64,000 bases of DNA from Aminicella lysinilytica (GTDB lineage: Bacteria; Bacillota; Clostridia; Peptostreptococcales; Anaerovoracaceae): contig NZ_SNXO01000009.1 in assembly GCF_004362975.1 (NCBI RefSeq), positions 1 to 64,000 of the forward strand, read 5' to 3'. How positions within the stretch are numbered: position 1 is the stretch's first letter; every line of letters begins with the position of its first letter. Made by a program: the position numbers and the translations under genes. Below the pieces are notes generated by a model that was given only the letters and a program-made list of their open reading frames with translations, did no database searches and was not told the DNA's origin. This document shows positions 1-64,000 of this stretch, piece by piece.

Positions 1-96
1 AAGTTGTTTAGATTATTATATGAATTGAACCGCCGTATGCCGAACGGCATGTACGGTGGTGTGAGAGGGGCTACTTGCTAGCCCCTACTCGATTGG
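1..96 (+). mobile_element. Group II intron, 3' end (domains V and VI)
   Basis: Positions 29-60 form a 32-nt hairpin with a GAAC loop and an ACCGCCGTA / TACGGTGGT stem, the form of catalytic domain V. Positions 63-90 form a second hairpin (GAGAGGGGCTA / TAGCCCCTACTC) like domain VI, and the intron should end near GATT at 91-94. These are standard 3' ends of bacterial group II introns. The intron-encoded reverse transcriptase would lie to the left, outside the window. The 3' exon starting near 95 was not recognised. Confidence 0.8.
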
Positions 97-380
97 GCGC
101 GGCAGCCTGAGGCCTTTGCTGGGAGACCTAACCCGGCGAAGCATGAGCCGCTGGTAGGTCCCCTGTCAGGACCGCAGATGGCACAGAGCCACAGGCGTTG
201 CGCCACCCAGGTTATCCTTATCATATTCTTGTGTTCTGTCGGGCAATTGGCCTGGAAGTGCCCCAGTCCTGAGACTGTGGGCGATATGGACATGATGCCC
301 GAAAATGCCGGAATCATATCCGCCACATTGCCACAACTATTTAGGGAATTCTTGCGTCTATGAAAAACTTCTTAGTTAGA
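97..380. other. Unassigned exon-side DNA after the intron
   Basis: This is about 280 bases with only short open frames on both strands, none with a convincing ribosome site. It should be the 3' exon into which the intron inserted. No family was recognised. Confidence 0.4.
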
Positions 381-540
381 TTAGTGTCCGGTATTCGCAT
401 ACGAACCATCGGCCATGAAATATTCCTGATATAGAGGACTCGGCCACGAATATAGATCCATATGTTAAGTAAATTAGTGTCCGGCATTCGTTTATGAACC
501 ATCGGCCACGAAATATCCCTGATATAGAGGACTCGGCCAC
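381..540. repeat. Two 67-bp direct repeats
   Basis: Positions 381-447 and 474-540 are near-identical 67-bp copies. Both start TTAGTGTCCGG and end GGACTCGGCCAC, and they differ at only a few bases. The period is 93 bp. The copies create a repetitive minus-strand open frame that is probably not a gene. Confidence 0.85.
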
Positions 541-630
541 TATTCATCTTATATGAATGTGCACCTCAGCTATTATTGAAATCATTAAAGCCAAAATCAG
601 GGATTATTTCAACTAGCGGGCCGTCTCTGA

Positions 631-744
631 ACCGGCAGCGATTCCGCAGGAGCAGGTGCAGTCACAGCCGCAGACGAGCTGGAAGAGCAGCTAAATATGG
701 CCGCGCTGTTTAACGGCGAAAAAAATGTGACAGTGAAGGAATAA
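631..744 (+). pseudogene. C-terminal relic of an unknown gene
   Basis: An open frame of 37 codons runs from just after a TGA at 628 to the TAA at 742. It reads through an Ala/Gly-rich stretch into DELEEQLNMAALFNGEKN and ends VTVKE. There is no start codon or ribosome site upstream. A strong hairpin follows at once, as expected for the end of a real gene whose 5' part has been lost. The family is unknown. Confidence 0.3.
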
Positions 745-780
745 CATACTTGTATGTTTATTCCGACAATGTCACCTTTT
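727..780 (+). terminator. Long imperfect hairpin, likely terminator
   Basis: GTGACA (727) pairs with TGTCAC (770) and GGAATAACATAC pairs with GTATGTTTATTCC, closed by a TT loop and followed by CTTTT. The stem overlaps the end of the relic frame at 631-744. Confidence 0.65.
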
Positions 781-899
781 AAAGGCTTCGCAGAAGACTT
801 TATATATTTCGCCTAGTTCGCGGCATATTCTGCTCTTCGCGAGTGAGGCTATATGACTGCCCGCGCACGAGGACCAGCAGACGGGACAGCGGCACGCAA

Positions 900-1745
900 C
901 TATTTCAGGAATTCCTCCAGCTTGCCGCTGAGACCTTCGGCCACGAAGTAACCCTCCTCATAAGCCTTCTTCAGCTTATCTTTGTTCATCTCCGTGCGGC
1001 CGATATCCAGAGGGCCCATAGGAGCGATGACGAAAGCAGTACCCTTTGTTACAGCCTCCCCGATATAATCAAGAGTCGCATTATAGTTGCGGTTGCGGTC
1101 AGACAGAGCTTTCAGCATGTTCGGATAGCGGTGGTACTTGGCCCGCAGCGCCGGCATCAGTGGCTGAGTCTCATGTTTCCTGTAGCCGCAGGGACGCGTC
1201 AGGACCAGGACGATCTTATCATTACCATCCTCCTCAGCCCGGCGAATAGGAATAGAATCAGCGATGCCGCCATCCATGTAAACATAGCCATCGATGGGCA
1301 CCATGCGCGACAGTACAGGCAGGGAACTGGAGGCGCGGACATACTCCATATCCTCGTGCATGTCCTTGACCTCAGGGTACTCCGCCTCCCCGGTGATGCA
1401 ATTGGTCATAGCCACGCGGAACTTCATGCCGCGGTGCTTGAACTCCTCATTATCTATGGGATAGAGCTTTTCCGGGATCTCGTGATAGAGAAAATCACTG
1501 CCGAAAAGATCGCCGGTCTTGCGGAGGCTCTTCATACTGCAATATCTCGGATCATCCACATAATCCGTTGATGTAGCGTAAGCCCTGCCCCTTTGTCCGC
1601 AGACATAACTGCAGGCGTGGCAGGCCCCGGCCGAAACCCCGTAAACATTGTCGAATCTGATATCATTGTCAAGGAAATAGTCGATGACTCCCGCGACGAA
1701 GATTCCTCTCATTCCGCCGCCTTCAAAAATAATTCCTGTGCTCAT
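900..1745 (-). CDS. Patatin-like phospholipase family protein
   Basis: This 281-residue protein is likely a cytoplasmic serine acyl hydrolase of the patatin family (lipid or lysophospholipid hydrolysis; substrate not predictable). It has the glycine-rich oxyanion motif GGGMRG (residues 9-14), the nucleophile elbow GVSAG (36-40, Ser38) and the catalytic DGG (158-160). These three are the family's complete Ser-Asp dyad set. Length is typical of the short bacterial YjjU/RssA-like group. The ATG overlaps the TGA of addA as ATGA, so the gene is probably translationally coupled and read on the addA transcript. No signal peptide is seen. Confidence 0.88.
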   Translation of the reverse strand: MSTGIIFEGGGMRGIFVAGVIDYFLDNDIRFDNVYGVSAGACHACSYVCGQRGRAYATSTDYVDDPRYCSMKSLRKTGDLFGSDFLYHEIPEKLYPIDNEEFKHRGMKFRVAMTNCITGEAEYPEVKDMHEDMEYVRASSSLPVLSRMVPIDGYVYMDGGIADSIPIRRAEEDGNDKIVLVLTRPCGYRKHETQPLMPALRAKYHRYPNMLKALSDRNRNYNATLDYIGEAVTKGTAFVIAPMGPLDIGRTEMNKDKLKKAYEEGYFVAEGLSGKLEEFLK

Positions 1746-4700
1746 TTACCTTTCACCTCTATTGATCTGCCTGCTGCGAACAGGTACAAATACGATTCCC
1801 TGACAGGTTTGCCAAGACCTTTTTCCAGGGCTTCACTGTAGATTTCGATCTGTCTTCTGTAAAGTTCCCTGATCCTGGCTTCCTCGTCTTCAACAGCCTT
1901 GGACCTGTCGATCCAGTTTGTCTTGTAGTCCAGGAGCACTATGGCGCCGTCTTCCTCGAAACAGCAGTCGACGATTCCCTGAACTATGACATCCTCGCCT
2001 TCCATGGACATTTTCACATCGAAAGGCAATTCTCTATAAAGTTTACCACTTTCGTAGGCTTTGATACACCTTTTTCCCACATCTCCCGCAAAAAATTCTT
2101 CGATCCTGCCAAGGTCTATGGCGCTGACCTCCGTCGGCAGGAAAATACCTTTTGCGACAAAATCCGACACGGCAGCTTCCAGATAAGGCCGGCCTTCTTT
2201 GCCTGCCCGGCTGAAATCCAGGCGCTCCATTATGCCGTGGTAGACGGTGCCGCGTTCTGCGGCCGTCATCTGCCGCTCGCCCTGAAGGAACTTGGGTTTT
2301 TCCAAGGTGGGCGGTGACGTGCCTGCATCGGCTACCGGGGCTGGCGCTTCTGTCGAGGCTGGCGCTGCTCCCGGCGCTGGCGCTGCGTCAGACCCCGGCA
2401 TTACCGCTGTGTCCAGCGGCGGCGCTGTGTCCGCGTTCTCACGGTTCAAAGCGCTGACTGAGTATTTCCCGCGGAGTTTCCTAGCTGCGGCATATGGATA
2501 CTCGTATTCCAACCGCCTGCTCACCTGCGCAAAGGTTTCCGGATCCGGCTCGACCGTCATCAATATCCGGCTACCGCCTCGGGCTCTTCCGGCGACTTCC
2601 TTCTCGGGAGCCACCAGGCTGGCGCAGTCTATGATCTCAGTCTCAGGCATGACCTCCAGCAGATTCAGATATGTCGAAGTACTCGTAATAGAGTTCTCCT
2701 TAGCCTGCTGAAATTTCTCACCGTTGCTCACCGTGCCTGTCAGGAACAGCTTCTCCCGAGCCCTTGTAAATGCAACATACAGAACACGGATGTGTTCCTC
2801 AAGTTCTTCCTTTTTGATTTTGCTTACTATGATGTTATATGGAAGGGTCCTGTTTTCAGTGTGAGCGGCAGGATCCTCCAGATACATGCCCAGGCCTACA
2901 TCCTTATGGAAAAGCACCTTACTCTTTCCGGCATCCTGCGCGTAGCTTAACTTGCTGCCGAGTCCGCTTACTATGACCATTGGAAACTCCAGGCCTTTAC
3001 TTTTGTGAATTGTCATCAGCCGGACCACATCGTCGTTTTCACCAAGGAGCTTCACCTGGCCCATATCAACGTCTTTCTCCTTGACCGTATCTATATATCT
3101 TATGAAACTGTAAAGTGAACTCTGGCCGCTGGCCGAGAATGTCTCCGTCCTGTCGATGAGATACCTGAGATTGGCCTGGCGCTGAGTGCCGTCGGGCATG
3201 GCGCCCATGATCATATAGTAGCCTGTATCCAGTAGGATCTTCCAAAGAAATTCCGGCAGTGGCATAGCCAGTGACAGTTTCTTCCATCGACCGAGATCTG
3301 ACAGAACGCGGCTGCATTTCCGTCGCAGCTCGTCGTCACCTTTTCTCTCACCAGCCTCATGGCCGCCCTCCGCGCCCTGGCTGCTGCTACCGTCATCGTC
3401 GGCGCCGGCGTAAGCCATGAATGCTTCCACATAGGAGCCCGACTGCCGGGCAAGGCGGATGTCCGCCAGCTGATCCGTGGTAAATCCGAATATCTCAGAA
3501 CGCAGAACGCTGATAAACGCCACATCCTGATATTTATTATCTATTATTGACAAAAGGTTCAGGCACACATTGATTTCCATAGTGTCGAAGTAACCTTTAT
3601 TATTGTCTATATATAAAGGTATGCCCTGAGAACTCATGATATCGTAGAATATCCCGGATTTAGTCATTGCGCGCATGAGAATGACCATGTCCCTGTAACG
3701 AAGCTTCTTCGTCTGGCCGGCTTTGGAATCATAGTACTCTTTGCCCAGATTTTCCTTGATGAGCCGGCATACTCCCAAGGCTTCTATCTCGCTTTTCTTC
3801 AGGTCGCGGATGGCTTCGTCGGCGTCATCCACTGACGATATGTCGATGACCTTAGCTTCAGGCGCAAAGGAAAACTCGCCGTCGTATCCGATGCCCGGGT
3901 ATAGGCTGGCGTCGGCGTCATAGCCTTCCATGATCGGCTGAAACATCTTATTGATATTGTCCAGGATCACGGGCTTGCTTCTGAAGTTCCGGTTAAGGTC
4001 TATCTTCGCCGATTTTCCGTCTTCGCATGCGGCGAAGTCGCGGTATTTATTTTTGAAAATCTCAGGCTCTGCCAGCCTGAATTTATATATGCTCTGCTTG
4101 ATATCGCCCACCATGAACAGGTTATCCTCGCCTTTGATCCTGTCAATGATAGCTTCCTGAAGGACGCTTGTATCCTGGTATTCGTCGATGAATACATAGA
4201 GGAACTTTTCCTTATAGAATTCTGACGTGCCCGGCTGTTTGAGTATGTCCAGACAATCGTGCTCGATATCGTTGAAATCAACCAGTTTCTTTTCCAGTTT
4301 CTTTTCCCTGAATATCCTGTCGAAATCCATGACCAGCTTCTGCAGTGTGCGGGCCTGGCCGCTGACTTTATTTATATCCGCCAGCTGGTTCTCTATAGTA
4401 TCGCTAAAATACGATTCTTTCATGGTTTTGAAGGAGTCTTTCGCCTTGTCCCGGAGAGCACTTACCTGATCCTTGATCAGGGCATACTCTTCCTTCTCAT
4501 CCTTGCCCGCCCTTAAAGTAGTCCACGACACATTAGAAAGGCCTGCCGAAAGACCAGCCAGGTCACCCTTTGTTGCCAGTTCAGAAAGCCCCGCGCACAT
4601 GTCCATGTCCGGTTTGAATTTTTCAGCCAGGTTCTCAAGGCCATTATCCAGAAGCAGGTCATAGGCCGCCTTGGCATTGTCGAAGGCTGTTTTGAAAGTG

Positions 4701-5341
4701 TCGGCTACATCCTCCAGCATGAGGACCATGGCATCGGTTTTCATATAATCTCCGGGAGGCATTTCCAGTTCCCTTATCTTCGCGTCCAGAGTCTCGAAAG
4801 GCTCAGGCAGCGCCATGAGGGAATTGTGGACAGACTTGATCATGTCGCGAACGCTGTCATTACTGCGCTCGGAACCGTACCAGTCCAGGAAATCGTAGAA
4901 ATCCCGATCATCATCTGCGAAACGGCTTTCCAGAAGATCGTCCAGTGCCTCTTCCTTCAGGACTGTGGACTGAGCGTCATCGCAGATAGTAAAGTCCGGC
5001 TCCATATCTATAAGATAGAAAAAATGGTGGATCACATCGAGAGCAAAGGCATGGAAAGTACTGATGCTGGCTCTCGGCATGAGTTCCAGCTGATCCTTCA
5101 GTTCCGGCACTTCTCTGGATTTTTCCTTCAGCGCCCTGCGTATCTTCTCCCGCATTTCCGAAGCGGCGGCGTTGGTAAAGGTCACCACGAGCATTCTGTC
5201 GATGGGCACGCCCTCTTCAGTGACCATCTTCTTGATGCGCTCTACAAGTACTGCCGTCTTTCCCGAACCGGCAGCGGCCGAAACGAGCAGATTCCTGTCT
5301 CTCTCGTCTATAGTCCTCTGTTGTTGTTTAGTCCAACCCAT
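1742..5341 (-). CDS. addA: ATP-dependent helicase/nuclease subunit A (AddA)
   Basis: AddA is the UvrD-type helicase and 3'-strand nuclease subunit of AddAB, the RecBCD counterpart for double-strand-break repair. Visible motifs are Walker A AAAGSGKTA (residues 22-30), Walker B with DEYQDT, GDIKQS, an NFRS motif, TIHKSKGLEFP (motif V-like) and a C-terminal nuclease motif LLDYKTNW. A low-complexity linker rich in Ala, Pro and Asp (encoded around 2300-2450) joins helicase and nuclease domains. The start was set at the ATG at 5341 because GGAGAG lies 6 nt upstream; a TATAAT sits at 5370-5375. Its usual partner addB, normally directly upstream, is not here: the next gene is gpmI on the other strand. 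Confidence 0.95.
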   Translation of the reverse strand: MGWTKQQQRTIDERDRNLLVSAAAGSGKTAVLVERIKKMVTEEGVPIDRMLVVTFTNAAASEMREKIRRALKEKSREVPELKDQLELMPRASISTFHAFALDVIHHFFYLIDMEPDFTICDDAQSTVLKEEALDDLLESRFADDDRDFYDFLDWYGSERSNDSVRDMIKSVHNSLMALPEPFETLDAKIRELEMPPGDYMKTDAMVLMLEDVADTFKTAFDNAKAAYDLLLDNGLENLAEKFKPDMDMCAGLSELATKGDLAGLSAGLSNVSWTTLRAGKDEKEEYALIKDQVSALRDKAKDSFKTMKESYFSDTIENQLADINKVSGQARTLQKLVMDFDRIFREKKLEKKLVDFNDIEHDCLDILKQPGTSEFYKEKFLYVFIDEYQDTSVLQEAIIDRIKGEDNLFMVGDIKQSIYKFRLAEPEIFKNKYRDFAACEDGKSAKIDLNRNFRSKPVILDNINKMFQPIMEGYDADASLYPGIGYDGEFSFAPEAKVIDISSVDDADEAIRDLKKSEIEALGVCRLIKENLGKEYYDSKAGQTKKLRYRDMVILMRAMTKSGIFYDIMSSQGIPLYIDNNKGYFDTMEINVCLNLLSIIDNKYQDVAFISVLRSEIFGFTTDQLADIRLARQSGSYVEAFMAYAGADDDGSSSQGAEGGHEAGERKGDDELRRKCSRVLSDLGRWKKLSLAMPLPEFLWKILLDTGYYMIMGAMPDGTQRQANLRYLIDRTETFSASGQSSLYSFIRYIDTVKEKDVDMGQVKLLGENDDVVRLMTIHKSKGLEFPMVIVSGLGSKLSYAQDAGKSKVLFHKDVGLGMYLEDPAAHTENRTLPYNIIVSKIKKEELEEHIRVLYVAFTRAREKLFLTGTVSNGEKFQQAKENSITSTSTYLNLLEVMPETEIIDCASLVAPEKEVAGRARGGSRILMTVEPDPETFAQVSRRLEYEYPYAAARKLRGKYSVSALNRENADTAPPLDTAVMPGSDAAPAPGAAPASTEAPAPVADAGTSPPTLEKPKFLQGERQMTAAERGTVYHGIMERLDFSRAGKEGRPYLEAAVSDFVAKGIFLPTEVSAIDLGRIEEFFAGDVGKRCIKAYESGKLYRELPFDVKMSMEGEDVIVQGIVDCCFEEDGAIVLLDYKTNWIDRSKAVEDEEARIRELYRRQIEIYSEALEKGLGKPVRESYLYLFAAGRSIEVKGK

Positions 5342-5369
5342 AATATTCTCTCCTGTGTTCAACTATTAA

Positions 5370-5375
5370 ATTATA
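5370..5375 (-). promoter_or_regulatory. Probable -10 box of addA
   Basis: TATAAT on the minus strand, 29 nt upstream of the addA start. No strong -35 was seen at 17 nt. Confidence 0.5.
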
Positions 5376-5469
5376 CCAAATTATTGGTCATAAGTACATT
5401 GCTGATTACCGGCTCTTGTGTTATTATTTAGTCAACTACTGATATTTATTCGAGGATCGGAGTATTATA

Positions 5470-7005
5470 ATGAATAACAAGAAACCAACAATGCTACTGA
5501 TAATGGACGGCTACGGAATCAACGAAAGCAAACACGGAAACGCCATCGCCCAGGCCCGCAAACCTGAGCTGGACGCCATATTTGCCAAGTACCCGTGGAC
5601 ACGGCTTGACGCCTCAGGCAAAGCCGTAGGTCTTCCTGAAGGCCAGATGGGGAATTCCGAAGTAGGCCATCTGAATATCGGCGCAGGCCGGATAGTTTTC
5701 CAGGACCTGAGCCTCATAACCAACGCCATAGAGGATAAGAGCTTCTTCAGCAACGCTGCCCTTTGTGACGCCATGGACCACGTGAAGAAAAACGGCTCGA
5801 CACTGCACCTCTTCGGCCTTTTGTCCGACGGCGGCGTACACAGCCACATAAGCCATCTCTTTGCACTCATGGACATGGCCAAAGCCCGGGGACTGACTGA
5901 CCTTTGCGTCCATTGTTTCCTTGACGGCCGCGACGTTCCGCCAAGATGCGCAGAGGAATACATAGAAAGCCTGGAGCTCAAAATGTCCCAGGTGGGCATC
6001 GGCCGGATCGCCACTGTCGGCGGACGTTATTATGCCATGGACAGGGACAAAAGGTGGGACCGGGTGCAAAAGGCATACGATGCCATGACCCTCGCCACAG
6101 GCGTTGAAGTGGCTACTGGCTGCTCCGCAGTTGACGCCGCTTACGGGCGCGATGAAAATGATGAATTCGTCCTTCCGACAGTTGTCCTGGATGAGAACGA
6201 AAAAGCTTCATTAGTTGACGATGGAGATTCCATAATAATGTTCAACTTCAGGCCCGACAGAGCCAGAGAAATCACCAGAGCCTTCGTGGATCCGGATTTC
6301 GACGGATTTAGTCGAACTAAGGTTGTAAAGGATCTGAAATATGTCTGCATGACGGAATATGACGCAACTATGCCTAATGTGGAGATTGCATTCCCGCCGG
6401 AACATCTGGACAACACTCTGGGCGAATACGTGTCAGGCCTTGGCCTCAAACAGCTGAGAATAGCCGAGACTGAGAAATACGCCCATGTGACCTTCTTCTT
6501 CAACGGCGGCGTAGAAGCGCCGAACCCGGGTGAAGACAGAATACTGGTCCAGTCGCCTAAGGTGGCCACCTACGACCTGCAGCCGGAAATGAGCGCCTAT
6601 GAAGTCAGGGACAAAGTCCTGGAGCAGATAGCCGCTGATAAATACGACATGATAATACTGAATTTCGCCAACGCCGATATGGTGGGCCATACTGGTGTCA
6701 TCCCTGCAGCCATCAAGGCCATAGAAACACTCAACGCCTGCGTGCCGCCAATTGCTGACGCTGTCCTGGCCAAAGGCGGACAGATACTCCTGACAGCTGA
6801 CCACGGCAACGCCGATGTGATGCTGGATGATGCCGATAATGTAGTCACGGCTCATTCTCTGAACCAGGTACCCCTGGTACATATCGCCGCTGATCCTGTA
6901 GAATTCAAGGACGGCGGAAAGCTGGCCGACATAGCGCCGACTATGCTGACACTTATGGGGATAGAAGTGCCGAAAGAAATGACAGGAAATGTTCTGATAA
7001 AGTAG
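5470..7005 (+). CDS. gpmI: 2,3-bisphosphoglycerate-independent phosphoglycerate mutase
   Basis: This cytoplasmic glycolytic enzyme converts 3-phosphoglycerate to 2-phosphoglycerate with two Mn2+ ions through a phosphoserine. It has 511 residues, the normal length. The metal motif MDGYG is at residues 12-16 and the catalytic serine lies in GNSEVGH (Ser63). TADHGNAD near the C-terminus supplies further metal ligands. CGGAG lies before the ATG. It is a single-gene unit read away from addA and closed by the terminator at 7018. Confidence 0.97.
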   Translation: MNNKKPTMLLIMDGYGINESKHGNAIAQARKPELDAIFAKYPWTRLDASGKAVGLPEGQMGNSEVGHLNIGAGRIVFQDLSLITNAIEDKSFFSNAALCDAMDHVKKNGSTLHLFGLLSDGGVHSHISHLFALMDMAKARGLTDLCVHCFLDGRDVPPRCAEEYIESLELKMSQVGIGRIATVGGRYYAMDRDKRWDRVQKAYDAMTLATGVEVATGCSAVDAAYGRDENDEFVLPTVVLDENEKASLVDDGDSIIMFNFRPDRAREITRAFVDPDFDGFSRTKVVKDLKYVCMTEYDATMPNVEIAFPPEHLDNTLGEYVSGLGLKQLRIAETEKYAHVTFFFNGGVEAPNPGEDRILVQSPKVATYDLQPEMSAYEVRDKVLEQIAADKYDMIILNFANADMVGHTGVIPAAIKAIETLNACVPPIADAVLAKGGQILLTADHGNADVMLDDADNVVTAHSLNQVPLVHIAADPVEFKDGGKLADIAPTMLTLMGIEVPKEMTGNVLIK

Positions 7006-7017
7006 TTGAAACTTAAA

Positions 7018-7054
7018 AGTCCGAAGCAGCGATTAAACTGCTCCGGGCTTTTTG
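7018..7054. terminator. Bidirectional terminator between gpmI and the FAD protein
   Basis: AGTCCGAAGCAG pairs with CTGCTCCGGGCT across an 8-nt loop, followed by TTTTT on the plus strand and by an A/T-rich tail on the minus strand. It serves two convergent genes. Confidence 0.8.
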
Positions 7055-7061
7055 ATTGCAT

Positions 7062-8624
7062 TTATTTTCCTTCATATGGGCTGTATCTGCCGATGAGCTC
7101 CTCTGCGACTTTGATACCGTCGCAGGCAGAACTGGTTATACCGCCTGCATAGCCGGCTCCCTCGCCTGCCGGGTAAAGTCCCTTGATGGCAGTGCTCTCG
7201 AAATTCTCGCCTCTGACGATACGAACCGGCGATGAACTTCTGGTCTCAACAGCCGTGAACACAGCGCTGTCCTCGTCGAAACCTCTGAGTTTCTTGCCGA
7301 GTTCAGGCATTGCTTCTCTGATGTCTGTAACAGCAAACTCCGGCAGACACTCGATTACAGCCGTTGCAGAATCTTTTCCATCTCTGAATTCACCCCAGGT
7401 AGTCTTAGGCGCTTTGTATCTGCCGCCGCCGTTTTTATATGCCATGGCCTCGTATTTCTCCTGGAATTCAACGCCGGCCAATGGGGCATCGCTTCCGAAA
7501 TCCTCAGTCCGAACATCTACCAGCAGGCCGCTGTTGGCAGTTCCGCTGTTTCTGGATCTGAAACTCATACCATTAGTAACCACATGACCTGACTCAGAAG
7601 ACGCCACTATGACCTCGCCGCCGGGGCACATACAGAAGGTATAAACGCCTCTGCCGTCCTTGCAGTGATGAGCCAGCTGATAAGTAGCGTGAGGCAGATG
7701 CTCGTCGCCTGCCGCCGCACCGTACTGAGCCTTATCCACCATTTCCTGAGGATGCTCTATGCGGACCCCTATGGAAAACGGCTTCTGTTTCATCTCCACT
7801 CCGGTCTCAACGAGACTGCGCAGAGTATCACGGGAACTGTGGCCTATAGCCAGGACCACATTGTCCGCCTCTGTGTTTATGAGCTGATAACCTGTCTGTA
7901 CCATGAGCCCCGTCACATGACCCTCTTCAACATTGAGATGATTCACCCTGGCGTCGAATCTGATTTCGCCGCCCAGACGTTCCACCTTCAGCCTAATATT
8001 TTTCACCACCTGGCGCAGAACATCCGTACCGATATGTGGTTTTTGTTTATATAGTATATCCTCGTTGGCGCCGGCCTCGACGAACTCCTCCAGGACCTTG
8101 CGGATCCGCGGATCCTTGATGCCTGTAGTCAGCTTGCCGTCAGAAAAAGTACCTGCCCCGCCTTCGCCGAACTGCACGTTACATTCAGGGTTGAGGATGC
8201 CCTTCTCCCAGAAAGCCTTTACCTCCCTGATGCGGTCCTCCATAGCGTAGCCCCGTTCCAGAACCAGCGGTCTGTAGCCTCTCTCAGCCAGAATCAGGGC
8301 GCAGAACATACCGCAGGGTCCGAATCCGATTATGACCGGCCTGCGTTCCATTATCTCCTTGCCTGCTTCCACCTGTTTGTAACTCATATCCGGAGCTTCC
8401 GGCAGATCCAGTTTAACGTCCGAAGAGAAGTCCACAGTGTAGACCTTCTTTATGTCCGATTTCCGCCGGGCGTCAATGGAATCCCTGATGATCTCCACAT
8501 CGAAGATCTTGATGGTATCCTTATGTCCCTTGCCGTATCTGGCCGCGATCCTCCGCGGCAAAACATTGACGGATTCATCTATGCCTAATTTCACCTGATT
8601 CAGTCTATATCTTATTACTCTCAT
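7062..8624 (-). CDS. FAD-dependent dehydrogenase, COG2509-type
   Basis: This predicted flavoprotein of 520 residues belongs to the uncharacterised NAD(P)/FAD-dependent oxidoreductases that begin MRVIRYRLNQ. After an N-terminal alpha/beta domain comes the dinucleotide-binding segment VIIGFGPCGMF with a downstream VLERG. A C-terminal AGEGAGYAGGI motif contacts FAD. Substrate is unknown. The ATG at 8624 was chosen because it overlaps the upstream stop as ATGA and has GAGGT 8 nt before it. It is the last gene of a three-gene operon with the HI0933-type flavoprotein and the HdeD-like membrane protein. Confidence 0.85.
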   Translation of the reverse strand: MRVIRYRLNQVKLGIDESVNVLPRRIAARYGKGHKDTIKIFDVEIIRDSIDARRKSDIKKVYTVDFSSDVKLDLPEAPDMSYKQVEAGKEIMERRPVIIGFGPCGMFCALILAERGYRPLVLERGYAMEDRIREVKAFWEKGILNPECNVQFGEGGAGTFSDGKLTTGIKDPRIRKVLEEFVEAGANEDILYKQKPHIGTDVLRQVVKNIRLKVERLGGEIRFDARVNHLNVEEGHVTGLMVQTGYQLINTEADNVVLAIGHSSRDTLRSLVETGVEMKQKPFSIGVRIEHPQEMVDKAQYGAAAGDEHLPHATYQLAHHCKDGRGVYTFCMCPGGEVIVASSESGHVVTNGMSFRSRNSGTANSGLLVDVRTEDFGSDAPLAGVEFQEKYEAMAYKNGGGRYKAPKTTWGEFRDGKDSATAVIECLPEFAVTDIREAMPELGKKLRGFDEDSAVFTAVETRSSSPVRIVRGENFESTAIKGLYPAGEGAGYAGGITSSACDGIKVAEELIGRYSPYEGK

Positions 8625-9769
8625 CTGCTCATACCTCTTCCTGCCCTGATGCCGGTCTCCCATGCGTTCTGCAGATTGAATCCGCCGCAGGGGCCGTCAT
8701 AGTCCAGCACTTCGCCTGCGAAATACAGGCCCTTAACAATTTTTGATTCCATAGTTTCTTCATCTACCTGGGCAAGGGGCACGCCGCCACGGGTTATCTG
8801 GGCGAAATCCCAGCCCTTAAGGCCTTTCGGGCGCAAAGGCCAGCCTCGCAGGAGTTCCGCCATGGCTTTCACGTCTCCGCCGGACTTTTCATATATGGCC
8901 CGGCCTATGGGCTGACGCACCAGGGAATCCAGGATATTCTCTCCGGCCAGGTCTTTCATATGTGCCCGCTGGCGCAAAAAGTTCTCTATGTCTCCTCCCT
9001 TTGGGAAGAAGTCCACGAGGATCTCATAGTCGTCGAAACCACCCTTCAGGTTCTTTCCCTCCGGTAAAATCAAAAAACGTGAAAGGTCGAATACGCAGAT
9101 TCCGGAAATACCGTACTTGGTAAACTGTACTTCCCCTGCTTCTTCGAAAACCTCTTCGCCTTTATATTTCAATATGACTCTCGCCTTGGCACGAATGCCT
9201 GCGAAAGCCTTCATATCATCGTATGTTTCTACTGCCGTAAGAGCCGGAGCCAGTCTGGTCACACTGTGTCCCAGGGATTCTGCCAGCTTGTAAGAGTCCC
9301 CGGTAGTTCCGAAAGCCGGGCCGGCCTTGCCGCCCCCTGCAATAAGCAGCTTCCTGCAATCAATAGTATGCAGGCTGCTCTTTGTGCCATAGGTCACATG
9401 AAAACCCCCGGCATCATGAGTTACGGCGCTGACATGAGCATCACACCGGACTTCGACACCTTCCGACTTATTTCGACGCAGGAGAGCCTCGACTACGTCG
9501 GAAGCGTCTTCTGTATACGGGTAAAACCTGCCAGCCTCGTCTTCACGGGTCAGAAGGCCTAATGTCTGAAAGAATGACAGAGTCTCACGGTAGCCCGGGC
9601 AATTCTCATTAGAAAGATTGCACTTGCCGTTACCTGTAGCCAGCAGCTTCCTGGCAGGCTCATGCTTCTTCTCGAGAATAATGACCGACGGATCCCCGCC
9701 GCTTTTTTTCAGAGCGATGGCTGCCGTCAGTCCCGATGCGCCGCCGCCTATGATGCATGCGTCATACAT
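8621..9769 (-). CDS. HI0933/BaiN-family flavoprotein
   Basis: This 382-residue FAD protein has an N-terminal GGGASGLTAAI motif (residues 8-18), the family signature GNGKCNLSN, and a C-terminal FAGEVLDYDGPCGGFN segment. These are hallmarks of the HI0933 family, annotated as aminoacetone oxidase-like or, in bile-acid organisms, BaiN. The actual reaction is not established from sequence. The gene overlaps the HdeD-like gene upstream by 8 bp and the COG2509 gene downstream by 4 bp, so the three are co-translated. Two flavoproteins in one operon suggests a shared redox function (inference). Confidence 0.85.
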   Translation of the reverse strand: MYDACIIGGGASGLTAAIALKKSGGDPSVIILEKKHEPARKLLATGNGKCNLSNENCPGYRETLSFFQTLGLLTREDEAGRFYPYTEDASDVVEALLRRNKSEGVEVRCDAHVSAVTHDAGGFHVTYGTKSSLHTIDCRKLLIAGGGKAGPAFGTTGDSYKLAESLGHSVTRLAPALTAVETYDDMKAFAGIRAKARVILKYKGEEVFEEAGEVQFTKYGISGICVFDLSRFLILPEGKNLKGGFDDYEILVDFFPKGGDIENFLRQRAHMKDLAGENILDSLVRQPIGRAIYEKSGGDVKAMAELLRGWPLRPKGLKGWDFAQITRGGVPLAQVDEETMESKIVKGLYFAGEVLDYDGPCGGFNLQNAWETGIRAGRGMSR

Positions 9770-10484
9770 TTTCTTTCATATCCTCATCGACTATATCATT
9801 AACGAGTTCGTTGAAATCCTTACTGTTCTCCGCTTCCTTAGCGGCCTTCTTGGCATGGCGGGCCTTTCTGATAGCACGGCGCACTTCCTTATGGGCCTCT
9901 TCAGCGGCTGTTTCCGCCTCTTCAAGTTTCTCTTCCTTAGTCTTCAGAATATCCGGTTTGACATAGGTCATGTCGTAACCGAACTTGATGACAGTGGCTC
10001 CCTGGATCGCGAAACATATGCCCAGAATAGCCAGTACCGACAATGGGTACAGCAGATTATTGAAGAATGTGTACAGGCCGATGACTATGTTCAGGGCACT
10101 GATGACCAGGTCCCAGTAGAAGTCGAAATCTCTGACTATATTGGCCCTGTCGACCTTCAGCTGCGTCAGAACTACGAAGCCTCTGATACCGGATATCATG
10201 ACCCACATGCCGAAGACGACGGGCACTGCAATGTCTGCCGCCAGCTGGCCTGTAAGCACTACGACTCCGAGGATGAAAGTTGTCAGTCCCTCTGTAAGGA
10301 GCCAATGCTTCTCTTCATTGTTATCCAGGGATTTCCTGTATGAAATGCACTCGAAAATTCCTACTATAATAAGTATTATGCCAATGGGGAACGCCATCGA
10401 CATGAATGACAGTCCCGCGTTAGCTATGCAAAACACTCCGAAAAGAGTGAATAATATGCCTGCTGCAATTGTAACTATTCGCAC
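9762..10484 (-). CDS. HdeD/DUF308-family membrane protein
   Basis: This integral membrane protein of about 240 residues has roughly six hydrophobic segments in the first 170 residues. A charged helical C-terminus follows, rich in Glu, Lys and Ala, probably coiled-coil and cytoplasmic. The repeated short-loop helices match the HdeD (DUF308) family, whose E. coli member is an acid-resistance protein; the role here is unknown. The start was set at GTG 10484 because AGGAGG lies 7 nt upstream. The longer reading to 10517 would overlap that ribosome site. It is the first gene of the flavoprotein operon. Confidence 0.75.
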   Translation of the reverse strand: MRIVTIAAGILFTLFGVFCIANAGLSFMSMAFPIGIILIIVGIFECISYRKSLDNNEEKHWLLTEGLTTFILGVVVLTGQLAADIAVPVVFGMWVMISGIRGFVVLTQLKVDRANIVRDFDFYWDLVISALNIVIGLYTFFNNLLYPLSVLAILGICFAIQGATVIKFGYDMTYVKPDILKTKEEKLEEAETAAEEAHKEVRRAIRKARHAKKAAKEAENSKDFNELVNDIVDEDMKENV

Positions 10485-10519
10485 TGATATACCTCCTGAA
10501 AGTAATTGTAACATCAATC

Positions 10520-10525
10520 ATTATA
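10520..10525 (-). promoter_or_regulatory. Probable -10 box of the HdeD operon
   Basis: TATAAT on the minus strand, 36 nt upstream of the GTG start. The -35 is not clear. Confidence 0.5.
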
Positions 10526-10567
10526 CTTGGGTCCCGGACATAAGTCAAGAAAGGGGCCCCGCCCGGA

Positions 10568-11932
10568 TCAATGCATGAGCAGTCTGATGATCTTATCTTT
10601 CAGGGGCGTGTAAGGTCTGTATCTCACCGGCAGATCCAGCCAGGTGCCCTTACTGACGATGCTCCTGTAATGGGTGAATGTATCGAAGCTCTTCTTTCCG
10701 TGATAGGAGCCCATACCTGAGGCTCCCACTCCGCCGAAAGGCATTCTGGAAGTAGCCAGATGTATGATTGTGTCGTTGATGCAACCGCCTCCGAAGGAAC
10801 AGCATCTGAGGACCCTGCGCTCAGTGGATTTGCTGGCCGTGAACAGATACAGGGCCAGAGGTTTTTCGTGGGATATTATGTATTCTATACAGGTGTCTAT
10901 GTTGGTGTAGGTGATCATCGGCAGAATCGGTCCGAAGATCTCTTCCTGCATTATAGGCGAGTCAAGGCTAACATCGTCCAGCAGTGTCGGCTCTATGAAA
11001 CGACGCTCAGGATCCGTGGTTCCTCCGACTACGGCTCTGCCGCTTTCCAGAAGTCTGCTGACTCTGTCGAAATGCTTCTGATTTATTATTACGTTCATGT
11101 CGCTCATATCTCCGTCAGGGAAGAAGTCGCTGATGGCCATCTGGTATTCTGTAATGAACTCTTCCTTAACGCTTTCATGGATAAACATATAATCCGGCTC
11201 CACACAGGTCTGGCCTGCGTTGAGGACCTTGCCGAAGGCGATGCGCCTGGCTGCGATCCTGATATCCGCCGTCTGATCTACGATGACCGGGCTCTTGCCG
11301 CCCAGTTCCAGAGTCATCGGCGTCAGATATTTCGCGGCGGACTCCATGACCATGTGCCCCACTGCCGGGCTTCCTGTAAAGAAAATATAGTCGAATCTCT
11401 GCTCCAGAAGCTTGGAATTTTCCTTCCTGCCTCCCTGGACAACTGCTATATATTTAGGCGGGAATACCGAATGTATTATCTCGCCAATGGCTGCGCTGGT
11501 TGCCGGCGCGTAGGCCGACGGTTTGATGACAGCCGTGCATCCGGCGGAAATTGCTCCGATGAGCGGCTCCAGACAAAGCTGGACCGGGTAGTTCCAGGGT
11601 GACATTATGAGGGCAACGCCGTAAGGCTCCGGGGATACGTAAGACCTGGACGGAAACTGCGCCAAAGGCGTGATTTTCTCTTTGTCCATAGCCCAGCTTT
11701 CCACGTGCTTCAGGTGATAACGGATCTCGTCCAGGACCATGCCCGTCTCCGTCATATAAACCTCCAGAGGACTTTTGTTCATGTCCTCCTTCATGGCCTC
11801 GTTGAGAAGATCCTCATTATCCTTGATAGCGCCTGCCAGCCGCCTGAGCATGGCCCGGCGGAATCTGACCGACCTGGTTCCCCCTGTGTTGAAGAAATTT
11901 CTCTGCATTTTTACAAGTTTTTCTATATCCAT
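10568..11932 (-). CDS. NAD(P)-dependent aldehyde dehydrogenase
   Basis: This 454-residue enzyme oxidises an aldehyde to a carboxylate with NAD(P)+. The catalytic Cys sits in NAGQTCVEPDY and the general-base Glu in TLELGGKSP. FGGVGASGMGSYHG near the C-terminus is typical of the class 3, fatty-aldehyde (YwdH/AldH) type. The preferred substrate cannot be read off. The ATG has AAGAGGCG upstream and a full promoter at 11968-11996. It is divergent from dinB, and the two promoters lie next to one LexA-like box. Confidence 0.9.
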   Translation of the reverse strand: MDIEKLVKMQRNFFNTGGTRSVRFRRAMLRRLAGAIKDNEDLLNEAMKEDMNKSPLEVYMTETGMVLDEIRYHLKHVESWAMDKEKITPLAQFPSRSYVSPEPYGVALIMSPWNYPVQLCLEPLIGAISAGCTAVIKPSAYAPATSAAIGEIIHSVFPPKYIAVVQGGRKENSKLLEQRFDYIFFTGSPAVGHMVMESAAKYLTPMTLELGGKSPVIVDQTADIRIAARRIAFGKVLNAGQTCVEPDYMFIHESVKEEFITEYQMAISDFFPDGDMSDMNVIINQKHFDRVSRLLESGRAVVGGTTDPERRFIEPTLLDDVSLDSPIMQEEIFGPILPMITYTNIDTCIEYIISHEKPLALYLFTASKSTERRVLRCCSFGGGCINDTIIHLATSRMPFGGVGASGMGSYHGKKSFDTFTHYRSIVSKGTWLDLPVRYRPYTPLKDKIIRLLMH

Positions 11933-11967
11933 ATTTACGCCTCTTTTCGAATTTTATCGTTAGTAAG

Positions 11968-11996
11968 ATTATAATTCTTTCTCTTTCCACTTGCAA
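11968..11996 (-). promoter_or_regulatory. Sigma-A promoter of the aldehyde dehydrogenase
   Basis: On the minus strand, TTGCAA (11991-11996), a 17-nt spacer and TATAAT (11968-11973). Confidence 0.75.
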
Positions 11997-12008
11997 GAAC
12001 TTCCGTTT
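11997..12008 (+). promoter_or_regulatory. LexA-like box before dinB
   Basis: GAACTTCCGTTT matches the Gram-positive SOS box GAAC-N4-GTTC at 7 of 8 fixed bases. It overlaps the dinB -35 (12007-12012) and abuts the -35 of the divergent aldehyde dehydrogenase. SOS control of dinB is therefore likely (inference). Confidence 0.55.
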
Positions 12009-12035
12009 GCCACAGGGCCAAAGTCGGGATATAAT
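12007..12035 (+). promoter_or_regulatory. Sigma-A promoter of dinB, leaderless
   Basis: TTGCCA (12007-12012), a 17-nt spacer and TATAAT (12030-12035). The expected start point, 7 nt beyond the -10, is 12042, which is the A of the dinB ATG. Confidence 0.75.
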
Positions 12036-12041
12036 ATAGCC

Positions 12042-13244
12042 ATGGATAGAGTGATTTTACATTGTGATATGAATAGTTTCTTCTGCTCCGTGGAACTTCT
12101 GGACCACCCGGAGCTGGCCGGCGTACCGGTGGCAGTCAGCGGCAGTGCAGACAGCCGCCACGGTATTATATTGGCAAAAAACGAGCTCGCCAAGAGGGCC
12201 GGCGTCGTGACGGCGGAGACCATATGGCAGGCCCGGCGCAAGTGCCCGTCCCTGGAGCTTTTGCCGCCCCACCATGAAAAATACCATGATTACAGCGCCC
12301 GCATCAACAAAATATACCTTGAATATACGGATATGGTGGAGCCTTTCAGCGTTGACGAGTCCTGGCTTGACGTAACGGCCAGTCAGAAACTCTTCGGCAC
12401 GGGCCGCCCGATTGCAGATAGGATAAGGGCCCGGGTCCACGAGGAGCTGGGACTGACTCTATCTGCCGGCGTGTCATATAACAAAATTTTCGCTAAGATG
12501 GGCAGTGAGTATAAGAAGCCTGACGCGACTACGGAGATCACCCGCGACAATTACCAAAGCCTTCTCTGGCCTATGGCCATTGAGGAGATGTTTTTCGTGG
12601 GGTTCGCCACGGCAGGAAAACTCCGCGGCGTAGGTATCAATACTATAGGAGATCTGGCCAAGGCCGACCCCAAGAGTATGGAGTCTCTTTTGGGCAAACA
12701 GGGACCACTCCTGCGTTCTTACGCCCGGGGCGAAGACACCAGTCCCGTCTGCCTCTTCGATCAGCGTGACAAGATCAAATCCGTAGGAAACGGCTTCACT
12801 TTCAAGCGCGATCTCACAGGCCGCGATGATATAGTGACAGCTCTTCTCAGCCTGTCCGATACAGTTGCAAGCCGCCTGCGCAAATATCAGATGAAGGCCT
12901 ATGGCGTCAAGGTCGACATCAAGGATCCCAACTTCAAGAGCATATCCCGCCAGAAGCAGCTGGCGTCGCCGACTAATCTTGCTGATGAAATAAGAAAAAG
13001 CGCCATGGAGATCATCGATTCCTCCTGGCGCCTCTCCGATCCTATCAGGCTCCTGACGGTGACCGCCATAAACCTGGTAGATGAATCCGAAAGCGAACAG
13101 CTTTCCATATTTTCTGATGTCAACGCTGCCCGTGAAAAGAGCGAATCCGTTGAACGCACTATGGACGAGATCCGCCGAAAATTCGGCGACAGTTCCATAG
13201 GTTTCGGTCAGTTAATCGGCAACGATATCGGCATTGACCTGTAA
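12042..13244 (+). CDS. dinB: DNA polymerase IV (DinB)
   Basis: This Y-family translesion polymerase has 400 residues. The N-terminus MDRVILHCDMNSFF carries the first catalytic Asp and the steric-gate region. SVDESWLDV supplies the second acidic pair. Helix-hairpin-helix and little-finger domains follow, and the end matches the family length. The ATG at 12042 was preferred over 11991 because the alignment with DinB begins here. There is no Shine-Dalgarno sequence: the predicted transcript starts on the ATG itself. A LexA-like box overlaps the promoter. Confidence 0.95.
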   Translation: MDRVILHCDMNSFFCSVELLDHPELAGVPVAVSGSADSRHGIILAKNELAKRAGVVTAETIWQARRKCPSLELLPPHHEKYHDYSARINKIYLEYTDMVEPFSVDESWLDVTASQKLFGTGRPIADRIRARVHEELGLTLSAGVSYNKIFAKMGSEYKKPDATTEITRDNYQSLLWPMAIEEMFFVGFATAGKLRGVGINTIGDLAKADPKSMESLLGKQGPLLRSYARGEDTSPVCLFDQRDKIKSVGNGFTFKRDLTGRDDIVTALLSLSDTVASRLRKYQMKAYGVKVDIKDPNFKSISRQKQLASPTNLADEIRKSAMEIIDSSWRLSDPIRLLTVTAINLVDESESEQLSIFSDVNAAREKSESVERTMDEIRRKFGDSSIGFGQLIGNDIGIDL

Positions 13245-13284
13245 GACCAGCGCCGGCAGTTTCTGTCAGGCCCGGGCTCGCCGC

Positions 13285-13818
13285 TTATAGAGCCTTGATG
13301 GCCTCGACTAAAGGCCCGATAGCGCTCATATCCCTCAGGTCACAGCCGTTTCTCATACGGTCTATGAGAGAATTGCTTTCTGCCGTCTGCCCCTTGGCGT
13401 CACCCTCACCTATTAGTTTCAGTGTGAAGCCCATTATCTGCTTGTCCACGCCCGTGTTCTTGGCAGGATCATAAGCCCCCGGCAGGAAATAACAAGGCAG
13501 GCCCTCCAGCCTTTTGACGAAATTTATCTCCCGGCACTGCTGGCAGTTTTCCTCGTGATCCACCGTTATGCCAACAGCGAAAACCATGATCTTTTTCTCG
13601 CAGAGACCTTTGTTCCAGTTTTTCTTGAGAAATTCTATTCCCTTGATACCGCCGGAATAAATGCCGCCGCCGTAAACTATGACATCATAATCTTTAATGT
13701 CCTTATACTTGACCTTATGGGCGTCGAATAGATCTCCTCCGACTTCTTCCGCCACTTTCCGTGCGTATTCTTCAGTTGTTCCGTGTTTGGAATAATAAAC
13801 TACCGCTATTTTACTCAT
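13285..13818 (-). CDS. Flavodoxin-domain protein
   Basis: This 177-residue protein starts with the FMN phosphate loop motif YYSKHGTTEEYA (residues 8-19) and has VYGGGIYSG as the second FMN loop. It belongs to the flavodoxin/HemG-like group. The middle carries an unusual pair of cysteines (CQQC, about residues 97-100). Function is likely electron transfer or an NAD(P)H-quinone-type activity. Its ATG overlaps the pfkA stop as ATGA, making it the third gene of the dnaE-pfkA operon. Confidence 0.8.
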   Translation of the reverse strand: MSKIAVVYYSKHGTTEEYARKVAEEVGGDLFDAHKVKYKDIKDYDVIVYGGGIYSGGIKGIEFLKKNWNKGLCEKKIMVFAVGITVDHEENCQQCREINFVKRLEGLPCYFLPGAYDPAKNTGVDKQIMGFTLKLIGEGDAKGQTAESNSLIDRMRNGCDLRDMSAIGPLVEAIKAL

Positions 13819-14777
13819 TTACTCAATACTCCTATCAGATCGTACATTTCCATATCCAGTTCTCTGGTCTGCTCCAGGGCTTCCAGCAGATCGAATGACA
13901 CTATGGCTCCGTCTTCTGTGCCTATGGCCTTGCTCTCAGAGTCCTCCTTCAGCAGATCTACAGCCTTGGAGCCACAGAGAGTAGCCAGTATCCTATCTCT
14001 CATTGTCGGAGAACCGCCTCTCTGAAGATATGACAGAATGACCATCTTGGTCTCTCTGCCCGTGCGCTTTTCTATTTCATCGACCAGTTCCTGGGTAGTG
14101 ATATCAACGCCCTCAGCCTTGATTATTATGCTATGCTGCTTGCCCCTGTTGGCGCTCATGACTATCTTCTTGCATAGGGCCGTCACATCGTAAGGAAGCT
14201 CAGGTACCAGAATATCCTCGGCGCCGCCGGCCAGACCTGCGAAGAGAGCTATGTCGCCACAGCGTCTGCCCATGACCTCGATGACCGTAGTCCTCTCGTG
14301 AGAAGACGACGTGTCCCTTATCTTGGAAATAGCCTCCAGTACTGTAGTCACAGCCGTGTCGAAGCCAATAGTAAAATCCGTATATCCCAGGTCGTTGTCT
14401 ATAGTCCCCGGAAGTCCCATGACCTTGATGCCCTTCCGCGTCAGATCCGCAGCTCCGTGAAGGGTCCCGTCTCCGCCGATGACTACCAGACCCTCTATGC
14501 CGAAGGTGTCCAGCATGGCGATAGCCCTGTCCACGCCCTCTTCAGTTCTGAACCGCTCGCTCCTGGCGGTCTTCAGCATAGTCCCCCCACGCTGCATGAT
14601 ATCGCCTACAGAATTCCTGTCCATCTCCTCGATCTCGCCGTCGATGAGGCCCTCGTAGCCTCTCTGTATACCGTAGACCTCAAGGCCTTTATCTATACCG
14701 CACCGTACCACAGCTCTGATTGCCGCATTCATTCCCGGAGAATCCCCTCCGCTGGTAAGTACTCCTATCCTCTTCAT
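13815..14777 (-). CDS. pfkA: 6-phosphofructokinase
   Basis: PfkA phosphorylates fructose-6-phosphate with ATP at the committed step of glycolysis. It is about 320 residues, typical of the bacterial type. Motifs are GGDSPGMNAAIR near the N-terminus, GGDGT for ATP binding, and LPGTIDNDLGYTD with the catalytic Asp. The first possible codon is a GTG at 14795, but the ATG at 14777 matches the family N-terminus (MKRIGVLTSGGDSPG) and has AAGGGAG 8 nt upstream. That ribosome site lies across the end of dnaE, implying coupled translation. Confidence 0.95.
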   Translation of the reverse strand: MKRIGVLTSGGDSPGMNAAIRAVVRCGIDKGLEVYGIQRGYEGLIDGEIEEMDRNSVGDIMQRGGTMLKTARSERFRTEEGVDRAIAMLDTFGIEGLVVIGGDGTLHGAADLTRKGIKVMGLPGTIDNDLGYTDFTIGFDTAVTTVLEAISKIRDTSSSHERTTVIEVMGRRCGDIALFAGLAGGAEDILVPELPYDVTALCKKIVMSANRGKQHSIIIKAEGVDITTQELVDEIEKRTGRETKMVILSYLQRGGSPTMRDRILATLCGSKAVDLLKEDSESKAIGTEDGAIVSFDLLEALEQTRELDMEMYDLIGVLSK

Positions 14778-14791
14778 CTTAGCATCTCCCT

Positions 14792-17700
14792 TCACCTTTC
14801 GATTTTCACATTGCTGTTGCCGACTATGGCCCCAAGCTGTGACTTCAGACCTTCCGACGGCTCTATTCCCGCCCTTGGATCGGTCCTGACTATTTTCCCG
14901 TTCTGCAGGTACATGAGGCCTGTGGCCCCTCCGTGATTCCTGCGGAACAGTTTATGAATGAGTTCAAGGGTCTCGGCCTCGTCCACCTCTGCAGGTATCC
15001 TGACCTTGACTATGGCTCCGTCCTCAGTATCCTCTATGGCCTCATCCATATCCACTACGGAATCCGCCAGAAGCTTCGGCACTTCGCCCTCCTTGAAGTT
15101 GAGTTTTCCCTTGATTATGACCACCTTGTCCGGCATTATATCCTGCTGGCATCTCTCGTAAACATTAGGGAAAACCACTACCTCCACAGGGCCGTAAAGG
15201 TCTTCCATGTCAACAAAAGCCATCATTTTGTTATTTTTTGTGACCAGATTTTTCTTGCCGGTGATCATGCCCGCCATGACGACCTTCATGCCGTCATAAA
15301 TGTCCGCGCCGCCTTCTGCCATTCCGGCCTCGGCCATGTCGGCGTCTTCATCATCGGCAGTTCCCACCGCCTGGAGATCCTTGGCTGTCACCGTTGCCAG
15401 CTTGTCGATGCGGCCTGCGTACTCGTTCAAAGGGTGGTCCGTAATATACACGCCCAGCATTTCCTTCTCCATGGACAAAAGGACCTTCTTGCTGAAGTTT
15501 TCTACCTTAGGTAGCTGGCCGCTGGTGTCGCCGGTGTTCATTTCCTCGCTGCTGGTCTGGAACAAAGACATCTGCCCGGCGATGTTTCTCCTGGCGTCGT
15601 TCTGAGCGCCCTCCATGAGCCGCTCGTAGACGGCCAGATGAGCTGCCCTGTTAGGATTCAGGCAATCCAGAGCGCCGGCCTTGATGAGGCTTTCCACGGC
15701 TTTCTTATTGACTACGCTTACATCTATATTGCTTATGAACCTGAAGATGTCCTCCGGTTCGCCCTTGGTCTCTCTGGTCTCGATTATATTCTCTATGGCG
15801 TTTTCACCGACGTTCTTCACGCCCATAAGGCCGAATCTTATCTTGCCGTTGACGACGGTGAACTTCTTGCTGCTTTCATTTATATCCGGCGGCAGGACTT
15901 CAATGCCCATTTCCTCGCAGTTCCTGATGTACTTGGAAATAGACGTGGCGTCGCCCATGACGCTGCTCATGAGAGCGGCCATGAATTCCACAGCGTAATA
16001 CTTCTTCAGATAGCCTGTCTCGTAGGCCACCACGGCATAAGCCGCCGCGTGGGATTTATTGAAGGCGTACTGAGCGAAGGTCTCCATGTCGGCGAAGATG
16101 CTCTCTGCCGCTTCCTGAGATATGCCATTGCGCACGCTACCCATGATCTCTATGTTGCCATTTTCGTCATCCTTGCCGTGGATGAAGTATTCCTTCTCCT
16201 GAAGCATGACATCCCGCTTCTTTTTACTCATGGCGCGGCGAACGATGTCCGAACGGCCGAAGCTGTAGCCGGCCAGATCCCGGACGATCTGCATTACCTG
16301 CTCTTGGTATACCAGGCAACCGTAGGTAACGTCAAGTATGGGCGCCAGTTCTGGCGTCACGTACTTGATCCTCTTCGGGTCCTTCTTATTGGCTATATAT
16401 GTCGGTATGGAGTCCATAGGGCCCGGTCTGTACAGTGATATCCCGGCCACTACATCCTCGAAGCATGTAGGCTTCAGATTCTTCATGAAGGAAGTCATGC
16501 CGGCGCTTTCCAGCTGGAAAACTCCCTCGGTGTTGCCCCTGGCGATCATGTCGTAAACGGCTCTGTCATCGTAGCCCATTCTGGCGAAATCTATAGTGTC
16601 GCCGCAGTCCTGCCTGATAAGTTCCAGGGCGTCTCTGATGACAGTCAGGTTCCTCAGTCCCAGGAAGTCCATCTTCAAAAGGCCCAGCTCCTCTATAGTC
16701 GTCATGTTGAACTGTGTGGCCACGCCCTTATCTGTCATGTACAAAGGTACATATTCGTCTAATGGCAGTCTGGAGATAACGACTCCCGCCGCATGGGTAG
16801 ATGCGTGGCGCGGCATTCCCTCCAGGGCTCTCGACATGTCCAGGACCTTGGCTACCCGTTCGTCGCTGTCGTACATGGCCTTCAGCTCCGGGTTGGTGTT
16901 CAAAGCTTTCTCTATGGTCATGTGCAGATCGAATGGTATTGCCTTGGCGATCTTATCTGTGTCGGCGTAGCTCATGTCCAAGGCTCTGCCTACGTCTCTT
17001 ACTGCAGCCTTGGCCTTCATTGTCCCGAAGGTTATTATCTGGGAAACATTGGCTTCCCCGTATTTTCTCTTAACGTAATCTATTACCTCGCCTCTGCGCT
17101 CGATGCAGAAATCCACATCGATATCAGGCATGCTGACTCTCTCAGGATTGAGGAACCGTTCGAATATCAGGTTATATCTTATAGGATCGATGTCGGTTAT
17201 CCTCAGGCAGTAGGCCACCAGACTTCCGGCGGCAGAGCCTCTTCCCGGTCCCACCATGATCCCGCTGTTCTTGGCGAAATTAATGAAGTCCCAGACTATG
17301 AGGAAGTACTCCACATAACCCATGGATTCGATGACTCCCAGTTCATATTCCAGCCTCTTCTGAAGCTGAGCTGTCACTGTGTCATATCTGTCCTTAAGGC
17401 CTTCAGCACAAAGCTCCCTGAGATACTGCTGGTTGGTCTTTCCTTCCGGCGGCAAAAATTCCGGCAGGTGGTATTCTCCAAAGGTGAATTCCACATTGCA
17501 TTCCTTAGCGATCTTCTCTGTGTTATTAACTGCGTCAGGCGCGATCCCATCGAAAAGCTTCCGCATTTCTTCCTCGCTTTTCAGGTAGAACTGATCGTTG
17601 GGAAAGCGCATGCGATGTTCATCGTAAATAGACGTTGCGGTCTGAATTGCAAGGAGCACGTCGTGGGCCTCGGCATCGGACTGTCTCACATAGTGGACGT

Positions 17701-18313
17701 CATTGGTGCAAACCATAGGTATGCCAAGTTCCTTGGACAGCCTGACGATCTCCGGATTGATGAAGGCCTCTTCCTGAAGGCCCTGATCCTGAAGTTCCAG
17801 ATAAAAATTCCCCGGTCCGAAAATGTCCAGAAGTTCTGCGGCTTCCTTCCTGGCCCCGGCGTAATCTCTGTTCAAAAGGCGATTCTGCACGTTTCCTGCC
17901 AGGCAGGCGGACAGTGCGATTATACCGTCGCTGTGAGTTCTGAGCATGTCCCTATCTATGCGCGGCTTATAGTAAAAGCCCTTGGTAAAGCCTGCGGAGA
18001 CGATCTTGATGAGATTCTTATACCCTTCGTTATCCTTTGCCAGCAGCACAAGATGACCCTGATACTTATCTTTGTCAGGATCTTTGTCAGCCATAGTGCG
18101 GGCCGCCGTGTAGACCTCGCAGCCTATGACGGGATGTATGCCCTGCTTCTTGCACTCTTTGTAAAAGTCTATAACGCCGAACATGACGCCATGGTCAGTG
18201 ATCGCGAGGGAGTCCATGCCCAGTTCTTTGGCTCTGGCCACCACATCAGTTATGCGGGCGGCGCCGTCCAGCAGGCTGTATTCCGTATGAACGTGTAAGT
18301 GTGTAAATGCCAT
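14792..18313 (-). CDS. dnaE: DNA polymerase III subunit alpha (DnaE)
   Basis: This replicative polymerase of 1173 residues has an N-terminal PHP domain (HLHVHTEYSLLDG), the C-family palm with GPGRGSAAGS and the PDIDVDF metal-binding Asp motif. A helix-hairpin-helix and an OB-fold follow. There is no exonuclease insertion, so it is the DnaE1 type rather than PolC. The ATG is preceded by GAGGTACGGAA. It heads the dnaE-pfkA-flavodoxin operon, an order seen in many Clostridia. Confidence 0.97.
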   Translation of the reverse strand: MAFTHLHVHTEYSLLDGAARITDVVARAKELGMDSLAITDHGVMFGVIDFYKECKKQGIHPVIGCEVYTAARTMADKDPDKDKYQGHLVLLAKDNEGYKNLIKIVSAGFTKGFYYKPRIDRDMLRTHSDGIIALSACLAGNVQNRLLNRDYAGARKEAAELLDIFGPGNFYLELQDQGLQEEAFINPEIVRLSKELGIPMVCTNDVHYVRQSDAEAHDVLLAIQTATSIYDEHRMRFPNDQFYLKSEEEMRKLFDGIAPDAVNNTEKIAKECNVEFTFGEYHLPEFLPPEGKTNQQYLRELCAEGLKDRYDTVTAQLQKRLEYELGVIESMGYVEYFLIVWDFINFAKNSGIMVGPGRGSAAGSLVAYCLRITDIDPIRYNLIFERFLNPERVSMPDIDVDFCIERRGEVIDYVKRKYGEANVSQIITFGTMKAKAAVRDVGRALDMSYADTDKIAKAIPFDLHMTIEKALNTNPELKAMYDSDERVAKVLDMSRALEGMPRHASTHAAGVVISRLPLDEYVPLYMTDKGVATQFNMTTIEELGLLKMDFLGLRNLTVIRDALELIRQDCGDTIDFARMGYDDRAVYDMIARGNTEGVFQLESAGMTSFMKNLKPTCFEDVVAGISLYRPGPMDSIPTYIANKKDPKRIKYVTPELAPILDVTYGCLVYQEQVMQIVRDLAGYSFGRSDIVRRAMSKKKRDVMLQEKEYFIHGKDDENGNIEIMGSVRNGISQEAAESIFADMETFAQYAFNKSHAAAYAVVAYETGYLKKYYAVEFMAALMSSVMGDATSISKYIRNCEEMGIEVLPPDINESSKKFTVVNGKIRFGLMGVKNVGENAIENIIETRETKGEPEDIFRFISNIDVSVVNKKAVESLIKAGALDCLNPNRAAHLAVYERLMEGAQNDARRNIAGQMSLFQTSSEEMNTGDTSGQLPKVENFSKKVLLSMEKEMLGVYITDHPLNEYAGRIDKLATVTAKDLQAVGTADDEDADMAEAGMAEGGADIYDGMKVVMAGMITGKKNLVTKNNKMMAFVDMEDLYGPVEVVVFPNVYERCQQDIMPDKVVIIKGKLNFKEGEVPKLLADSVVDMDEAIEDTEDGAIVKVRIPAEVDEAETLELIHKLFRRNHGGATGLMYLQNGKIVRTDPRAGIEPSEGLKSQLGAIVGNSNVKIER

Positions 18314-18330
18314 TTCCGTACCTCTTATTC

Positions 18331-18350
18331 AATGGTATTATTGTACCATT
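18331..18350. repeat. 20-bp inverted repeat between dnaE and phzF
   Basis: AATGGTA and TACCATT are separated by 6 nt in the divergent intergenic region. It may be an operator. A TATAAT for phzF lies just downstream at about 18366. Confidence 0.5.
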
Positions 18351-18412
18351 AATTTCACTGATATGGTATAATGTAATCAAATAATTTAGTAATTTTGGGG
18401 AGGTAATCACAT

Positions 18413-19288
18413 ATGAAATTTCTTATAGTAGACGCCTTTACGGAAACTACCTTCGGCGGCAATCCGGCCGGAGTCGTTCTGCTGCCTGAGGGCGCAGATT
18501 TTCCATCGGATGAGACTATGGTCAAGACCGCCGCTGAGCTGAGATATTCTGAGACGGCGTTCATCAAAGTCCTTGGAGATAACGAGTTCAATATCCGCTA
18601 CTTCACGCCGGCTGCTGAAGTGGATCTCTGCGGCCACGCCACTATTGGTTCTTTCTGCGCTCTGCAGCACCTGGGCCTGATCAAGACCGGCGACACCTGT
18701 GTCAATCACACCTGCGCCGGGGATCTGGAGATAAATGTCGGCGATGGCTTCGTCATGATGGAAATGGCAACGCCGCAGGACCTGGCTACTATTGATACAC
18801 CTGAGGCTCTCGAGGAGCTTTACAATGTTATGGGTACAAAATATGACTCGTCTAAAGTCACGCTTCTGCCGAAGCTGATTTCTACGGGTCTGCCTGATAT
18901 AATGATGCCTCTTGCGACTCAGGCTGATTTAAATGCAATGGAGCCTGATATGAAGGCGCTTTCTGCTCTGTCTGAGCGTTACGGAGTGACCGGCGTCCAC
19001 GCCTTTACTCTGGATTCAGAGGAAGGCGTAACTGCCCACTGCAGAAATTTCGCTCCTCTATATGACATCGACGAAGAAGCAGCTACGGGAACTTCCAACG
19101 GAGCCCTGACCTACTACTTCCTTCTGAATAAAATAATCAAACCGGTGGATAAGTGCAAGATCATTCAGGGCGAAAGTATGGACAGGCCTTCGATAATCCT
19201 TTCGGAAATCGATGCCAGCGGCGCCGACTGCAAAATCAAGGTCGGCGGCAAAGCAGTAGTTCTGGCCGAAGGAGAAATAAATATATAA
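18413..19288 (+). CDS. PhzF-family isomerase
   Basis: This 291-residue protein is of the phenazine-biosynthesis-like PhzF / diaminopimelate-epimerase-like fold, a cofactor-free isomerase family. Visible signatures are GGNPAGVVL near residue 16, SETAFI containing the family catalytic Glu, and EAATGTSNGAL in the second half-barrel. There is no phenazine cluster, so a general isomerase role is more likely. GGGGAGG precedes the ATG by 8 nt. Confidence 0.88.
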   Translation: MKFLIVDAFTETTFGGNPAGVVLLPEGADFPSDETMVKTAAELRYSETAFIKVLGDNEFNIRYFTPAAEVDLCGHATIGSFCALQHLGLIKTGDTCVNHTCAGDLEINVGDGFVMMEMATPQDLATIDTPEALEELYNVMGTKYDSSKVTLLPKLISTGLPDIMMPLATQADLNAMEPDMKALSALSERYGVTGVHAFTLDSEEGVTAHCRNFAPLYDIDEEAATGTSNGALTYYFLLNKIIKPVDKCKIIQGESMDRPSIILSEIDASGADCKIKVGGKAVVLAEGEINI

Positions 19289-19308
19289 GGGCCGCGGCAA
19301 AGTTCAGT

Positions 19309-19363
19309 TGGATTATTTTCCTTAATAATGAACGATCCTGTGGATTATTTTCCTTAATAATGA
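19309..19363. repeat. Two 23-bp direct repeats
   Basis: TGGATTATTTTCCTTAATAA plus TGA occurs identically at 19309-19331 and 19341-19363. It lies between phzF and the promoter of the next gene. Its role is unknown. Confidence 0.85.
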
Positions 19364-19389
19364 TTAGAATTGTCAGATAAGTGTACCTA

Positions 19390-19418
19390 TTGATTATGAT
19401 ATTCTTTAGTGATATAAT
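19390..19418 (+). promoter_or_regulatory. Sigma-A promoter of the small unknown gene
   Basis: TTGATT (19390-19395), a 17-nt spacer and TATAAT (19413-19418). Confidence 0.8.
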
Positions 19419-19459
19419 TAGGTGAAGTTAGTTCGCACAAGTAAACGGAGGTGTTTATT

Positions 19460-19699
19460 ATGGCAAAGGAATCAATTTTAGAAAAGGCTTATATCCAGGC
19501 AACAGATAACATGTCTACAAGCGGCGTTGATAAGGATGCAGCTTTCCAGACAATCAAGTTCGAAATGGTTGCTTATTTCAGCAAACACGATGCCAATGTG
19601 ACAGAAGCCGAAATCGAAGAATACATTAAGGTCCAGACCGGTGAACTCGACGAAGCTCTATCCGACTATTCGATGATCCAAATGGATAAGAGAATCTAG
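19460..19699 (+). CDS. Small protein of unknown function, 79 aa
   Basis: The family was not recognised. The product is acidic, soluble and predicted mostly helical, starting MAKESILEKAYIQATD. It has its own good promoter (19390-19418), a strong ribosome site (GGAGG 8 nt before the ATG) and a terminator directly after it. It is therefore a genuine monocistronic gene. No membrane segment, signal peptide or cysteine motif is present. Confidence 0.85.
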   Translation: MAKESILEKAYIQATDNMSTSGVDKDAAFQTIKFEMVAYFSKHDANVTEAEIEEYIKVQTGELDEALSDYSMIQMDKRI

Positions 19700-19748
19700 C
19701 CATTACGCGCTGGATCCGAACTACATTGACCAAACAAGACTAATACTA

Positions 19749-19777
19749 AGAGCTGCCCTTAAGAGTGGCTCTTTTTC
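19749..19777 (+). terminator. Terminator of the small unknown gene
   Basis: AGAGCTGC pairs with GTGGCTCT (two G-U pairs) over an 8-nt loop, followed by TTTTT. Confidence 0.8.
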
Positions 19778-20223
19778 TGTGAAAATGGCCCGCCCCCCTA
19801 AAACCGACCTGCCCCCAAATACTTACCCAGACCGGTTGGCTATTGTTCCATCAATGGTACCTTTATGCACAAGTTTATGCATCAACCTATTCATCTTCGC
19901 AAACCTTGATCAAAAACGTCCCTGCCGACTTGAGGCAGGGAGTGGCCACGCGGCCAGCGGACGGCCGTAGGCCTTGTAGCGCAAGCGTTTCAGGCGATGT
20001 AAGCATTTCAATTCGGCCCTGGTAGCCATAATTCAGGCCCACTTCAGGGTGCTTTTGCGCAATTTGGATGCCCATTTCCCATCACGATCCTAGACTTATA
20101 TGCAAAGTACAGCAACGAAAAAGTTGTTGGAGAATATTCTGGTGTTTGGAACATGAATATTCCCAAACCGGGCATAGCGGTCCAGAGCCCTTGGGGTAGG
20201 CTCGCCCGCGGATTGGAAGGAGT

Positions 20224-20330
20224 GGAATGTCCTCCGATACTGAGTTGAAAGTCCTCCACGCATTGGGGGGAATGTCCTCCGCGCATTGGGGCGAAAGTCC
20301 TCGCGCATTGGGGCGAAAGTCCTCCGCGCA
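20224..20330. repeat. 22-23 bp tandem repeat, about five units
   Basis: The unit is close to GAAAGTCCTCCGCGCATTGG with variable flanks. It runs directly into array A at 20327. It also generates a repetitive minus-strand open frame that I do not call a gene. Confidence 0.8.
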
Positions 20331-20680
20331 CGTATTGGCCCAATATACGGAACGATAGTGCGTATTTTATATTATTGTAAACCAAACTCGCACTTATTGG
20401 CTGAATCAAATAGGTCGAGGTGCGCGTCAATGGATGTTTTACCCATTATTTCCATTATATGGCTGCATATCATAACTTAAACGCACTTCTGTTCCTTTAA
20501 AAAAGTGGATAAGTGCGCGGATAATTGTTGGAATTCCAATATGCGCACCTCCATGTTCTGAGAATGGCTGATAAGTGCGGAAATGAAAATTGGAATACCA
20601 AAAACGCACCTTGATTCCTTGATAAGAGGCTATAAGTGCGCAGACGCACTTATAGGTCCAAATCGTTGAGAAAAGGTGCG
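20327..20680 (+). repeat. 36/26 module, copy A (six 36-nt units)
   Basis: The units are at 20327-20362, 20389-20424, 20482-20517, 20544-20579, 20605-20640 and 20645-20680. Each is exactly 36 nt, starts CGCAC and ends GTGCG. Spacers are 26, 57, 26, 25 and 4 nt. Inner bases favour CGCACNTAT and ATANGTGCG. Half-sites therefore alternate in orientation about every 31 bp, with the 57-nt gap equal to one skipped site. See copies B and C. Confidence 0.9.
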
Positions 20681-20746
20681 GGCAACATTTCTAGGCAACA
20701 TTTCTAGGCAACATATCTAGGTAACATGTCTAGAAACATGTCTAGA
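20681..20746. repeat. 13-bp tandem repeat, about five units
   Basis: GGCAACATTTCTA repeats with progressive divergence directly after array A. Confidence 0.85.
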
Positions 20747-20852
20747 AAAACAGGTACATTCCGATAGCCAGAACTATGCATAAACTTATGCATAAAGGTA
20801 CCATTGATGGAACAATAGACAACCTGCCGAACCAACCTTTCGCCACAGCCCC

Positions 20853-21362
20853 TTATTCCAGCTTCAGATAATACTCATGTTTCTCCTCATCGAAGGAAAT
20901 GCGGTAAGTCTCGTTTTTGCCGACTTCAATTTCCAGGACCTCGCGGCCGTAATTGCGGTTTTTGCCGGAAGTCCAGGTGCCTTCATCTTTGGCTTCCACC
21001 TCCACCATATGCCTGCCCGGCGTCAGGTAGAAACCTTTATCCACGACAGAATAATTGGAACCGAAGATTTTTGGCTCCTTGCGGTCTACAGAATAGAGGT
21101 CTACGAATGTGATGCGTCTGATGTTGGGCTTGTACATAAGAAAGACCCGGCTCACATCGGGATTTGCCTTGAGCCACTGCATCAGTTTTATCTTCTTGAC
21201 TATCCTGTAAATTATGTAGCCGGCTACTATTACTGCGGCTATTAATGTCAGCGTGATCATGGCGTTTTTGCCGGCGCCCTGTTTGAAGAAAATTATCATA
21301 ACAAGAGCGAAGAGTACTGCGGCCAGGACCAGCTCGATTACTTTCGTAAATAACTTATTAAT
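20853..21362 (-). CDS. Membrane-anchored protein of unknown function
   Basis: Read from the first ATG (21299) this is 148 residues with no ribosome site and a truncated hydrophobic start. The frame is open upstream to an ATT at 21362 that has a perfect AGGAGG 8 nt before it, overlapping the gltX stop. That reading gives 169 residues with two N-terminal membrane segments (around ELVLAAVLFALVMIIFF and ITLTLIAAVIVAGYIIY). A soluble beta-rich domain follows (TFVDLYSVDRKEPKIFG ... TPGRHMVEVEAKDEG), resembling a carboxypeptidase-like or PEGA-like fold. The family is not recognised. The last gene of the gltX run. Confidence 0.7.
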   Translation of the reverse strand: MNKLFTKVIELVLAAVLFALVMIIFFKQGAGKNAMITLTLIAAVIVAGYIIYRIVKKIKLMQWLKANPDVSRVFLMYKPNIRRITFVDLYSVDRKEPKIFGSNYSVVDKGFYLTPGRHMVEVEAKDEGTWTSGKNRNYGREVLEIEVGKNETYRISFDEEKHEYYLKLE

Positions 21363-23019
21363 GGCAGTAACCTCCTATTCTGGCGCGAGTTCTTTCCTCG
21401 CCGAAGATCTGCTGGATCGTCCAGACATCAGGAGACTGAGATCTTCCCATTAGCGCGATCCTGATGACCGTACTTACATGGCCAACATGACCTTTATAAT
21501 CCTCAGGATGCTTTTTGAAATCTTTTGGTTTGGCAGCATATCCCAGATCCGTTGCAATGGCACGGATCTTATCGAACCACTGGCTTTGATCGTCGCTGTG
21601 ATCGTAGGAGTCCAGGTATGCCGTAAGGATCTTGCTGACATCCTCCGAAGGGACCTCCTCCGGCATTGGATCCTCGATTTTGAACATATCATCGAAGAAG
21701 TAGCTGATGAAATCAATGATCTGCTCCGCGTAGATCAGATCCTTACGAGGCTTTTTATCGTCGCGGCCCAGATCCAGGATTTTCAGCATGTAATCCCTGT
21801 CGTCGAACATGTGAGAATACTGCGGTGCGTGCTCTGCCGCCCAGGATTTCAGGAAATCATAGATTTCCGCAGCCGGTATGCGCAGAAGCACATCCTTACT
21901 TATGTCATTGAGCTTATTCAGGTCGAACAAAGCTCCGGAACTGCTCATTTTCTCCGTAGTAAATTCGAAATCGTCGATATCCGCATCAGGATTTGCCATG
22001 CGCCACTCTTCGAAATTGGAGTTCAATATAGTCAGAAGATATTCCCTGACAGCCGTGGGATGATAACCGCGGCTCCTGTAATATTCCAGTGAAAGCTCAG
22101 GATCCTTGCGCTTGGAAAGCTTACGCTTGCTGCCATCCTCGTCCAGCTTCATGAGCTGAGCTGTGTGGCAGTAGATCGGCGGTTCCCAGCCGAGCTTGTC
22201 GAAAAGCTCCACATGAATAGGCAGTGATGAAAGCCATTCCTCTCCGCGGACAACGTGAGTCGTCCTCATGAGGTGATCGTCCACAACGTGGGCGAAGTGA
22301 TAAGTCGGAATCCCCGTAGCCTTCAGGATCACTGTATCCTGGAAGTTTTCAGGCATCTCAAGAGTGCCTCTTACGGCATCCTCAACATGTATTTTTTTCG
22401 GTTCAGGCCCGTTTTCAACGAAAGGCACACCGTCAGATTTCAGTCTGACTACATATGGTTTGCCGGCGTTGATGGCCTCCTCCACCTGCTCCAAGGTCCA
22501 GTCTCTGCAAGCGGCATACTTGCCGTAAATGCCCGGCGTTGCCTTTGCGCTTTCCTGGTCCCCACGGATGGCCGTTATCTCCTCCTCACTCAAAAAGCAC
22601 GGATAAGCCTTGCCCTCGGCCACGAGTTTCTTTGCATAGCACTGGTATATGGGCCCGCGGTGGCTCTGAGTGTAGTCGCCGTAGGCGCCTATATCGCCTG
22701 CCATGGTAGCGCCCTCGTCGAAATCTATGCCGAAGAATTTCAGCGAGTTAATAACCGTCTCCACTGCACCTTCAACATATCTTTTGTCGTCTGTGTCCTC
22801 TATGCGCAGGTAGAAAACGCCGCCGCTCTGATGCGCCAGCCTTTCATCTACGAATGCGCCGTAGAGATTGCCCAGGTGAATGAACCCTGTCGGGCTCGGG
22901 CCCAGCCTTGTAACCTTTGCGCCAGGCGCCAGCTCCCTTGCGGGGTACTCTGCCTCGTAATCCTCGGGGCTCTTGTCTATGGCCGGGAATAACAACCCGG
23001 CCAGCTTTTCATAATCCAT
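21358..23019 (-). CDS. gltX: Glutamate--tRNA ligase
   Basis: This class I aminoacyl-tRNA synthetase has about 553 residues. The HIGH-type motif is GPSPTGFIHLGN and the KMSKS-type motif is KRKLSKRKDPE. It is longer than the common 480-500 residue GltX, with a diverged C-terminal anticodon region, as in a subgroup found in some Clostridia. It may be non-discriminating (also charging tRNA-Gln), which sequence alone cannot show. The ATG at 23019 has GAGGAAA upstream; the longer frame to 23070 would lie inside ywlG. Confidence 0.93.
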   Translation of the reverse strand: MDYEKLAGLLFPAIDKSPEDYEAEYPARELAPGAKVTRLGPSPTGFIHLGNLYGAFVDERLAHQSGGVFYLRIEDTDDKRYVEGAVETVINSLKFFGIDFDEGATMAGDIGAYGDYTQSHRGPIYQCYAKKLVAEGKAYPCFLSEEEITAIRGDQESAKATPGIYGKYAACRDWTLEQVEEAINAGKPYVVRLKSDGVPFVENGPEPKKIHVEDAVRGTLEMPENFQDTVILKATGIPTYHFAHVVDDHLMRTTHVVRGEEWLSSLPIHVELFDKLGWEPPIYCHTAQLMKLDEDGSKRKLSKRKDPELSLEYYRSRGYHPTAVREYLLTILNSNFEEWRMANPDADIDDFEFTTEKMSSSGALFDLNKLNDISKDVLLRIPAAEIYDFLKSWAAEHAPQYSHMFDDRDYMLKILDLGRDDKKPRKDLIYAEQIIDFISYFFDDMFKIEDPMPEEVPSEDVSKILTAYLDSYDHSDDQSQWFDKIRAIATDLGYAAKPKDFKKHPEDYKGHVGHVSTVIRIALMGRSQSPDVWTIQQIFGEERTRARIGGYCH

Positions 23020-23032
23020 TGATTTTCCTCTA

Positions 23033-23602
23033 CTATCTTTTGATATCTCCGCCGGATAGGACGTCGTCATAGACAGCTCTGCTGCCGCCGATGAACTTAG
23101 GCCTTGTCCTGGCGCATACTACATTTGCTTCGCCGATGTGCTTGGTGGCGATTCTTACGGGAACGGCAACGTGTTTCAGATGCATTCCAATGAGAGTGTC
23201 GCCTATATCCATGCCTGCGTCGGCTTTGATCTCCTCAACAGCCACAGGATCTGCGGCGTTCTGGTAAACTGTCATAGCGAAGGATCCGCCGGCGTGGAGC
23301 TGAGGCACCACATTGCAGATCTCTGTTCCCGGAAGGAGAGCAGCTCTCTCGACAATTATCGCCCTGTTCAGATGCTCGCAGCATTGAGCCGCAAGATAAA
23401 CGCCCTTTTCCGACAATACCGGATAGATTCCGTCGTAAACCGCCTTAGCCGCGTCTACATCGGAGCCCTTTCCTATATTAGCGCCTTTGATCTCGCTGGA
23501 TGAGCAGCCTATAACAAAAATGTCGCCTTTCTTCAGCCTTGCTACCTTCAGAAGCTCATTAACAGCTTCGTTGGCCTGCTTTTTGATTTCTTCATACGTC
23601 AT
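23033..23602 (-). CDS. ywlG: YwlG/TIGR01440-family protein
   Basis: This conserved cytoplasmic protein of 189 residues (UPF0340, TIGR01440) has unknown function. Signatures include GDIFVIGCSSSEIKG near residue 28 and GIYPVLSEKGVYLAAQCCEH. The ATG at 23602 has AGAAGG about 8 nt upstream; the GTG three codons earlier is less likely. It lies between ahcY and gltX with short gaps (27 and 13 bp), so it is co-transcribed. Confidence 0.9.
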   Translation of the reverse strand: MTYEEIKKQANEAVNELLKVARLKKGDIFVIGCSSSEIKGANIGKGSDVDAAKAVYDGIYPVLSEKGVYLAAQCCEHLNRAIIVERAALLPGTEICNVVPQLHAGGSFAMTVYQNAADPVAVEEIKADAGMDIGDTLIGMHLKHVAVPVRIATKHIGEANVVCARTRPKFIGGSRAVYDDVLSGGDIKR

Positions 23603-23629
23603 TTTAATCACCTTCTGATTCTTAAATAA

Positions 23630-24880
23630 TTATACATTCCAGCTGCCCAGATAAGCCTTCTGCTCGTCTGTCAGCTGATCGATTTCTATATCCCAGGCAG
23701 CCAGTTTCCTGCGGGCCACCAGATCGTCGATCTCGCCGCTTACATCGATCACTTTATTCTCAAGCTTGCCGTGGTTGTCCTTGACATACATAGCCGACAA
23801 AGCCTGCACGGCGAAACTCATATCCATGATTTCTGCCGGGTGTCCGTCTGCGGCGGCAATGTTCACGAGTCTGCCTTCGGCGATGACATTGACCCATCTG
23901 CCGTTAGACAATCTATAGCCCATAATGTTGTGGCGGGTCTCCTTTTTCTCAAGGGCAGCCGCCTCCAGAGCTTCCATGTCTACCTCGCAGTTGAAATGTC
24001 CCGCGTTGGTGAGGATGGCTCTGTCCTTCATAGTCAGCATGTTGGCAAGGGTTATGGTCTTGCAGCAGCCCGTAGCTGAAACAAAGATATCCCCCAGGGG
24101 AGCAGCCTTTGCCATAGGCATGACAGTATATCCGTCCATGCGCGCCTCGATGGCTTTCACCGGGTTCACCTCAGTCACGATGACTCTGGCGCCGAGAGCA
24201 TCGGCTCTCATGGCAATGCCACGTCCGCACCAGCCGTAACCGACTACTACTACTGTCTTGGCAGCGATGATCAGGTTGGTATTTCTCATGATGCTGTCCC
24301 AGACCGATTGTCCGGTTCCGTAACGGTTGTCGAAGAGATGCTTGCAATCAGCGTCATTGACTGCCACCATAGGGAATTTCAGTATTCCCTCCTTCTCCAT
24401 AGCCTTAAGTCTGATGACTCCGGTAGTAGTCTCCTCGCAGCCGCCCCAGACTTCTTCAGCCAGGTCCGGCCTCTTGGTGTGGAGCATTCCCACCAAGTCG
24501 CCGCCGTCATCTATAATGATGTTCGGCTTATGTTCCAGACACATTTCTATATGTCTGTTGTACTCTTCCTCTGTGGCCCCGTGGTATGCGAACACCGCAA
24601 GGCCGCTGTCTGCAAGGGCTGCAGCTACGTCGTCCTGAGTGGACAGAACGTTGCTTCCCGTAACAGACATTTCGGCGCCTCCCGCAGACAGGACCAGGCA
24701 GAGATATGCCGTCTTAGCTTCCAGATGCACCGATAATGATATCTTGACTCCCTCGAAAGGCTTGGTCTTGATGAATTCTTCTTCCAGACCCTTGAGCAGC
24801 GGCATGTTATACCTTACCCACTGGATCTTCTCGTGTCCGGACGGTGCCAGACTGATATCCCGTATATCGTATTTAGCCAA
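23630..24880 (-). CDS. ahcY: Adenosylhomocysteinase
   Basis: AhcY hydrolyses S-adenosylhomocysteine to adenosine and homocysteine, relieving product inhibition of methyltransferases. It has 416 residues. The NAD-binding motif VVVGYGWCGRGIA and the substrate region HFDNRYGTG-like (LFDNRYGTGQS) are present. It is the SAH-hydrolase route rather than the Pfs/LuxS route. It starts 14 bp after glmS in the cdaA-gltX run. Confidence 0.95.
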   Translation of the reverse strand: MAKYDIRDISLAPSGHEKIQWVRYNMPLLKGLEEEFIKTKPFEGVKISLSVHLEAKTAYLCLVLSAGGAEMSVTGSNVLSTQDDVAAALADSGLAVFAYHGATEEEYNRHIEMCLEHKPNIIIDDGGDLVGMLHTKRPDLAEEVWGGCEETTTGVIRLKAMEKEGILKFPMVAVNDADCKHLFDNRYGTGQSVWDSIMRNTNLIIAAKTVVVVGYGWCGRGIAMRADALGARVIVTEVNPVKAIEARMDGYTVMPMAKAAPLGDIFVSATGCCKTITLANMLTMKDRAILTNAGHFNCEVDMEALEAAALEKKETRHNIMGYRLSNGRWVNVIAEGRLVNIAAADGHPAEIMDMSFAVQALSAMYVKDNHGKLENKVIDVSGEIDDLVARRKLAAWDIEIDQLTDEQKAYLGSWNV

Positions 24881-24894
24881 TTTATATGCCCCCT

Positions 24895-26724
24895 CTATTC
24901 TACTGTGACTGACTTAGCCAGATTTCTCGGCTTATCTATATTCTCTCCGCGCTCTCTGGCCACATAATATGCAAAGAGCTGCATCGGTACTATGGTCAGT
25001 ATCGGCGAGACTTCGTCCATGCATTTAGGTATCCTGATGACCTCCAGGGATTTGATCTTGGAGATCTGGCTGCCTTCCTTGGTCACGGCTATGACATGAG
25101 CCCTTCTGGCCCTTATCTCTTCTATATTCGAGTACATTTTCTCCATGAGGAAGTCCTGTGTGGCCAGGGCTATAACTATAGTCTCCGGCTCCATCAAGGC
25201 AATCGTCCCGTGCTTAAGTTCTCCTGCCGCAATGGCGAAGGAGTTGATATATGAAACTTCCTTCAGCTTCAGAGAGCACTCGTAGGCTACGGCCGAATCT
25301 ATGCCGCGGCCGATGAAGAATATCTGATCTCTGTTGTAAAGGTTCTTAGCCAGTTCCTCTATGTCCTCAGCCTTGTCCAGTATTCTCTGGACCTTCTTAG
25401 GCGTTGCCTTCAGTTCCTTCAGGACCTGCTTATAATAGTCCTCTGTAATGGTGCCGCGCAGGTCTCCCATATAAAGGGCCAGCAGGTACATGCATACCAG
25501 CTGTGTGGTATAGGCCTTGGTAGACGCCACTGCGATCTCCGGGCCTGCCCAGGTGTAGAAGACATCGTCTGACTCTCTGGCTACGGAGCTGCCTACGACA
25601 TTGACCACGGACAAAACTCTGGCGCCCTTGCTCTTGGCTTCCCGCAGGGACATGAGCGTGTCCAGGGTCTCTCCCGACTGGCTTATGGCGATGAACAAAG
25701 TCTTCTCGTCAACAAAGGGATCTCTGTATCTGAATTCTGACGCCACGTCTACCTCTACGGGCATGCGGGCCATTTTTTCTATGGCATACTTTCCTACGAG
25801 TCCGGCGTGATAGGCCGTGCCGCAGGCTACGATGCTGATTTTATCGAACTTCTCCAGGTCTTCCCTGGTCAGGGAAATGCCGTCAAGCTTGATTTTCCCG
25901 TCTTTTCCTATTCTGCGCTGAAGGGTCTCTCTGATAGCCTTAGGCTGCTCGTTGATCTCCTTCATCATGAAGTGCTGGTAGCCGCCTTTTTCTGCGTCTT
26001 CCTGGCTCCATGTGACCTTCAGGACATCTCTGTCCACAGGTTTCTTATTGGCGTCAAGGATCTGGATCTTGTCCGGCGTACAGACTACTGTTTCGCCGTT
26101 CTCTATGAGGTAGATCTTATCCAGGTATTTCAAGAGTGCCGTCATGTCTGATGCAATGAAGTTGCAATCCTTGCCCAGACCTGCGATGAGCGGCGTGTCT
26201 TTCCTGTAAGCCACCATCTTGTCCGGCTCTGAAGCTGATATAGCCCCAAAGGTGTAAGCCCCGCGCATTTTCTTCACGGCCTCGAAAACAGCATCCTCAA
26301 GATTACCTTTGTACAAAACGCTGATAAGCTGGGCGATGACTTCGGAGTCAGTTTCTGTGACGAACTTGATCCCGTGCTTACTGCTCAGCTCTTCCCGCAA
26401 TTCCATGTAATTTTCTATGATGCCGTTATGTACGATGGCTATGTTTCCATCCATGCTGGTGTGGGGATGGGCGTTGAAATCTGTCGGTGATCCGTGGGTG
26501 GCCCATCTAGTGTGGCCTATGCCCGTGGTGCCCTCCAGCTTCTCGCCCTTGATAGCCTCCTCCAGGTTGGATATCCTTCCGGCTTTCTTTCTGACGGTTA
26601 TCTTACCGTTGTCTGAAAGAGCGATGCCGGCGGAATCATATCCTCTGTACTCTAGTTTCTTTAATCCGTCTATAATAATGTCCTTAGCATTTTCATGTCC
26701 TGTGTATCCAACAATGCCGCACAT
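24895..26724 (-). CDS. glmS: Glutamine--fructose-6-phosphate aminotransferase
   Basis: This 609-residue enzyme makes glucosamine-6-phosphate from fructose-6-phosphate and glutamine, entry to peptidoglycan precursors. The N-terminal nucleophile follows Met in MCGIVGYTG. Two SIS domains (SQSGETLDTL motif) and the C-terminal KPRNLAKSVTVE complete it. It follows glmM by 16 bp, leaving no room for a glmS ribozyme, so control by that element is absent here. Confidence 0.97.
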   Translation of the reverse strand: MCGIVGYTGHENAKDIIIDGLKKLEYRGYDSAGIALSDNGKITVRKKAGRISNLEEAIKGEKLEGTTGIGHTRWATHGSPTDFNAHPHTSMDGNIAIVHNGIIENYMELREELSSKHGIKFVTETDSEVIAQLISVLYKGNLEDAVFEAVKKMRGAYTFGAISASEPDKMVAYRKDTPLIAGLGKDCNFIASDMTALLKYLDKIYLIENGETVVCTPDKIQILDANKKPVDRDVLKVTWSQEDAEKGGYQHFMMKEINEQPKAIRETLQRRIGKDGKIKLDGISLTREDLEKFDKISIVACGTAYHAGLVGKYAIEKMARMPVEVDVASEFRYRDPFVDEKTLFIAISQSGETLDTLMSLREAKSKGARVLSVVNVVGSSVARESDDVFYTWAGPEIAVASTKAYTTQLVCMYLLALYMGDLRGTITEDYYKQVLKELKATPKKVQRILDKAEDIEELAKNLYNRDQIFFIGRGIDSAVAYECSLKLKEVSYINSFAIAAGELKHGTIALMEPETIVIALATQDFLMEKMYSNIEEIRARRAHVIAVTKEGSQISKIKSLEVIRIPKCMDEVSPILTIVPMQLFAYYVARERGENIDKPRNLAKSVTVE

Positions 26725-26740
26725 ATTATCGCCTCCTTGT

Positions 26741-28090
26741 TTAACTGAATTTACTGCTTATGAGCTGCGCAAGCTCATTGGCCATCTGACCGATGGCTTC
26801 CTCGTCTTTTCCTTCTATCATTACTCTGACCAGAGGCTCTGTGCCTGATGGTCTTATGAGTACGCGGCCGTCTCCGGCCATTTTATCTTCTAAGTCTTTG
26901 ATTGCTTCACATATTTCCGTGTCGTCTTTATAGGCTTTCTTGCCCTCGTTGGTGACCCTGGCATTTACCAGGACCTGCGGGTAAAGAGTGACCTCAGCCG
27001 AAAGCTCCGATGGTTTTTTGCCGGATTTCTTCACGGCCTTCATGAACTGCAGGGATGACACGGCGCCGTCGCCTGTAGTGGAATAGTCCAGGAAAATTAT
27101 GTGTCCCGACTGCTCGCCGCCGATGACGCAGCCCGTCTTCAGCATGGACTCCAGCACGTAACGGTCGCCTACGCTGGTCACGTCTACCTTTGCGCCTATG
27201 CCTTCCAGATACTTGTGAAAGCCCAGGTTGCTCATGACTGTTGCAGTGACTGTATCGTGGGCCAGCCTGCCCTCATCCTTCAGCATCTTGGCACAGATGC
27301 ATATAGTTTTATCGCCGTCGATGACCTGGCCCTCCTCGTCGACTACAATGAGCCTGTCGGCGTCTCCGTCATAGGCCAGACCTATGTCAGCCCCTTCGGC
27401 TATGACGCGCTTCTGCAGGCCCTCCGGATGGGTGGAGCCTACGCCGTCGTTGATATTGGTGCCGTTGGGGTTGCAGCCCATGGTTATGACATTGGCCCCC
27501 AGCTCTCTGTAAACTCTCGGCGAAGTCTGGAAGGACGCGCCGTTGGCACAGTCCATAACTATTGTCATGCCGTCAAGCCTTATGTCTATAGTGGACAAAA
27601 GGTATCTGCAGTAGAGTTCCATGGCGTTGTCTTCGCCTTCCATGCAGGTACCTATTTCGTCGCCGCCCAGATGAGCGTTGACATCTATTCCTCTGAGGAT
27701 AATATCCTCGATCTTCTCTTCTATGGAATCTGCCAGCTTGAATCCCTTACCGTTGAAAAACTTGATGCCGTTGTACTCATAAGGATTATGAGACGCGGAA
27801 ATCACGATTCCCGCCTGTGCATCATAATATTTCACAAGGTAAGCAACGGCAGGCGTCGGGATGACTCCTACCTTGATGACGTTGCCTCCGACTGCCAGTA
27901 TTCCGGCCGCCAGGGCGTTCTCCAGCATGTCGCCGGATATTCTGGTGTCTTTGCCTATTATTATGGTCGGGCGGCTTCCTTCATCGCTGAGGACGTAAGC
28001 TCCGGCCTTGCCTAAATTAAAGGCCAGCTCCGGCGTCAGTTCTGAATTGGCTACGCCTCTAACACCATCGGTGCCAAATAATCTTCCCAT
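26741..28090 (-). CDS. glmM: Phosphoglucosamine mutase
   Basis: GlmM converts glucosamine-6-phosphate to glucosamine-1-phosphate. It has 449 residues: N-terminal LFGTDGVRGVAN, catalytic phosphoserine in ISASHNPYEYNG, Mg-binding DGDADR and sugar-binding RPSGTEPLVRV. GlmM binds and inhibits CdaA in several Bacillota, which fits its place directly after cdaR. Confidence 0.97.
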   Translation of the reverse strand: MGRLFGTDGVRGVANSELTPELAFNLGKAGAYVLSDEGSRPTIIIGKDTRISGDMLENALAAGILAVGGNVIKVGVIPTPAVAYLVKYYDAQAGIVISASHNPYEYNGIKFFNGKGFKLADSIEEKIEDIILRGIDVNAHLGGDEIGTCMEGEDNAMELYCRYLLSTIDIRLDGMTIVMDCANGASFQTSPRVYRELGANVITMGCNPNGTNINDGVGSTHPEGLQKRVIAEGADIGLAYDGDADRLIVVDEEGQVIDGDKTICICAKMLKDEGRLAHDTVTATVMSNLGFHKYLEGIGAKVDVTSVGDRYVLESMLKTGCVIGGEQSGHIIFLDYSTTGDGAVSSLQFMKAVKKSGKKPSELSAEVTLYPQVLVNARVTNEGKKAYKDDTEICEAIKDLEDKMAGDGRVLIRPSGTEPLVRVMIEGKDEEAIGQMANELAQLISSKFS

Positions 28091-28100
28091 TTTACCTCCG

Positions 28101-29294
28101 TTATTCCAGTCTCACGTTTATCTTGGACGGATCCGCCGCTAACCCGGTGTATGTCCCGTCGCACTTTACAGTCAGACTGACTGAATGAGTACCGGATCCA
28201 AGTCCGTCGCAATCGGCTGACAGACTGATATCACTTTTGCTTATCTTATTTATCTTGGACGCTATTCCCGTTACTGTTACAGTAACAGTTCCCGTCTTGA
28301 CATTTCCGGAAAGGTCGCTGCCGACATTGTTCAGATCGACGCTGTCTCCGTCAAATGTAAATTCCCTGCTGTGCATCTCCGATGTGACCTTGACATTCAG
28401 CACCAGATCTCTGGAATCATCAGAAAGCCAGATCTGATCCGGCAGATTCGGAACGATATCCACATCAGTGCTCTTGGTTATGCCCGTTACATCTATAGTG
28501 TCCGCCGTAATAGAATCCACCTTCTTCAAGGCCCTGTCAGGGCCCTTGATCTTAACCTTCTCAGGGGCGGTAGTCGTACGCTTATACCCGTCGCTGGAAC
28601 TGTTGGTCACAGGTACCTTCAGACTTACAGTTTTAGTGTAATACAAGGCCGATGTGATCTTGGCCGTGTTCTGCGACAAGCCGATATTCTTAACTTCATT
28701 TCCGTGTTTGTCTACAGGCACCAGGTTACTGCTGGTAGATGTTTCATCGGTGGAAACATTGTCGGAACTTATGGTTGCTTTCACATAGGCCACCTTATTG
28801 ACAAGTGACCTGGCTCCCGACACTGTTACGTTCTCAGGATCGGTCTTGATGGTGGTCGGCTCCTCGCCCTTGGCGTAGTTGCCCGTGTATTTCACCCTGA
28901 TATTCCGCCTGACTGTCTGCTTTTTCTCCACAGTTACTGTGATCTTGGTCAGGCTCTGGTTCTTCACCTCCGCGCTGTCTGGCACGGACAAATTGATCTT
29001 AAGCTGATTATCGCCTTCCGTTGCATCAGACAGGTCAACTGTTGCCACTATATCGGCAGTTTTTATCTTGCTGAGGCTGTTGCGTTTGCCGGAAAGTGTG
29101 ATCGTCATAGTCTCATCGCTGGCGCCAACTACAGCCAGACCGTTATCGCTGAGAGTCTGGGAGTTGGTCAGGGTCACAGGGATGTCCCTGTATGACTTGG
29201 TCGTGACCGGATTCATTTCCCCGACAACGTACATCCACAGTATGACGGCAAGTATCAGGGAGATTATCATGTTACCTTTTTTACTTTGTACCAT
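28101..29294 (-). CDS. cdaR: CdaR, YbbR-domain regulator of CdaA
   Basis: CdaR is a membrane-anchored extracellular regulator of the diadenylate cyclase. It has 397 residues with one N-terminal membrane segment (IISLILAVILWMYVVGEMNP) and then three to four YbbR beta-domains, each with the V.V.G.....V hallmark. It overlaps cdaA by 14 bp, the conserved cdaA-cdaR arrangement. Confidence 0.93.
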   Translation of the reverse strand: MVQSKKGNMIISLILAVILWMYVVGEMNPVTTKSYRDIPVTLTNSQTLSDNGLAVVGASDETMTITLSGKRNSLSKIKTADIVATVDLSDATEGDNQLKINLSVPDSAEVKNQSLTKITVTVEKKQTVRRNIRVKYTGNYAKGEEPTTIKTDPENVTVSGARSLVNKVAYVKATISSDNVSTDETSTSSNLVPVDKHGNEVKNIGLSQNTAKITSALYYTKTVSLKVPVTNSSSDGYKRTTTAPEKVKIKGPDRALKKVDSITADTIDVTGITKSTDVDIVPNLPDQIWLSDDSRDLVLNVKVTSEMHSREFTFDGDSVDLNNVGSDLSGNVKTGTVTVTVTGIASKINKISKSDISLSADCDGLGSGTHSVSLTVKCDGTYTGLAADPSKINVRLE

Positions 29295-30132
29295 CTTTCT
29301 TCCTCCCCAGGTGCTCTGTCAACTTGCTGAACATAGATGATCCATCAGCGGAATCATCAGGTATGTAAAGGTCGAATAAAGTCTTCTCGACGGTTTTAAT
29401 GTCGAGGAATCTCTGGATTCTTCCGTCTTTTGCAATAGAAATTATGCCGGTCTCCTCGCTTACGATGAGTACCAGGGCGTCCGAATTCTCAGTTATGCCT
29501 ATGCCTGCTCTGTGGCGGGTGCCGAGGCTCTTGTTAAGGTTGTTGTTTCCTGTCAGGGGCAAAACGCAGCCTGCGGCGTAGATCTTGTCTCCGCGGATTA
29601 TGGCCGCTCCGTCGTGTAGAGGCGATCCCTCGTAGAAAAGATTGCCAAGGATCTGGGCTGAAATGTCAGCGTTGATGACTGTGCCGGTCTCAGCTATATC
29701 CTGAAGGGTGATCTCACGTTCGAATACCATGAGGGCGCCGGTCTTGGTAGCGGAAAATGACCTGACGGCACTGACGATCTCATCTGTTATCTGTTTGGCT
29801 CTGTCCTTGTCTACTTCAACAAGTCTGGTCCGGGACAGCTTGGTTCGTCCCATGAATTCCAGGCCTCTTCTTATTTCCGGCTGGAACAGTACTACCAGGG
29901 CGAAAAGGCCGATGGTAAATGCTCCTCCAAGTATCCAATGTATCATATGTAAATCAAGGAATCCTGACAGAAAATATGCCACGACTAAGATAAGGAGTCC
30001 CTTAACAAGCTGCTGAGCCCTCGTCTCCTTGATAAATTCCAGTATTTTATATATCACGAATGTCGTGATAAGGATGTCGAAAACGTCGTTTATTCCGACG
30101 CTCGAAAAAATGTTATAAAAAAAATCCTGCAT
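29281..30132 (-). CDS. cdaA: Diadenylate cyclase CdaA
   Basis: CdaA makes cyclic di-AMP from two ATP. It has 283 residues with three N-terminal membrane segments and a DAC domain carrying LHDGAAIIRGD (DGA motif) and GTRHRAGIGITE (RHR motif). Cyclic di-AMP controls potassium and osmolyte balance and couples to wall synthesis through glmM. GAAAGGGTG precedes the ATG. First gene of the leftward run ending near 20.85 kb. Confidence 0.97.
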   Translation of the reverse strand: MQDFFYNIFSSVGINDVFDILITTFVIYKILEFIKETRAQQLVKGLLILVVAYFLSGFLDLHMIHWILGGAFTIGLFALVVLFQPEIRRGLEFMGRTKLSRTRLVEVDKDRAKQITDEIVSAVRSFSATKTGALMVFEREITLQDIAETGTVINADISAQILGNLFYEGSPLHDGAAIIRGDKIYAAGCVLPLTGNNNLNKSLGTRHRAGIGITENSDALVLIVSEETGIISIAKDGRIQRFLDIKTVEKTLFDLYIPDDSADGSSMFSKLTEHLGRKKDGTK

Positions 30133-30227
30133 ACTTCACCCTTTCAAATATACTCTTTATATTTTACTCGAAAATGCGCAATAATTCAAGGGATGCACGG
30201 CCATTTAATAAATCCTTAAGGAATCTT

Positions 30228-30258
30228 CAAAAAGGGCGGGCCGCATCTGCGACCCGCC
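30228..30258 (-). terminator. Terminator of hpf
   Basis: GGCGGGTCGC / GCGGCCCGCC hairpin followed by CTTTTT on the minus strand. Confidence 0.9.
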
Positions 30259-30269
30259 AAATATTCCAA

Positions 30270-30797
30270 TTAGTATGTAGTCTCCAGCACGCCATAATTG
30301 TTGTCTTTTCTCTTATATACAACATTGACGCTGTCTGTCTCCATGTCCAGGAATACGAAGAAATTATGCTGCAGCATTTCCATCTCCAGTATAGCTTCAT
30401 CAACTGACATCGGTCTCAGCTGGAACTTCTTGGTCCTCATTACCTTAACATCTTCGACTTCATCCTCGTCCTCCGGTACGAACTCGAACTTCAAGGCCTT
30501 ATTATCGTTATATCTTTTCTTCAGTTTGCCCTTGAATTTAGACATCTGACTTGAAAGTTTGTCTACGACTTTATCGATCCCCTCATAAATGTCAGGTGTT
30601 ACTTCCTCAGCTCTGAAAACTGCTCCCTTGGCATTGATAGTTGCCTCGATTTTATCTTTTCCCCTTTCCTGTGATAGAACTACGTTTACCGTAATGTCAT
30701 CTGAGAAGTACTTGCCGAGCCTTTCGAATTTCTTCTCCATGGTCTCCTGCAGGCGCTGATAAGTGTTAAAATTCTTTCCTGTAATATTAACCTTCAT
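30270..30797 (-). CDS. hpf: Ribosome hibernation promoting factor, long form
   Basis: This protein dimerises 70S ribosomes into inactive 100S particles in stationary phase. It has 175 residues: an N-terminal S30AE domain (MKVNITGKNFNTYQRL), a charged linker, and the C-terminal dimerisation domain (FQLRPMSVDEAILEMEMLQH). It has its own promoter at 30829-30857, AGGGAGG before the ATG and a terminator after it. The raiA RNA lies just upstream, as the name of that motif implies. Confidence 0.96.
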   Translation of the reverse strand: MKVNITGKNFNTYQRLQETMEKKFERLGKYFSDDITVNVVLSQERGKDKIEATINAKGAVFRAEEVTPDIYEGIDKVVDKLSSQMSKFKGKLKKRYNDNKALKFEFVPEDEDEVEDVKVMRTKKFQLRPMSVDEAILEMEMLQHNFFVFLDMETDSVNVVYKRKDNNYGVLETTY

Positions 30798-30828
30798 ATG
30801 ATGACCTCCCTTTTATATTTGATAATTA

Positions 30829-30857
30829 ATTATAACATAGTTACCTCTTCATTACAA
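30829..30857 (-). promoter_or_regulatory. Sigma-A promoter of hpf
   Basis: Minus strand TTGTAA (30852-30857), a 17-nt spacer and TATAAT (30829-30834). It lies between the raiA RNA and hpf, so hpf can be read independently. Confidence 0.7.
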
Positions 30858-30865
30858 TAAAATAA

Positions 30866-31036
30866 GCAGTTATTCGGCTGACCTGGTCTTTGCCCCCACA
30901 CTCGCCTTAACCGGGATTTTCCCGAGGACTTACATCTAGAATACGCCATGCTCGCCGGGGCTCTCTGCCCCGGTTTACGTGGATCCCTTTGCCCGTATCT
31001 GGCATGGATTTTCAACCACAGACCCGAATAACTGCC
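30866..31036 (-). ncRNA. raiA noncoding RNA
   Basis: This is a structured RNA of about 170 nt with its own promoter. The ends GCAGTTATTCGG and CCGAATAACTGC form a perfect 12-bp closing stem. Inside are a strong CCGGGGC/GCCCCGG hairpin, a CGGGAAAATCCCG hairpin and a CATGCC / GCATGG pairing. The position, after comFC and before hpf (raiA), is diagnostic for the raiA motif. That RNA is known from Clostridia and Actinobacteria and has been linked to sporulation and aggregation. The identification rests on position and fold. The main alternative is 6S RNA; a cobalamin riboswitch is less likely given the neighbours. Confidence 0.8.
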
Positions 31037-31041
31037 TTGAC

Positions 31042-31070
31042 ATTATATCAATATTTCGCCGCAAATGCAA
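31042..31070 (-). promoter_or_regulatory. Sigma-A promoter of the raiA RNA
   Basis: Minus strand TTGCAT, a 17-nt spacer and TATAAT (31042-31047). It lies at the 3' end of comFC, with the predicted RNA start near 31035. Confidence 0.75.
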
Positions 31071-31695
31071 TGAAAATCACATCGGCCGGCTCATCTGGCG
31101 TCATAGCCCGGTAACATTCCAGGGCCGTTGCGCCTGTCGTATAGAAATCGTCGAGCAAAAGCACACGTCTGCCACGCAGCTTTTCCCTACATTTTTCGTC
31201 TGCCACAAAACATCCTCTGACATTTATCTCACGCTCCGTAGGTGAAAGGCCGCGCATAGGCGCGGTGTTTTTTGTGCGGCGAAGTGCCCCCGGCGAGAAA
31301 TCTTTCCCGGTGGCTTTTGCCAGGTATTTGCCTATGAGCGACGTCTGGTTGAAGCCACGCGTCTGCTCCTTGTCGTGATTCATGGGCACGGGCACGATAA
31401 CATCGTAGTCCACGCCGGCCAGAGCCAGCCTGTCCTTCATCATGGCGGCTATGTCCCTGGCGATGTACTTTTTGCCGTTGTATTTTAAGGAAAAAATCAG
31501 TGTTCTCTCATAGATCCCGTACTCAGCGCACCGAAGCATCCTGAGACCGTCCTTCTCGCGGATGTCGCCTGTGTCCCACTTGATGTGGCGAACGCAGTGA
31601 TCGCAGAGGTTGTAGGTTCTGGTCTCGTCGATGAGATTTCCGCAGCAGTCGCAGTAGAGAGACGGCGGATATAGCAGATCAAGAATTTTCTTCAG
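31048..31695 (-). CDS. comFC: ComFC-family phosphoribosyltransferase-like protein
   Basis: The protein belongs to the ComF/GntX family used in DNA uptake and in fork rescue in some bacteria. From the only in-frame ATG (31539) it is 163 residues and lacks the family's zinc finger. The frame is open upstream and encodes CDCCGN and NLCDHC, the four-cysteine zinc ribbon, preceded by LKKILDLLYPPSLY. The best start is a CTG at 31695 overlapping the recD2 stop as CTGA, giving 215 residues. The PRPP loop appears as LLDDFYTTGATALE. Non-ATG initiation by coupling is inferred. Confidence 0.85.
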   Translation of the reverse strand: MKKILDLLYPPSLYCDCCGNLIDETRTYNLCDHCVRHIKWDTGDIREKDGLRMLRCAEYGIYERTLIFSLKYNGKKYIARDIAAMMKDRLALAGVDYDVIVPVPMNHDKEQTRGFNQTSLIGKYLAKATGKDFSPGALRRTKNTAPMRGLSPTEREINVRGCFVADEKCREKLRGRRVLLLDDFYTTGATALECYRAMTPDEPADVIFIAFAAKY

Positions 31696-33923
31696 GATTC
31701 CAGCGATAGCAATTTCTCCAGTCTCGGGCGAAGACCCGAATAGCGCATTTTGATTCGGTCGTTGTCGACCATGGCGTCCAGACGATTTTCCATGCCCACC
31801 AGGACGACTACTCGCTTGCCTCTGGTCACAGCCGTGTAGAGCAGATTCCGGGTGGCCAGCATAGGCGGGAACCAGGAAACGGGCATGACAACTATAGGGA
31901 ATTCGCTGCCCTGGCTCTTATGAACGGTGACAGCGTAAGCCAGCTCCAGCTCGTCCAGTTGAGTGAAGTCGTATTCCACATATTTCTCATCGTCGTAAAC
32001 TACTGTCACCTTGCCATACTCATTGTCTACGGCTTTGATGAAACCTACATCGCCGTTGAATATGCCCTGGCCGTCTTCGTTGCTTCCGGGGATCTTATAG
32101 GCCAGCTGATAGTTATTCCTTATCTGCATGACTTTGTCGCCGGCCCGCAGAATGTGGTCTCTGTATTTTTTCTCCTGTACTCCTGCTTTCGGCGGATTGA
32201 AAGCCTGCTGCAGGGCTTCGTTGAGGGATGCCGTTCCGATCATTCCCTTACGTGTCGGCGTCAGGACCTGTATGTCGCTGAGCTTATCTATGCCGTCATA
32301 GTAATCCGGCAGACGTTTGGTCACCAGCTGTATCATCAGATCCAGAATGTCTCGTTCGTTGTTCCTCTCCATGAAGAAGAAGTCTGTGTTCCTGCCGTTT
32401 ATCTCAGGATACTCTCCGTGATTTATCCTGTGGGCGTTGACCACGATCATGCTCTCCTCGGCCTGGCGGAATATCTCCGTCAGCTTGGATGTCTGGATGA
32501 ACCCGCACTGGATTATGTCCAGGAGCACATTGCCTGCGCCCACTGACGGCAGCTGATCGCTGTCTCCCACCATTACCAGTCTGGTGCCCGGTTTGATAGC
32601 TTCCGTCAGACCCTGCATGAGCATCAGATCTATCATGGACGCTTCATCGACTATGACGGCGTCGAAGTCCAGAGGATCCTCGGCGGTCTTGCCGAACTGC
32701 ATGTCGGCTGTGCCCTCGGAATAGTAGTATTCCAGGAGTCGGTGTATAGTCGAGGCGTAGTGGCCGGATGTCTCGGTTATCCGCTTGGCGGCGCGCCCCG
32801 TGGGGGCTGCAATGGCTACCTTCAGGTCACTCTCCTCGAAGATGTTTATTATAGTGTTTATTATAGTAGTTTTTCCTGTGCCCGGCCCTCCTGTTATGAC
32901 GGAAAGTCCGCTGGTCAGGGACTTCTTGACGGCGGCTTTCTGCTGGTCGGAAAGTTCCACCCCCGAGGCTTTCTCTGTCAGGGCAATGGTCTTGTCTATA
33001 TCCACGGACAAAACCTTCAGCTCTCCTCTGGCTATGTCTGCGATGTTGGCGCAGACTTTCTGCTCGGCGGCGTAGTATGAATACAGGTACACGACCTTGA
33101 TGTCGTCCAGATCTTCCACCTTGACATCGCCGGTGAAGGCCATCTCCACCAGGCATTCGTAAACCTGGTCCCTGGTCAGGTCAAGGAGCTGGGCTACCCG
33201 CTCACAAAGCTCATCCTGAGGCATGTATGTGTTGCCGTCGCTTATGAAAAACATCAGGCAGTATTTGATGCCGCTTTTGATACGGAAGGGGCTGTCCCCA
33301 TTGATACCCATTTTTCCGGCGATCTCATCGGCCTTCTTGAAACCGATGCCGTAGACCTCCTCCACCAGCCTGTAAGGGTTCTCTCGGATCAGCTCCATGG
33401 AATCCTTGCCATAGGCTTTGTACAGGCGCAGGGCCGAAGCCGACGGTATGCCGAAGCCCTGAAAATACAGGGAAACCTTTGCGAATTCCCTGTGACCCGC
33501 GAAAGACTTGGCTATATCCCCGACCTTCTTTTTGCCTATGCCCGGGACTCTCGTCAGCTTACCCGGATCTTCTTCCATGATTTTCAGGGTATCCTCGCCG
33601 AAGATGTTCACTATGGCCGTGGCCGTCTTGGGGCCGATGCCCTTGATAACTCCGGACGCAAGAAAACCCTCAATTCCCACCTTAGACGACGGCAGCACTT
33701 CTTCTGCCTCTGTGAAGGCAAACTGCTCCCCGTATCTCGGATGGATCTTGAAGGTTCCTCTCAATTCATAACAGGTACCCTTAGTCGCTTTGGACAGATT
33801 GCCGACTACTGTGATCAGTTCGTCGTCAGTCTCCATTTCGGCTATGGTGTACCCGTTTTCTTCATTATGAAATATGATCTCTGTTAATACGCCCTTTTTC
33901 TCTTCCATTTCTCTCTCGATCAT
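31692..33923 (-). CDS. recD2: RecD2-type ATP-dependent DNA helicase
   Basis: This 743-residue SF1B 5'-3' helicase acts in repair independently of RecBC. It has an N-terminal OB-like domain, helix-hairpin-helix repeats (IEGFLASGVIKGIGPKTA), Walker A GGPGTGKTT, Walker B DEASMID and the C-terminal motif AYAVTVHKSQGSEFP. The ATG overlaps the upstream stop as ATGA. An ATG five codons later with GAGAGAG upstream is an alternative. Confidence 0.95.
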   Translation of the reverse strand: MIEREMEEKKGVLTEIIFHNEENGYTIAEMETDDELITVVGNLSKATKGTCYELRGTFKIHPRYGEQFAFTEAEEVLPSSKVGIEGFLASGVIKGIGPKTATAIVNIFGEDTLKIMEEDPGKLTRVPGIGKKKVGDIAKSFAGHREFAKVSLYFQGFGIPSASALRLYKAYGKDSMELIRENPYRLVEEVYGIGFKKADEIAGKMGINGDSPFRIKSGIKYCLMFFISDGNTYMPQDELCERVAQLLDLTRDQVYECLVEMAFTGDVKVEDLDDIKVVYLYSYYAAEQKVCANIADIARGELKVLSVDIDKTIALTEKASGVELSDQQKAAVKKSLTSGLSVITGGPGTGKTTIINTIINIFEESDLKVAIAAPTGRAAKRITETSGHYASTIHRLLEYYYSEGTADMQFGKTAEDPLDFDAVIVDEASMIDLMLMQGLTEAIKPGTRLVMVGDSDQLPSVGAGNVLLDIIQCGFIQTSKLTEIFRQAEESMIVVNAHRINHGEYPEINGRNTDFFFMERNNERDILDLMIQLVTKRLPDYYDGIDKLSDIQVLTPTRKGMIGTASLNEALQQAFNPPKAGVQEKKYRDHILRAGDKVMQIRNNYQLAYKIPGSNEDGQGIFNGDVGFIKAVDNEYGKVTVVYDDEKYVEYDFTQLDELELAYAVTVHKSQGSEFPIVVMPVSWFPPMLATRNLLYTAVTRGKRVVVLVGMENRLDAMVDNDRIKMRYSGLRPRLEKLLSLES

Positions 33924-35191
33924 CTCATCCAGTGAACATATCTGGACTTGGCCTTGAATTTGTTCTTGGAATATTTCTTAGCTATCTTCAGGAGATAGGT
34001 CCTGTCGTTGTTCCTTGGATCCTGATGGGCCTTGGCAAGAACCTGGTAAAGTAGGTCCTCGGCCTGCTCAGGGCTGTCGGTGATGCCGGCTTCCATGATG
34101 TCGTTGCCGTCTATTACCAGATCTTCAACAAAAACAGGCTCGTTGTTCATCTTGATCTCGCTCATGAGGTGATTGCGCGCTTCTATCTTGATGGCCGGCT
34201 GATCGTAAACTATCCTCTGGGCCTTGGCCAGCATGTGCACGTAATTGTAACGCTTGAGTCCGTGTTCGCAGACATAGCGCTTGAATTCCAAGCTGTTGGA
34301 AAGGAACTGGATCTTCACCATTTCTGTCATGGCATCCTGGAGATGGGCCTCTGTTTCCGGATCGAAGTTCATCCTCTTGATGGCCTCCAGTCCGTGCTTC
34401 TCGTTGAATACCGTGTAAAGCAGCCCCAGCCTTCTCAGTCTGAGGGCCTTAGTCTTATCTATATTCTTACACAAAGTCATAAACTGCTGCATTTCGCCAG
34501 TGTTCATTTTGCGCGATACTTCTTCGCCGAAGATGACTGCCATGAGTCCCGTGTCGGCCATCATGTTCAAAGCCTTGCCTGTGTATTCTCCTGTCAGGAC
34601 CAGTTCCAGTTCCTGCCTGATCGGCGCGATGCTGTGGTTCAGCAGGAGCCTCCAGTTTTTCAATATTGCCTGATATACGTCTTTCTGCAGGTCGAAGCCC
34701 AGGTCGGAAACGTATCTCATGGCTTCCATCATTCTGATTGGCTCTTCCTGGAATAATTCGTCGGCGTTGCCTATGGTATTGATGAGTTTCTTCTTGATGT
34801 CTTCCAATCCGCCGTATTCGTCGATGACTGTCCTCTCCGGGTTATCGGCGATGGCAGCAACTGTGAAACCGTAGTTGCTGAGTTCTTCCTGGATGGTCCC
34901 TTCCATAGTGGTGATGTCGCAGATGGCTCCCTCGATATGTGATGTTTCCTCATCATCCTCGACTTCATGAGTGAAGTCCAGTCTTAGTATGCTGTTGGCC
35001 TCGTCGATGACTTCTCCGTCCGGGAATACTTTCTTCATATCTTCCAGGCCGGCCTTGGTGACCATATCCCAATCAACTGGAACCATTCCCTTGGCCCACT
35101 GTATAATGCAGTCTCCCACGGCATAAGTTTCGAAGCCCGCTTTCTCCAGGGCCTGAAGTGCATTCAGCACGTCTTTATCGAATTTAAGCAA
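33920..35191 (-). CDS. Divergent tRNA nucleotidyltransferase / poly(A) polymerase-like protein
   Basis: This 423-residue protein has the CCA-enzyme layout: head domain, then a helical neck and body (ADELFQEEPIRMMEAMRYVSDLGFDL). The head motif that is GGxVRD in active enzymes reads AVGDCIIQWAKG here, without the second Gly and Arg. The metal-binding pair is retained as DWDMV. It could be a divergent active enzyme, a relaxed paralogue or an RNA-binding pseudoenzyme. It starts with TTG and has GAGGAGG inside the end of yhaM. It sits between yhaM and recD2. Confidence 0.75.
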   Translation of the reverse strand: MLKFDKDVLNALQALEKAGFETYAVGDCIIQWAKGMVPVDWDMVTKAGLEDMKKVFPDGEVIDEANSILRLDFTHEVEDDEETSHIEGAICDITTMEGTIQEELSNYGFTVAAIADNPERTVIDEYGGLEDIKKKLINTIGNADELFQEEPIRMMEAMRYVSDLGFDLQKDVYQAILKNWRLLLNHSIAPIRQELELVLTGEYTGKALNMMADTGLMAVIFGEEVSRKMNTGEMQQFMTLCKNIDKTKALRLRRLGLLYTVFNEKHGLEAIKRMNFDPETEAHLQDAMTEMVKIQFLSNSLEFKRYVCEHGLKRYNYVHMLAKAQRIVYDQPAIKIEARNHLMSEIKMNNEPVFVEDLVIDGNDIMEAGITDSPEQAEDLLYQVLAKAHQDPRNNDRTYLLKIAKKYSKNKFKAKSRYVHWMR

Positions 35192-36157
35192 TTACTTGTC
35201 CTCCTCGGGTTTATATAATCTCCTGTTATCAAGTGTCCATATCCGGTCGGAAAATCCGCCGGGTTCTGTGGCCGCCAGGGCATCGAACATGTCGAACATT
35301 CTGGCGTCGAGTATGTCAAGGTAATGGAGTACTTCTGCTTCCGGGAACAAAGGTTTCTTGGGGCTGCCGTATTCCGGCTCGTAGTGGTGTGACAAAACCA
35401 TATGCTCCATCATGAGTGCTTTCTCTCTCGGGAATCCCAACTCTGCGGTGATCCTGTCCAGGGATTTCACTCCCATGACGATATGCCCCAGCAGCTGGCC
35501 TTCCATGGAATATCCCGGTGAAATGCCGTACTCGTTGGACTCTATCTCGTTGAGTTTCTCCATGTCGTGGACGATTACTCCTGCCGCGACCATGTCTTTA
35601 TTCAGGTCGGTGTACACTCCGCAGACTGCGATGCCTGTCATGAGCATTCTCTTCATATGGTACAAAAGTCCGCCGTACTCGGCATGGTGGTTCTTGGATG
35701 CTGCCGGATAGTACATAAGTCTGTCACGGTTGTCGTCCAGTTCCTTCAGACAAAGGGCTCTCAGGTCCTTGTCTTCCATGGCCTCTGCTACGCCGTGGAT
35801 ATAGTTGAACATATCATCTGACTTTTCCGGGGCGGCCTTAATGTAATCGGCTATTTCCAAGCCGTCGCCGTCGTTGGCTGCCCGAATGCGAAGGACTCTC
35901 ATCTGGGTCATGCCCTGCCACTCTGTGACTTGTGCTCTGACCTTGACGATATCGCCTTCTTTTATTTTACAAAGGTTTGCTGCCTCTGTGTCGTCTACGT
36001 CCCACTTCTTGCAGGATACTTCTCCGGTCTTGTCTCCCAGTGTCACGTCCAGATACTGCTTCTTATTGGAACCCAGTTTGATCCCAATGGACTTGACCAT
36101 GAAAAAGTCCGTTATTTCATTGTCTTTAATTAAATCTTCTACGAAAAACTGCTTCAA
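35192..36157 (-). CDS. yhaM: 3'-5' exoribonuclease YhaM family
   Basis: This 321-residue protein has an N-terminal OB-fold (QYLDVTLGDKTGEVSCKKWD) and an HD phosphohydrolase domain with VIVHDMEKLNE and further His residues (LSHHYEPEYG). That combination defines YhaM/Cbf1, a 3'-5' exonuclease in RNA turnover. The start codon is TTG at 36157 with GAGGAAA upstream. First gene of yhaM-nucleotidyltransferase-like-recD2-comFC, all joined by overlaps. Confidence 0.92.
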   Translation of the reverse strand: MKQFFVEDLIKDNEITDFFMVKSIGIKLGSNKKQYLDVTLGDKTGEVSCKKWDVDDTEAANLCKIKEGDIVKVRAQVTEWQGMTQMRVLRIRAANDGDGLEIADYIKAAPEKSDDMFNYIHGVAEAMEDKDLRALCLKELDDNRDRLMYYPAASKNHHAEYGGLLYHMKRMLMTGIAVCGVYTDLNKDMVAAGVIVHDMEKLNEIESNEYGISPGYSMEGQLLGHIVMGVKSLDRITAELGFPREKALMMEHMVLSHHYEPEYGSPKKPLFPEAEVLHYLDILDARMFDMFDALAATEPGGFSDRIWTLDNRRLYKPEEDK

Positions 36158-36184
36158 ATTTCCTCACTCCATATACTAATCTGT

Positions 36185-36298
36185 GCCGGCGCTTTCATGC
36201 GCGGCCGGCACTTTCATGCGCGGCCGGCGCTTTCATGAGCGGCCGGCGCTTTCATGCGCGGCCGGCGCTTTCATGAGCGGCCGGCGCTTTCATGCGCG
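36185..36298. repeat. 19-bp tandem repeat, six units
   Basis: GCCGGCGCTTTCATGCGCG repeats six times with G/A and C/A variants. It lies directly upstream of yhaM. Confidence 0.9.
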
Positions 36299-36782
36299 GC
36301 CGGCGGCGCGGCTCGCCACCGTGCGCTGCTTGCTCCGTCTGGCATTCCGCCGTGCTCCGCACTCGGCCGGCGCGCCGTGGCTCGCCACCGTGCGCTGCAT
36401 TTTGCGTCACTGTAAATATTATAGCATAAAAAAAAGTGTAATGCTACAGAAATAATTGGGAAATTATGGAATTTATTATATGTCCCTGCCAGAGAGCGGC
36501 CGCGGGCGCTGTGCTTTCGCGCCGAGGCTGGCCGCGGGCGCTGTGCGCTGCGCAGCTGATCATATTTTCGGTGCGCTGCGCCTCTTCGCCGCGCAGCTGA
36601 TGTGTTTTATGATAAATCGCGATTTTTCTCTTTTAAATACGAATTTTGATTCGTAGTATCAAACCATGCATAATTATCCGATGATTATACACGTTCCTTG
36701 ATTGTAGACCAAACAACCGCCAACTGATTGTACGTACGCCAGTACAAAGAGTATCCTCAAGACCTTGATGTGGCTCATTATC

Positions 36783-36818
36783 CGCACTTTTTATCGGTGA
36801 ATCCGACTAAAACGTGCG
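36783..36818. repeat. Solo 36-nt CGCAC...GTGCG unit
   Basis: It starts CGCACTTTTTATC and ends AAAACGTGCG, exactly 36 nt like the array units, with no neighbouring unit at 26 nt. Confidence 0.6.
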
Positions 36819-37040
36819 CCATAACTCAGATTCCAATTACGACTTCGTATTTTTGATTCCAAAAACGACTAAAAATCATAAAACACTTATTCGGGGTTTT
36901 CACCAAATTTAAAGGAAAGTAAATATTATTCGTAGGAATTGTATAGCGGCGGACATCCGCTATTTTTTACACAAAAAAACATGCGGCCGCAAAGCCGCAC
37001 ATCATAATTATCAGCGTGTCAAAATCATCTGCACTTATTT

Positions 37041-37560
37041 TTACTTGATCAGCTCTTCGATTTCTTCCAGACTCAGCCCCGTCAACTTAGAGACCTCTTC
37101 TTTAGACGTCGATTCGAGCATTTTACAGATCATATTTTTTCTTTCACTCTCGCGACCGACTTTCTCGCCTTCTTCACGACCATATCTGCGAGCGTCCATT
37201 ATCTTTGCTTCTACTAACATATAACTGTGCCTCCCTTCGGGATCCATCCGCACCTTCGTTACCTCGTTTTCAATGTTGCGATAGAGCGGCTTCTCAGGAA
37301 CTTTCTCCGGGTGCTCTATATATCCGAGCAACTCGATCAGCCTGTCCGATACAGGTCCTTTGTTTCCCTTAGTACTTAAGAATATTTTAGCCGTTTTATC
37401 GTTCAATTGCAACCCTGATTCTTCGTGGCAGTCGTTAGTGAAAGTGTATTTGTAATCGCCGTACCCGAATGGTTTTCTGCCTTCTTTTACTTTTTCTACA
37501 GCTACTTTCGATGTACATGAATCATACCATAGCTGGTAATAAATGTCAATAGTTAACAGG
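37041..37560 (-). pseudogene. Relic of a PD-(D/E)XK (Rpn-type) nuclease/transposase
   Basis: A C-terminal part is intact: FGYGDYKYTFTN, HEESGLQLNDKTAKIFLSTK, a GREEGEKVGRESERKN helix and a terminal EEVSKLTGLSLEEIEELI. These are typical of Rpn recombination-promoting nucleases. Upstream the frame continues open to about 37560 and includes YYQLWYDSC, the remains of the RYYQ segment, joined directly to the later part. The catalytic N-terminus is gone. The TTG at 37412 is only a chance start. Confidence 0.7.
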
Positions 37561-37632
37561 CAAATATTAACATTTATATATTGTCCAATCCGTCAATTAT
37601 GTCCGTCCGTAATACCTCCCAGCATACATAGA

Positions 37633-38125
37633 CTATCGTTCCACCAATGGTACAGTTATGCATAAACATATTCATCTTAGCAAACCTTAACCAAAAACGT
37701 CCCTGCCGAATTGAGGCAGGGAGTGGCCACGCGGCCAGCGGACGGCCAGCGGCCTATTTGCAACGCCTGCGTGAATCTGCTGCCAGCACCAGATGCGATC
37801 CCCATCATCATAAGACATCTCAAGACATCATAAGACATCATAAGACATCATAAGACATCTCAAAGCATTACATATAGCGCCGGAAAATATACTCAACGCC
37901 ATATTTGCGATAACGGAAATGTTCTCCGATCATTTTTCCGCATCTGGAAATTTGTAGGTACTGTGGTTTCAAATGACTTAGTTGGTGCAGGTACGGGTGG
38001 CGATGTTCTACATGCCAGCAATTCCAATAAGTCTGGCAATATGGCAGGCCGGGAGATCCGGGCTGGCGCACCCATGGAGTCTATGCATGATTTCATGCAT
38101 GATCGTTCCATTGGTGGAACAATAG
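37633..38125. mobile_element. 493-bp noncoding element with inverted ends (element 2)
   Basis: 37633-37650 (CTATCGTTCCACCAATGG) and the complement of 38108-38125 (CTATTGTTCCACCAATGG) form the ends. TTATGCAT-type blocks lie inside both. About 100 bp next to the left end (37661-37765) matches element 1 (19886-19986), including the CCCTGCC/GGCAGGG hairpin and GGCCACGCGGCCAGCGGACG. It contains no gene. Confidence 0.6.
37811..37860. repeat. 10-bp tandem repeat, five units
   Basis: TAAGACATCA repeats five times with an exact 10-bp period inside element 2. Confidence 0.9.
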
Positions 38126-38211
38126 GCCAAGTTGTTTTCCAACAAATCGCCATTATCGCCCTCTAAAAAAAGAACTTCTCTCGGAATTGGCCCAGACCCA
38201 TTCCAACATAT

Positions 38212-38243
38212 GACAATATTACCAATTAACTGGCAATATTGTC
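38212..38243. repeat. Inverted repeat, 12-13 bp arms
   Basis: GACAATATTACCA and TGGCAATATTGTC flank ATTAAC. There is no T-run, so it is not an obvious terminator. Confidence 0.6.
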
Positions 38244-38292
38244 GGGTTGTCATCATTTCAACAGACTAAATTGATCATCAACAAACTGGATC

Positions 38293-38328
38293 TGCACTAT
38301 TTGACATGAATTTTTTCCAAAACGTGCG
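38293..38328. repeat. Solo 36-nt TGCAC...GTGCG unit
   Basis: It starts TGCACTATTTG and ends AAAACGTGCG, exactly 36 nt. The first base is T as in unit 5 of copies B and C. Confidence 0.5.
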
Positions 38329-38428
38329 GGGGTTCTTTTCTGAAGCGTCCGAAACGGGGTTTTGTTGGAAAACATGTCTGGCGGCCCCTAACCGGCCGCC
38401 GACGCTGGACCGGATCGCGCGGCCCCAC

Positions 38429-38455
38429 TAAAAAAGCCCGCCGGGCAGGCGGGCT
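38429..38455 (-). terminator. Terminator of the two-component operon
   Basis: AGCCCGCC/GGCGGGCT hairpin with a 5-nt loop, followed by TTTTT on the minus strand. A second partial copy of the GC arm (GGGCAGGCGGGCTGGAG) lies at about 38472. Confidence 0.85.
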
Positions 38456-38567
38456 GGAGCAATCGTCGGGGCCGGGCAGGCGGGCTGGAGCTTGCGCTTA
38501 TGCTGACGACCGGGCTACAGCTGGGGGCCGGCGCCTCGGGCCAAACCTTAGCATTTGGGCCCAGAGT

Positions 38568-40175
38568 TTATGTTTTGGCCAGGGCGACGGTCGCCTTGAA
38601 CAGGTCGCCGTCTATATAGATATCGAAGTCGCCGCCCATGAGGTTGGTCAGATCCTTGGCAATTGCCAGGCCAAGGCCGCTGCCCTCAGTGTTGCGGGAT
38701 TCGTCGCCGCGCTTGAAACGCTCCATAAGCTCATCGGCGTCAATGTTCAACTGATCGCGAGACATATTCTTCACCTCTAGAAGGACTTTGTCGTCTTCCT
38801 CGAGGATGTCGATGTAGGCACGGCTGTTAGGCAGAGCGTACTTGCTGACGTTGGTCAACATGTTTTCGATGACGCGCCAGAGAAGCTGGCCGTCGGCCAT
38901 GACGTAGGCGTCCTCTGCCTTTGGCGTGAAGATCACCTGGATATTGTTCTTGGCCAGGTTTTCCTCCAGCTCGGCCATGGCCTGATTAGCAATGGAAATC
39001 ATCTCTATGCGCTCCAGGTTTACTGGAATGTCTCCGCTGGAAGCCTTGGCAGCATCAAAAAGATCCTGAGTAAGCTTTTGCAAGCGGTTGGTTTTTTCGT
39101 CTATTATGCGCAGGTATTCCGGCGCATTCTCACTGTCAAGGCCTTCCTTTTTCAAAAGGTCCACGTAGGAAACCATTGAAGTCAGCGGCGTCTTCAGGTC
39201 GTGAGACACATTAGAAATAAGCTCCGACTTCATGCGCTGATTCTTCAGTTCGTTTTGAACGGCTATGTTCTGAGCCTCGCCGATGTCGTTGATGTCCGCA
39301 GCCAGACGCTCCAGCTCGCCATCGCCCTCCACCGGTATTTTGTATGAAAGATTGCCGCTTTTCACTTCGTTGACGCCGTCCTTGATAGCCTGATACTTTG
39401 CAAGCCACTTCGGCACGAAGATTATTATCAGCACGATCATTACCGCCGTGCCTATCCACGTAGCGCAGATCAGCGCAGCCAGGATCAGGAAAACCATCAC
39501 ATTAGAGAAGGTTTTGTCGCTGGCGCTGACAGCCCGGGCCCCGTAGTAACATATGGCACCGATGACAGTCTTTTTCCAGAAGCACCTGCTCTTCAGCTTT
39601 CTTGCTATGGACTGGACGATGGCCAGCTCCACGGCGAAGATGCCTGCCAGGAGCAACGCCGAACCGAAGATGCTCAGCCAGTAAGGCCGCATGGCCTCCG
39701 TGCCGAAGTCTCCGAAGATGCCCCAGTAATCGTCCGACATGCTGCCTTGGATGTTGAACAGGTTCGTCACCCATTTCCCCTGCAGTATGACAGTTGCTAT
39801 GAAATATGAGGCGCCCAAATAAGCCGCGCCGACGCACACGCCCATGACCATCTGCAGATCCGCAAACAGCTTATCAAACCAGTTGAAGATGATCCGGTTG
39901 TCGGAGTCTTTCCTGCCGGTCTTCATTACGGACAGGACCAGGGCCACGCAGGTCACACAAAGGGCTGCGATGAAAATCGCCCAGACCCATGTCACGCTGC
40001 TGCTGAATGCCGACGCTGTTTTTTCGACGTAACCGTAGTCGCCGTACTGGGCCGCGTACAAAAAGTACAGCAGGAAGCCCACGAATGACGTGACTGATGC
40101 GCCGGCAACGAACAGTATGCTGCTTACCAGCCACGTTGTCCTTCTTTTATCATATTTTTTCAATTTTGTATCCAA
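38568..40175 (-). CDS. Sensor histidine kinase, multi-pass
   Basis: This membrane kinase of 535 residues has about five N-terminal hydrophobic segments with a short extracellular part. A HAMP domain follows (VKSGNLSYKIPVEGDGELE), then a HisKA H-box SNVSHDLKTPLTS and a HATPase domain with an N-box MLTNVSKYA and G-box GSGLGLAIAKDL. The KYA N-box and layout resemble the VanS group. The signal is unknown. It starts with TTG, overlapping the regulator gene by 26 bp. Confidence 0.92.
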   Translation of the reverse strand: MDTKLKKYDKRRTTWLVSSILFVAGASVTSFVGFLLYFLYAAQYGDYGYVEKTASAFSSSVTWVWAIFIAALCVTCVALVLSVMKTGRKDSDNRIIFNWFDKLFADLQMVMGVCVGAAYLGASYFIATVILQGKWVTNLFNIQGSMSDDYWGIFGDFGTEAMRPYWLSIFGSALLLAGIFAVELAIVQSIARKLKSRCFWKKTVIGAICYYGARAVSASDKTFSNVMVFLILAALICATWIGTAVMIVLIIIFVPKWLAKYQAIKDGVNEVKSGNLSYKIPVEGDGELERLAADINDIGEAQNIAVQNELKNQRMKSELISNVSHDLKTPLTSMVSYVDLLKKEGLDSENAPEYLRIIDEKTNRLQKLTQDLFDAAKASSGDIPVNLERIEMISIANQAMAELEENLAKNNIQVIFTPKAEDAYVMADGQLLWRVIENMLTNVSKYALPNSRAYIDILEEDDKVLLEVKNMSRDQLNIDADELMERFKRGDESRNTEGSGLGLAIAKDLTNLMGGDFDIYIDGDLFKATVALAKT

Positions 40176-40836
40176 TTCCCCACACCACCTTTAAATATCT
40201 TGGATCTTTAGGATTTATCTCTATCTTTTCTCTGATTCGCCGGATATGGACTGCCACGGTATTCTCCGGATTGTAGGCAGGCTCTTTCCAGACTGCCTCG
40301 TATATCTGGTCCATGGAATACACGCGCCCCGCGTCCTTTACCAGCAGTTTTATTATGCCGAACTCTGTAGGCGTGACTGCGACCTCCTCCCCATCGACGG
40401 TCACGGTTTTCTCTTCATCGTCTACAACAAGTCCCCCTGATTTGTAAACCCCGGATTTCTTCTCCATACTGCCCAGGTCCACATATCTTCTCAGATTGGA
40501 TTTGACCCTGGCAATAAGTTCCAATGGATTGAAGGGTTTGGTCACATAGTCGTCGGCGCCTACGTTCAGGCCTGTTATCTTGTCGTAGTCCTCCGACCTG
40601 GCAGACAACATTATGATGGGGATGTTCTTCTCCTCCCGGATCTTCATAGTCGCCTGTACCCCGTCCATTTTCGGCATCATTATGTCCATAATGATAAGAT
40701 GGATCTTCTGATTATCTACTATGTCCAAAGCCTGCACCCCGTCGTATGCCTTGAACACCTGATACCCCTCGTTCCTCAGGTAGATCTCGATAGCCCCTGC
40801 TATCTCTTTATCATCATCACAAACAAGTATATTCAT
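40150..40836 (-). CDS. OmpR-family response regulator
   Basis: This 228-residue DNA-binding regulator has a receiver domain with the acidic pair CDDDKE, phospho-acceptor in IIMDIMMPKMDG and the conserved Lys in DDYVTKPF. A winged-helix domain ends in VWGIGYKIEKI. It is closest to VanR-type regulators by layout. No van resistance genes are nearby, so the target is not known. GGGGACGG precedes the ATG. Confidence 0.93.
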   Translation of the reverse strand: MNILVCDDDKEIAGAIEIYLRNEGYQVFKAYDGVQALDIVDNQKIHLIIMDIMMPKMDGVQATMKIREEKNIPIIMLSARSEDYDKITGLNVGADDYVTKPFNPLELIARVKSNLRRYVDLGSMEKKSGVYKSGGLVVDDEEKTVTVDGEEVAVTPTEFGIIKLLVKDAGRVYSMDQIYEAVWKEPAYNPENTVAVHIRRIREKIEINPKDPRYLKVVWGIGYKIEKI

Positions 40837-40949
40837 CTGCCGTCCCCTTTCTGTTTACAAATCTATACTAACCCACAGATATTGCGATTTAGTGGATATA
40901 TTTCTTACGACTTTATTAAGAAATTATATCACAGATCGGCCGAATATCC

Positions 40950-40983
40950 AAAAAAGCAGAGGCCCCGAATGGAGCCTCCGCTG
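40950..40983 (-). terminator. Terminator after the Fn3 relic
   Basis: GCGGAGGCTCC/GGGGCCTCTGC hairpin with an ATTC loop, followed by TTTTTT on the minus strand. Confidence 0.85.
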
Positions 40984-41000
40984 TGTGAACTTTCTAAGGT

Positions 41001-41315
41001 CTATTCAACTATTACTTCAACTGCCGCATTGCATCCGTTAGGAGCAACTACGTAGATAGTCGTAGTGCCGGCCTTAAGGCCTGTCACTGTGCCGTCTTTA
41101 GCTATGGTCAGAGTTTTCGTAGCGGTCACCTTGCTTGCGTTGTATTTGCCGTGGTGAGTGCCTACAGCGGTATGTGTGCTGAAGCTATGGCAAAGTTCTC
41201 CGTTAGCATCATAGGCGCAAACGCGATACTTGTATGAGCTGCCCCTCTTCAGGCCTTTAACCGTGTATGTAGTCTCTCCATTACGGTTTTTTTTGTACAG
41301 AAAGTACCCTGACAA
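41001..41315 (-). pseudogene. C-terminal relic of an Fn3/Ig-like surface protein
   Basis: About 104 codons resemble the end of a fibronectin type III domain (TTYTVKGLKRGSSYKYRVCAY) followed by a bacterial Ig-like repeat (DGTVTGLKAGTTTIYVVA). The frame is closed by a stop a few codons upstream and has no ribosome site, while a strong terminator remains downstream. The 5' part seems to have been removed at the point where the thi genes now start. Confidence 0.7.
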
Positions 41316-41339
41316 AAATCAAAGGCAGAAAGGAACAAT

Positions 41340-42161
41340 ATGTTTAAAGAATCATTTGATAACCTCAGGACCAACAGTGCCCTGGTGCACAACATCACCA
41401 ACTACGTGACCGTCAACGACGTGGCCAACGTTTTGCTGGCGGCGGGGGCCAGCCCCATCATGAGCGACGACATCGACGACGTGGCGGACATCACGGCCAT
41501 CTGCGGCGGCCTGAACATCAACATCGGCACCCTCAACGGGAACACCATCCCGGCCATGTTCGCGGCCGGGGCCAAAGCCAACGCCCTGGGCCACAAAATC
41601 CTCCTGGACCCGGTCGGAGCAGGCGCAAGCAGGCTGCGTACGGACACGGCCCTGGACCTAATGCACAAAATCCACTTCGACGTGATCCGCGGAAATATCT
41701 CGGAGATCAAAACTCTGGCTACGGGCTCGGGCACTACGAAGGGGGTGGATGCTGACATTGCCGACGCAGTCACGGAGGATTCTCTGGAGTCGGCAGTGAA
41801 ATTTGCCAAGGATCTTTCCAAAGCCGCGGGCTCCATCATCGCAATTACCGGAGCCATTGACCTGGTAACTGACGGCGACAAATGCTTCGTCATCAGAAAC
41901 GGCCGACCGGAAATGGGGCTTATTACGGGAACGGGCTGTCAGTTGTCAGCTCTTATGACTGCTTTCATCGTGGCGAATCCTGATAACTGCTTGGAGTCTG
42001 CGGCTGCGGCGGTCTGCGCTATGGGTCTTGCCGGCGAGATTGGCTGGAGCCGTATGCAGCACGGCGACGGCAACTCCACTTACAGAAACCGCATCATCGA
42101 CGCCGTGTATAATATGACCGGCGACGCACTGGAAGAAGGCGCTAAATATGAGATCAAGTAA
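41340..42161 (+). CDS. thiM: Hydroxyethylthiazole kinase
   Basis: ThiM phosphorylates 4-methyl-5-(2-hydroxyethyl)thiazole in thiamine salvage. It has 273 residues with HNITNYVTVNDVANVLLA, SPIMSDD and the ATP/active-site motif TGTGCQLSAL. AGAAAGGA lies before the ATG. No TPP riboswitch was seen upstream. thiE overlaps its end by 14 bp. Confidence 0.96.
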   Translation: MFKESFDNLRTNSALVHNITNYVTVNDVANVLLAAGASPIMSDDIDDVADITAICGGLNINIGTLNGNTIPAMFAAGAKANALGHKILLDPVGAGASRLRTDTALDLMHKIHFDVIRGNISEIKTLATGSGTTKGVDADIADAVTEDSLESAVKFAKDLSKAAGSIIAITGAIDLVTDGDKCFVIRNGRPEMGLITGTGCQLSALMTAFIVANPDNCLESAAAAVCAMGLAGEIGWSRMQHGDGNSTYRNRIIDAVYNMTGDALEEGAKYEIK

Positions 42162-42936
42162 GACCGGGGCCGACCAGGCCGCAACAATGACTGACCAGGC
42201 CGCAACAAGTTGCGGCCGCCGGCCTGACGCCGACTCTGCGGGTTGCGGCCGTCGGCCTGACGCGGACTCTACAGGTTGCGGCCGTCGGCCTGACGCCGAC
42301 AGCCTGCGCCGGGCCCTACTCCTTTACGCCGTGACCGACCGGCACTGGCTGCATGGCGAAACTTTGTACTCCCAAGTAGAAAACACCCTGCGCGGCGGAG
42401 CCACCTTCATGCAGCTCCGTGAAAAAGCGCTTGACTACGACAACTTCCTAGCCGAAGCCAAAGACCTGCAAAGACTGTGCAGGAGCTACAGAGTACCTTT
42501 TGTTATAAACGACAATGTAGACATCGCCCTTGCCATGGACGCCGACGGAGTCCACGTGGGCCAAAACGACATGGAAGCCGGCGACGTGCGGGCGAAACTG
42601 GGACCGGGAAAAATTCTTGGAGTCTCGGCAGAAACCGTGGAAGAAGCCGTCCTGGCGGAAAAGCGGGGCGCGGACTACCTGGGCGTGGGAACAGTTTTCC
42701 CGACGAGATCCAAAGACGACGCCATACCAGTGAGCCACGAAACGCTCACCGCAATCTGCGACGCGGTCAGTATTCCGGTCATCGCAATCGGAGGCATAAC
42801 CCTGTCGAATGCCGGTGAACTGGCGGGCAGCGGCATCTGCGGCATCGCAGTAATCAGCGCCATATTCGGGCAGCCGGATATCGAGGCGGCGACTGCTTGG
42901 TTGCTAGAAGCGACCCGGGAAATGATCGGGAAATAA
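42148..42936 (+). CDS. thiE: Thiamine-phosphate synthase with repeat-coded N-terminal extension
   Basis: ThiE joins hydroxymethylpyrimidine diphosphate and thiazole phosphate to thiamine phosphate. The core (LLLYAVTDRHWL onward) has GATFMQLREK, FVINDNVDIALA, DGVHVGQ and IAIGGI. The first about 50 residues are unusual: three 11-residue repeats CGRRPDADS(A/T)G coded by a 33-bp tandem repeat (42211-42302), preceded by a short DQAAT repeat. They are not part of the known fold. The ATG at 42148 overlaps thiM; GAAGG lies upstream. Confidence 0.93.
   Translation: MRSSKTGADQAATMTDQAATSCGRRPDADSAGCGRRPDADSTGCGRRPDADSLRRALLLYAVTDRHWLHGETLYSQVENTLRGGATFMQLREKALDYDNFLAEAKDLQRLCRSYRVPFVINDNVDIALAMDADGVHVGQNDMEAGDVRAKLGPGKILGVSAETVEEAVLAEKRGADYLGVGTVFPTRSKDDAIPVSHETLTAICDAVSIPVIAIGGITLSNAGELAGSGICGIAVISAIFGQPDIEAATAWLLEATREMIGK
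42211..42302. repeat. 33-bp tandem repeat inside the 5' end of thiE
   Basis: Nearly three copies of a TGCGGCCGCCGGCCTGACGC unit run in frame. The same GC-rich vocabulary recurs at the 3' ends of thiD and cytX. Confidence 0.85.
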
Positions 42937-43051
42937 GTTGGTCGCTGCGCGTTGTGCGGCATCCGGCGGACTCGCTGCGCGAAATTAGTCGGGACTAGCT
43001 GCGCGGAATCTGTCTAATGAATTAACCACAAATATTGGCTTAACCTACCTG

Positions 43052-43405
43052 CGCACGGATTGGGCTAATATCGGAGACGATAGTGCGGATTTTTCATTAT
43101 TGTAAACCAAATTCGCACTTATCGGTTCAATCTGATAGGTCAAGGTGCGCAGCACTGGTGGCGAGATCCATAATTAGTAATTAATGGAAGAGAATTGAGT
43201 TCTAAACGCACTTTTTTCCCTCTCAAATAGCTGATACGTGCGCGGGTAATCGTTGGAATTCCAATATGCGCACCTCCATGCTCTGAGAACGGGAAATAAG
43301 TGCGGAAATACAATTGGGATCTGCCAAAATGCACCTTTGTTCCTCGATAAAGGGTAATACGTGCGTGCTCGCACTTATACGACCAAATGGCAGCAAGGAG
43401 GTGCG
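43052..43405 (+). repeat. 36/26 module, copy B (six 36-nt units)
   Basis: The first unit is 43052-43087 and the last ends at 43405. Unit length (36) and spacers (26, 57, 26, 25, 4) are the same as copy A, although the sequence between half-sites has diverged widely, especially in units 3 and 5 and in the 57-nt gap. Unit 5 begins TGCAC instead of CGCAC. It lies between thiE and thiD. Confidence 0.9.
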
Positions 43406-43462
43406 CGGCCAAGATTGGGAATCTGGCGGACTCGTAACGAGGAATCCGGCGGACTCGCTACG

Positions 43463-43797
43463 CGCAAGAATTGGCCTGAAACGATAGGCATTGTGGCGCG
43501 CTACCGAATATCAATGGGAGTAAACGCAAGAATCAGGGAAATTTCAGGGGCACTGTGGCGCGTAGGCAAATTTCTACGGTGACAGACGCAAGGTTCAGGG
43601 AAATTCCAAAGGCATTGTGGCGCGCAACCATTGGAATTGCAATCATGGAAGCCTGTATACGCCACACCGAGACTGTTTTGAGCCCGATCCTTGCGCGGAA
43701 CCAGATACAGAAAGACTACCCCGCCACACAGAAGCCTTTTTGAGCCTGATTCTTGCGCGCAGGCACTTATGCGACCAAATGGCAGTAAGGAGGTGCG
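43463..43797 (+). repeat. 36/26 module, variant copy B2
   Basis: The units are at 43463-43498, 43525-43560, 43587-43622, 43660-43695, 43722-43757 and 43762-43797, all 36 nt. Spacers are 26, 26, 37, 26 and 4. Units 1-3 run CGCAA...GTGGCG. Units 4-5 are inverted (CGCCAC...TTGCG). Unit 6 is nearly the same as unit 6 of copy B. It therefore has the same geometry but a changed half-site. Confidence 0.8.
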
Positions 43798-43949
43798 CGG
43801 CCAACCGGCCAACAGCCTTGCGCCCCGGCATCCCGACCAACCAGCCAGCGCAACCCAGTCCAACAACTACATAACAAGCTATCACAAATCCGCGGCGGAT
43901 CTGGGGGCACCACTCCCGTCGCAATACAAAATTAATGTTAGGAGACAAC

Positions 43950-44810
43950 ATGGAAAAGAAAGTAGCATTAACGATCGCGGGGAGCGATTCCTGCGGAGGC
44001 GCCGGTATCCAGGCAGATATCAAAACCATGACAATGAATGGCGTATATGCCATGAGCGCTGTCACGGCTCTCACTGCCCAGAACACAACCGGCGTAAGAG
44101 ATATAATGGAGGCAACTCCGAAGTTTTTGGGGGAGCAGCTGGACGCGGTTTTCGCGGACATCTTCCCGGACGCGGTTAAAATAGGAATGGTTTCGTCGAC
44201 GGAACTCATCGACGTCATCGCCGACAAACTGACGGCCTACGGGGCCACCAACATCGTAGTGGATCCCGTAATGGTTGCAACCAGCGGGTCACGGCTGATT
44301 TCGGAAGACGCAGTGAGTACTCTTTGTGAACGACTCCTGCCCCTCGCCACAGTCATCACCCCAAACATACTTGAGGCAGAGATTTTGTCCGGGCTGACTA
44401 TTGCAACACCTGACGACATGGTCACGGCTGCCAAGGCCATCTACGGCAAGTTCGGCTGCAACGTCCTGTGCAAAGGCGGGCACAACACCAATGACGCCAA
44501 CGATTTGCTTTACGGGCGCGGCGGGATCAGGTGGTTCCGCGGCAGGCGCATCGACAATCCGAACACTCACGGCACGGGCTGCACGCTTTCCAGCGCTATA
44601 GCGTCGGGCCTCGCAAAAGGCCTGCCTCTGGAGGATTCTATCGAGGGCGCAAAGGCTTATTTGTCGGGGGCTCTTGCGGCGATGCTGGATCTTGGCGCGG
44701 GCAGCGGGCCTATGGACCACGGGTATTTGCTAGACGCGGGCGTTGACGCCGGCTCTGGCGTTGACGCCGGCCGCAACGCCCATGCCAAAGGAGGTGGTTG
44801 CCATGAGTAA
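43950..44810 (+). CDS. thiD: Hydroxymethylpyrimidine/phosphomethylpyrimidine kinase
   Basis: ThiD phosphorylates HMP and HMP-phosphate for thiamine synthesis. It has about 286 residues with TIAGSDSCGGAGIQADIKT, VVDPVMVATSGSRLI and HGTGCTLSSAIAS. The last about 25 residues are a low-complexity Asp-Ala-Gly repeat (DAGVDAGSGVDAG) not found in the family. The ATG at 43950 has TTAGGAG upstream. The gene overlaps cytX by 8 bp. Confidence 0.95.
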   Translation: MEKKVALTIAGSDSCGGAGIQADIKTMTMNGVYAMSAVTALTAQNTTGVRDIMEATPKFLGEQLDAVFADIFPDAVKIGMVSSTELIDVIADKLTAYGATNIVVDPVMVATSGSRLISEDAVSTLCERLLPLATVITPNILEAEILSGLTIATPDDMVTAAKAIYGKFGCNVLCKGGHNTNDANDLLYGRGGIRWFRGRRIDNPNTHGTGCTLSSAIASGLAKGLPLEDSIEGAKAYLSGALAAMLDLGAGSGPMDHGYLLDAGVDAGSGVDAGRNAHAKGGGCHE

Positions 44811-46047
44811 CAGGCGCACCTCGATTTTTGACAACGGCCTCATCTGGTTCGGCGCGGGAGTTTCCATCGCCGAAATCCTGACGGGGACATACTTCGCGCC
44901 GCTGGGCATGGCCAAAGGTCTGGCCGCCATCCTCATCGGCCACGGCATCGGCTGCGTGCTGCTGTTCCTGGCCGGCTACATCGGCGCCCTGTCACGGCGC
45001 AGCTCCATGGAAACCACCAAAATCAGCTTCGGCAACAAAGGCGGGCTTTTGTTTGCTTTCCTCAATGTGCTGCAGCTGGTGGGCTGGACGGCCATCATGA
45101 TCTATGACGGGGCCCTGGCCGCCGGCGGGATTTTCGGCGTGGGCCACTGGGTCTGGTGCTTAGTCATCGGCGGGCTCATCGTCCTCTGGATCCTCATCGG
45201 CATTACGAACCTGGGCAAAATCAACACTGTGACTATGGCGGCTCTCTTCGTTCTGACGCTGATCCTATGCAAAGTGATTTTCTTCAGTGGCCACGGTGTG
45301 GCTGTGACGACGGGCTCACTTTCCTTCGGTGCCGCAGTTGAGCTGGCTGTGGCCATGCCACTTTCCTGGCTGCCGCTGATCAGCGACTACACCCGTGAGG
45401 CGGAAAAGCCTTTCGGCGCGACTCTCACCAGTGCTGCGACTTACGGCGCAGTGAGTGTCTGGATGTATCTCATTGGAATGGGTGCGGCGATTTTCACCGG
45501 CACCACGGACATTGCTTTGATTATGGTGAAGGCGGGCCTCGGCATTGCCGGCCTTCTGATCATCGTCTTCTCGACGGTGACCACCACATTCCTGGACGCA
45601 TATTCCGCCGGCGTTTCCTCGGAATCAATTCACTCGAAGGTCGACGGCAAAACCGCGGCTATGGTTGTTACTGCCGTGGGCACGGCTTGTGCTATGGCCT
45701 TCCCCATGGATGACATCACTAACTTCCTGTACCTGATCGGCTCCGTATTCGCGCCGATGATTGCGATCCTCCTGGCGGATTTCTTTATATTGAAAAAGGA
45801 CCGCCACACCAAAACCTTCTGCTGGGGCAATCTGGCGGTCTGGGCGGTGGGCTTCGTGCTCTATCGCTATTTGATGACGGTGGACCTGATCTGCGGAAAC
45901 ACCCTGCCGGACATTCTAGTCACCCTGGTCCTGACGATCTTGGTGAACAAAATTTCCTCTGTGGTTTCCGGCCGTTCGAGTGCCGGCCGCACGGATGCCT
46001 CGAGCCACGGTTCGGGCTCCAGGTCTGACTCCAATCGCACGGCGTAA
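44803..46047 (+). CDS. cytX: CytX-type hydroxymethylpyrimidine permease
   Basis: This is a transporter of the NCS1 family with about 414 residues and some twelve membrane segments. It is named CytX where it sits with thi genes and is predicted to import hydroxymethylpyrimidine. ISDYTREAEKPFG and AYSAGVSSESI are family-like loops. The C-terminal tail is a Ser/Gly/Arg low-complexity run. The start at 44803 was chosen because AAAGGAGGTGG lies in the end of thiD. Together thiM, thiE, thiD and cytX form a salvage-only route. Confidence 0.92.
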   Translation: MSNRRTSIFDNGLIWFGAGVSIAEILTGTYFAPLGMAKGLAAILIGHGIGCVLLFLAGYIGALSRRSSMETTKISFGNKGGLLFAFLNVLQLVGWTAIMIYDGALAAGGIFGVGHWVWCLVIGGLIVLWILIGITNLGKINTVTMAALFVLTLILCKVIFFSGHGVAVTTGSLSFGAAVELAVAMPLSWLPLISDYTREAEKPFGATLTSAATYGAVSVWMYLIGMGAAIFTGTTDIALIMVKAGLGIAGLLIIVFSTVTTTFLDAYSAGVSSESIHSKVDGKTAAMVVTAVGTACAMAFPMDDITNFLYLIGSVFAPMIAILLADFFILKKDRHTKTFCWGNLAVWAVGFVLYRYLMTVDLICGNTLPDILVTLVLTILVNKISSVVSGRSSAGRTDASSHGSGSRSDSNRTA

Positions 46048-46134
46048 GCCGGCGGCTGCCGGCCGCGCAGCGTAATATAATACGCGGGCGCCTTGGCCAG
46101 AGGTCGGGCCACCGACCACTGCACCTTGGCCGCC

Positions 46135-46489
46135 CGCACCTCTATCTATTAAATTAGGTCGATACGTGCGCTCGCGCACGTATCGACTCATATTTTTTAT
46201 AAATAGTGCACTTAGGTCAAAAAATTCTGGCCTCCGCGCACGTATCTGGGATTCTCAGAGCATGGAGGTGCGCATATTGGAATTACAACAATTTCCTGCG
46301 CACGTATCAGCTATTTGAGAGGACAAAAAGTGCGTTTAGTCCTCAATTTTCTTCCATATATTACTATTTATGGTCGCTACTACCAGTACCGCGCACCTTG
46401 ACCTCTTCAATCAATCCAATACGTGCGATTTTGGTTTACAATAATAATTAATTCGCACCATCGTCCCTGATATTTGCCCAATACGTGCG
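46135..46489 (-). repeat. 36/26 module, copy C (six 36-nt units, inverted)
   Basis: Read on the minus strand, unit 1 is 46454-46489 and unit 6 is 46135-46170. Spacers are 26, 57, 26, 26 and 4. Unit 4 shares TCTCAGAGCATGGAGGTGCG (this strand) with copies A and B. Unit 5 has the same TGCAC first half-site as copy B. Copies B and C are inverted repeats around thiD-cytX. Confidence 0.9.
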
Positions 46490-46744
46490 CAGGGATCTTC
46501 CCAGCCATTTTCTGTACATTCTTATTTTCCATTTATACCAATTTGAATCGCCTAATGGCAATCCGATTTATCATAATGCCAAACCGGCGCCGCGGGCTAG
46601 CCCACCCAAAAGGCTCAGGCCCGCGGGCGCCCGGGTTGATTACAATAAAAAGAAGTTACAGATGAAACCACAAATCGCAAGTTTGGATTTCATTATTGTT
46701 GCAGATATAGTATAATATAGACATAACAAGGAGGTGCATTCAGT
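46490..46744. other. Leader region of the 63-aa gene
   Basis: This contains a GC-rich block (46587-46635, CGGCGCCGCGGGC and CCCGCGGGCGCCCGG arms) and a TATAAT near 46709 upstream of the small gene. Nothing else was recognised. Confidence 0.5.
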
Positions 46745-46936
46745 ATGATTAAGGAAACTAACAAACTAGATTCTATGTGTGGAGTATCAGACGAAGAATT
46801 AACATTAAGATTCCACGAGGCCGTTAGAATTGCTAATGAAATTAAAAAGGTTAAGGGTGTTCCAATAGCAAAATTTGATAAGAAGACTCGAAAAGCCTAT
46901 TTAGAATATCCAGATGGCAGGAGAGAATATGAATAA
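46745..46936 (+). CDS. Small protein of unknown function, 63 aa
   Basis: This soluble small protein begins MIKETNKLDSMCGVSDEEL and ends FDKKTRKAYLEYPDGRREYE. An N-terminal helix is followed by a likely beta-hairpin, a size and shape found among antitoxins and phage-type proteins, but no family was recognised and no toxin partner is adjacent. AAGGAGGTG lies 8 nt before the ATG, a TATAAT upstream and a terminator downstream, so it is a stand-alone gene. Confidence 0.8.
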   Translation: MIKETNKLDSMCGVSDEELTLRFHEAVRIANEIKKVKGVPIAKFDKKTRKAYLEYPDGRREYE

Positions 46937-46988
46937 CACCGAAAACCAAAGATGATTGTACTTACTGGTTATAACGTAAGTAAACACT

Positions 46989-47018
46989 AAAAAATCCGAG
47001 TGGGTGCTCGGATTTTTT
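46989..47018 (+). terminator. Terminator of the 63-aa gene
   Basis: AAAATCCGAG / CTCGGATTTT hairpin with a 6-nt loop and a T-run. Confidence 0.9.
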
Positions 47019-47167
47019 AAGTGCTTAGTTATTATCTTATTATTTGGGTTATTATGAGTTATTTATGAGAAAGAATGTTTTGAAAGGATTAATGAATTCT
47101 TTTGTCATTTCCTTTTGACAGTTATTATTATAGGAAATGAATGTGACGATAGTATGCCGATTGATAG

Positions 47168-47238
47168 TAGGCTATGTAAATAATGTGTGTCACCGCGTAC
47201 ATAATGCGTACATAATAGCCTCACATTTACATAGGCTA
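47168..47238. repeat. Inverted repeat overlapping element 3
   Basis: TAGGCTATGTAAAT (47168-47181) pairs with ATTTACATAGGCTA (47225-47238), 13 of 14 bases. The right arm runs into the left end of element 3. Confidence 0.6.
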
Positions 47239-47490
47239 TCGTTCCATCAATGGTACGTTACATACATTACTATTCTCTATACTCTCACGTTTATATGCAA
47301 GTTACGACAACCAAATTGTTATTCAAGCATTTTTTCGTTGCGCTAACTCTGCCGAAATGCCCTTGCATTTCTGGTAGTTTCTAAGGATTTCTAAAATATC
47401 TCGCCTCGTAATCGTTGCAATCACTCATTCACGAACAAAAAACAGCTATGCATATTTCTATGCATAACTGTACCATTGATGGAACAATAC
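47236..47490. mobile_element. 255-bp noncoding element with inverted ends (element 3)
   Basis: The left end (CTATCGTTCCATCAATGGTA) and the complement of 47471-47490 (GTATTGTTCCATCAATGGTA) match elements 1 and 2. TATGCATA blocks lie inside the right end. The interior is gene-free and shares a short TATATGCAA segment with element 1. Confidence 0.55.
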
Positions 47491-47617
47491 CCAACTGCCA
47501 CAGTAAGGCATTTCGCACGCCTTGTATCGCAGGCTGCCCACGCACGCGGGCGTTTGCAGGGCGGCGAGCCGGCAGGCGATCGGCGAGCAAGCAGGCGCCC
47601 CGCCAGCAGAGCCCACC

Positions 47618-48955
47618 CTAGTTCGACGCGGCGGTGCTGGTGCTGACCAGCTTCTGAAGCACTTTGTTGGCTACAGGGCCAGCGACGGCGCTGCCGTAAC
47701 CGCTGTCCTCAACGCAGACAATAAAGGCGTAAGGATAGTTGGAATTCTTGATGAATCCTGCGAACCAGGCGTTCGGATTCTTATTATACACTTCTGCCGT
47801 GCCGGACTTGGCGTAGATTTTCAGGCCCGGATAATTATACTGGCCGTATTCCGACGTGACATTATTTCGCATCATACTGCGGAGCTTGGTGGCAGTAGCT
47901 GAATCTATCATTTGATTAGTTTTCTCCGAAGTACCGAGAGAACTGTGGATCAGCTTAGGAACAGTACCTTTGCCGTCATTTGCGATTGCACTCAGATACA
48001 CGAGCATCGAGCATGGATTCAACTGATCCTTCCACTGGCCGATTCCGGCCCAGGCCAGATTCAGCGTTGCATTGCTCGGGAACTCGAATGAACCTTTGGC
48101 GTTGTGGACGCCGTCTATATCATAAGACGTAGTCAGACCGCATTTTTTAACATAAGATTTCATAGTCGAAGCACCGATCTCCTGAGTCAGCTCAGAGAAA
48201 CCGCAGTTGCAGGACTTGGCCAGGGCACTGCGGAAATTTACCGTGCCGTGAGCCTGAGTACAGGTTATCTTCTCACCATTAATATAGCGGGTGCCGCTGC
48301 AGGTATAAGTCCAGGAACTCAGATCATCCAGATTCTCGATAGCAGCCGCCGATGTGAGCAGCTTGAAAATCGAACCCGGAGTTATGGTGCCTGACAGGAA
48401 CTTATTGATATAGGTCCCAGATTCAACAGTTGACGGCGGATCGGCCGGATCCAGAGTCGGCTTGCTTACCATGCAGATGATCTCGCCGGTCTTGTAATTA
48501 TATACGCCGACACAGCCATTGTAACTGCCGAGAGCCTCATAAGCCGTTTTGCATATGTCCTTATCAATTGTAAGAGTTATGTCATTGCCTTTGCCCGTTA
48601 TACTGTAAACGCCGGTCAGCGTGTTATAACCCACAAGCTTATCTTTGAAGGCGCTTTCCGCCGAAGTGGAAATATTGCCGTCCATATCGCCAACCGCGTG
48701 GACCGTGGCCATTCTGGTTTCTTTGTCGCTGCTGTATTTGACGATGCCGCCGCCATTCTTCGCCAGGATATTGCCGTTGACATCGTAGATTTTGCCGATG
48801 GAAAGCCTGCCGCTGTCGTAAATGTGGCTGTTGGCGTAGTATGTCGCCCAGTCGTCGCCCACCAGGACGAACTTCACTACGAAGACACAAAGGCCCGCAA
48901 ACAGCACAGCCGCCAGCAAAAGGCACAGCACTGCTCTTTTTTCTAACTTTTTCAC
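47618..48955 (-). CDS. Penicillin-binding protein, transpeptidase (PbpA/FtsI-like)
   Basis: This class B PBP of 445 residues is anchored by one N-terminal membrane helix (AVLCLLLAAVLFAGLCVFVV). The transpeptidase motifs are SxxK in TPGSIFKLLT, SxN as SCN in KSCNCGF, and KSGTAEV for KTG. It is short, like PbpA of the actinobacterial RodA-PbpA pairs, and lacks a large dimerisation region. Its start overlaps the FtsW-like gene by 4 bp, so it is the transpeptidase partner of that SEDS protein. Confidence 0.93.
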   Translation of the reverse strand: MKKLEKRAVLCLLLAAVLFAGLCVFVVKFVLVGDDWATYYANSHIYDSGRLSIGKIYDVNGNILAKNGGGIVKYSSDKETRMATVHAVGDMDGNISTSAESAFKDKLVGYNTLTGVYSITGKGNDITLTIDKDICKTAYEALGSYNGCVGVYNYKTGEIICMVSKPTLDPADPPSTVESGTYINKFLSGTITPGSIFKLLTSAAAIENLDDLSSWTYTCSGTRYINGEKITCTQAHGTVNFRSALAKSCNCGFSELTQEIGASTMKSYVKKCGLTTSYDIDGVHNAKGSFEFPSNATLNLAWAGIGQWKDQLNPCSMLVYLSAIANDGKGTVPKLIHSSLGTSEKTNQMIDSATATKLRSMMRNNVTSEYGQYNYPGLKIYAKSGTAEVYNKNPNAWFAGFIKNSNYPYAFIVCVEDSGYGSAVAGPVANKVLQKLVSTSTAASN

Positions 48956-50745
48956 AGTTCATCGCCCCCTTCACTTGTCAGACCTTTGTCCGACATACTC
49001 ACTGCTATGCTTGCGTTTTGCCGCGTGTCCGCCGCCTTCAGGAAGGCCAGCAATCCCCAGGATGCTATCATGGATGTTCCGCCGCTGGCTACGAATGGGA
49101 AAGTTACGCCCGTCAGCGGGAACAGATCCACGGATCCGAAAACGTTAAGTATAGTCTGGAACAGGAACAGTGACATAGCCGAGCATGCGGCTATGGTGTA
49201 ATATGTGGAACGCCCTGCCCATATGGACCGGAAGGCGAATATCGACAAGGTGATTATGGCCATGACCGCCATGATTGCAATGATCAGGCCCCACTCCTCG
49301 GCGAGAACGCCGAAGACCAGGTCAGTCTCCGAGGCCACGACATTTCTGAGCCAGCCTTTGCCGGCGCCCAGTCCCACAAAACCTCCGCTGGCAGCGGCCG
49401 ACATGGTCCGCGTCTGTTGATAGCCCGCGGAATCAGCGTACTCCCAGACATGACCCCAGACCGCGAATCTGTCCGCTACGTAGGATTTGAACCTGATGAC
49501 CAGCAAACCCCCGACGAAGGCAACGCCAACGATCAGGATGAGTTTTGTAAAATCCCCGCTCCGCAGGAAAGAAATTATCAGGAATGTGACAAAGAAAATT
49601 ATCGCCGTGCCGAAGTCACCCATAAGTGCCAGGCAGCCGAAGCAGAAAACCGAAAACCCTGTAAATATGAGGGAATTTTTCTTTCGGAACAGTTCGTCCA
49701 TAGATGCGGCACCGACCCAGATGAAGGCCAGCTTCACGATCTCCGAAGGCTGAAATGAAAATCCGCCTAACTGGATCCAGTTGGAAGCGCCGTTCTTGGT
49801 CGTTGCAAATGCAAGGTTGAAAAGCAGCAGCAGTGCCGCCGCGATATACATGAATTTCTTGATTTCGATAGTTCTGTCCAGGTCCCTCAGATAAGTGCAC
49901 ATGAAGAAGAACAGCGCCACGCCGACTCCGATAGCGATGAACTGCTTGAACACCTGATCCGGCAGGCAACTTGACGTGACCGCCAGGCTCAGGGTCGACA
50001 GGAAAAACGCTATGATTTCCAGCTCGAATCCTTTGCGGCGCATGGTTCTGAGGATGATCACATAGGCCCACATAAGGGCGCAGAGTCCTGCGAATGCCAG
50101 CATGTTCAGGGTAGTGAATTTTTCGCCCAGGGCAAAATGCAACTGGATGACCGTCAGTATCTGGAACAAAGTTATTGCCAGAAGTGATGGCCACGGTGAA
50201 ATAAGCCGCGTGTCCTCGGTCCGCAACTGTACGTTGTTCCGGTGCTCTTCAAGACTGATGGGGAACAAAGTGCAGACGGCGGCGCCCAGCATTATGGTAT
50301 CGCCGACTTTTACCTCTGTCGGTATGTAAGGCCTGGCCTTGACGCCGTTGATTATGGCTCCGTTCTTGGATCCCAGGTCCATGTATGTCCAAATGCCGTC
50401 GTTGTCACGGGTCAATGTCCCGTGGTTCCTGGAAACGCTCAGATCGTCCACCTGGATGTCGCAGCTCTTGGCTCTGCCGATGACGTTTTCCCAATGGGTA
50501 AGCGGCAGATTCTCATAATCGCCTATATGCAAGTATGCCCAGACTTCCGAAGGGTTCTTACTCTTCAGAAGGGACAGTATCGATTTCAGCAATATAAACA
50601 GGGCGAGGAAAATAAAGACCCATCTGACGATCGCCGTGTATATGAGCGCGACGCTGTCCGTCGCCGTAAACACTGTCGTGGCGCTTTCCATGATGTTCTC
50701 GAAAAATTTTCCTATGCCCTCTAGAATTCCCTGTACTATCTCCAT
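48952..50745 (-). CDS. FHA-domain SEDS glycosyltransferase (FtsW/RodA/SpoVE family)
   Basis: This 597-residue protein has one N-terminal membrane helix and then a cytoplasmic FHA domain (NVIGRAKSCDIQVDDLSVSRNHG, GSKNGAIING), which binds phosphothreonine. A ten-helix SEDS domain with FQPSEIVKLAFIW polymerises lipid II. FHA plus SEDS implies control by a Ser/Thr kinase, though no kinase is in the window. The ATG at 50745 has AGGAG upstream. Confidence 0.93.
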   Translation of the reverse strand: MEIVQGILEGIGKFFENIMESATTVFTATDSVALIYTAIVRWVFIFLALFILLKSILSLLKSKNPSEVWAYLHIGDYENLPLTHWENVIGRAKSCDIQVDDLSVSRNHGTLTRDNDGIWTYMDLGSKNGAIINGVKARPYIPTEVKVGDTIMLGAAVCTLFPISLEEHRNNVQLRTEDTRLISPWPSLLAITLFQILTVIQLHFALGEKFTTLNMLAFAGLCALMWAYVIILRTMRRKGFELEIIAFFLSTLSLAVTSSCLPDQVFKQFIAIGVGVALFFFMCTYLRDLDRTIEIKKFMYIAAALLLLFNLAFATTKNGASNWIQLGGFSFQPSEIVKLAFIWVGAASMDELFRKKNSLIFTGFSVFCFGCLALMGDFGTAIIFFVTFLIISFLRSGDFTKLILIVGVAFVGGLLVIRFKSYVADRFAVWGHVWEYADSAGYQQTRTMSAAASGGFVGLGAGKGWLRNVVASETDLVFGVLAEEWGLIIAIMAVMAIITLSIFAFRSIWAGRSTYYTIAACSAMSLFLFQTILNVFGSVDLFPLTGVTFPFVASGGTSMIASWGLLAFLKAADTRQNASIAVSMSDKGLTSEGGDEL

Positions 50746-50764
50746 AAAACACTCCTGTGGTATA

Positions 50765-51490
50765 TCATACCACAAAACCCCCATCGATTCCAACTACCTG
50801 TCCTGTAATGAATGACGCTTTCTCTGAAGCGAGGAAACTTATGAGCTCCGCCACTTCCTCCGCAGTCCCCAATCTGCAGAGAGGAGTTTCATCCTTCAGG
50901 GCCTCTATGTCAGCTTCCGTCAGCTCAGCGTTCATGTCAGTGTCGATGACCCCCGGCGCCACGCAGTTGACCCGGATCCCCGAAGGGCCCAGCTCCCTGG
51001 CAAGACTTTTGCCCAGGCCGATGACTGCGGCTTTGCACGCCGAATAGCCCGCCTCGCATGACGCGCCCGTGACGCCCCACATGGACGATGTCAGGACGAT
51101 GCTGCCCCGCTTGTCGCTGACCATGGCCGGGATCGCCGCCTGAAGAACGTTGACCACGCCGTCCAGGTCCACCCCGCGCAAAGTCTCCCATTGGGCGGCT
51201 GTCATGTCGGTAAACAGCCCGATGAGGCTGACGCCGGCATTGCACACGACTACATCAAAGGCCGGCTTGCCCAGGTCTCTGCAGGCGCTTTCTACACATA
51301 CAAAGGTCTGCTCCCTGTTAGCCACGTCGCACCTGATAGCCATGGCCCCGGTCTCTTTCACCAGGGCTGCGGCCTCTTCAGCGCTTTCTTTGTAACAAAA
51401 AGCGACCTGATAGTCTTCCGATATTAATTTCCGTACTGTCGCCCGGCCGATGCCTCTCGACCCGCCGGTGACTAAAGCTGTCTTTTTCAT
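50765..51490 (-). CDS. SDR oxidoreductase, YmfI-like
   Basis: This short-chain dehydrogenase of 241 residues has ALVTGGSRGIGRA, the NAG motif VCNAGVS and the catalytic Ser-Tyr-Lys (SSMW...GYSACKAA). The segment SSMWGVTGASCEAGYSACK is very like B. subtilis YmfI, the 5-aminopentanone reductase that finishes elongation factor P modification. FabG-type activity is the alternative. No Shine-Dalgarno sequence is seen; a TAAAAT lies 6 nt before the ATG, so the mRNA may be leaderless. Confidence 0.8.
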   Translation of the reverse strand: MKKTALVTGGSRGIGRATVRKLISEDYQVAFCYKESAEEAAALVKETGAMAIRCDVANREQTFVCVESACRDLGKPAFDVVVCNAGVSLIGLFTDMTAAQWETLRGVDLDGVVNVLQAAIPAMVSDKRGSIVLTSSMWGVTGASCEAGYSACKAAVIGLGKSLARELGPSGIRVNCVAPGVIDTDMNAELTEADIEALKDETPLCRLGTAEEVAELISFLASEKASFITGQVVGIDGGFVV

Positions 51491-51560
51491 AGGTATATTT
51501 TATCACAGTTAGAAGCGCTAATCTACTGGACTTTTGCGAAAAACAGTGGTAAACGCGATT

Positions 51561-51600
51561 TTAAGGTGAAAACAACATCGCGTTGTAGTTTTAACCTTAA
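51561..51600. repeat. 40-bp inverted repeat upstream of the SDR gene
   Basis: TTAAGGTGAAAAC pairs with GTTTTAACCTTAA with one mismatch around a 14-nt centre. It could be an operator or a weak terminator. Confidence 0.6.
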
Positions 51601-51612
51601 AGTCGAATAACA

Positions 51613-51646
51613 AAAGGCACAATGAAAATTCTCATTGTGTCTTTTG
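51613..51646. terminator. Terminator of lysA
   Basis: AAAAGGCACAATGA pairs with TCATTGTGTCTTTT over AAATTC. It is symmetric, with a T-run on either strand. Confidence 0.85.
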
Positions 51647-51683
51647 CCGCTAATTATTTATTTTACCATCCTATTTACAAGGT

Positions 51684-52964
51684 CTATTTTAGTTCTCTGG
51701 ATATCATGTTGTCATAAGTCTGATGTTCTACGATCATTCTTGATTTTCCATCTTTGACAAGGGCAACTCCAGGGATAGGATTCTTGTTGTAGTTGCTTGC
51801 CATGGAATAACCGTAGGCTCCTGTGGCGAATACTGCGAATGTGTCGCCTGCCTGAGGATGCGCGATCTCTAGATTGTTTATCAGAATGTCACCTGACTCG
51901 CAGCACTTGCCGCAGACTGTAACTGTGTCTGTCTTCGGCTCGTTTGCCTTATTGGCGATCACTCCTGTATATTCTGCCTGATAAAGAGCCGGCCTGATAT
52001 TATCTGTCATGCCGCCGTTTACGGATATATATGTCTTGATGCCTGGAATTTCCTTGATACTTCCAACTGTGTAAAGCATGATGCCAGCTTCTGCGGCAAT
52101 GCTTCTGCCCGGTTCAATTACTACATTAGGTCTCTCAACTCCGGCATTTTTATAGTAATCCTCGATTTTCTCCATTATCGGATCCAGGAAATAACTATAT
52201 GGTTTTCTCTCTTCATTTATATATGTGGCGCCAAATCCTCCACCTACATTGATCTCTTTAATGTCGTATCCATAAGCCTTCTTGATTTTCTTTACCAGAC
52301 CCAGCAATACATCCAATGCCATGAGATATGACTGGTTGTCGAATAACTGTGAACCCACATGGAAATGTAAGCCGTAGAACTCGACATATTTAGAATCTAT
52401 AGCAGCCTTGATCTGAGGCAATATCACCTCATCATCCATAGGAATACCAAACTTGGAATCCTTTCCGCCTGTAGTGATGTACTTGTGTGTTGCACTCATT
52501 ACGCCCGGCGTGATCCTGAACAAAACCTTGATAGTAGTGTTGCATTCTCTGCAGGCCTGCTCGATCAGCGACAATTCCTGAGGTCCGTCGATGATGATCC
52601 TGCCTATATGATTTTCAACTGCCAGTTTGATTTCATCATAGGATTTATTATTTCCGTTGAACTCGATTCTCTCAACGGGGAAGCCTGCCTTAAGAGCTGT
52701 ATAAAGCTCGCCTCCGGAGACAACATCTACACACATTCCCTCTTTGTTCAATATATCCGCCATTGCAAGGGTGAAAAAAGCCTTGGCTGCATAAGCCGCT
52801 CTGGTCCTCGGGTACTTGTCCATGAAACTTTCCCTGATTTCTGAACATCTGCTTACAATGTCGCTCTCAGAATAGACATATAGTGGCGTGCCATACTTCT
52901 CTGCCAGTTCAACAGTATCGCAGCCGTCAAAATACAATTTGTCGTTCTTAATTTCTCTTATCAT
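51684..52964 (-). CDS. lysA: Diaminopimelate decarboxylase
   Basis: This PLP enzyme turns meso-diaminopimelate into L-lysine. It has 426 residues: PLP-Lys in AYAAKAFFTLA, the FHVGSQ motif, and the C-terminal CGKCCESGDIL active-site Cys region. Unusually, its only clear promoter is a sigma-54 site at 53028-53046, and no other lysine-synthesis gene is near. A catabolic role on wall-derived diaminopimelate fits the neighbours (inference). AAGGAGAG precedes the ATG. A related D-amino-acid decarboxylase cannot be excluded. Confidence 0.92.
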   Translation of the reverse strand: MIREIKNDKLYFDGCDTVELAEKYGTPLYVYSESDIVSRCSEIRESFMDKYPRTRAAYAAKAFFTLAMADILNKEGMCVDVVSGGELYTALKAGFPVERIEFNGNNKSYDEIKLAVENHIGRIIIDGPQELSLIEQACRECNTTIKVLFRITPGVMSATHKYITTGGKDSKFGIPMDDEVILPQIKAAIDSKYVEFYGLHFHVGSQLFDNQSYLMALDVLLGLVKKIKKAYGYDIKEINVGGGFGATYINEERKPYSYFLDPIMEKIEDYYKNAGVERPNVVIEPGRSIAAEAGIMLYTVGSIKEIPGIKTYISVNGGMTDNIRPALYQAEYTGVIANKANEPKTDTVTVCGKCCESGDILINNLEIAHPQAGDTFAVFATGAYGYSMASNYNKNPIPGVALVKDGKSRMIVEHQTYDNMISRELK

Positions 52965-53286
52965 TTTCTCTCCTTATCAACTTATAGCTCTCCGTTTAAT
53001 GATTAAAGTCAATTACGGGAATATATCAAGCAAAAATGATGCCAAGCCATAAATAGCCATTTTTCTGATAATTTGCAAGGCTTATCGGTGATTTTCTCTC
53101 TTCCGTGTACAAAAATCCATATAAATCGTCCCGATTTCAGAACGGTGTATTCTTGTTAGTGAACTCGCTTTGCTAAAACCAATTAGAGCGTAAAACCCGT
53201 ATATGAAATTAATCAACACTATTAATTTGGTAGCACGAAAGATTCCTCTCATGCCACCAAATTCAATATAAGCTGATTATATTGTG
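52965..53286. other. Gene-free region between lysA and the S66 operon
   Basis: This holds the sigma-54 promoter of lysA and an inverted repeat, AATTTGGTAGCA (53224-53235) with TGCCACCAAATT (53252-53263), about 180 nt upstream of that promoter. The repeat could be an activator site or mark the end of the S66 operon. Confidence 0.6.
53028..53046 (-). promoter_or_regulatory. Sigma-54 promoter of lysA
   Basis: Minus strand TTGGCATCATTTTTGCTT: GG and GC are separated by exactly 10 nt (consensus TGGCAC-N5-TTGCA). The GC lies 66 nt before the ATG. Confidence 0.8.
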
Positions 53287-53448
53287 TTATTTTCTACCTG
53301 CCCGAACTTGTCTTATGCCTCGTTTTATAATTACAACAAAACATATCATTATTCCAACAGTACCAATAATCTTAATTGGATTTCCGCTCAAGAATCCTAT
53401 TATAGATTCAGGTATCCACCATGTAAAAAATGTAATAAAATTATCCAC
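53287..53448 (-). CDS. Small membrane protein, 53 aa
   Basis: This short gene has a GTG start and AAGGAG 6 nt upstream. The protein begins MDNFITFFTWWIPESIIGFL, has one hydrophobic segment (KIIGTVGIMICFVVII) and a basic tail (KRGIRQVRAGRK). It lies 62 bp after the S66 peptidase gene on the same strand, so it belongs to the spmA-spmB-S66 operon. Function unknown; a small partner of the SpmA/B-type proteins is possible. Confidence 0.7.
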   Translation of the reverse strand: MDNFITFFTWWIPESIIGFLSGNPIKIIGTVGIMICFVVIIKRGIRQVRAGRK

Positions 53449-53510
53449 ATTATTCTCCTTATTCCATATGTTATTGCATTAGAATTCTCGATAGTAGTTA
53501 CAGGTAGTGG

Positions 53511-54431
53511 TTATCTTTCCACCTTAAACTTTATGCTTCTACTACTGGTATCCATTTTGCAGACTGCACCTAATGGTATCGTCATCATTGGTGTGTCGTG
53601 TCCTGATTGTATATTATACATAATAGGTACTTTTATATCTTTCAGAATATCTTCGAAATCTTTAACCGGTGTATATTCAGGCATTACCTCATTGCCACAA
53701 TCAGCAAACTGACCAAGAATAATTCCAGCCACTCCATCATACTTGCCTGCATCCTTCAAATGGTAAGCGTACCGTTCCAAACGAGGTACGTCTTCACCTA
53801 CTTCTTCGATAAATAGTATCTTCCCTTTCGGTTGTATTTCATATGGAGTGCCGATAGATGCTGATAGAAGTGATAGATTTCCTCCTACTATTGGGGCTTC
53901 TGCCATCCCGTCCTTTAATACTTCAATATCAAATCCATTAGTATTTTTAAATTCATAATACTCATCTGCATTAATAGCATCTTTCAAACTTTTTGCTGTC
54001 TGTTCATCGTAATCATCTATCATATTTGATGATACCATTGGGCCATGGAAGGTCACCAAATTACATTTTTGGTTAAACAGCAGATGCATGCTGGTAATAT
54101 CGCTATAGCCCACAAATATTTTAGGGTTGCTTTTGACTATGTCAACATCGATATATGACATAGCACGACTCCCGCCATCGCCTCCCCTGACACAGAATAT
54201 TGCATCTACATCAGGATCAGCAAACATTTTATTAATCCACATGCCTCTAGTTTTGCCATCGCCAGCCATAAACCCACCGTAATTATCAGAAATATTGTCT
54301 GACATTTTTACTGAATATCCAAGCGATTCAATAACTTCTTTACATTTTAATTCTCGTTCTTTGGGAACGAATGAACTAGGTGCAACCAATCCTATAGTAT
54401 CACCTTTACTTAATTTCTTAGGATATTTCAC
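53511..54431 (-). CDS. S66-family LD-carboxypeptidase
   Basis: This serine peptidase of 306 residues is of the LdcA/MccF type, which removes the terminal D-Ala from the L-Ala-D-Glu-mDAP-D-Ala tetrapeptide or hydrolyses related compounds. Signatures are GDTIGLVAPSS near the start, RGGDGGSRAM before the nucleophile, GYSDIT with Ser, and TFHGPMVS. No signal peptide is seen, so it acts in the cytoplasm, as in wall recycling. GTG start with TTGGAG upstream. Third gene of a sigma-54 operon. Confidence 0.9.
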   Translation of the reverse strand: MKYPKKLSKGDTIGLVAPSSFVPKERELKCKEVIESLGYSVKMSDNISDNYGGFMAGDGKTRGMWINKMFADPDVDAIFCVRGGDGGSRAMSYIDVDIVKSNPKIFVGYSDITSMHLLFNQKCNLVTFHGPMVSSNMIDDYDEQTAKSLKDAINADEYYEFKNTNGFDIEVLKDGMAEAPIVGGNLSLLSASIGTPYEIQPKGKILFIEEVGEDVPRLERYAYHLKDAGKYDGVAGIILGQFADCGNEVMPEYTPVKDFEDILKDIKVPIMYNIQSGHDTPMMTIPLGAVCKMDTSSRSIKFKVER

Positions 54432-54469
54432 AAAACCACTCCAATCCGTAGTTACAATTACCTAACATT

Positions 54470-55006
54470 TTAATACCAAATGATATTAACAACTAATACT
54501 GCTGCAATAAATGAAGCCAAATCAGCCATCAATCCAGCTGCTATGGCATGTCTAACTTTAGTAACACCAACACATCCGAAGTACACTGCGATAACGTAAA
54601 ATGTTGTTTCAGTCGACCCCATTCCTACCGACGCTATCCTACCAATTTGGCTATCAACGCCATACGTTTTAAACAAATCGGCCATCATGCCTTGGGCTGC
54701 ACCTCCTGAAAATGATCTCATAATCATCATAGGTAAGTTTTCTCCAGGGCATCCTAACAAACTAGTAAGTGGATCAATTATTTTTACTAAAATATCCATT
54801 GCTCCAGATTGCCTGAACATGCCAATTGCACATAGCATACATACTAGAAACGGAATAATACTAACTGCAACATTAAATCCTTCTTTTGCGCCTTCGCAAA
54901 ACACCTCATACACTCTTACTTTTTTACATATTGCGTATAGTGGAATACCGCAAATAACAACCGGTAACGCATATTTGGAAATATAATCCATTATTGTTAT
55001 AAACAT
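54470..55006 (-). CDS. SpmB-type nucleoside-recognition (Gate) membrane protein
   Basis: This 178-residue membrane protein has four to five hydrophobic segments, with PGENLPMMIMRSFSGGAAQGMM and GSTETTFYVIAVYFG typical of SpmB. In sporulation SpmA and SpmB affect core dehydration. Outside that setting such pairs are thought to form transporters. Here it lies between an SpmA homologue and an S66 peptidase under a sigma-54 promoter, so uptake or export of a wall peptide is a reasonable guess. Confidence 0.85.
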   Translation of the reverse strand: MFITIMDYISKYALPVVICGIPLYAICKKVRVYEVFCEGAKEGFNVAVSIIPFLVCMLCAIGMFRQSGAMDILVKIIDPLTSLLGCPGENLPMMIMRSFSGGAAQGMMADLFKTYGVDSQIGRIASVGMGSTETTFYVIAVYFGCVGVTKVRHAIAAGLMADLASFIAAVLVVNIIWY

Positions 55007-55021
55007 TCTTTACCTCCCTAC

Positions 55022-55804
55022 TCATGCTTCATTTTCAGCTTCATTAACAGTTTCTGTGTCAGTTTCTCCTGATCCAGAATCAGCACTAGCCTTTAATACT
55101 GCCAAATGAACTTTTTCTGTTGCTGCAGCAATCTCTTCTTTTGTAGTAGCCTCCCATGGAACATAATAGTTATTAGGAATAAATGAACCTTCTGCTTTTT
55201 CTTTAGCTAAAACATTTTCAAGTTTCCACATTTTTGTTTTAGAGAAAATCTTGGCGCAAATGATACCTGTTGCTGTTGAAATAATCGTACATAATAACAT
55301 AGGCCCAACTACTTCCGTTATGTTTGCCGAACCCGCTGACGATCTAAACGCCAAAACGGTTGTAGGTATGATTGTAACTGAAGAAGTTGAAATTGCTAAG
55401 AACATACACATAGCGTCTGTAGCGGTATCTTTAGTTTTGTTTAATGTTTGTAAGTCTCCCATTGCCTTTAATCCAAACGGTGTAGCCGCATCGCCCAAAC
55501 CAAGCATATTTGCAGCTATTTCCATTGCCATTGAAGCCATTGCTGGATGTTCAGGTGGTACATCAGGGAATAGTCTCTTCATGATTGGCTTTAAAGCATG
55601 GCTCAATTTTTGTGTAAGTCCACATTTTTCTGCCACCCTCATTAAACCTAACCAAAATGCCATAATTCCAATTAGACCAAATACTAACTTAACTGCATCG
55701 TCAGCAAAATCAAATACTGCTTGCTGCACATCGGCGATCTGACCTGTAAATACACCGCATACTATTGCGATTACAACTAGGCCGACCCAAATAAAATTCA
55801 TCAT
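55022..55804 (-). CDS. SpmA-type nucleoside-recognition (Gate) membrane protein
   Basis: This 260-residue membrane protein has the SpmA signatures FGLIGIMAFWLGLMRVAEK, AMASMAMEIAANMLGLGDAA and FLAISTSSVTIIPTTVLAF. It has an acidic C-terminal tail. It is the first gene of the operon, starting 67 nt after a sigma-54 -12 element; AGGAGG lies upstream of a double ATG (55804 or 55801). The surrounding 53.3-57.7 kb is visibly more A+T rich than the rest of the window. Confidence 0.88.
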   Translation of the reverse strand: MMNFIWVGLVVIAIVCGVFTGQIADVQQAVFDFADDAVKLVFGLIGIMAFWLGLMRVAEKCGLTQKLSHALKPIMKRLFPDVPPEHPAMASMAMEIAANMLGLGDAATPFGLKAMGDLQTLNKTKDTATDAMCMFLAISTSSVTIIPTTVLAFRSSAGSANITEVVGPMLLCTIISTATGIICAKIFSKTKMWKLENVLAKEKAEGSFIPNNYYVPWEATTKEEIAAATEKVHLAVLKASADSGSGETDTETVNEAENEA

Positions 55805-55868
55805 TGATAATTCCTCCTATAAACAAATGAATAATAATGAATAAGTAATAACCTATAGTATTTTTATT

Positions 55869-55886
55869 ATGCAATATGTATGCCAT
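55869..55886 (-). promoter_or_regulatory. Sigma-54 promoter of the spmA-spmB-S66 operon
   Basis: Minus strand ATGGCATACATATTGCAT with a GG-N10-GC spacing. Confidence 0.8.
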
Positions 55887-55944
55887 ATAATATATCAATT
55901 ATAAACCAGTATTCGCCCATATTTTCATAATAATCTGTCTATGG

Positions 55945-55983
55945 AATCCTAATATTGGGATTACTCATCCTAGTATTGGGACG
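55945..55983. promoter_or_regulatory. Paired palindromes, likely activator binding sites
   Basis: AATCCTAATATTGGGATT (55945-55962) and CATCCTAGTATTGGGACG (55966-55983) are two copies of one palindrome. Their centres are 21 bp apart (two helical turns), about 60-100 bp upstream of the -24 element, the usual place for enhancer-binding-protein sites. Confidence 0.65.
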
Positions 55984-56137
55984 AATTCTGCGACAAATTT
56001 AACAATCTTAATGAAGTTTTCCCATACAACAAAATACCAGGCTACACATTTATCCAATGGTTGCCTGGCTTACTACTACTATATTATTTTTAGTATAAAA
56101 TTCAAAAGACTACAGTTTTTCCTAAGACCATCTGTTG

Positions 56138-57028
56138 CTAAGCATTGTAATACTCATAGACATTCAACGCCATTTCTTGGCATAAGCGTTCTGCCTTTGG
56201 TACATCAGTATTATTAGAGGCAAAGCAAAATATGTATGGCTTCTTTGCAAATATAATTCCTACATCATTTGCAATGCCTATGTCTTCTCCTGTTTTGTGT
56301 GCAATTGGTATGTTCCTTAAAAAAAATGGTATCTTATATGTAATCTGTTGATTCTGCAAAATCGAGCTCATTTCAAAACTAGCCCTTTGGGAAATCATTT
56401 CACCTGTATATAATTCTCTGAAAAAAGCACCCGTTTCCTCAAGTGAAATAACATTCTCCAAGCCCTGATTGCCTGATCCCGTATCAAACATCTTACGGCT
56501 TAGTATACTCTTATTAGCATGCTTTGAAGCCATAAAATCATTTATTGCTTCTATCCCTATCACATCTATTAGCATATTGGTTGCAGTATTATCACTAATA
56601 AGTATCATCAATTTTATAATATCATCCACTGTTAACTCAAGCCCATCATGCATGCAATTAAGCACACCACTTTCAGGGAACATATCCTCAGTCAAATTAC
56701 CAGTATTTAAATCCGCCGCATAGTTCTCCGCACACGCAAATGGAACTTTATCTAAGTTTTTTAATGTCACAATACTATCACGTTCAAGTATTCCTTTCTC
56801 TATCTGGTCAAAGGCCGCTGCCATAATCCAGATTTTTATTACACTTGCAGATTTAAATAAATCATCAACGTCTCCATTATTATTGCAACCTCTAGTGTTA
56901 TCTATGGCAACGCCATCGATTACTTCAATTTCATCTCCATCCTCTATTCCTTGCGCGTATATTCCAACATGCCCCTCCAAAGTATAGGTTTCTTCTTTCA
57001 TTTTTCCTATCAATTTTCTGCTATCCAT
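56138..57028 (-). CDS. Class A beta-lactamase-fold serine hydrolase (first copy)
   Basis: This 296-residue protein has SVIK (SxxK) in FKSASVIKIW, SDN in LISDNTATNML and KTG in AHKTGED. The omega-loop region (RKMFDTGSGNQG) lacks the ExxLN motif whose Glu deacylates true class A beta-lactamases. A peptidase or esterase role is therefore more likely than resistance. There is no signal peptide, so it may be cytoplasmic. It ends the dipeptidase operon (72 bp after the preceding gene). Confidence 0.85.
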   Translation of the reverse strand: MDSRKLIGKMKEETYTLEGHVGIYAQGIEDGDEIEVIDGVAIDNTRGCNNNGDVDDLFKSASVIKIWIMAAAFDQIEKGILERDSIVTLKNLDKVPFACAENYAADLNTGNLTEDMFPESGVLNCMHDGLELTVDDIIKLMILISDNTATNMLIDVIGIEAINDFMASKHANKSILSRKMFDTGSGNQGLENVISLEETGAFFRELYTGEMISQRASFEMSSILQNQQITYKIPFFLRNIPIAHKTGEDIGIANDVGIIFAKKPYIFCFASNNTDVPKAERLCQEMALNVYEYYNA

Positions 57029-57100
57029 TATTCCTCACTCTATTACAATTTAAACTAGTTATCACGCCAACATAAAATTAGCGTGTCCGCATGATTTTCA

Positions 57101-57724
57101 TCAGAATGCCTCTTCCTTCATAATCATAAACACCAGCAATAAGTACTTTAATGCATTTATTGTTACAAATATGCACAAGAGTGCATATACCGTTCTGATT
57201 ACTTTAAATACAAACCCGTACCCGGGCAGTTCTTTATTGTCATTTACAAATTCTATTTTCTTATAGACTAATAACTTGGTAAAACTATCTACACCATTTT
57301 TTGAAACTATACCAAATCTAAAAAACGGTATCACCAGCTTAGGCTTTTCATCCTTTTTATAATATAATTGTATACCATTCCTAGTAAAATGAACAAACTT
57401 AACTGCATCCATATCAACGTCAACATGTCTGCCAAGCATTTTATTGTGATATGTCAGGGTGTGCTCAGTAAAATCCGTGTAATAAAAGCTATACGCTATT
57501 AAGAAAAACGCACATACAATTAGGCATGCTGTGAATAACAGCAAAAAAGATAATGTGCTATAATACTGATCATAATCGCCTATGTGAAATACTTTTATCT
57601 CTGTGAACAAAAATATCCTACTTAATGCAAATACTATCAATGAAACCAAGAATAACTGTTTCGACAATGATGTGTAAAAATATCTAATCTCACGCATTAA
57701 TACTCTTGTATGGCAAATAGCCAT
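57101..57724 (-). CDS. Membrane protein with PH-like domain, unknown function
   Basis: This 207-residue protein has two hydrophobic segments near the N-terminus and one near the C-terminus (VYALLCIFVTINALKYLLLVF). A soluble stretch lies between (HTLTYHNKMLGRHVDVDMDAVKFV), resembling bacterial PH-like domains. No family was firmly recognised. AAAGGAG lies just before the ATG. It is 33 bp after the M19 dipeptidase in the same operon. Confidence 0.65.
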   Translation of the reverse strand: MAICHTRVLMREIRYFYTSLSKQLFLVSLIVFALSRIFLFTEIKVFHIGDYDQYYSTLSFLLLFTACLIVCAFFLIAYSFYYTDFTEHTLTYHNKMLGRHVDVDMDAVKFVHFTRNGIQLYYKKDEKPKLVIPFFRFGIVSKNGVDSFTKLLVYKKIEFVNDNKELPGYGFVFKVIRTVYALLCIFVTINALKYLLLVFMIMKEEAF

Positions 57725-57757
57725 ACTCTCCTTTCAGTTAAAACAATTAGTTCTGAT

Positions 57758-58723
57758 TTATTTGCCGATAATCTCCTTAATAACGCGCAGTGCGTTCTCG
57801 TGAGTAATCTTATCGATTTCATCATCAGTATAGTATTTCTCCATAGCGTTCAGTACCTTGGTAAATCCCGAGTAATCTACAAGTTCGCCTGTAGAATCTA
57901 TACCGTCAAAGTCCGAACCGAAGCCAATGGCGTTGATTCCGGCTTTATCTGTCATATGTCTCAGATGTTCTATGATCTGATCTATAGTAGCGTATTCCGA
58001 CCCTTCCTTCAGGAAGGAGCTTTCAAAGTTGACGCCTGCGATACAGCCCTTCTCACCGATGACCTTCAACTGATCGTCAGTCAGGTTTCTCTTATGTCCG
58101 CAGAGAGCCTTGGAGCATGAATGAGTAGCCATGAACGGCTTCTTGCTGTACTTGGCAACATCGTAGAAGCCACCCTCTGACATATGTGAAACGTCGATGA
58201 TCATTCCCAGGTCATTCATTTTGTTCACGACCTCGATGCCGAACGGCTTGAGTCCCTGGGCATTTTCCTTAGGATCGTCGAAGCATGGGAAACCGATGCT
58301 GTTCTCATATCCCCACATAAGGGTGATAAGTCTTACGCCCAGGTCGTAAACTTCCTGGATCCTCTCGATCTTGCCGTCAACGAAAACGCCGTCTTCTATA
58401 GTCAGGAATGCGGAAAGCATACCTTTTTCAACGTTTTTCTCGATGTCCTCGGCACTGTAAACCTGTGAAATGATGTCCTTGTTATTCTCCATTTCTTCCT
58501 TGAAGCAACCATAAATTTTATGGAACAGATCATAAGGATCCATCGTCTTCATTTCAATTCTCGACAGGTAGCAGGCGAAGAACTGGCACATGCCATGATT
58601 CTTCTGCATAAGTTCCAGATTCAGATGGCCCTTGCCGCTACGCAGCGATCTCTCATCATGTCTCCAGCATTCGATCATGGAATCGCAGTGCATATCTATT
58701 ATCTTCATGTCTTTTTTATTCAT
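57758..58723 (-). CDS. M19-family membrane-dipeptidase-type peptidase
   Basis: This zinc dipeptidase of 321 residues has IDMHCDSM (HxD), Glu in EDGVFVDG, ATHSCSKALCGHKRNL and GFGSDFDGID. The family cleaves dipeptides, often with D-residues at the C-terminus. There is no signal sequence, so it is cytoplasmic. The ATG at 58723 has GGAGGG 7 nt upstream; the frame also opens at a TTG at 58738. A sigma-54 promoter lies directly upstream, back-to-back with that of the M20-alr operon. Confidence 0.92.
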   Translation of the reverse strand: MNKKDMKIIDMHCDSMIECWRHDERSLRSGKGHLNLELMQKNHGMCQFFACYLSRIEMKTMDPYDLFHKIYGCFKEEMENNKDIISQVYSAEDIEKNVEKGMLSAFLTIEDGVFVDGKIERIQEVYDLGVRLITLMWGYENSIGFPCFDDPKENAQGLKPFGIEVVNKMNDLGMIIDVSHMSEGGFYDVAKYSKKPFMATHSCSKALCGHKRNLTDDQLKVIGEKGCIAGVNFESSFLKEGSEYATIDQIIEHLRHMTDKAGINAIGFGSDFDGIDSTGELVDYSGFTKVLNAMEKYYTDDEIDKITHENALRVIKEIIGK

Positions 58724-58768
58724 AATATTGCCCTCCAAAATTTCTTAATTATGTTATACTATGATTAA

Positions 58769-58786
58769 AAGCAATAATTATGCCAA
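58769..58786 (-). promoter_or_regulatory. Sigma-54 promoter of the dipeptidase operon
   Basis: Minus strand TTGGCATAATTATTGCTT with a GG-N10-GC spacing. The GC lies 48 nt before the ATG. Confidence 0.8.
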
Positions 58787-58825
58787 AGTTCTATCAATGG
58801 TGTCTGCACTTATATACTAATATGG

Positions 58826-58842
58826 CGGCACAAAATTTGCAA
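58826..58842 (+). promoter_or_regulatory. Sigma-54 promoter of the M20-alr operon
   Basis: CGGCACAAAATTTGCAA with a GG-N10-GC spacing. The GC lies about 42 nt before the M20 start. The 39 nt between the two divergent promoters contains TTCTATCAATGGTG, a degenerate match to the ends of elements 1-3. Confidence 0.75.
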
Positions 58843-58881
58843 TACAATATTTATATTTTTATTTTCACCAAAGGAGAGCCT

Positions 58882-60084
58882 ATGAGCATAGATATTGAAA
58901 AAATCAAGGCCAGCGTAGACGAAGTCTTCGATGACGTCGTCTCCATACGCAGACATATACACATGAATCCGGACCTGAGCGAGCAGGAGTCCGCAACGGC
59001 GGAATTCATTTCAGCAAAACTGGACGAAATGGGGATCCCATACAAGGCCAACGTTGCAGGCCACGGCATAGTCGCTACTATCGTCGGCAAGAACAAAGAT
59101 AAGGCTGTGGGCATCAGGGCCGACATGGACGCCCTGCCGATCACGGAAGAAACGGGATTGCCATACAGTTCAAACAAGGCCGGCGTCATGCACGCCTGCG
59201 GTCACGACATCCATACATCTATATTGCTTGGCACAGCCAAGGTCCTGAAATCTATGGAAGATCAGCTACCGGCCAGCGTTACCCTGCTGTTTCAGCCTTC
59301 AGAAGAAACCATCGGAGGCGCTGAGTCCATGATAGAGGAAGGCTGTCTCAAGTCACCTGACGTAAACAGCGTCATCGGTCTTCACATCGACCCGGAAATC
59401 GAAACCGGCAAGATATGCATAATCGAAGGCCCTATGAACGCCGCCTCATGTGAATTCGAGGTCAAGGTCACGGGCGTTTCCTGTCACGGAGCTCATCCTG
59501 ACAAGGGTCTGGACCCATTGCCTCCGGCCTGCGCTATGATCACATCGCTGCAGTCCATAATCACCAGACGACTTAATCCCGCCGAGGCCGGCCTCATAAC
59601 CGTAGGCCAGTTCCACAGCGGCACCAAGAACAATATAATCCCGGCGGTAACAGAATTCTCAGGAATGCTGAGAGCTTTCACGCTAGAAAACCGCGCCTTC
59701 CTTAAGGCTGAACTGGAAAAGGTCTGCAAAGGCACTGCTTCCGCTTACGGTGCCGGTTGTGAAGTTGAATTCTGCGACAGCTACCCGTCCCTGGAAAACG
59801 ACTCGGAACTCTATGGACTAGTTAAAAAAGCAGGCGAAGATATCCTGGGAACTGATAAAGTACAGCTCCGCGATACGCCAAGCCTGGGAGCCGACGATTT
59901 CGCGTATTTCTGTCACGGGAGCCGCGGCATGTACTTCGACATTGGTTGCACAGATAAAGGCGAGAAAATCTACCCTCTTCATAATGAGCATCTCTGCCCA
60001 AATGAGGAGTGTATGCGTACCGGCATGCTTGTAGAGATTCTCAGCACATTAAGAATATTAAATAAGGAGTTTGGAAATGACTGA
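58882..60084 (+). CDS. M20-family amidohydrolase/peptidase
   Basis: This metal-dependent amidohydrolase of 400 residues has IRADMDALPITEETGLPYSS, HACGHDIHTS and FQPSEETIGGA. It is close to N-acyl-L-amino-acid and aminoacyl-peptide hydrolases of the HipO/AbgB type. The ATG at 58882 follows AAAGGAG; the longer reading to 58780 would start upstream of the sigma-54 promoter. It overlaps alr by 8 bp. It probably splits an amide in a wall-derived peptide (inference). Confidence 0.92.
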   Translation: MSIDIEKIKASVDEVFDDVVSIRRHIHMNPDLSEQESATAEFISAKLDEMGIPYKANVAGHGIVATIVGKNKDKAVGIRADMDALPITEETGLPYSSNKAGVMHACGHDIHTSILLGTAKVLKSMEDQLPASVTLLFQPSEETIGGAESMIEEGCLKSPDVNSVIGLHIDPEIETGKICIIEGPMNAASCEFEVKVTGVSCHGAHPDKGLDPLPPACAMITSLQSIITRRLNPAEAGLITVGQFHSGTKNNIIPAVTEFSGMLRAFTLENRAFLKAELEKVCKGTASAYGAGCEVEFCDSYPSLENDSELYGLVKKAGEDILGTDKVQLRDTPSLGADDFAYFCHGSRGMYFDIGCTDKGEKIYPLHNEHLCPNEECMRTGMLVEILSTLRILNKEFGND

Positions 60085-61204
60085 TAAGAAAGACGATCAG
60101 ATCCTCCGCGACACAATTGTCAAAGTAGACCTGGGCAAACTGAAACACAACATGAAACTGATAGAAGATATGGTCGGCCCGACTACAGCCGTCATGGCCG
60201 TAGTCAAGGCAAACGGCTACGGACTTGGCGCCGTGGGAATCGCTCCAGCCCTTATGGAGAGCGGTGCATCGTATTTAGCCGTTGCGACCCTCAGCGAAGC
60301 CGTAGAACTCCGGCAGAACTACCCAGGCTATCCTTTGTTCATACTGGGGCATACGCCGGACAGGTTGTTGCCGGTAGTAGTAGAACAAAACATAACTCAG
60401 ACAATTTTTTCCATGGAGCAAGCTAAGATCATGGATGATGCATATGCCAAATCAGGCAAGACCGCCAAGGTCCACATTAAAGTCGACACGGGCTTCCACC
60501 GCCTGGGCAAAATGCCATCTCCGGAATACGCAGAAGAAATCTGCCAGATCTGCGCACTAGAGCATCTGGACGTGGAGGGCATATTCACCCACCTGGCTCT
60601 GGTAAACGATGAAGAAGATGAGAAGCAGTACGACCTGTTTATGAACTTTGTCGAAAAGTTGGAATCTATGGGATGCAGTTTCAAATACAAGCACATGGCC
60701 GACAGCATCGCCTGCGTAGATTTTCCGAAGTACAGACTGGATATGATCCGCCCCGGTGCTCTGATTTACGGAATGCGCGGCTTCCACAAGGGATTTCTTC
60801 CTGTGGAGCAGGCAATTTCCTTCAGCACCAGGATCTCGCAGCTTCATCAGGTCAAAGCCGGCGAAGGCGTCAGCTATGACTATATGTGGAAAGCACCTAA
60901 GGACAGCGTTATCGCCACACTGCCTTTCGGCTATGCCGACGGCTATCCCCGCAACCTGCGTGACAAAGGTTATGTGATAATCCGCGGAGAAAAGGCACCT
61001 CTCGTAGGAGTTCTCTGCATGGATCAGTGCATGGCCGATGTTACTGATATTCCAGGGGTTTCAGAAGGCGACGAAGCCGTGATTTACGGTGACGGCAGCG
61101 ACGGTTCCATGACCATCGAAGAAGCCAGCAAACTGGCAGGTACCAACAAGAACGATGTGATTGCAAGAATCCCTGCAAGGCCGCCGAGAGTCTATACAGA
61201 ATAA
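60077..61204 (+). CDS. alr: Alanine racemase
   Basis: This PLP enzyme interconverts L- and D-alanine. It has 375 residues with the PLP-Lys in AVVKANGYGLGA, KVDTGFHRLG and the catalytic Tyr region GVSYDYMW. Under a sigma-54 promoter and next to peptidases it is more likely catabolic, making D-Ala usable, than the housekeeping Alr. Other fold-type III racemases are possible. AAGGAGT lies inside the end of the M20 gene. Confidence 0.92.
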   Translation: MTDKKDDQILRDTIVKVDLGKLKHNMKLIEDMVGPTTAVMAVVKANGYGLGAVGIAPALMESGASYLAVATLSEAVELRQNYPGYPLFILGHTPDRLLPVVVEQNITQTIFSMEQAKIMDDAYAKSGKTAKVHIKVDTGFHRLGKMPSPEYAEEICQICALEHLDVEGIFTHLALVNDEEDEKQYDLFMNFVEKLESMGCSFKYKHMADSIACVDFPKYRLDMIRPGALIYGMRGFHKGFLPVEQAISFSTRISQLHQVKAGEGVSYDYMWKAPKDSVIATLPFGYADGYPRNLRDKGYVIIRGEKAPLVGVLCMDQCMADVTDIPGVSEGDEAVIYGDGSDGSMTIEEASKLAGTNKNDVIARIPARPPRVYTE

Positions 61205-61218
61205 AATGGCATAATAAT

Positions 61219-61256
61219 ACGAGCCCCCGCTTTCTCATGTGGAGGCTCGTTTTATT
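61219..61256. terminator. Terminator between alr and the sigma-54 activator
   Basis: ACGAGCC / GGCTCGT stem extended by CC/GG, with TTTTATTTT on the plus strand. It lies between convergent genes. Confidence 0.75.
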
Positions 61257-63092
61257 TTACTTGATTCCGTATTTTTTCAACTTCTCATATAGCACCGTCC
61301 TGGAAATATCCAGTTCTTCCATGACAGCCTGCTTATTGCTATTATGCTTCATCATAGAAGTATCTATTATTCTCTTCTCATCTTCAGCCAGCATTTCCTT
61401 CAAGGTATTGGCAGTTCCGGCCGTACCTATTCGCAAATGTTCCGAATAAACTATATTGGATTCACAAAGTGTTATGGCCCTTTCAATGGTGTTTTCAAGT
61501 TCCCTGACATTTCCCGGCCAGTTGTATGAGAGCATCTTATTCAAGGCGTCTCCTGAAAACTGTTTCATCTCCATGCCATATTCGTTGCATACCCTCTTCA
61601 AAATGTGATTTATCAGAAGATAAAGGTCTGACTTACGCTCTCCGAGAGGCGGTATGTCTATTGGGAAAACATTTATCCTATAATACAGATCCTGTCTGAA
61701 GGTCCCATTGGCCACCATAAGTTCCAGATTCTGATTAGTTGCGGCTATTATCCTGACGTTAATTCTGATAGGCTTGGATGACCCGACTCTGTATATTATC
61801 TTATCCTGCAACACGTGCAAAAGTTTGACCTGGATTTCCAGAGGTATATCGCCTATCTCATCCAGGAAAAGCGTACCGCCGTTGGCCGCCTCAAAGAAGC
61901 CCGTCTTGCCTTCATTTTTTGCGCCTGTAAAAGCCCCTCCTACATAGCCGAAGAGTTCGCTCTCGAACAGCGACGGTGCGATGGCGTTACAGTTGACTTC
62001 AATAAATGGCGTGCCCGGAGTGCCATAGTCATGTATTTCTTTTGCCAACTGGGATTTTCCAGTTCCGCTTTCTCCTGTAATTATTACATTGAATTTATTC
62101 TGCGATGCCTTGTAAGCTAAATATTTCACCTCATTGGCCTGAGGACTCCTGCCTACAAAACTTTTAAAGGCATCTTCCGGAAAGCCTAATTCCTTCTGAC
62201 TTTCCCTAAGCTGGCCGTCCTCCATCTGCTCGATTATCTCGTTCCTGGCGATCATGAGTTTCTCCAGATTTTCAGCTTCCTGGATTATCAGGAATACTCC
62301 GTCATCAGCACCTTCCTCACGCCATGGCACTATGGTGCACACAAATGGTCTCTTATTAATTTCATATATGCTGTTATTAATAATTGTCTCCCGGCCGTCA
62401 AGAGCCCCAAACAATTCATCTGATAGTTTGGACTTGTCGAATAGCTCAAGAAACATCTTCCCCGTAACATCGATGTCCTTGCGTTCTACATCCTTAGCAA
62501 TAAAACCATGCCCCCGCAGAAGGTCTCCAACTGCTTCGTGTCTGACGCTGTAGCCTCTGGCCTGAACGAACTTGATGCTTCCTGTCTTTCCGTCTATGAC
62601 TACAGTATTGCCAACTGAACTATAGTATTCTATCCTGTTAGGCTGGCCATTGACCGTGATTTCCGTAACTTTGTTAGCTGTATCTATACTGGCCGATATG
62701 TTGAATCCGAAATAATTACTGCTTATGCTGACAGGGACCCTTAACTGATGTTCCCTTATATACTTATACTGTGACTGGATCTTCTCGTTATTATAAACTC
62801 CTATAGCCAACAGCATATCATCATCCTTGATCTGTTTATCATTGATATTCAGGGACTTCAATTCATCTAATGATAATTCTCCGTCATCGTCACCGAGTTT
62901 GTTGTCTGCTATTACTACAATGTCTCCATCTTCAATTTTCCCGGATCCGTGGTTATTATGAGCATCCACAACTATACCGGTGATTTCCTTGGCTATCTGG
63001 TTACACATCTGTATGCGTCTGCTTTTATCCACATAAACAAGTCCAAGATTCATATTATTCATAATAAACTCTATCTGACTGCTACTTACCAT
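61257..63092 (-). CDS. Sigma-54-dependent transcriptional activator
   Basis: This enhancer-binding protein has about 611 residues. The N-terminal third has PAS-like segments (NNMNLGLVYVDKSRRIQMCN) and an acidic DNKLGDDDGELSLDEL stretch that may sense the inducer. The AAA+ core has Walker A GESGTGKS, the sigma-54 contact GAFTGA, Walker B GGTLFLDEIGD and the R-finger region. A Fis-type helix-turn-helix (KQAVMEELDISRTVLYEKLK) ends it. The ATG at 63092 has AAAGGAG 8 nt upstream. It sits amid five sigma-54 promoters and is the obvious candidate regulator of all of them. Confidence 0.95.
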   Translation of the reverse strand: MVSSSQIEFIMNNMNLGLVYVDKSRRIQMCNQIAKEITGIVVDAHNNHGSGKIEDGDIVVIADNKLGDDDGELSLDELKSLNINDKQIKDDDMLLAIGVYNNEKIQSQYKYIREHQLRVPVSISSNYFGFNISASIDTANKVTEITVNGQPNRIEYYSSVGNTVVIDGKTGSIKFVQARGYSVRHEAVGDLLRGHGFIAKDVERKDIDVTGKMFLELFDKSKLSDELFGALDGRETIINNSIYEINKRPFVCTIVPWREEGADDGVFLIIQEAENLEKLMIARNEIIEQMEDGQLRESQKELGFPEDAFKSFVGRSPQANEVKYLAYKASQNKFNVIITGESGTGKSQLAKEIHDYGTPGTPFIEVNCNAIAPSLFESELFGYVGGAFTGAKNEGKTGFFEAANGGTLFLDEIGDIPLEIQVKLLHVLQDKIIYRVGSSKPIRINVRIIAATNQNLELMVANGTFRQDLYYRINVFPIDIPPLGERKSDLYLLINHILKRVCNEYGMEMKQFSGDALNKMLSYNWPGNVRELENTIERAITLCESNIVYSEHLRIGTAGTANTLKEMLAEDEKRIIDTSMMKHNSNKQAVMEELDISRTVLYEKLKKYGIK

Positions 63093-63169
63093 TAAGGAAT
63101 CTCCTTTCAATGCACTACTGTACTACATTTTATCATAATTATAAAATAGGTAAAGTTATTTTTATTGTC

Positions 63170-63187
63170 ACGGCATACATTTTGCAT
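63170..63187 (+). promoter_or_regulatory. Sigma-54 promoter of the second serine hydrolase
   Basis: ACGGCATACATTTTGCAT with a GG-N10-GC spacing. The GC lies 30 nt before the TTG start. An ATTTTAT / ATAAAAT inverted repeat lies upstream near 63127-63150. Confidence 0.75.
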
Positions 63188-63214
63188 ATAATATATTTAT
63201 GGAGGTACAGTGAT

Positions 63215-63976
63215 TTGAATATAATTAAGGACATAAAAAAAATTCCCGGCAGGTCAGGATTGTACTACAAAAATCTGGTCACCAATGAGGTGCTTGCGTA
63301 TAATGAAACCGAAGAGTTTCACCCGGCCAGTATGATCAAACTGCCGGTGTTCATGGCTATCAGCAAAATGGTGGCTGAGGGCAAGGCCCGCTGGAACGAT
63401 AAAATCAAAATAACCTATGACGTAAGGGTGCCAAGCTGTGGGGCTTTCAACGCCTTCACCGACGAGCCGGTAGTAGATGTTAAGACTCTTTGCAATCTTA
63501 TGATAACTATCAGCGATAACACGGCGGCCAATGTGCTGATATCCCATTTCGGTATCGACAGACTCAACGGTGAGTTTGCCGCCACAGGCCTTGAGAAGAC
63601 CCATCTGGAGCGACTCTTCTACGACGACGAAATGCAGGCAAAGGGCTTCAACAATAAGGCTGTTCCCGCAGAACTCGGCGGACTGCTGGAAAAACTCCAC
63701 AGGAAAACTTTTGTTAATGAAAAAGTCAGCGACGAGGTACTGGCCGTCCTTTACGACCAGCAGGACAAATGCTACATCCCCGAATGGTTCGAGGACGAGT
63801 GCCCGGTGGCCAATAAGACCGGCGGCGCGCGAGGCATCCTAGGCGACGAAGCACTGGTGCAGACCGACAAACCCTTCGTCCTCGTGATGATGTTCAACGA
63901 GACCGTGACCCCCGAAGCGGCGGAATTCATGCGCCACGCGGGGAAACAACTGTATTTGAGTAATACCAGCAGATAA
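63215..63976 (+). CDS. Class A beta-lactamase-fold serine hydrolase (second copy)
   Basis: This 253-residue protein has SMIK in HPASMIKLPV, SDN in TISDNTAANVL and KTG in VANKTGG. As in the copy at 56.1-57.0 kb the omega region (RLFYDDEMQAKGFNN) lacks the deacylating ExxLN, so classical beta-lactamase activity is doubtful. The start was placed at TTG 63215, 9 nt after GGAGG, because the longer frame would run back over the sigma-54 promoter. It is divergent from the activator gene. Confidence 0.85.
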   Translation: MNIIKDIKKIPGRSGLYYKNLVTNEVLAYNETEEFHPASMIKLPVFMAISKMVAEGKARWNDKIKITYDVRVPSCGAFNAFTDEPVVDVKTLCNLMITISDNTAANVLISHFGIDRLNGEFAATGLEKTHLERLFYDDEMQAKGFNNKAVPAELGGLLEKLHRKTFVNEKVSDEVLAVLYDQQDKCYIPEWFEDECPVANKTGGARGILGDEALVQTDKPFVLVMMFNETVTPEAAEFMRHAGKQLYLSNTSR

Positions 63977-64000
63977 TTGCTGTGATATAGACGAAGAAAG

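Follow-up and report, generated by a model that had tools for sequence, protein, structure and literature searches.

Dispersed gene-less arrays of 36-bp units with half-sites about 31 bp apart in the genome of Aminicella lysinilytica

The stretch of DNA analyzed here, hereafter the window, covers positions 1 to 64,000 of contig C9 (NZ_SNXO01000009.1) in the draft genome of Aminicella lysinilytica (2.29 Mb, 91 contigs). The gap between thiE and thiD holds two adjoining repeat arrays, B and B2, which differ in their half-sites. B elements also lie elsewhere in the window, one of them within a transposon-like element of a family termed TIR-C. The features are as follows.

19840..20818, no strand assigned: TIR-C transposon-like element that contains the B element at 20327, with terminal inverted repeats of about 44 nt
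20327..20680, plus strand: B element within the TIR-C element
43052..43405, plus strand: B element adjoining B2 (two forward units, 57-nt centre, three reversed units, 4 nt, one forward unit)
43418..43463, no strand assigned: left border of B2, two tandem repeats of 23 nt
43463..43498, plus strand: B2 unit 1, forward, CGCAA...GTGGCG
43525..43560, plus strand: B2 unit 2, forward
43587..43622, plus strand: B2 unit 3, forward
43623..43659, no strand assigned: B2 mirror centre of 37 nt, the same length in 10 of 10 B2 copies measured
43660..43695, minus strand: B2 unit 4, reversed, CGCCAC...TTGCG
43722..43757, minus strand: B2 unit 5, reversed
43762..43797, plus strand: unit 6, B type, GGCAC...GTGCG, preceded by a 4-nt gap
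46135..46489, minus strand: B element

The initial annotation described B2 as six 36-nt units at 43463-43797 separated by 26, 26, 37, 26 and 4 nt, and re-measurement returned exactly these values. The ends it gave (CGCAA and GTGGCG, with units 4 and 5 inverted relative to units 1-3) were confirmed, five of the six units being of this type. Unit 6 is instead of the CGCAC/GTGCG type and starts with GGCAC, one mismatch away from CGCAC; its proposed similarity to unit 6 of the B copy amounts to 88% identity over 56 nt, including the flank CGGCCAA. Relative to a complete sister on contig C24, the window copy is missing one 62-nt module of the reversed arm.

Several other repeats and structured elements were observed in the window. 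The 5' part of the thiE-like gene contains 33-nt repeats (42191-42300; GRRPDADS repeats), and 19-nt tandem repeats of GCCGGCGCTTTCATGCGCG are present in six to seven copies at 36184-36317. Upstream of thiD, a hairpin-like motif at 43893-43921 (GCGGCGGATC-GGGGGCACCAC-CCGTCGC) is kept in congeners G002, G008, G003 and G014 with stem changes, and had no Rfam match up to an E value of 1. A raiA RNA lies at 30869-31032 on the minus strand, and a group II intron match at 28-93 on the plus strand.

B2 is a family. The pattern CGCAA-N25-GTGGCG-N26-CGCAA matches the genome 18 times, compared with 0 for the reversed control, and about 10 more copies or fragments lie elsewhere in the genome with a plan of three forward units, a 37-nt centre and three reversed units. 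Complete copies occur on contigs C24, C13, C23, C55, C10 and C1 and span 356-357 nt, except that the C24 copy, the closest relative of the window copy, spans 397 nt and carries an extra 4 nt and a B-type unit. Partial copies are found on C38, C9 (near 65.1 kb) and C7 as well as in the window. The ends of full copies are inverted, with a CGCAAGAAT-like start and a ATTCTTGCG-like finish. Across ten copies, 45 of 47 gaps are canonical, the remaining two measuring 25 rather than 26 nt. The lack of further B2 copies, or free drift of the spacing in relatives, had been named as what would speak against the initial reading; this genome has further copies, whose spacing shows no drift, and the relatives examined all lack the element. 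Grouped by eye, unit interiors split B2 into three subfamilies, and CGCAAGAATC and TGTGGCG are kept throughout. In two TIR-C elements (C5:59118-59612 and C10:47106-47526), minimal cores were recognized by eye in which a single unit flanks the centre on either side; over 112 nt, the core on C5 and the full array on C55 are 99% identical. It thus seems that arrays grow or shrink by 62-nt modules while the centre stays fixed. DNA searches of the draft assembly with both B and B2 returned gene-less copies only.

Matches to B were found at 33 places, including one 27-nt remnant and several that are cut off at contig ends, so that 33 may slightly overstate the number of copies; B thus occupies about 30 places. 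All 22 full copies share the plan of the element at 43052..43405 and measure 354-357 nt. The B half-sites, CGCACKTAT and AGGTGCG, are intact in 248 of 264 instances, and in the alignment of the 22 copies column identity is 98.8% in half-sites, 77.2% elsewhere and 72.1% in other G/C columns. None of 10,000 random draws of block sets reached this conservation. None of the gap columns touches a half-site: they lie in spacers, elsewhere outside or, for a single copy each, in the interiors of two units. Parts of two spacers (TTATTGTAAACCAAA; AATCGTTGGAATTCCAATATG) are almost as conserved as the half-sites. Some truncated B copies abut insertion-sequence ends in or near unit 3, and two insertion-sequence-like ends (GGTCAAGTCCATATTTGTGTGTAAATT; GTCCGTATAATGGTGTAAAAG) recur in or near this unit (contig ends at L099, L086, L092, L079 and L101). 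Similarity among B copies correlates weakly from part to part (0.28-0.35), which fits recombination between copies, a process that itself homogenizes sequence.

Aligned by eye and without a statistical test, B and B2 units match gap-free over all 36 nt, and from this alignment B2 reads as a drifted sister site of B rather than an unrelated site. The initial annotation held that spacing is what is selected. Spacing is indeed common to the two half-site types and to three B2 subfamilies with unlike interiors, but the claim is too narrow, since in either family no columns are better conserved than the letters of the half-sites, with parts of two B spacers close behind. The combination of differing letters and constant spacing suggests a protein assembly that reads distance plus sequence.

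Neighboring half-sites lie 30-32 bp apart throughout, about three turns of the helix. Across the two centres the distance is 43 and 62 bp, likewise close to whole turns, and the tight pair is separated by 9 bp. At 10.5 bp per turn, separations of 31, 43, 62 and 9 bp correspond to 2.95, 4.10, 5.90 and 0.86 turns. The same period emerged from a scan that assumed no half-site sequence, covering 373 kb in stretches picked because copies are present: alternating inverted 5-mers occurred 105 times at 31 bp and at most 4 times elsewhere, and direct 5-mer triples 124 times at 62 bp and at most 10 times at other distances. The scan gave neither the 31-bp nor the 62-bp peak in about 665 kb sampled from five congeners; apparent arrays in congener G013 were runs of N and were rejected. 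A regular unit length by itself is no proof of protein phasing. The interval of about 31 bp recurs both within and between units, which favors phasing, because phasing predicts equal intervals and folding does not.

Elements occupy about 40 places along 2.3 Mb. They are intergenic, lie between divergent genes in only 3 of 29 cases, and are flanked by genes that share no function in Pfam scans. The thiE-thiD gap that holds B and B2 is 1002 nt long here versus 109, 110, 120 and 37 nt in four congeners; in two more, another gene occupies this position. These lengths make an insertion in this lineage the best reading of the B-B2 pair. Neither family was found in 16 congeners. The B2 pattern had no match in 393 other genomes of the order, and B was absent from 60 relatives by pattern search and from the 16 congeners by DNA search. 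A B profile revealed no arrays in 296 genomes of the family, where it gave two weak matches only. Weak matches in congener G008 were dismissed as coding sequence, and a 61-nt direct period in that genome looked CRISPR-like. A B-pattern search of 85,000 species genomes gave four matches, located in Curvibacter, Pseudonocardia and an uncultured beta-proteobacterium, which were taken as chance on account of their number. A virus or plasmid origin was rejected because B had no match in IMG/VR or in plasmids and B2 had none in phages; the 29 matches of the B2 pattern in IMG/VR are all isolated units without arrays, about the chance number by our own estimate.

Several B and B2 copies are bracketed by TIR-C ends (CTATYGTTCCATCAATGGTAC...), and other copies lie outside TIR-C. 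In one homologous pair of TIR-C elements, identity is 98.3% in the B array, which has 0 gaps, and 89.3% in the rest, which has 7 gap openings; two further comparisons gave 80% for the array and 67-70% for the rest. The two members of this pair are near-identical in the left arm and the B array, but strongly unlike in about 110 nt of tandem repeats to the left of the array and about 80 nt to its right. Tandem repeats border many copies and could stem from replication stalling at a bound array. Inspection by eye revealed no short direct repeat at array edges that would mark a target-site duplication, and tandem repeats alter these borders. Two TIR-C elements in the window are array-less (37633-38125, with 10-nt tandem repeats of CATCATAAGA, and 47236-47490).

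B2 can be read as gene-less, dispersed and non-autonomous DNA in which a duplex array of half-sites, phased at about 31 bp, is bound by a multimeric protein, a reading that we regard as evenly balanced between right and wrong. Each directional 36-bp unit has two unequal half-sites (CGCAAGAATC and TGTGGCG) and recurs every 62 bp, with three units per side facing the 37-nt centre in mirror symmetry. Subunits of a sequence-specific multimeric DNA-binding protein would each take one half-site, all on the same face of the DNA, and assemble next to one another, such that a change in spacing would break the complex and interior letters would be free to vary. The most likely candidate for this protein is a transposase or recombinase whose autonomous element has been lost or has escaped recognition. 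The elements would have spread between genes as non-autonomous DNA, several of them inside TIR-C, and would have exchanged segments, and the two half-site types may reflect two diverged versions of the binding protein. The anatomy of the arrays, their number, their pattern of conservation, the empty site in congeners and the missing covariation in B are observed; that a protein binds, multimerizes, mobilizes the element and comes in two versions is inferred. A broader proposal, tentative and somewhat unlikely, is that these elements represent a mobile class with a spacing-coded array: half-sites three turns apart, a polymerizing protein, two co-diverged alphabets, and a bound array that turns its borders into hot spots of tandem duplication.

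DNA searches, together with Pfam scans of the flanking genes, yielded no cognate binding protein, and so none of the paralogous binding proteins suggested in the initial annotation, nor any transposase or autonomous copy with array ends. A weak profile match in genome G450 (E 0.004, in one of 297 genomes) has a single spacer-like motif that precedes an IS66-type transposase. IS66 was rejected as the mobilizer, as the IS66 copies of A. lysinilytica itself have unrelated ends. A TIR-C element at C7:7827-9297 (L177:1335-2797) contains a single gene for a 433-aa protein with an N-terminal HTH (weak HTH_17 match) and, by eye, a possible LuxR-like HTH at the C-terminus. To call this protein the array binder would be speculation; it has a 23% identical relative on C24, and nothing ties it to the arrays. 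Between two B arrays of the same orientation on C25, a gene at L082:4921-5766 encodes a 282-aa PD-(D/E)XK-like protein with a C-terminal match to PADLOC PDC-S68; it was set aside as a partner, its relative sitting on C50, a contig without B or B2 matches.

The main rival is a REPIN- or BIME-like single-stranded hairpin, in which forward half-sites pair with reversed ones around symmetric internal loops and which would be recognized by, for example, a Y1 (RAYT-like) transposase. We consider it unlikely. The complete mirror array on C55 is well folded as single-stranded DNA (z -6.2, with 0 of 100 shuffles as good), so that it may have a structural role, and mirrored half-sites of B are paired in the RNAalifold consensus; the elements are also dispersed, intergenic and species-restricted, as REPINs are (PMC3116915). 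However, the window copy, having lost a module, folds little better than shuffles (z -1.7) and yet keeps its half-sites intact, and none of its six units folds on its own (z -1.1 to +1.4), giving no REP-like hairpin per unit. RNAalifold detected no covariation on either strand of the 22 B copies (terms of -0.48 and -0.26 kcal/mol). In addition, the 57-nt centre of B and the 4-nt gap that comes later break the mirror symmetry, and a hairpin could do without a 31-bp step. Given the lack of covariation, the unfolded units and the scarcely folding window copy, a duplex array for a multimeric protein is preferred. An RNA element was likewise rejected, as B has no covariation and the elements match no Rfam family.

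Decidedly improbable is the view that mobile elements spread the arrays as sites of a host protein (nucleoid, chromosome-structuring or regulatory), which were subsequently retained for a cellular role. Half-sites kept in diverged copies, regular phasing and the many intergenic places are consistent with it, but the arrays are absent from 16 of 16 congeners examined, where intergenic gaps are short, the neighboring genes are without a common function, and some copies ride inside TIR-C elements. Very unlikely, finally, is that the arrays are decayed repeats of no present function whose regularity comes only from a few founders and gene conversion. Although mosaic-looking copies, very similar pairs and several truncated or insertion-sequence-interrupted copies would suit such decay, conversion or descent should preserve interiors equally, whereas half-sites stand at 98.8% and the rest at 77%, and the three B2 subfamilies share half-sites and spacing and not interiors.

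Dispersed repeats in bacteria are usually attributed to hairpins or terminal repeats. In these arrays, which come in two site types, site identity and helical spacing persist from end to end in diverged copies. If the preferred protein assembly is real, it would allow a direct test of how specificity shifts jointly in the assembly and in its DNA sites. The arrays also provide a way to ask why borders change fast in otherwise near-identical copies.

Among known systems, BIMEs and REPINs resemble the array in having short units in both orientations, many intergenic copies, several types per genome and clusters; the array is itself intergenic and multicopy, with inverted units. The difference is that its units form no REP-like hairpin alone and that its half-sites recur at 31 bp over about 355 bp. 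The CRISPR likeness lies in 36-nt units with 26-nt gaps, close to repeat and spacer lengths. A CRISPR array was rejected, as the units here are directional and degenerate, with those of one arm reversed, and B spacers are conserved and shared between copies rather than unique. MITEs are likewise short, gene-less and multicopy with inverted outer ends; several copies lie within TIR-C with its inverted ends, and thiE-thiD offers an insertion against an empty site. Unlike in MITEs, the whole array length, and not the ends alone, consists of repeated sites; no autonomous partner was found, and no target duplication was recognized. The pneumococcal BOX, RUP and SPRITE elements are small dispersed repeats nearly confined to a species and a close relative and judged parasitic (PMC3049150), a comparably narrow species range; BOX, however, is taken to act via extensive RNA secondary structure, whereas B lacks covariation and the elements here match no Rfam family. 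In the ends of the hAT element Hermes, several short sites at set positions are bound by a multimeric transposase (PMC10368747), although that system is eukaryotic and its sites cluster towards the element ends. The Hermes site GTGGC was an earlier proposal, AAGT being given now (PMC10368747), and its resemblance to GTGGCG is treated as coincidence.
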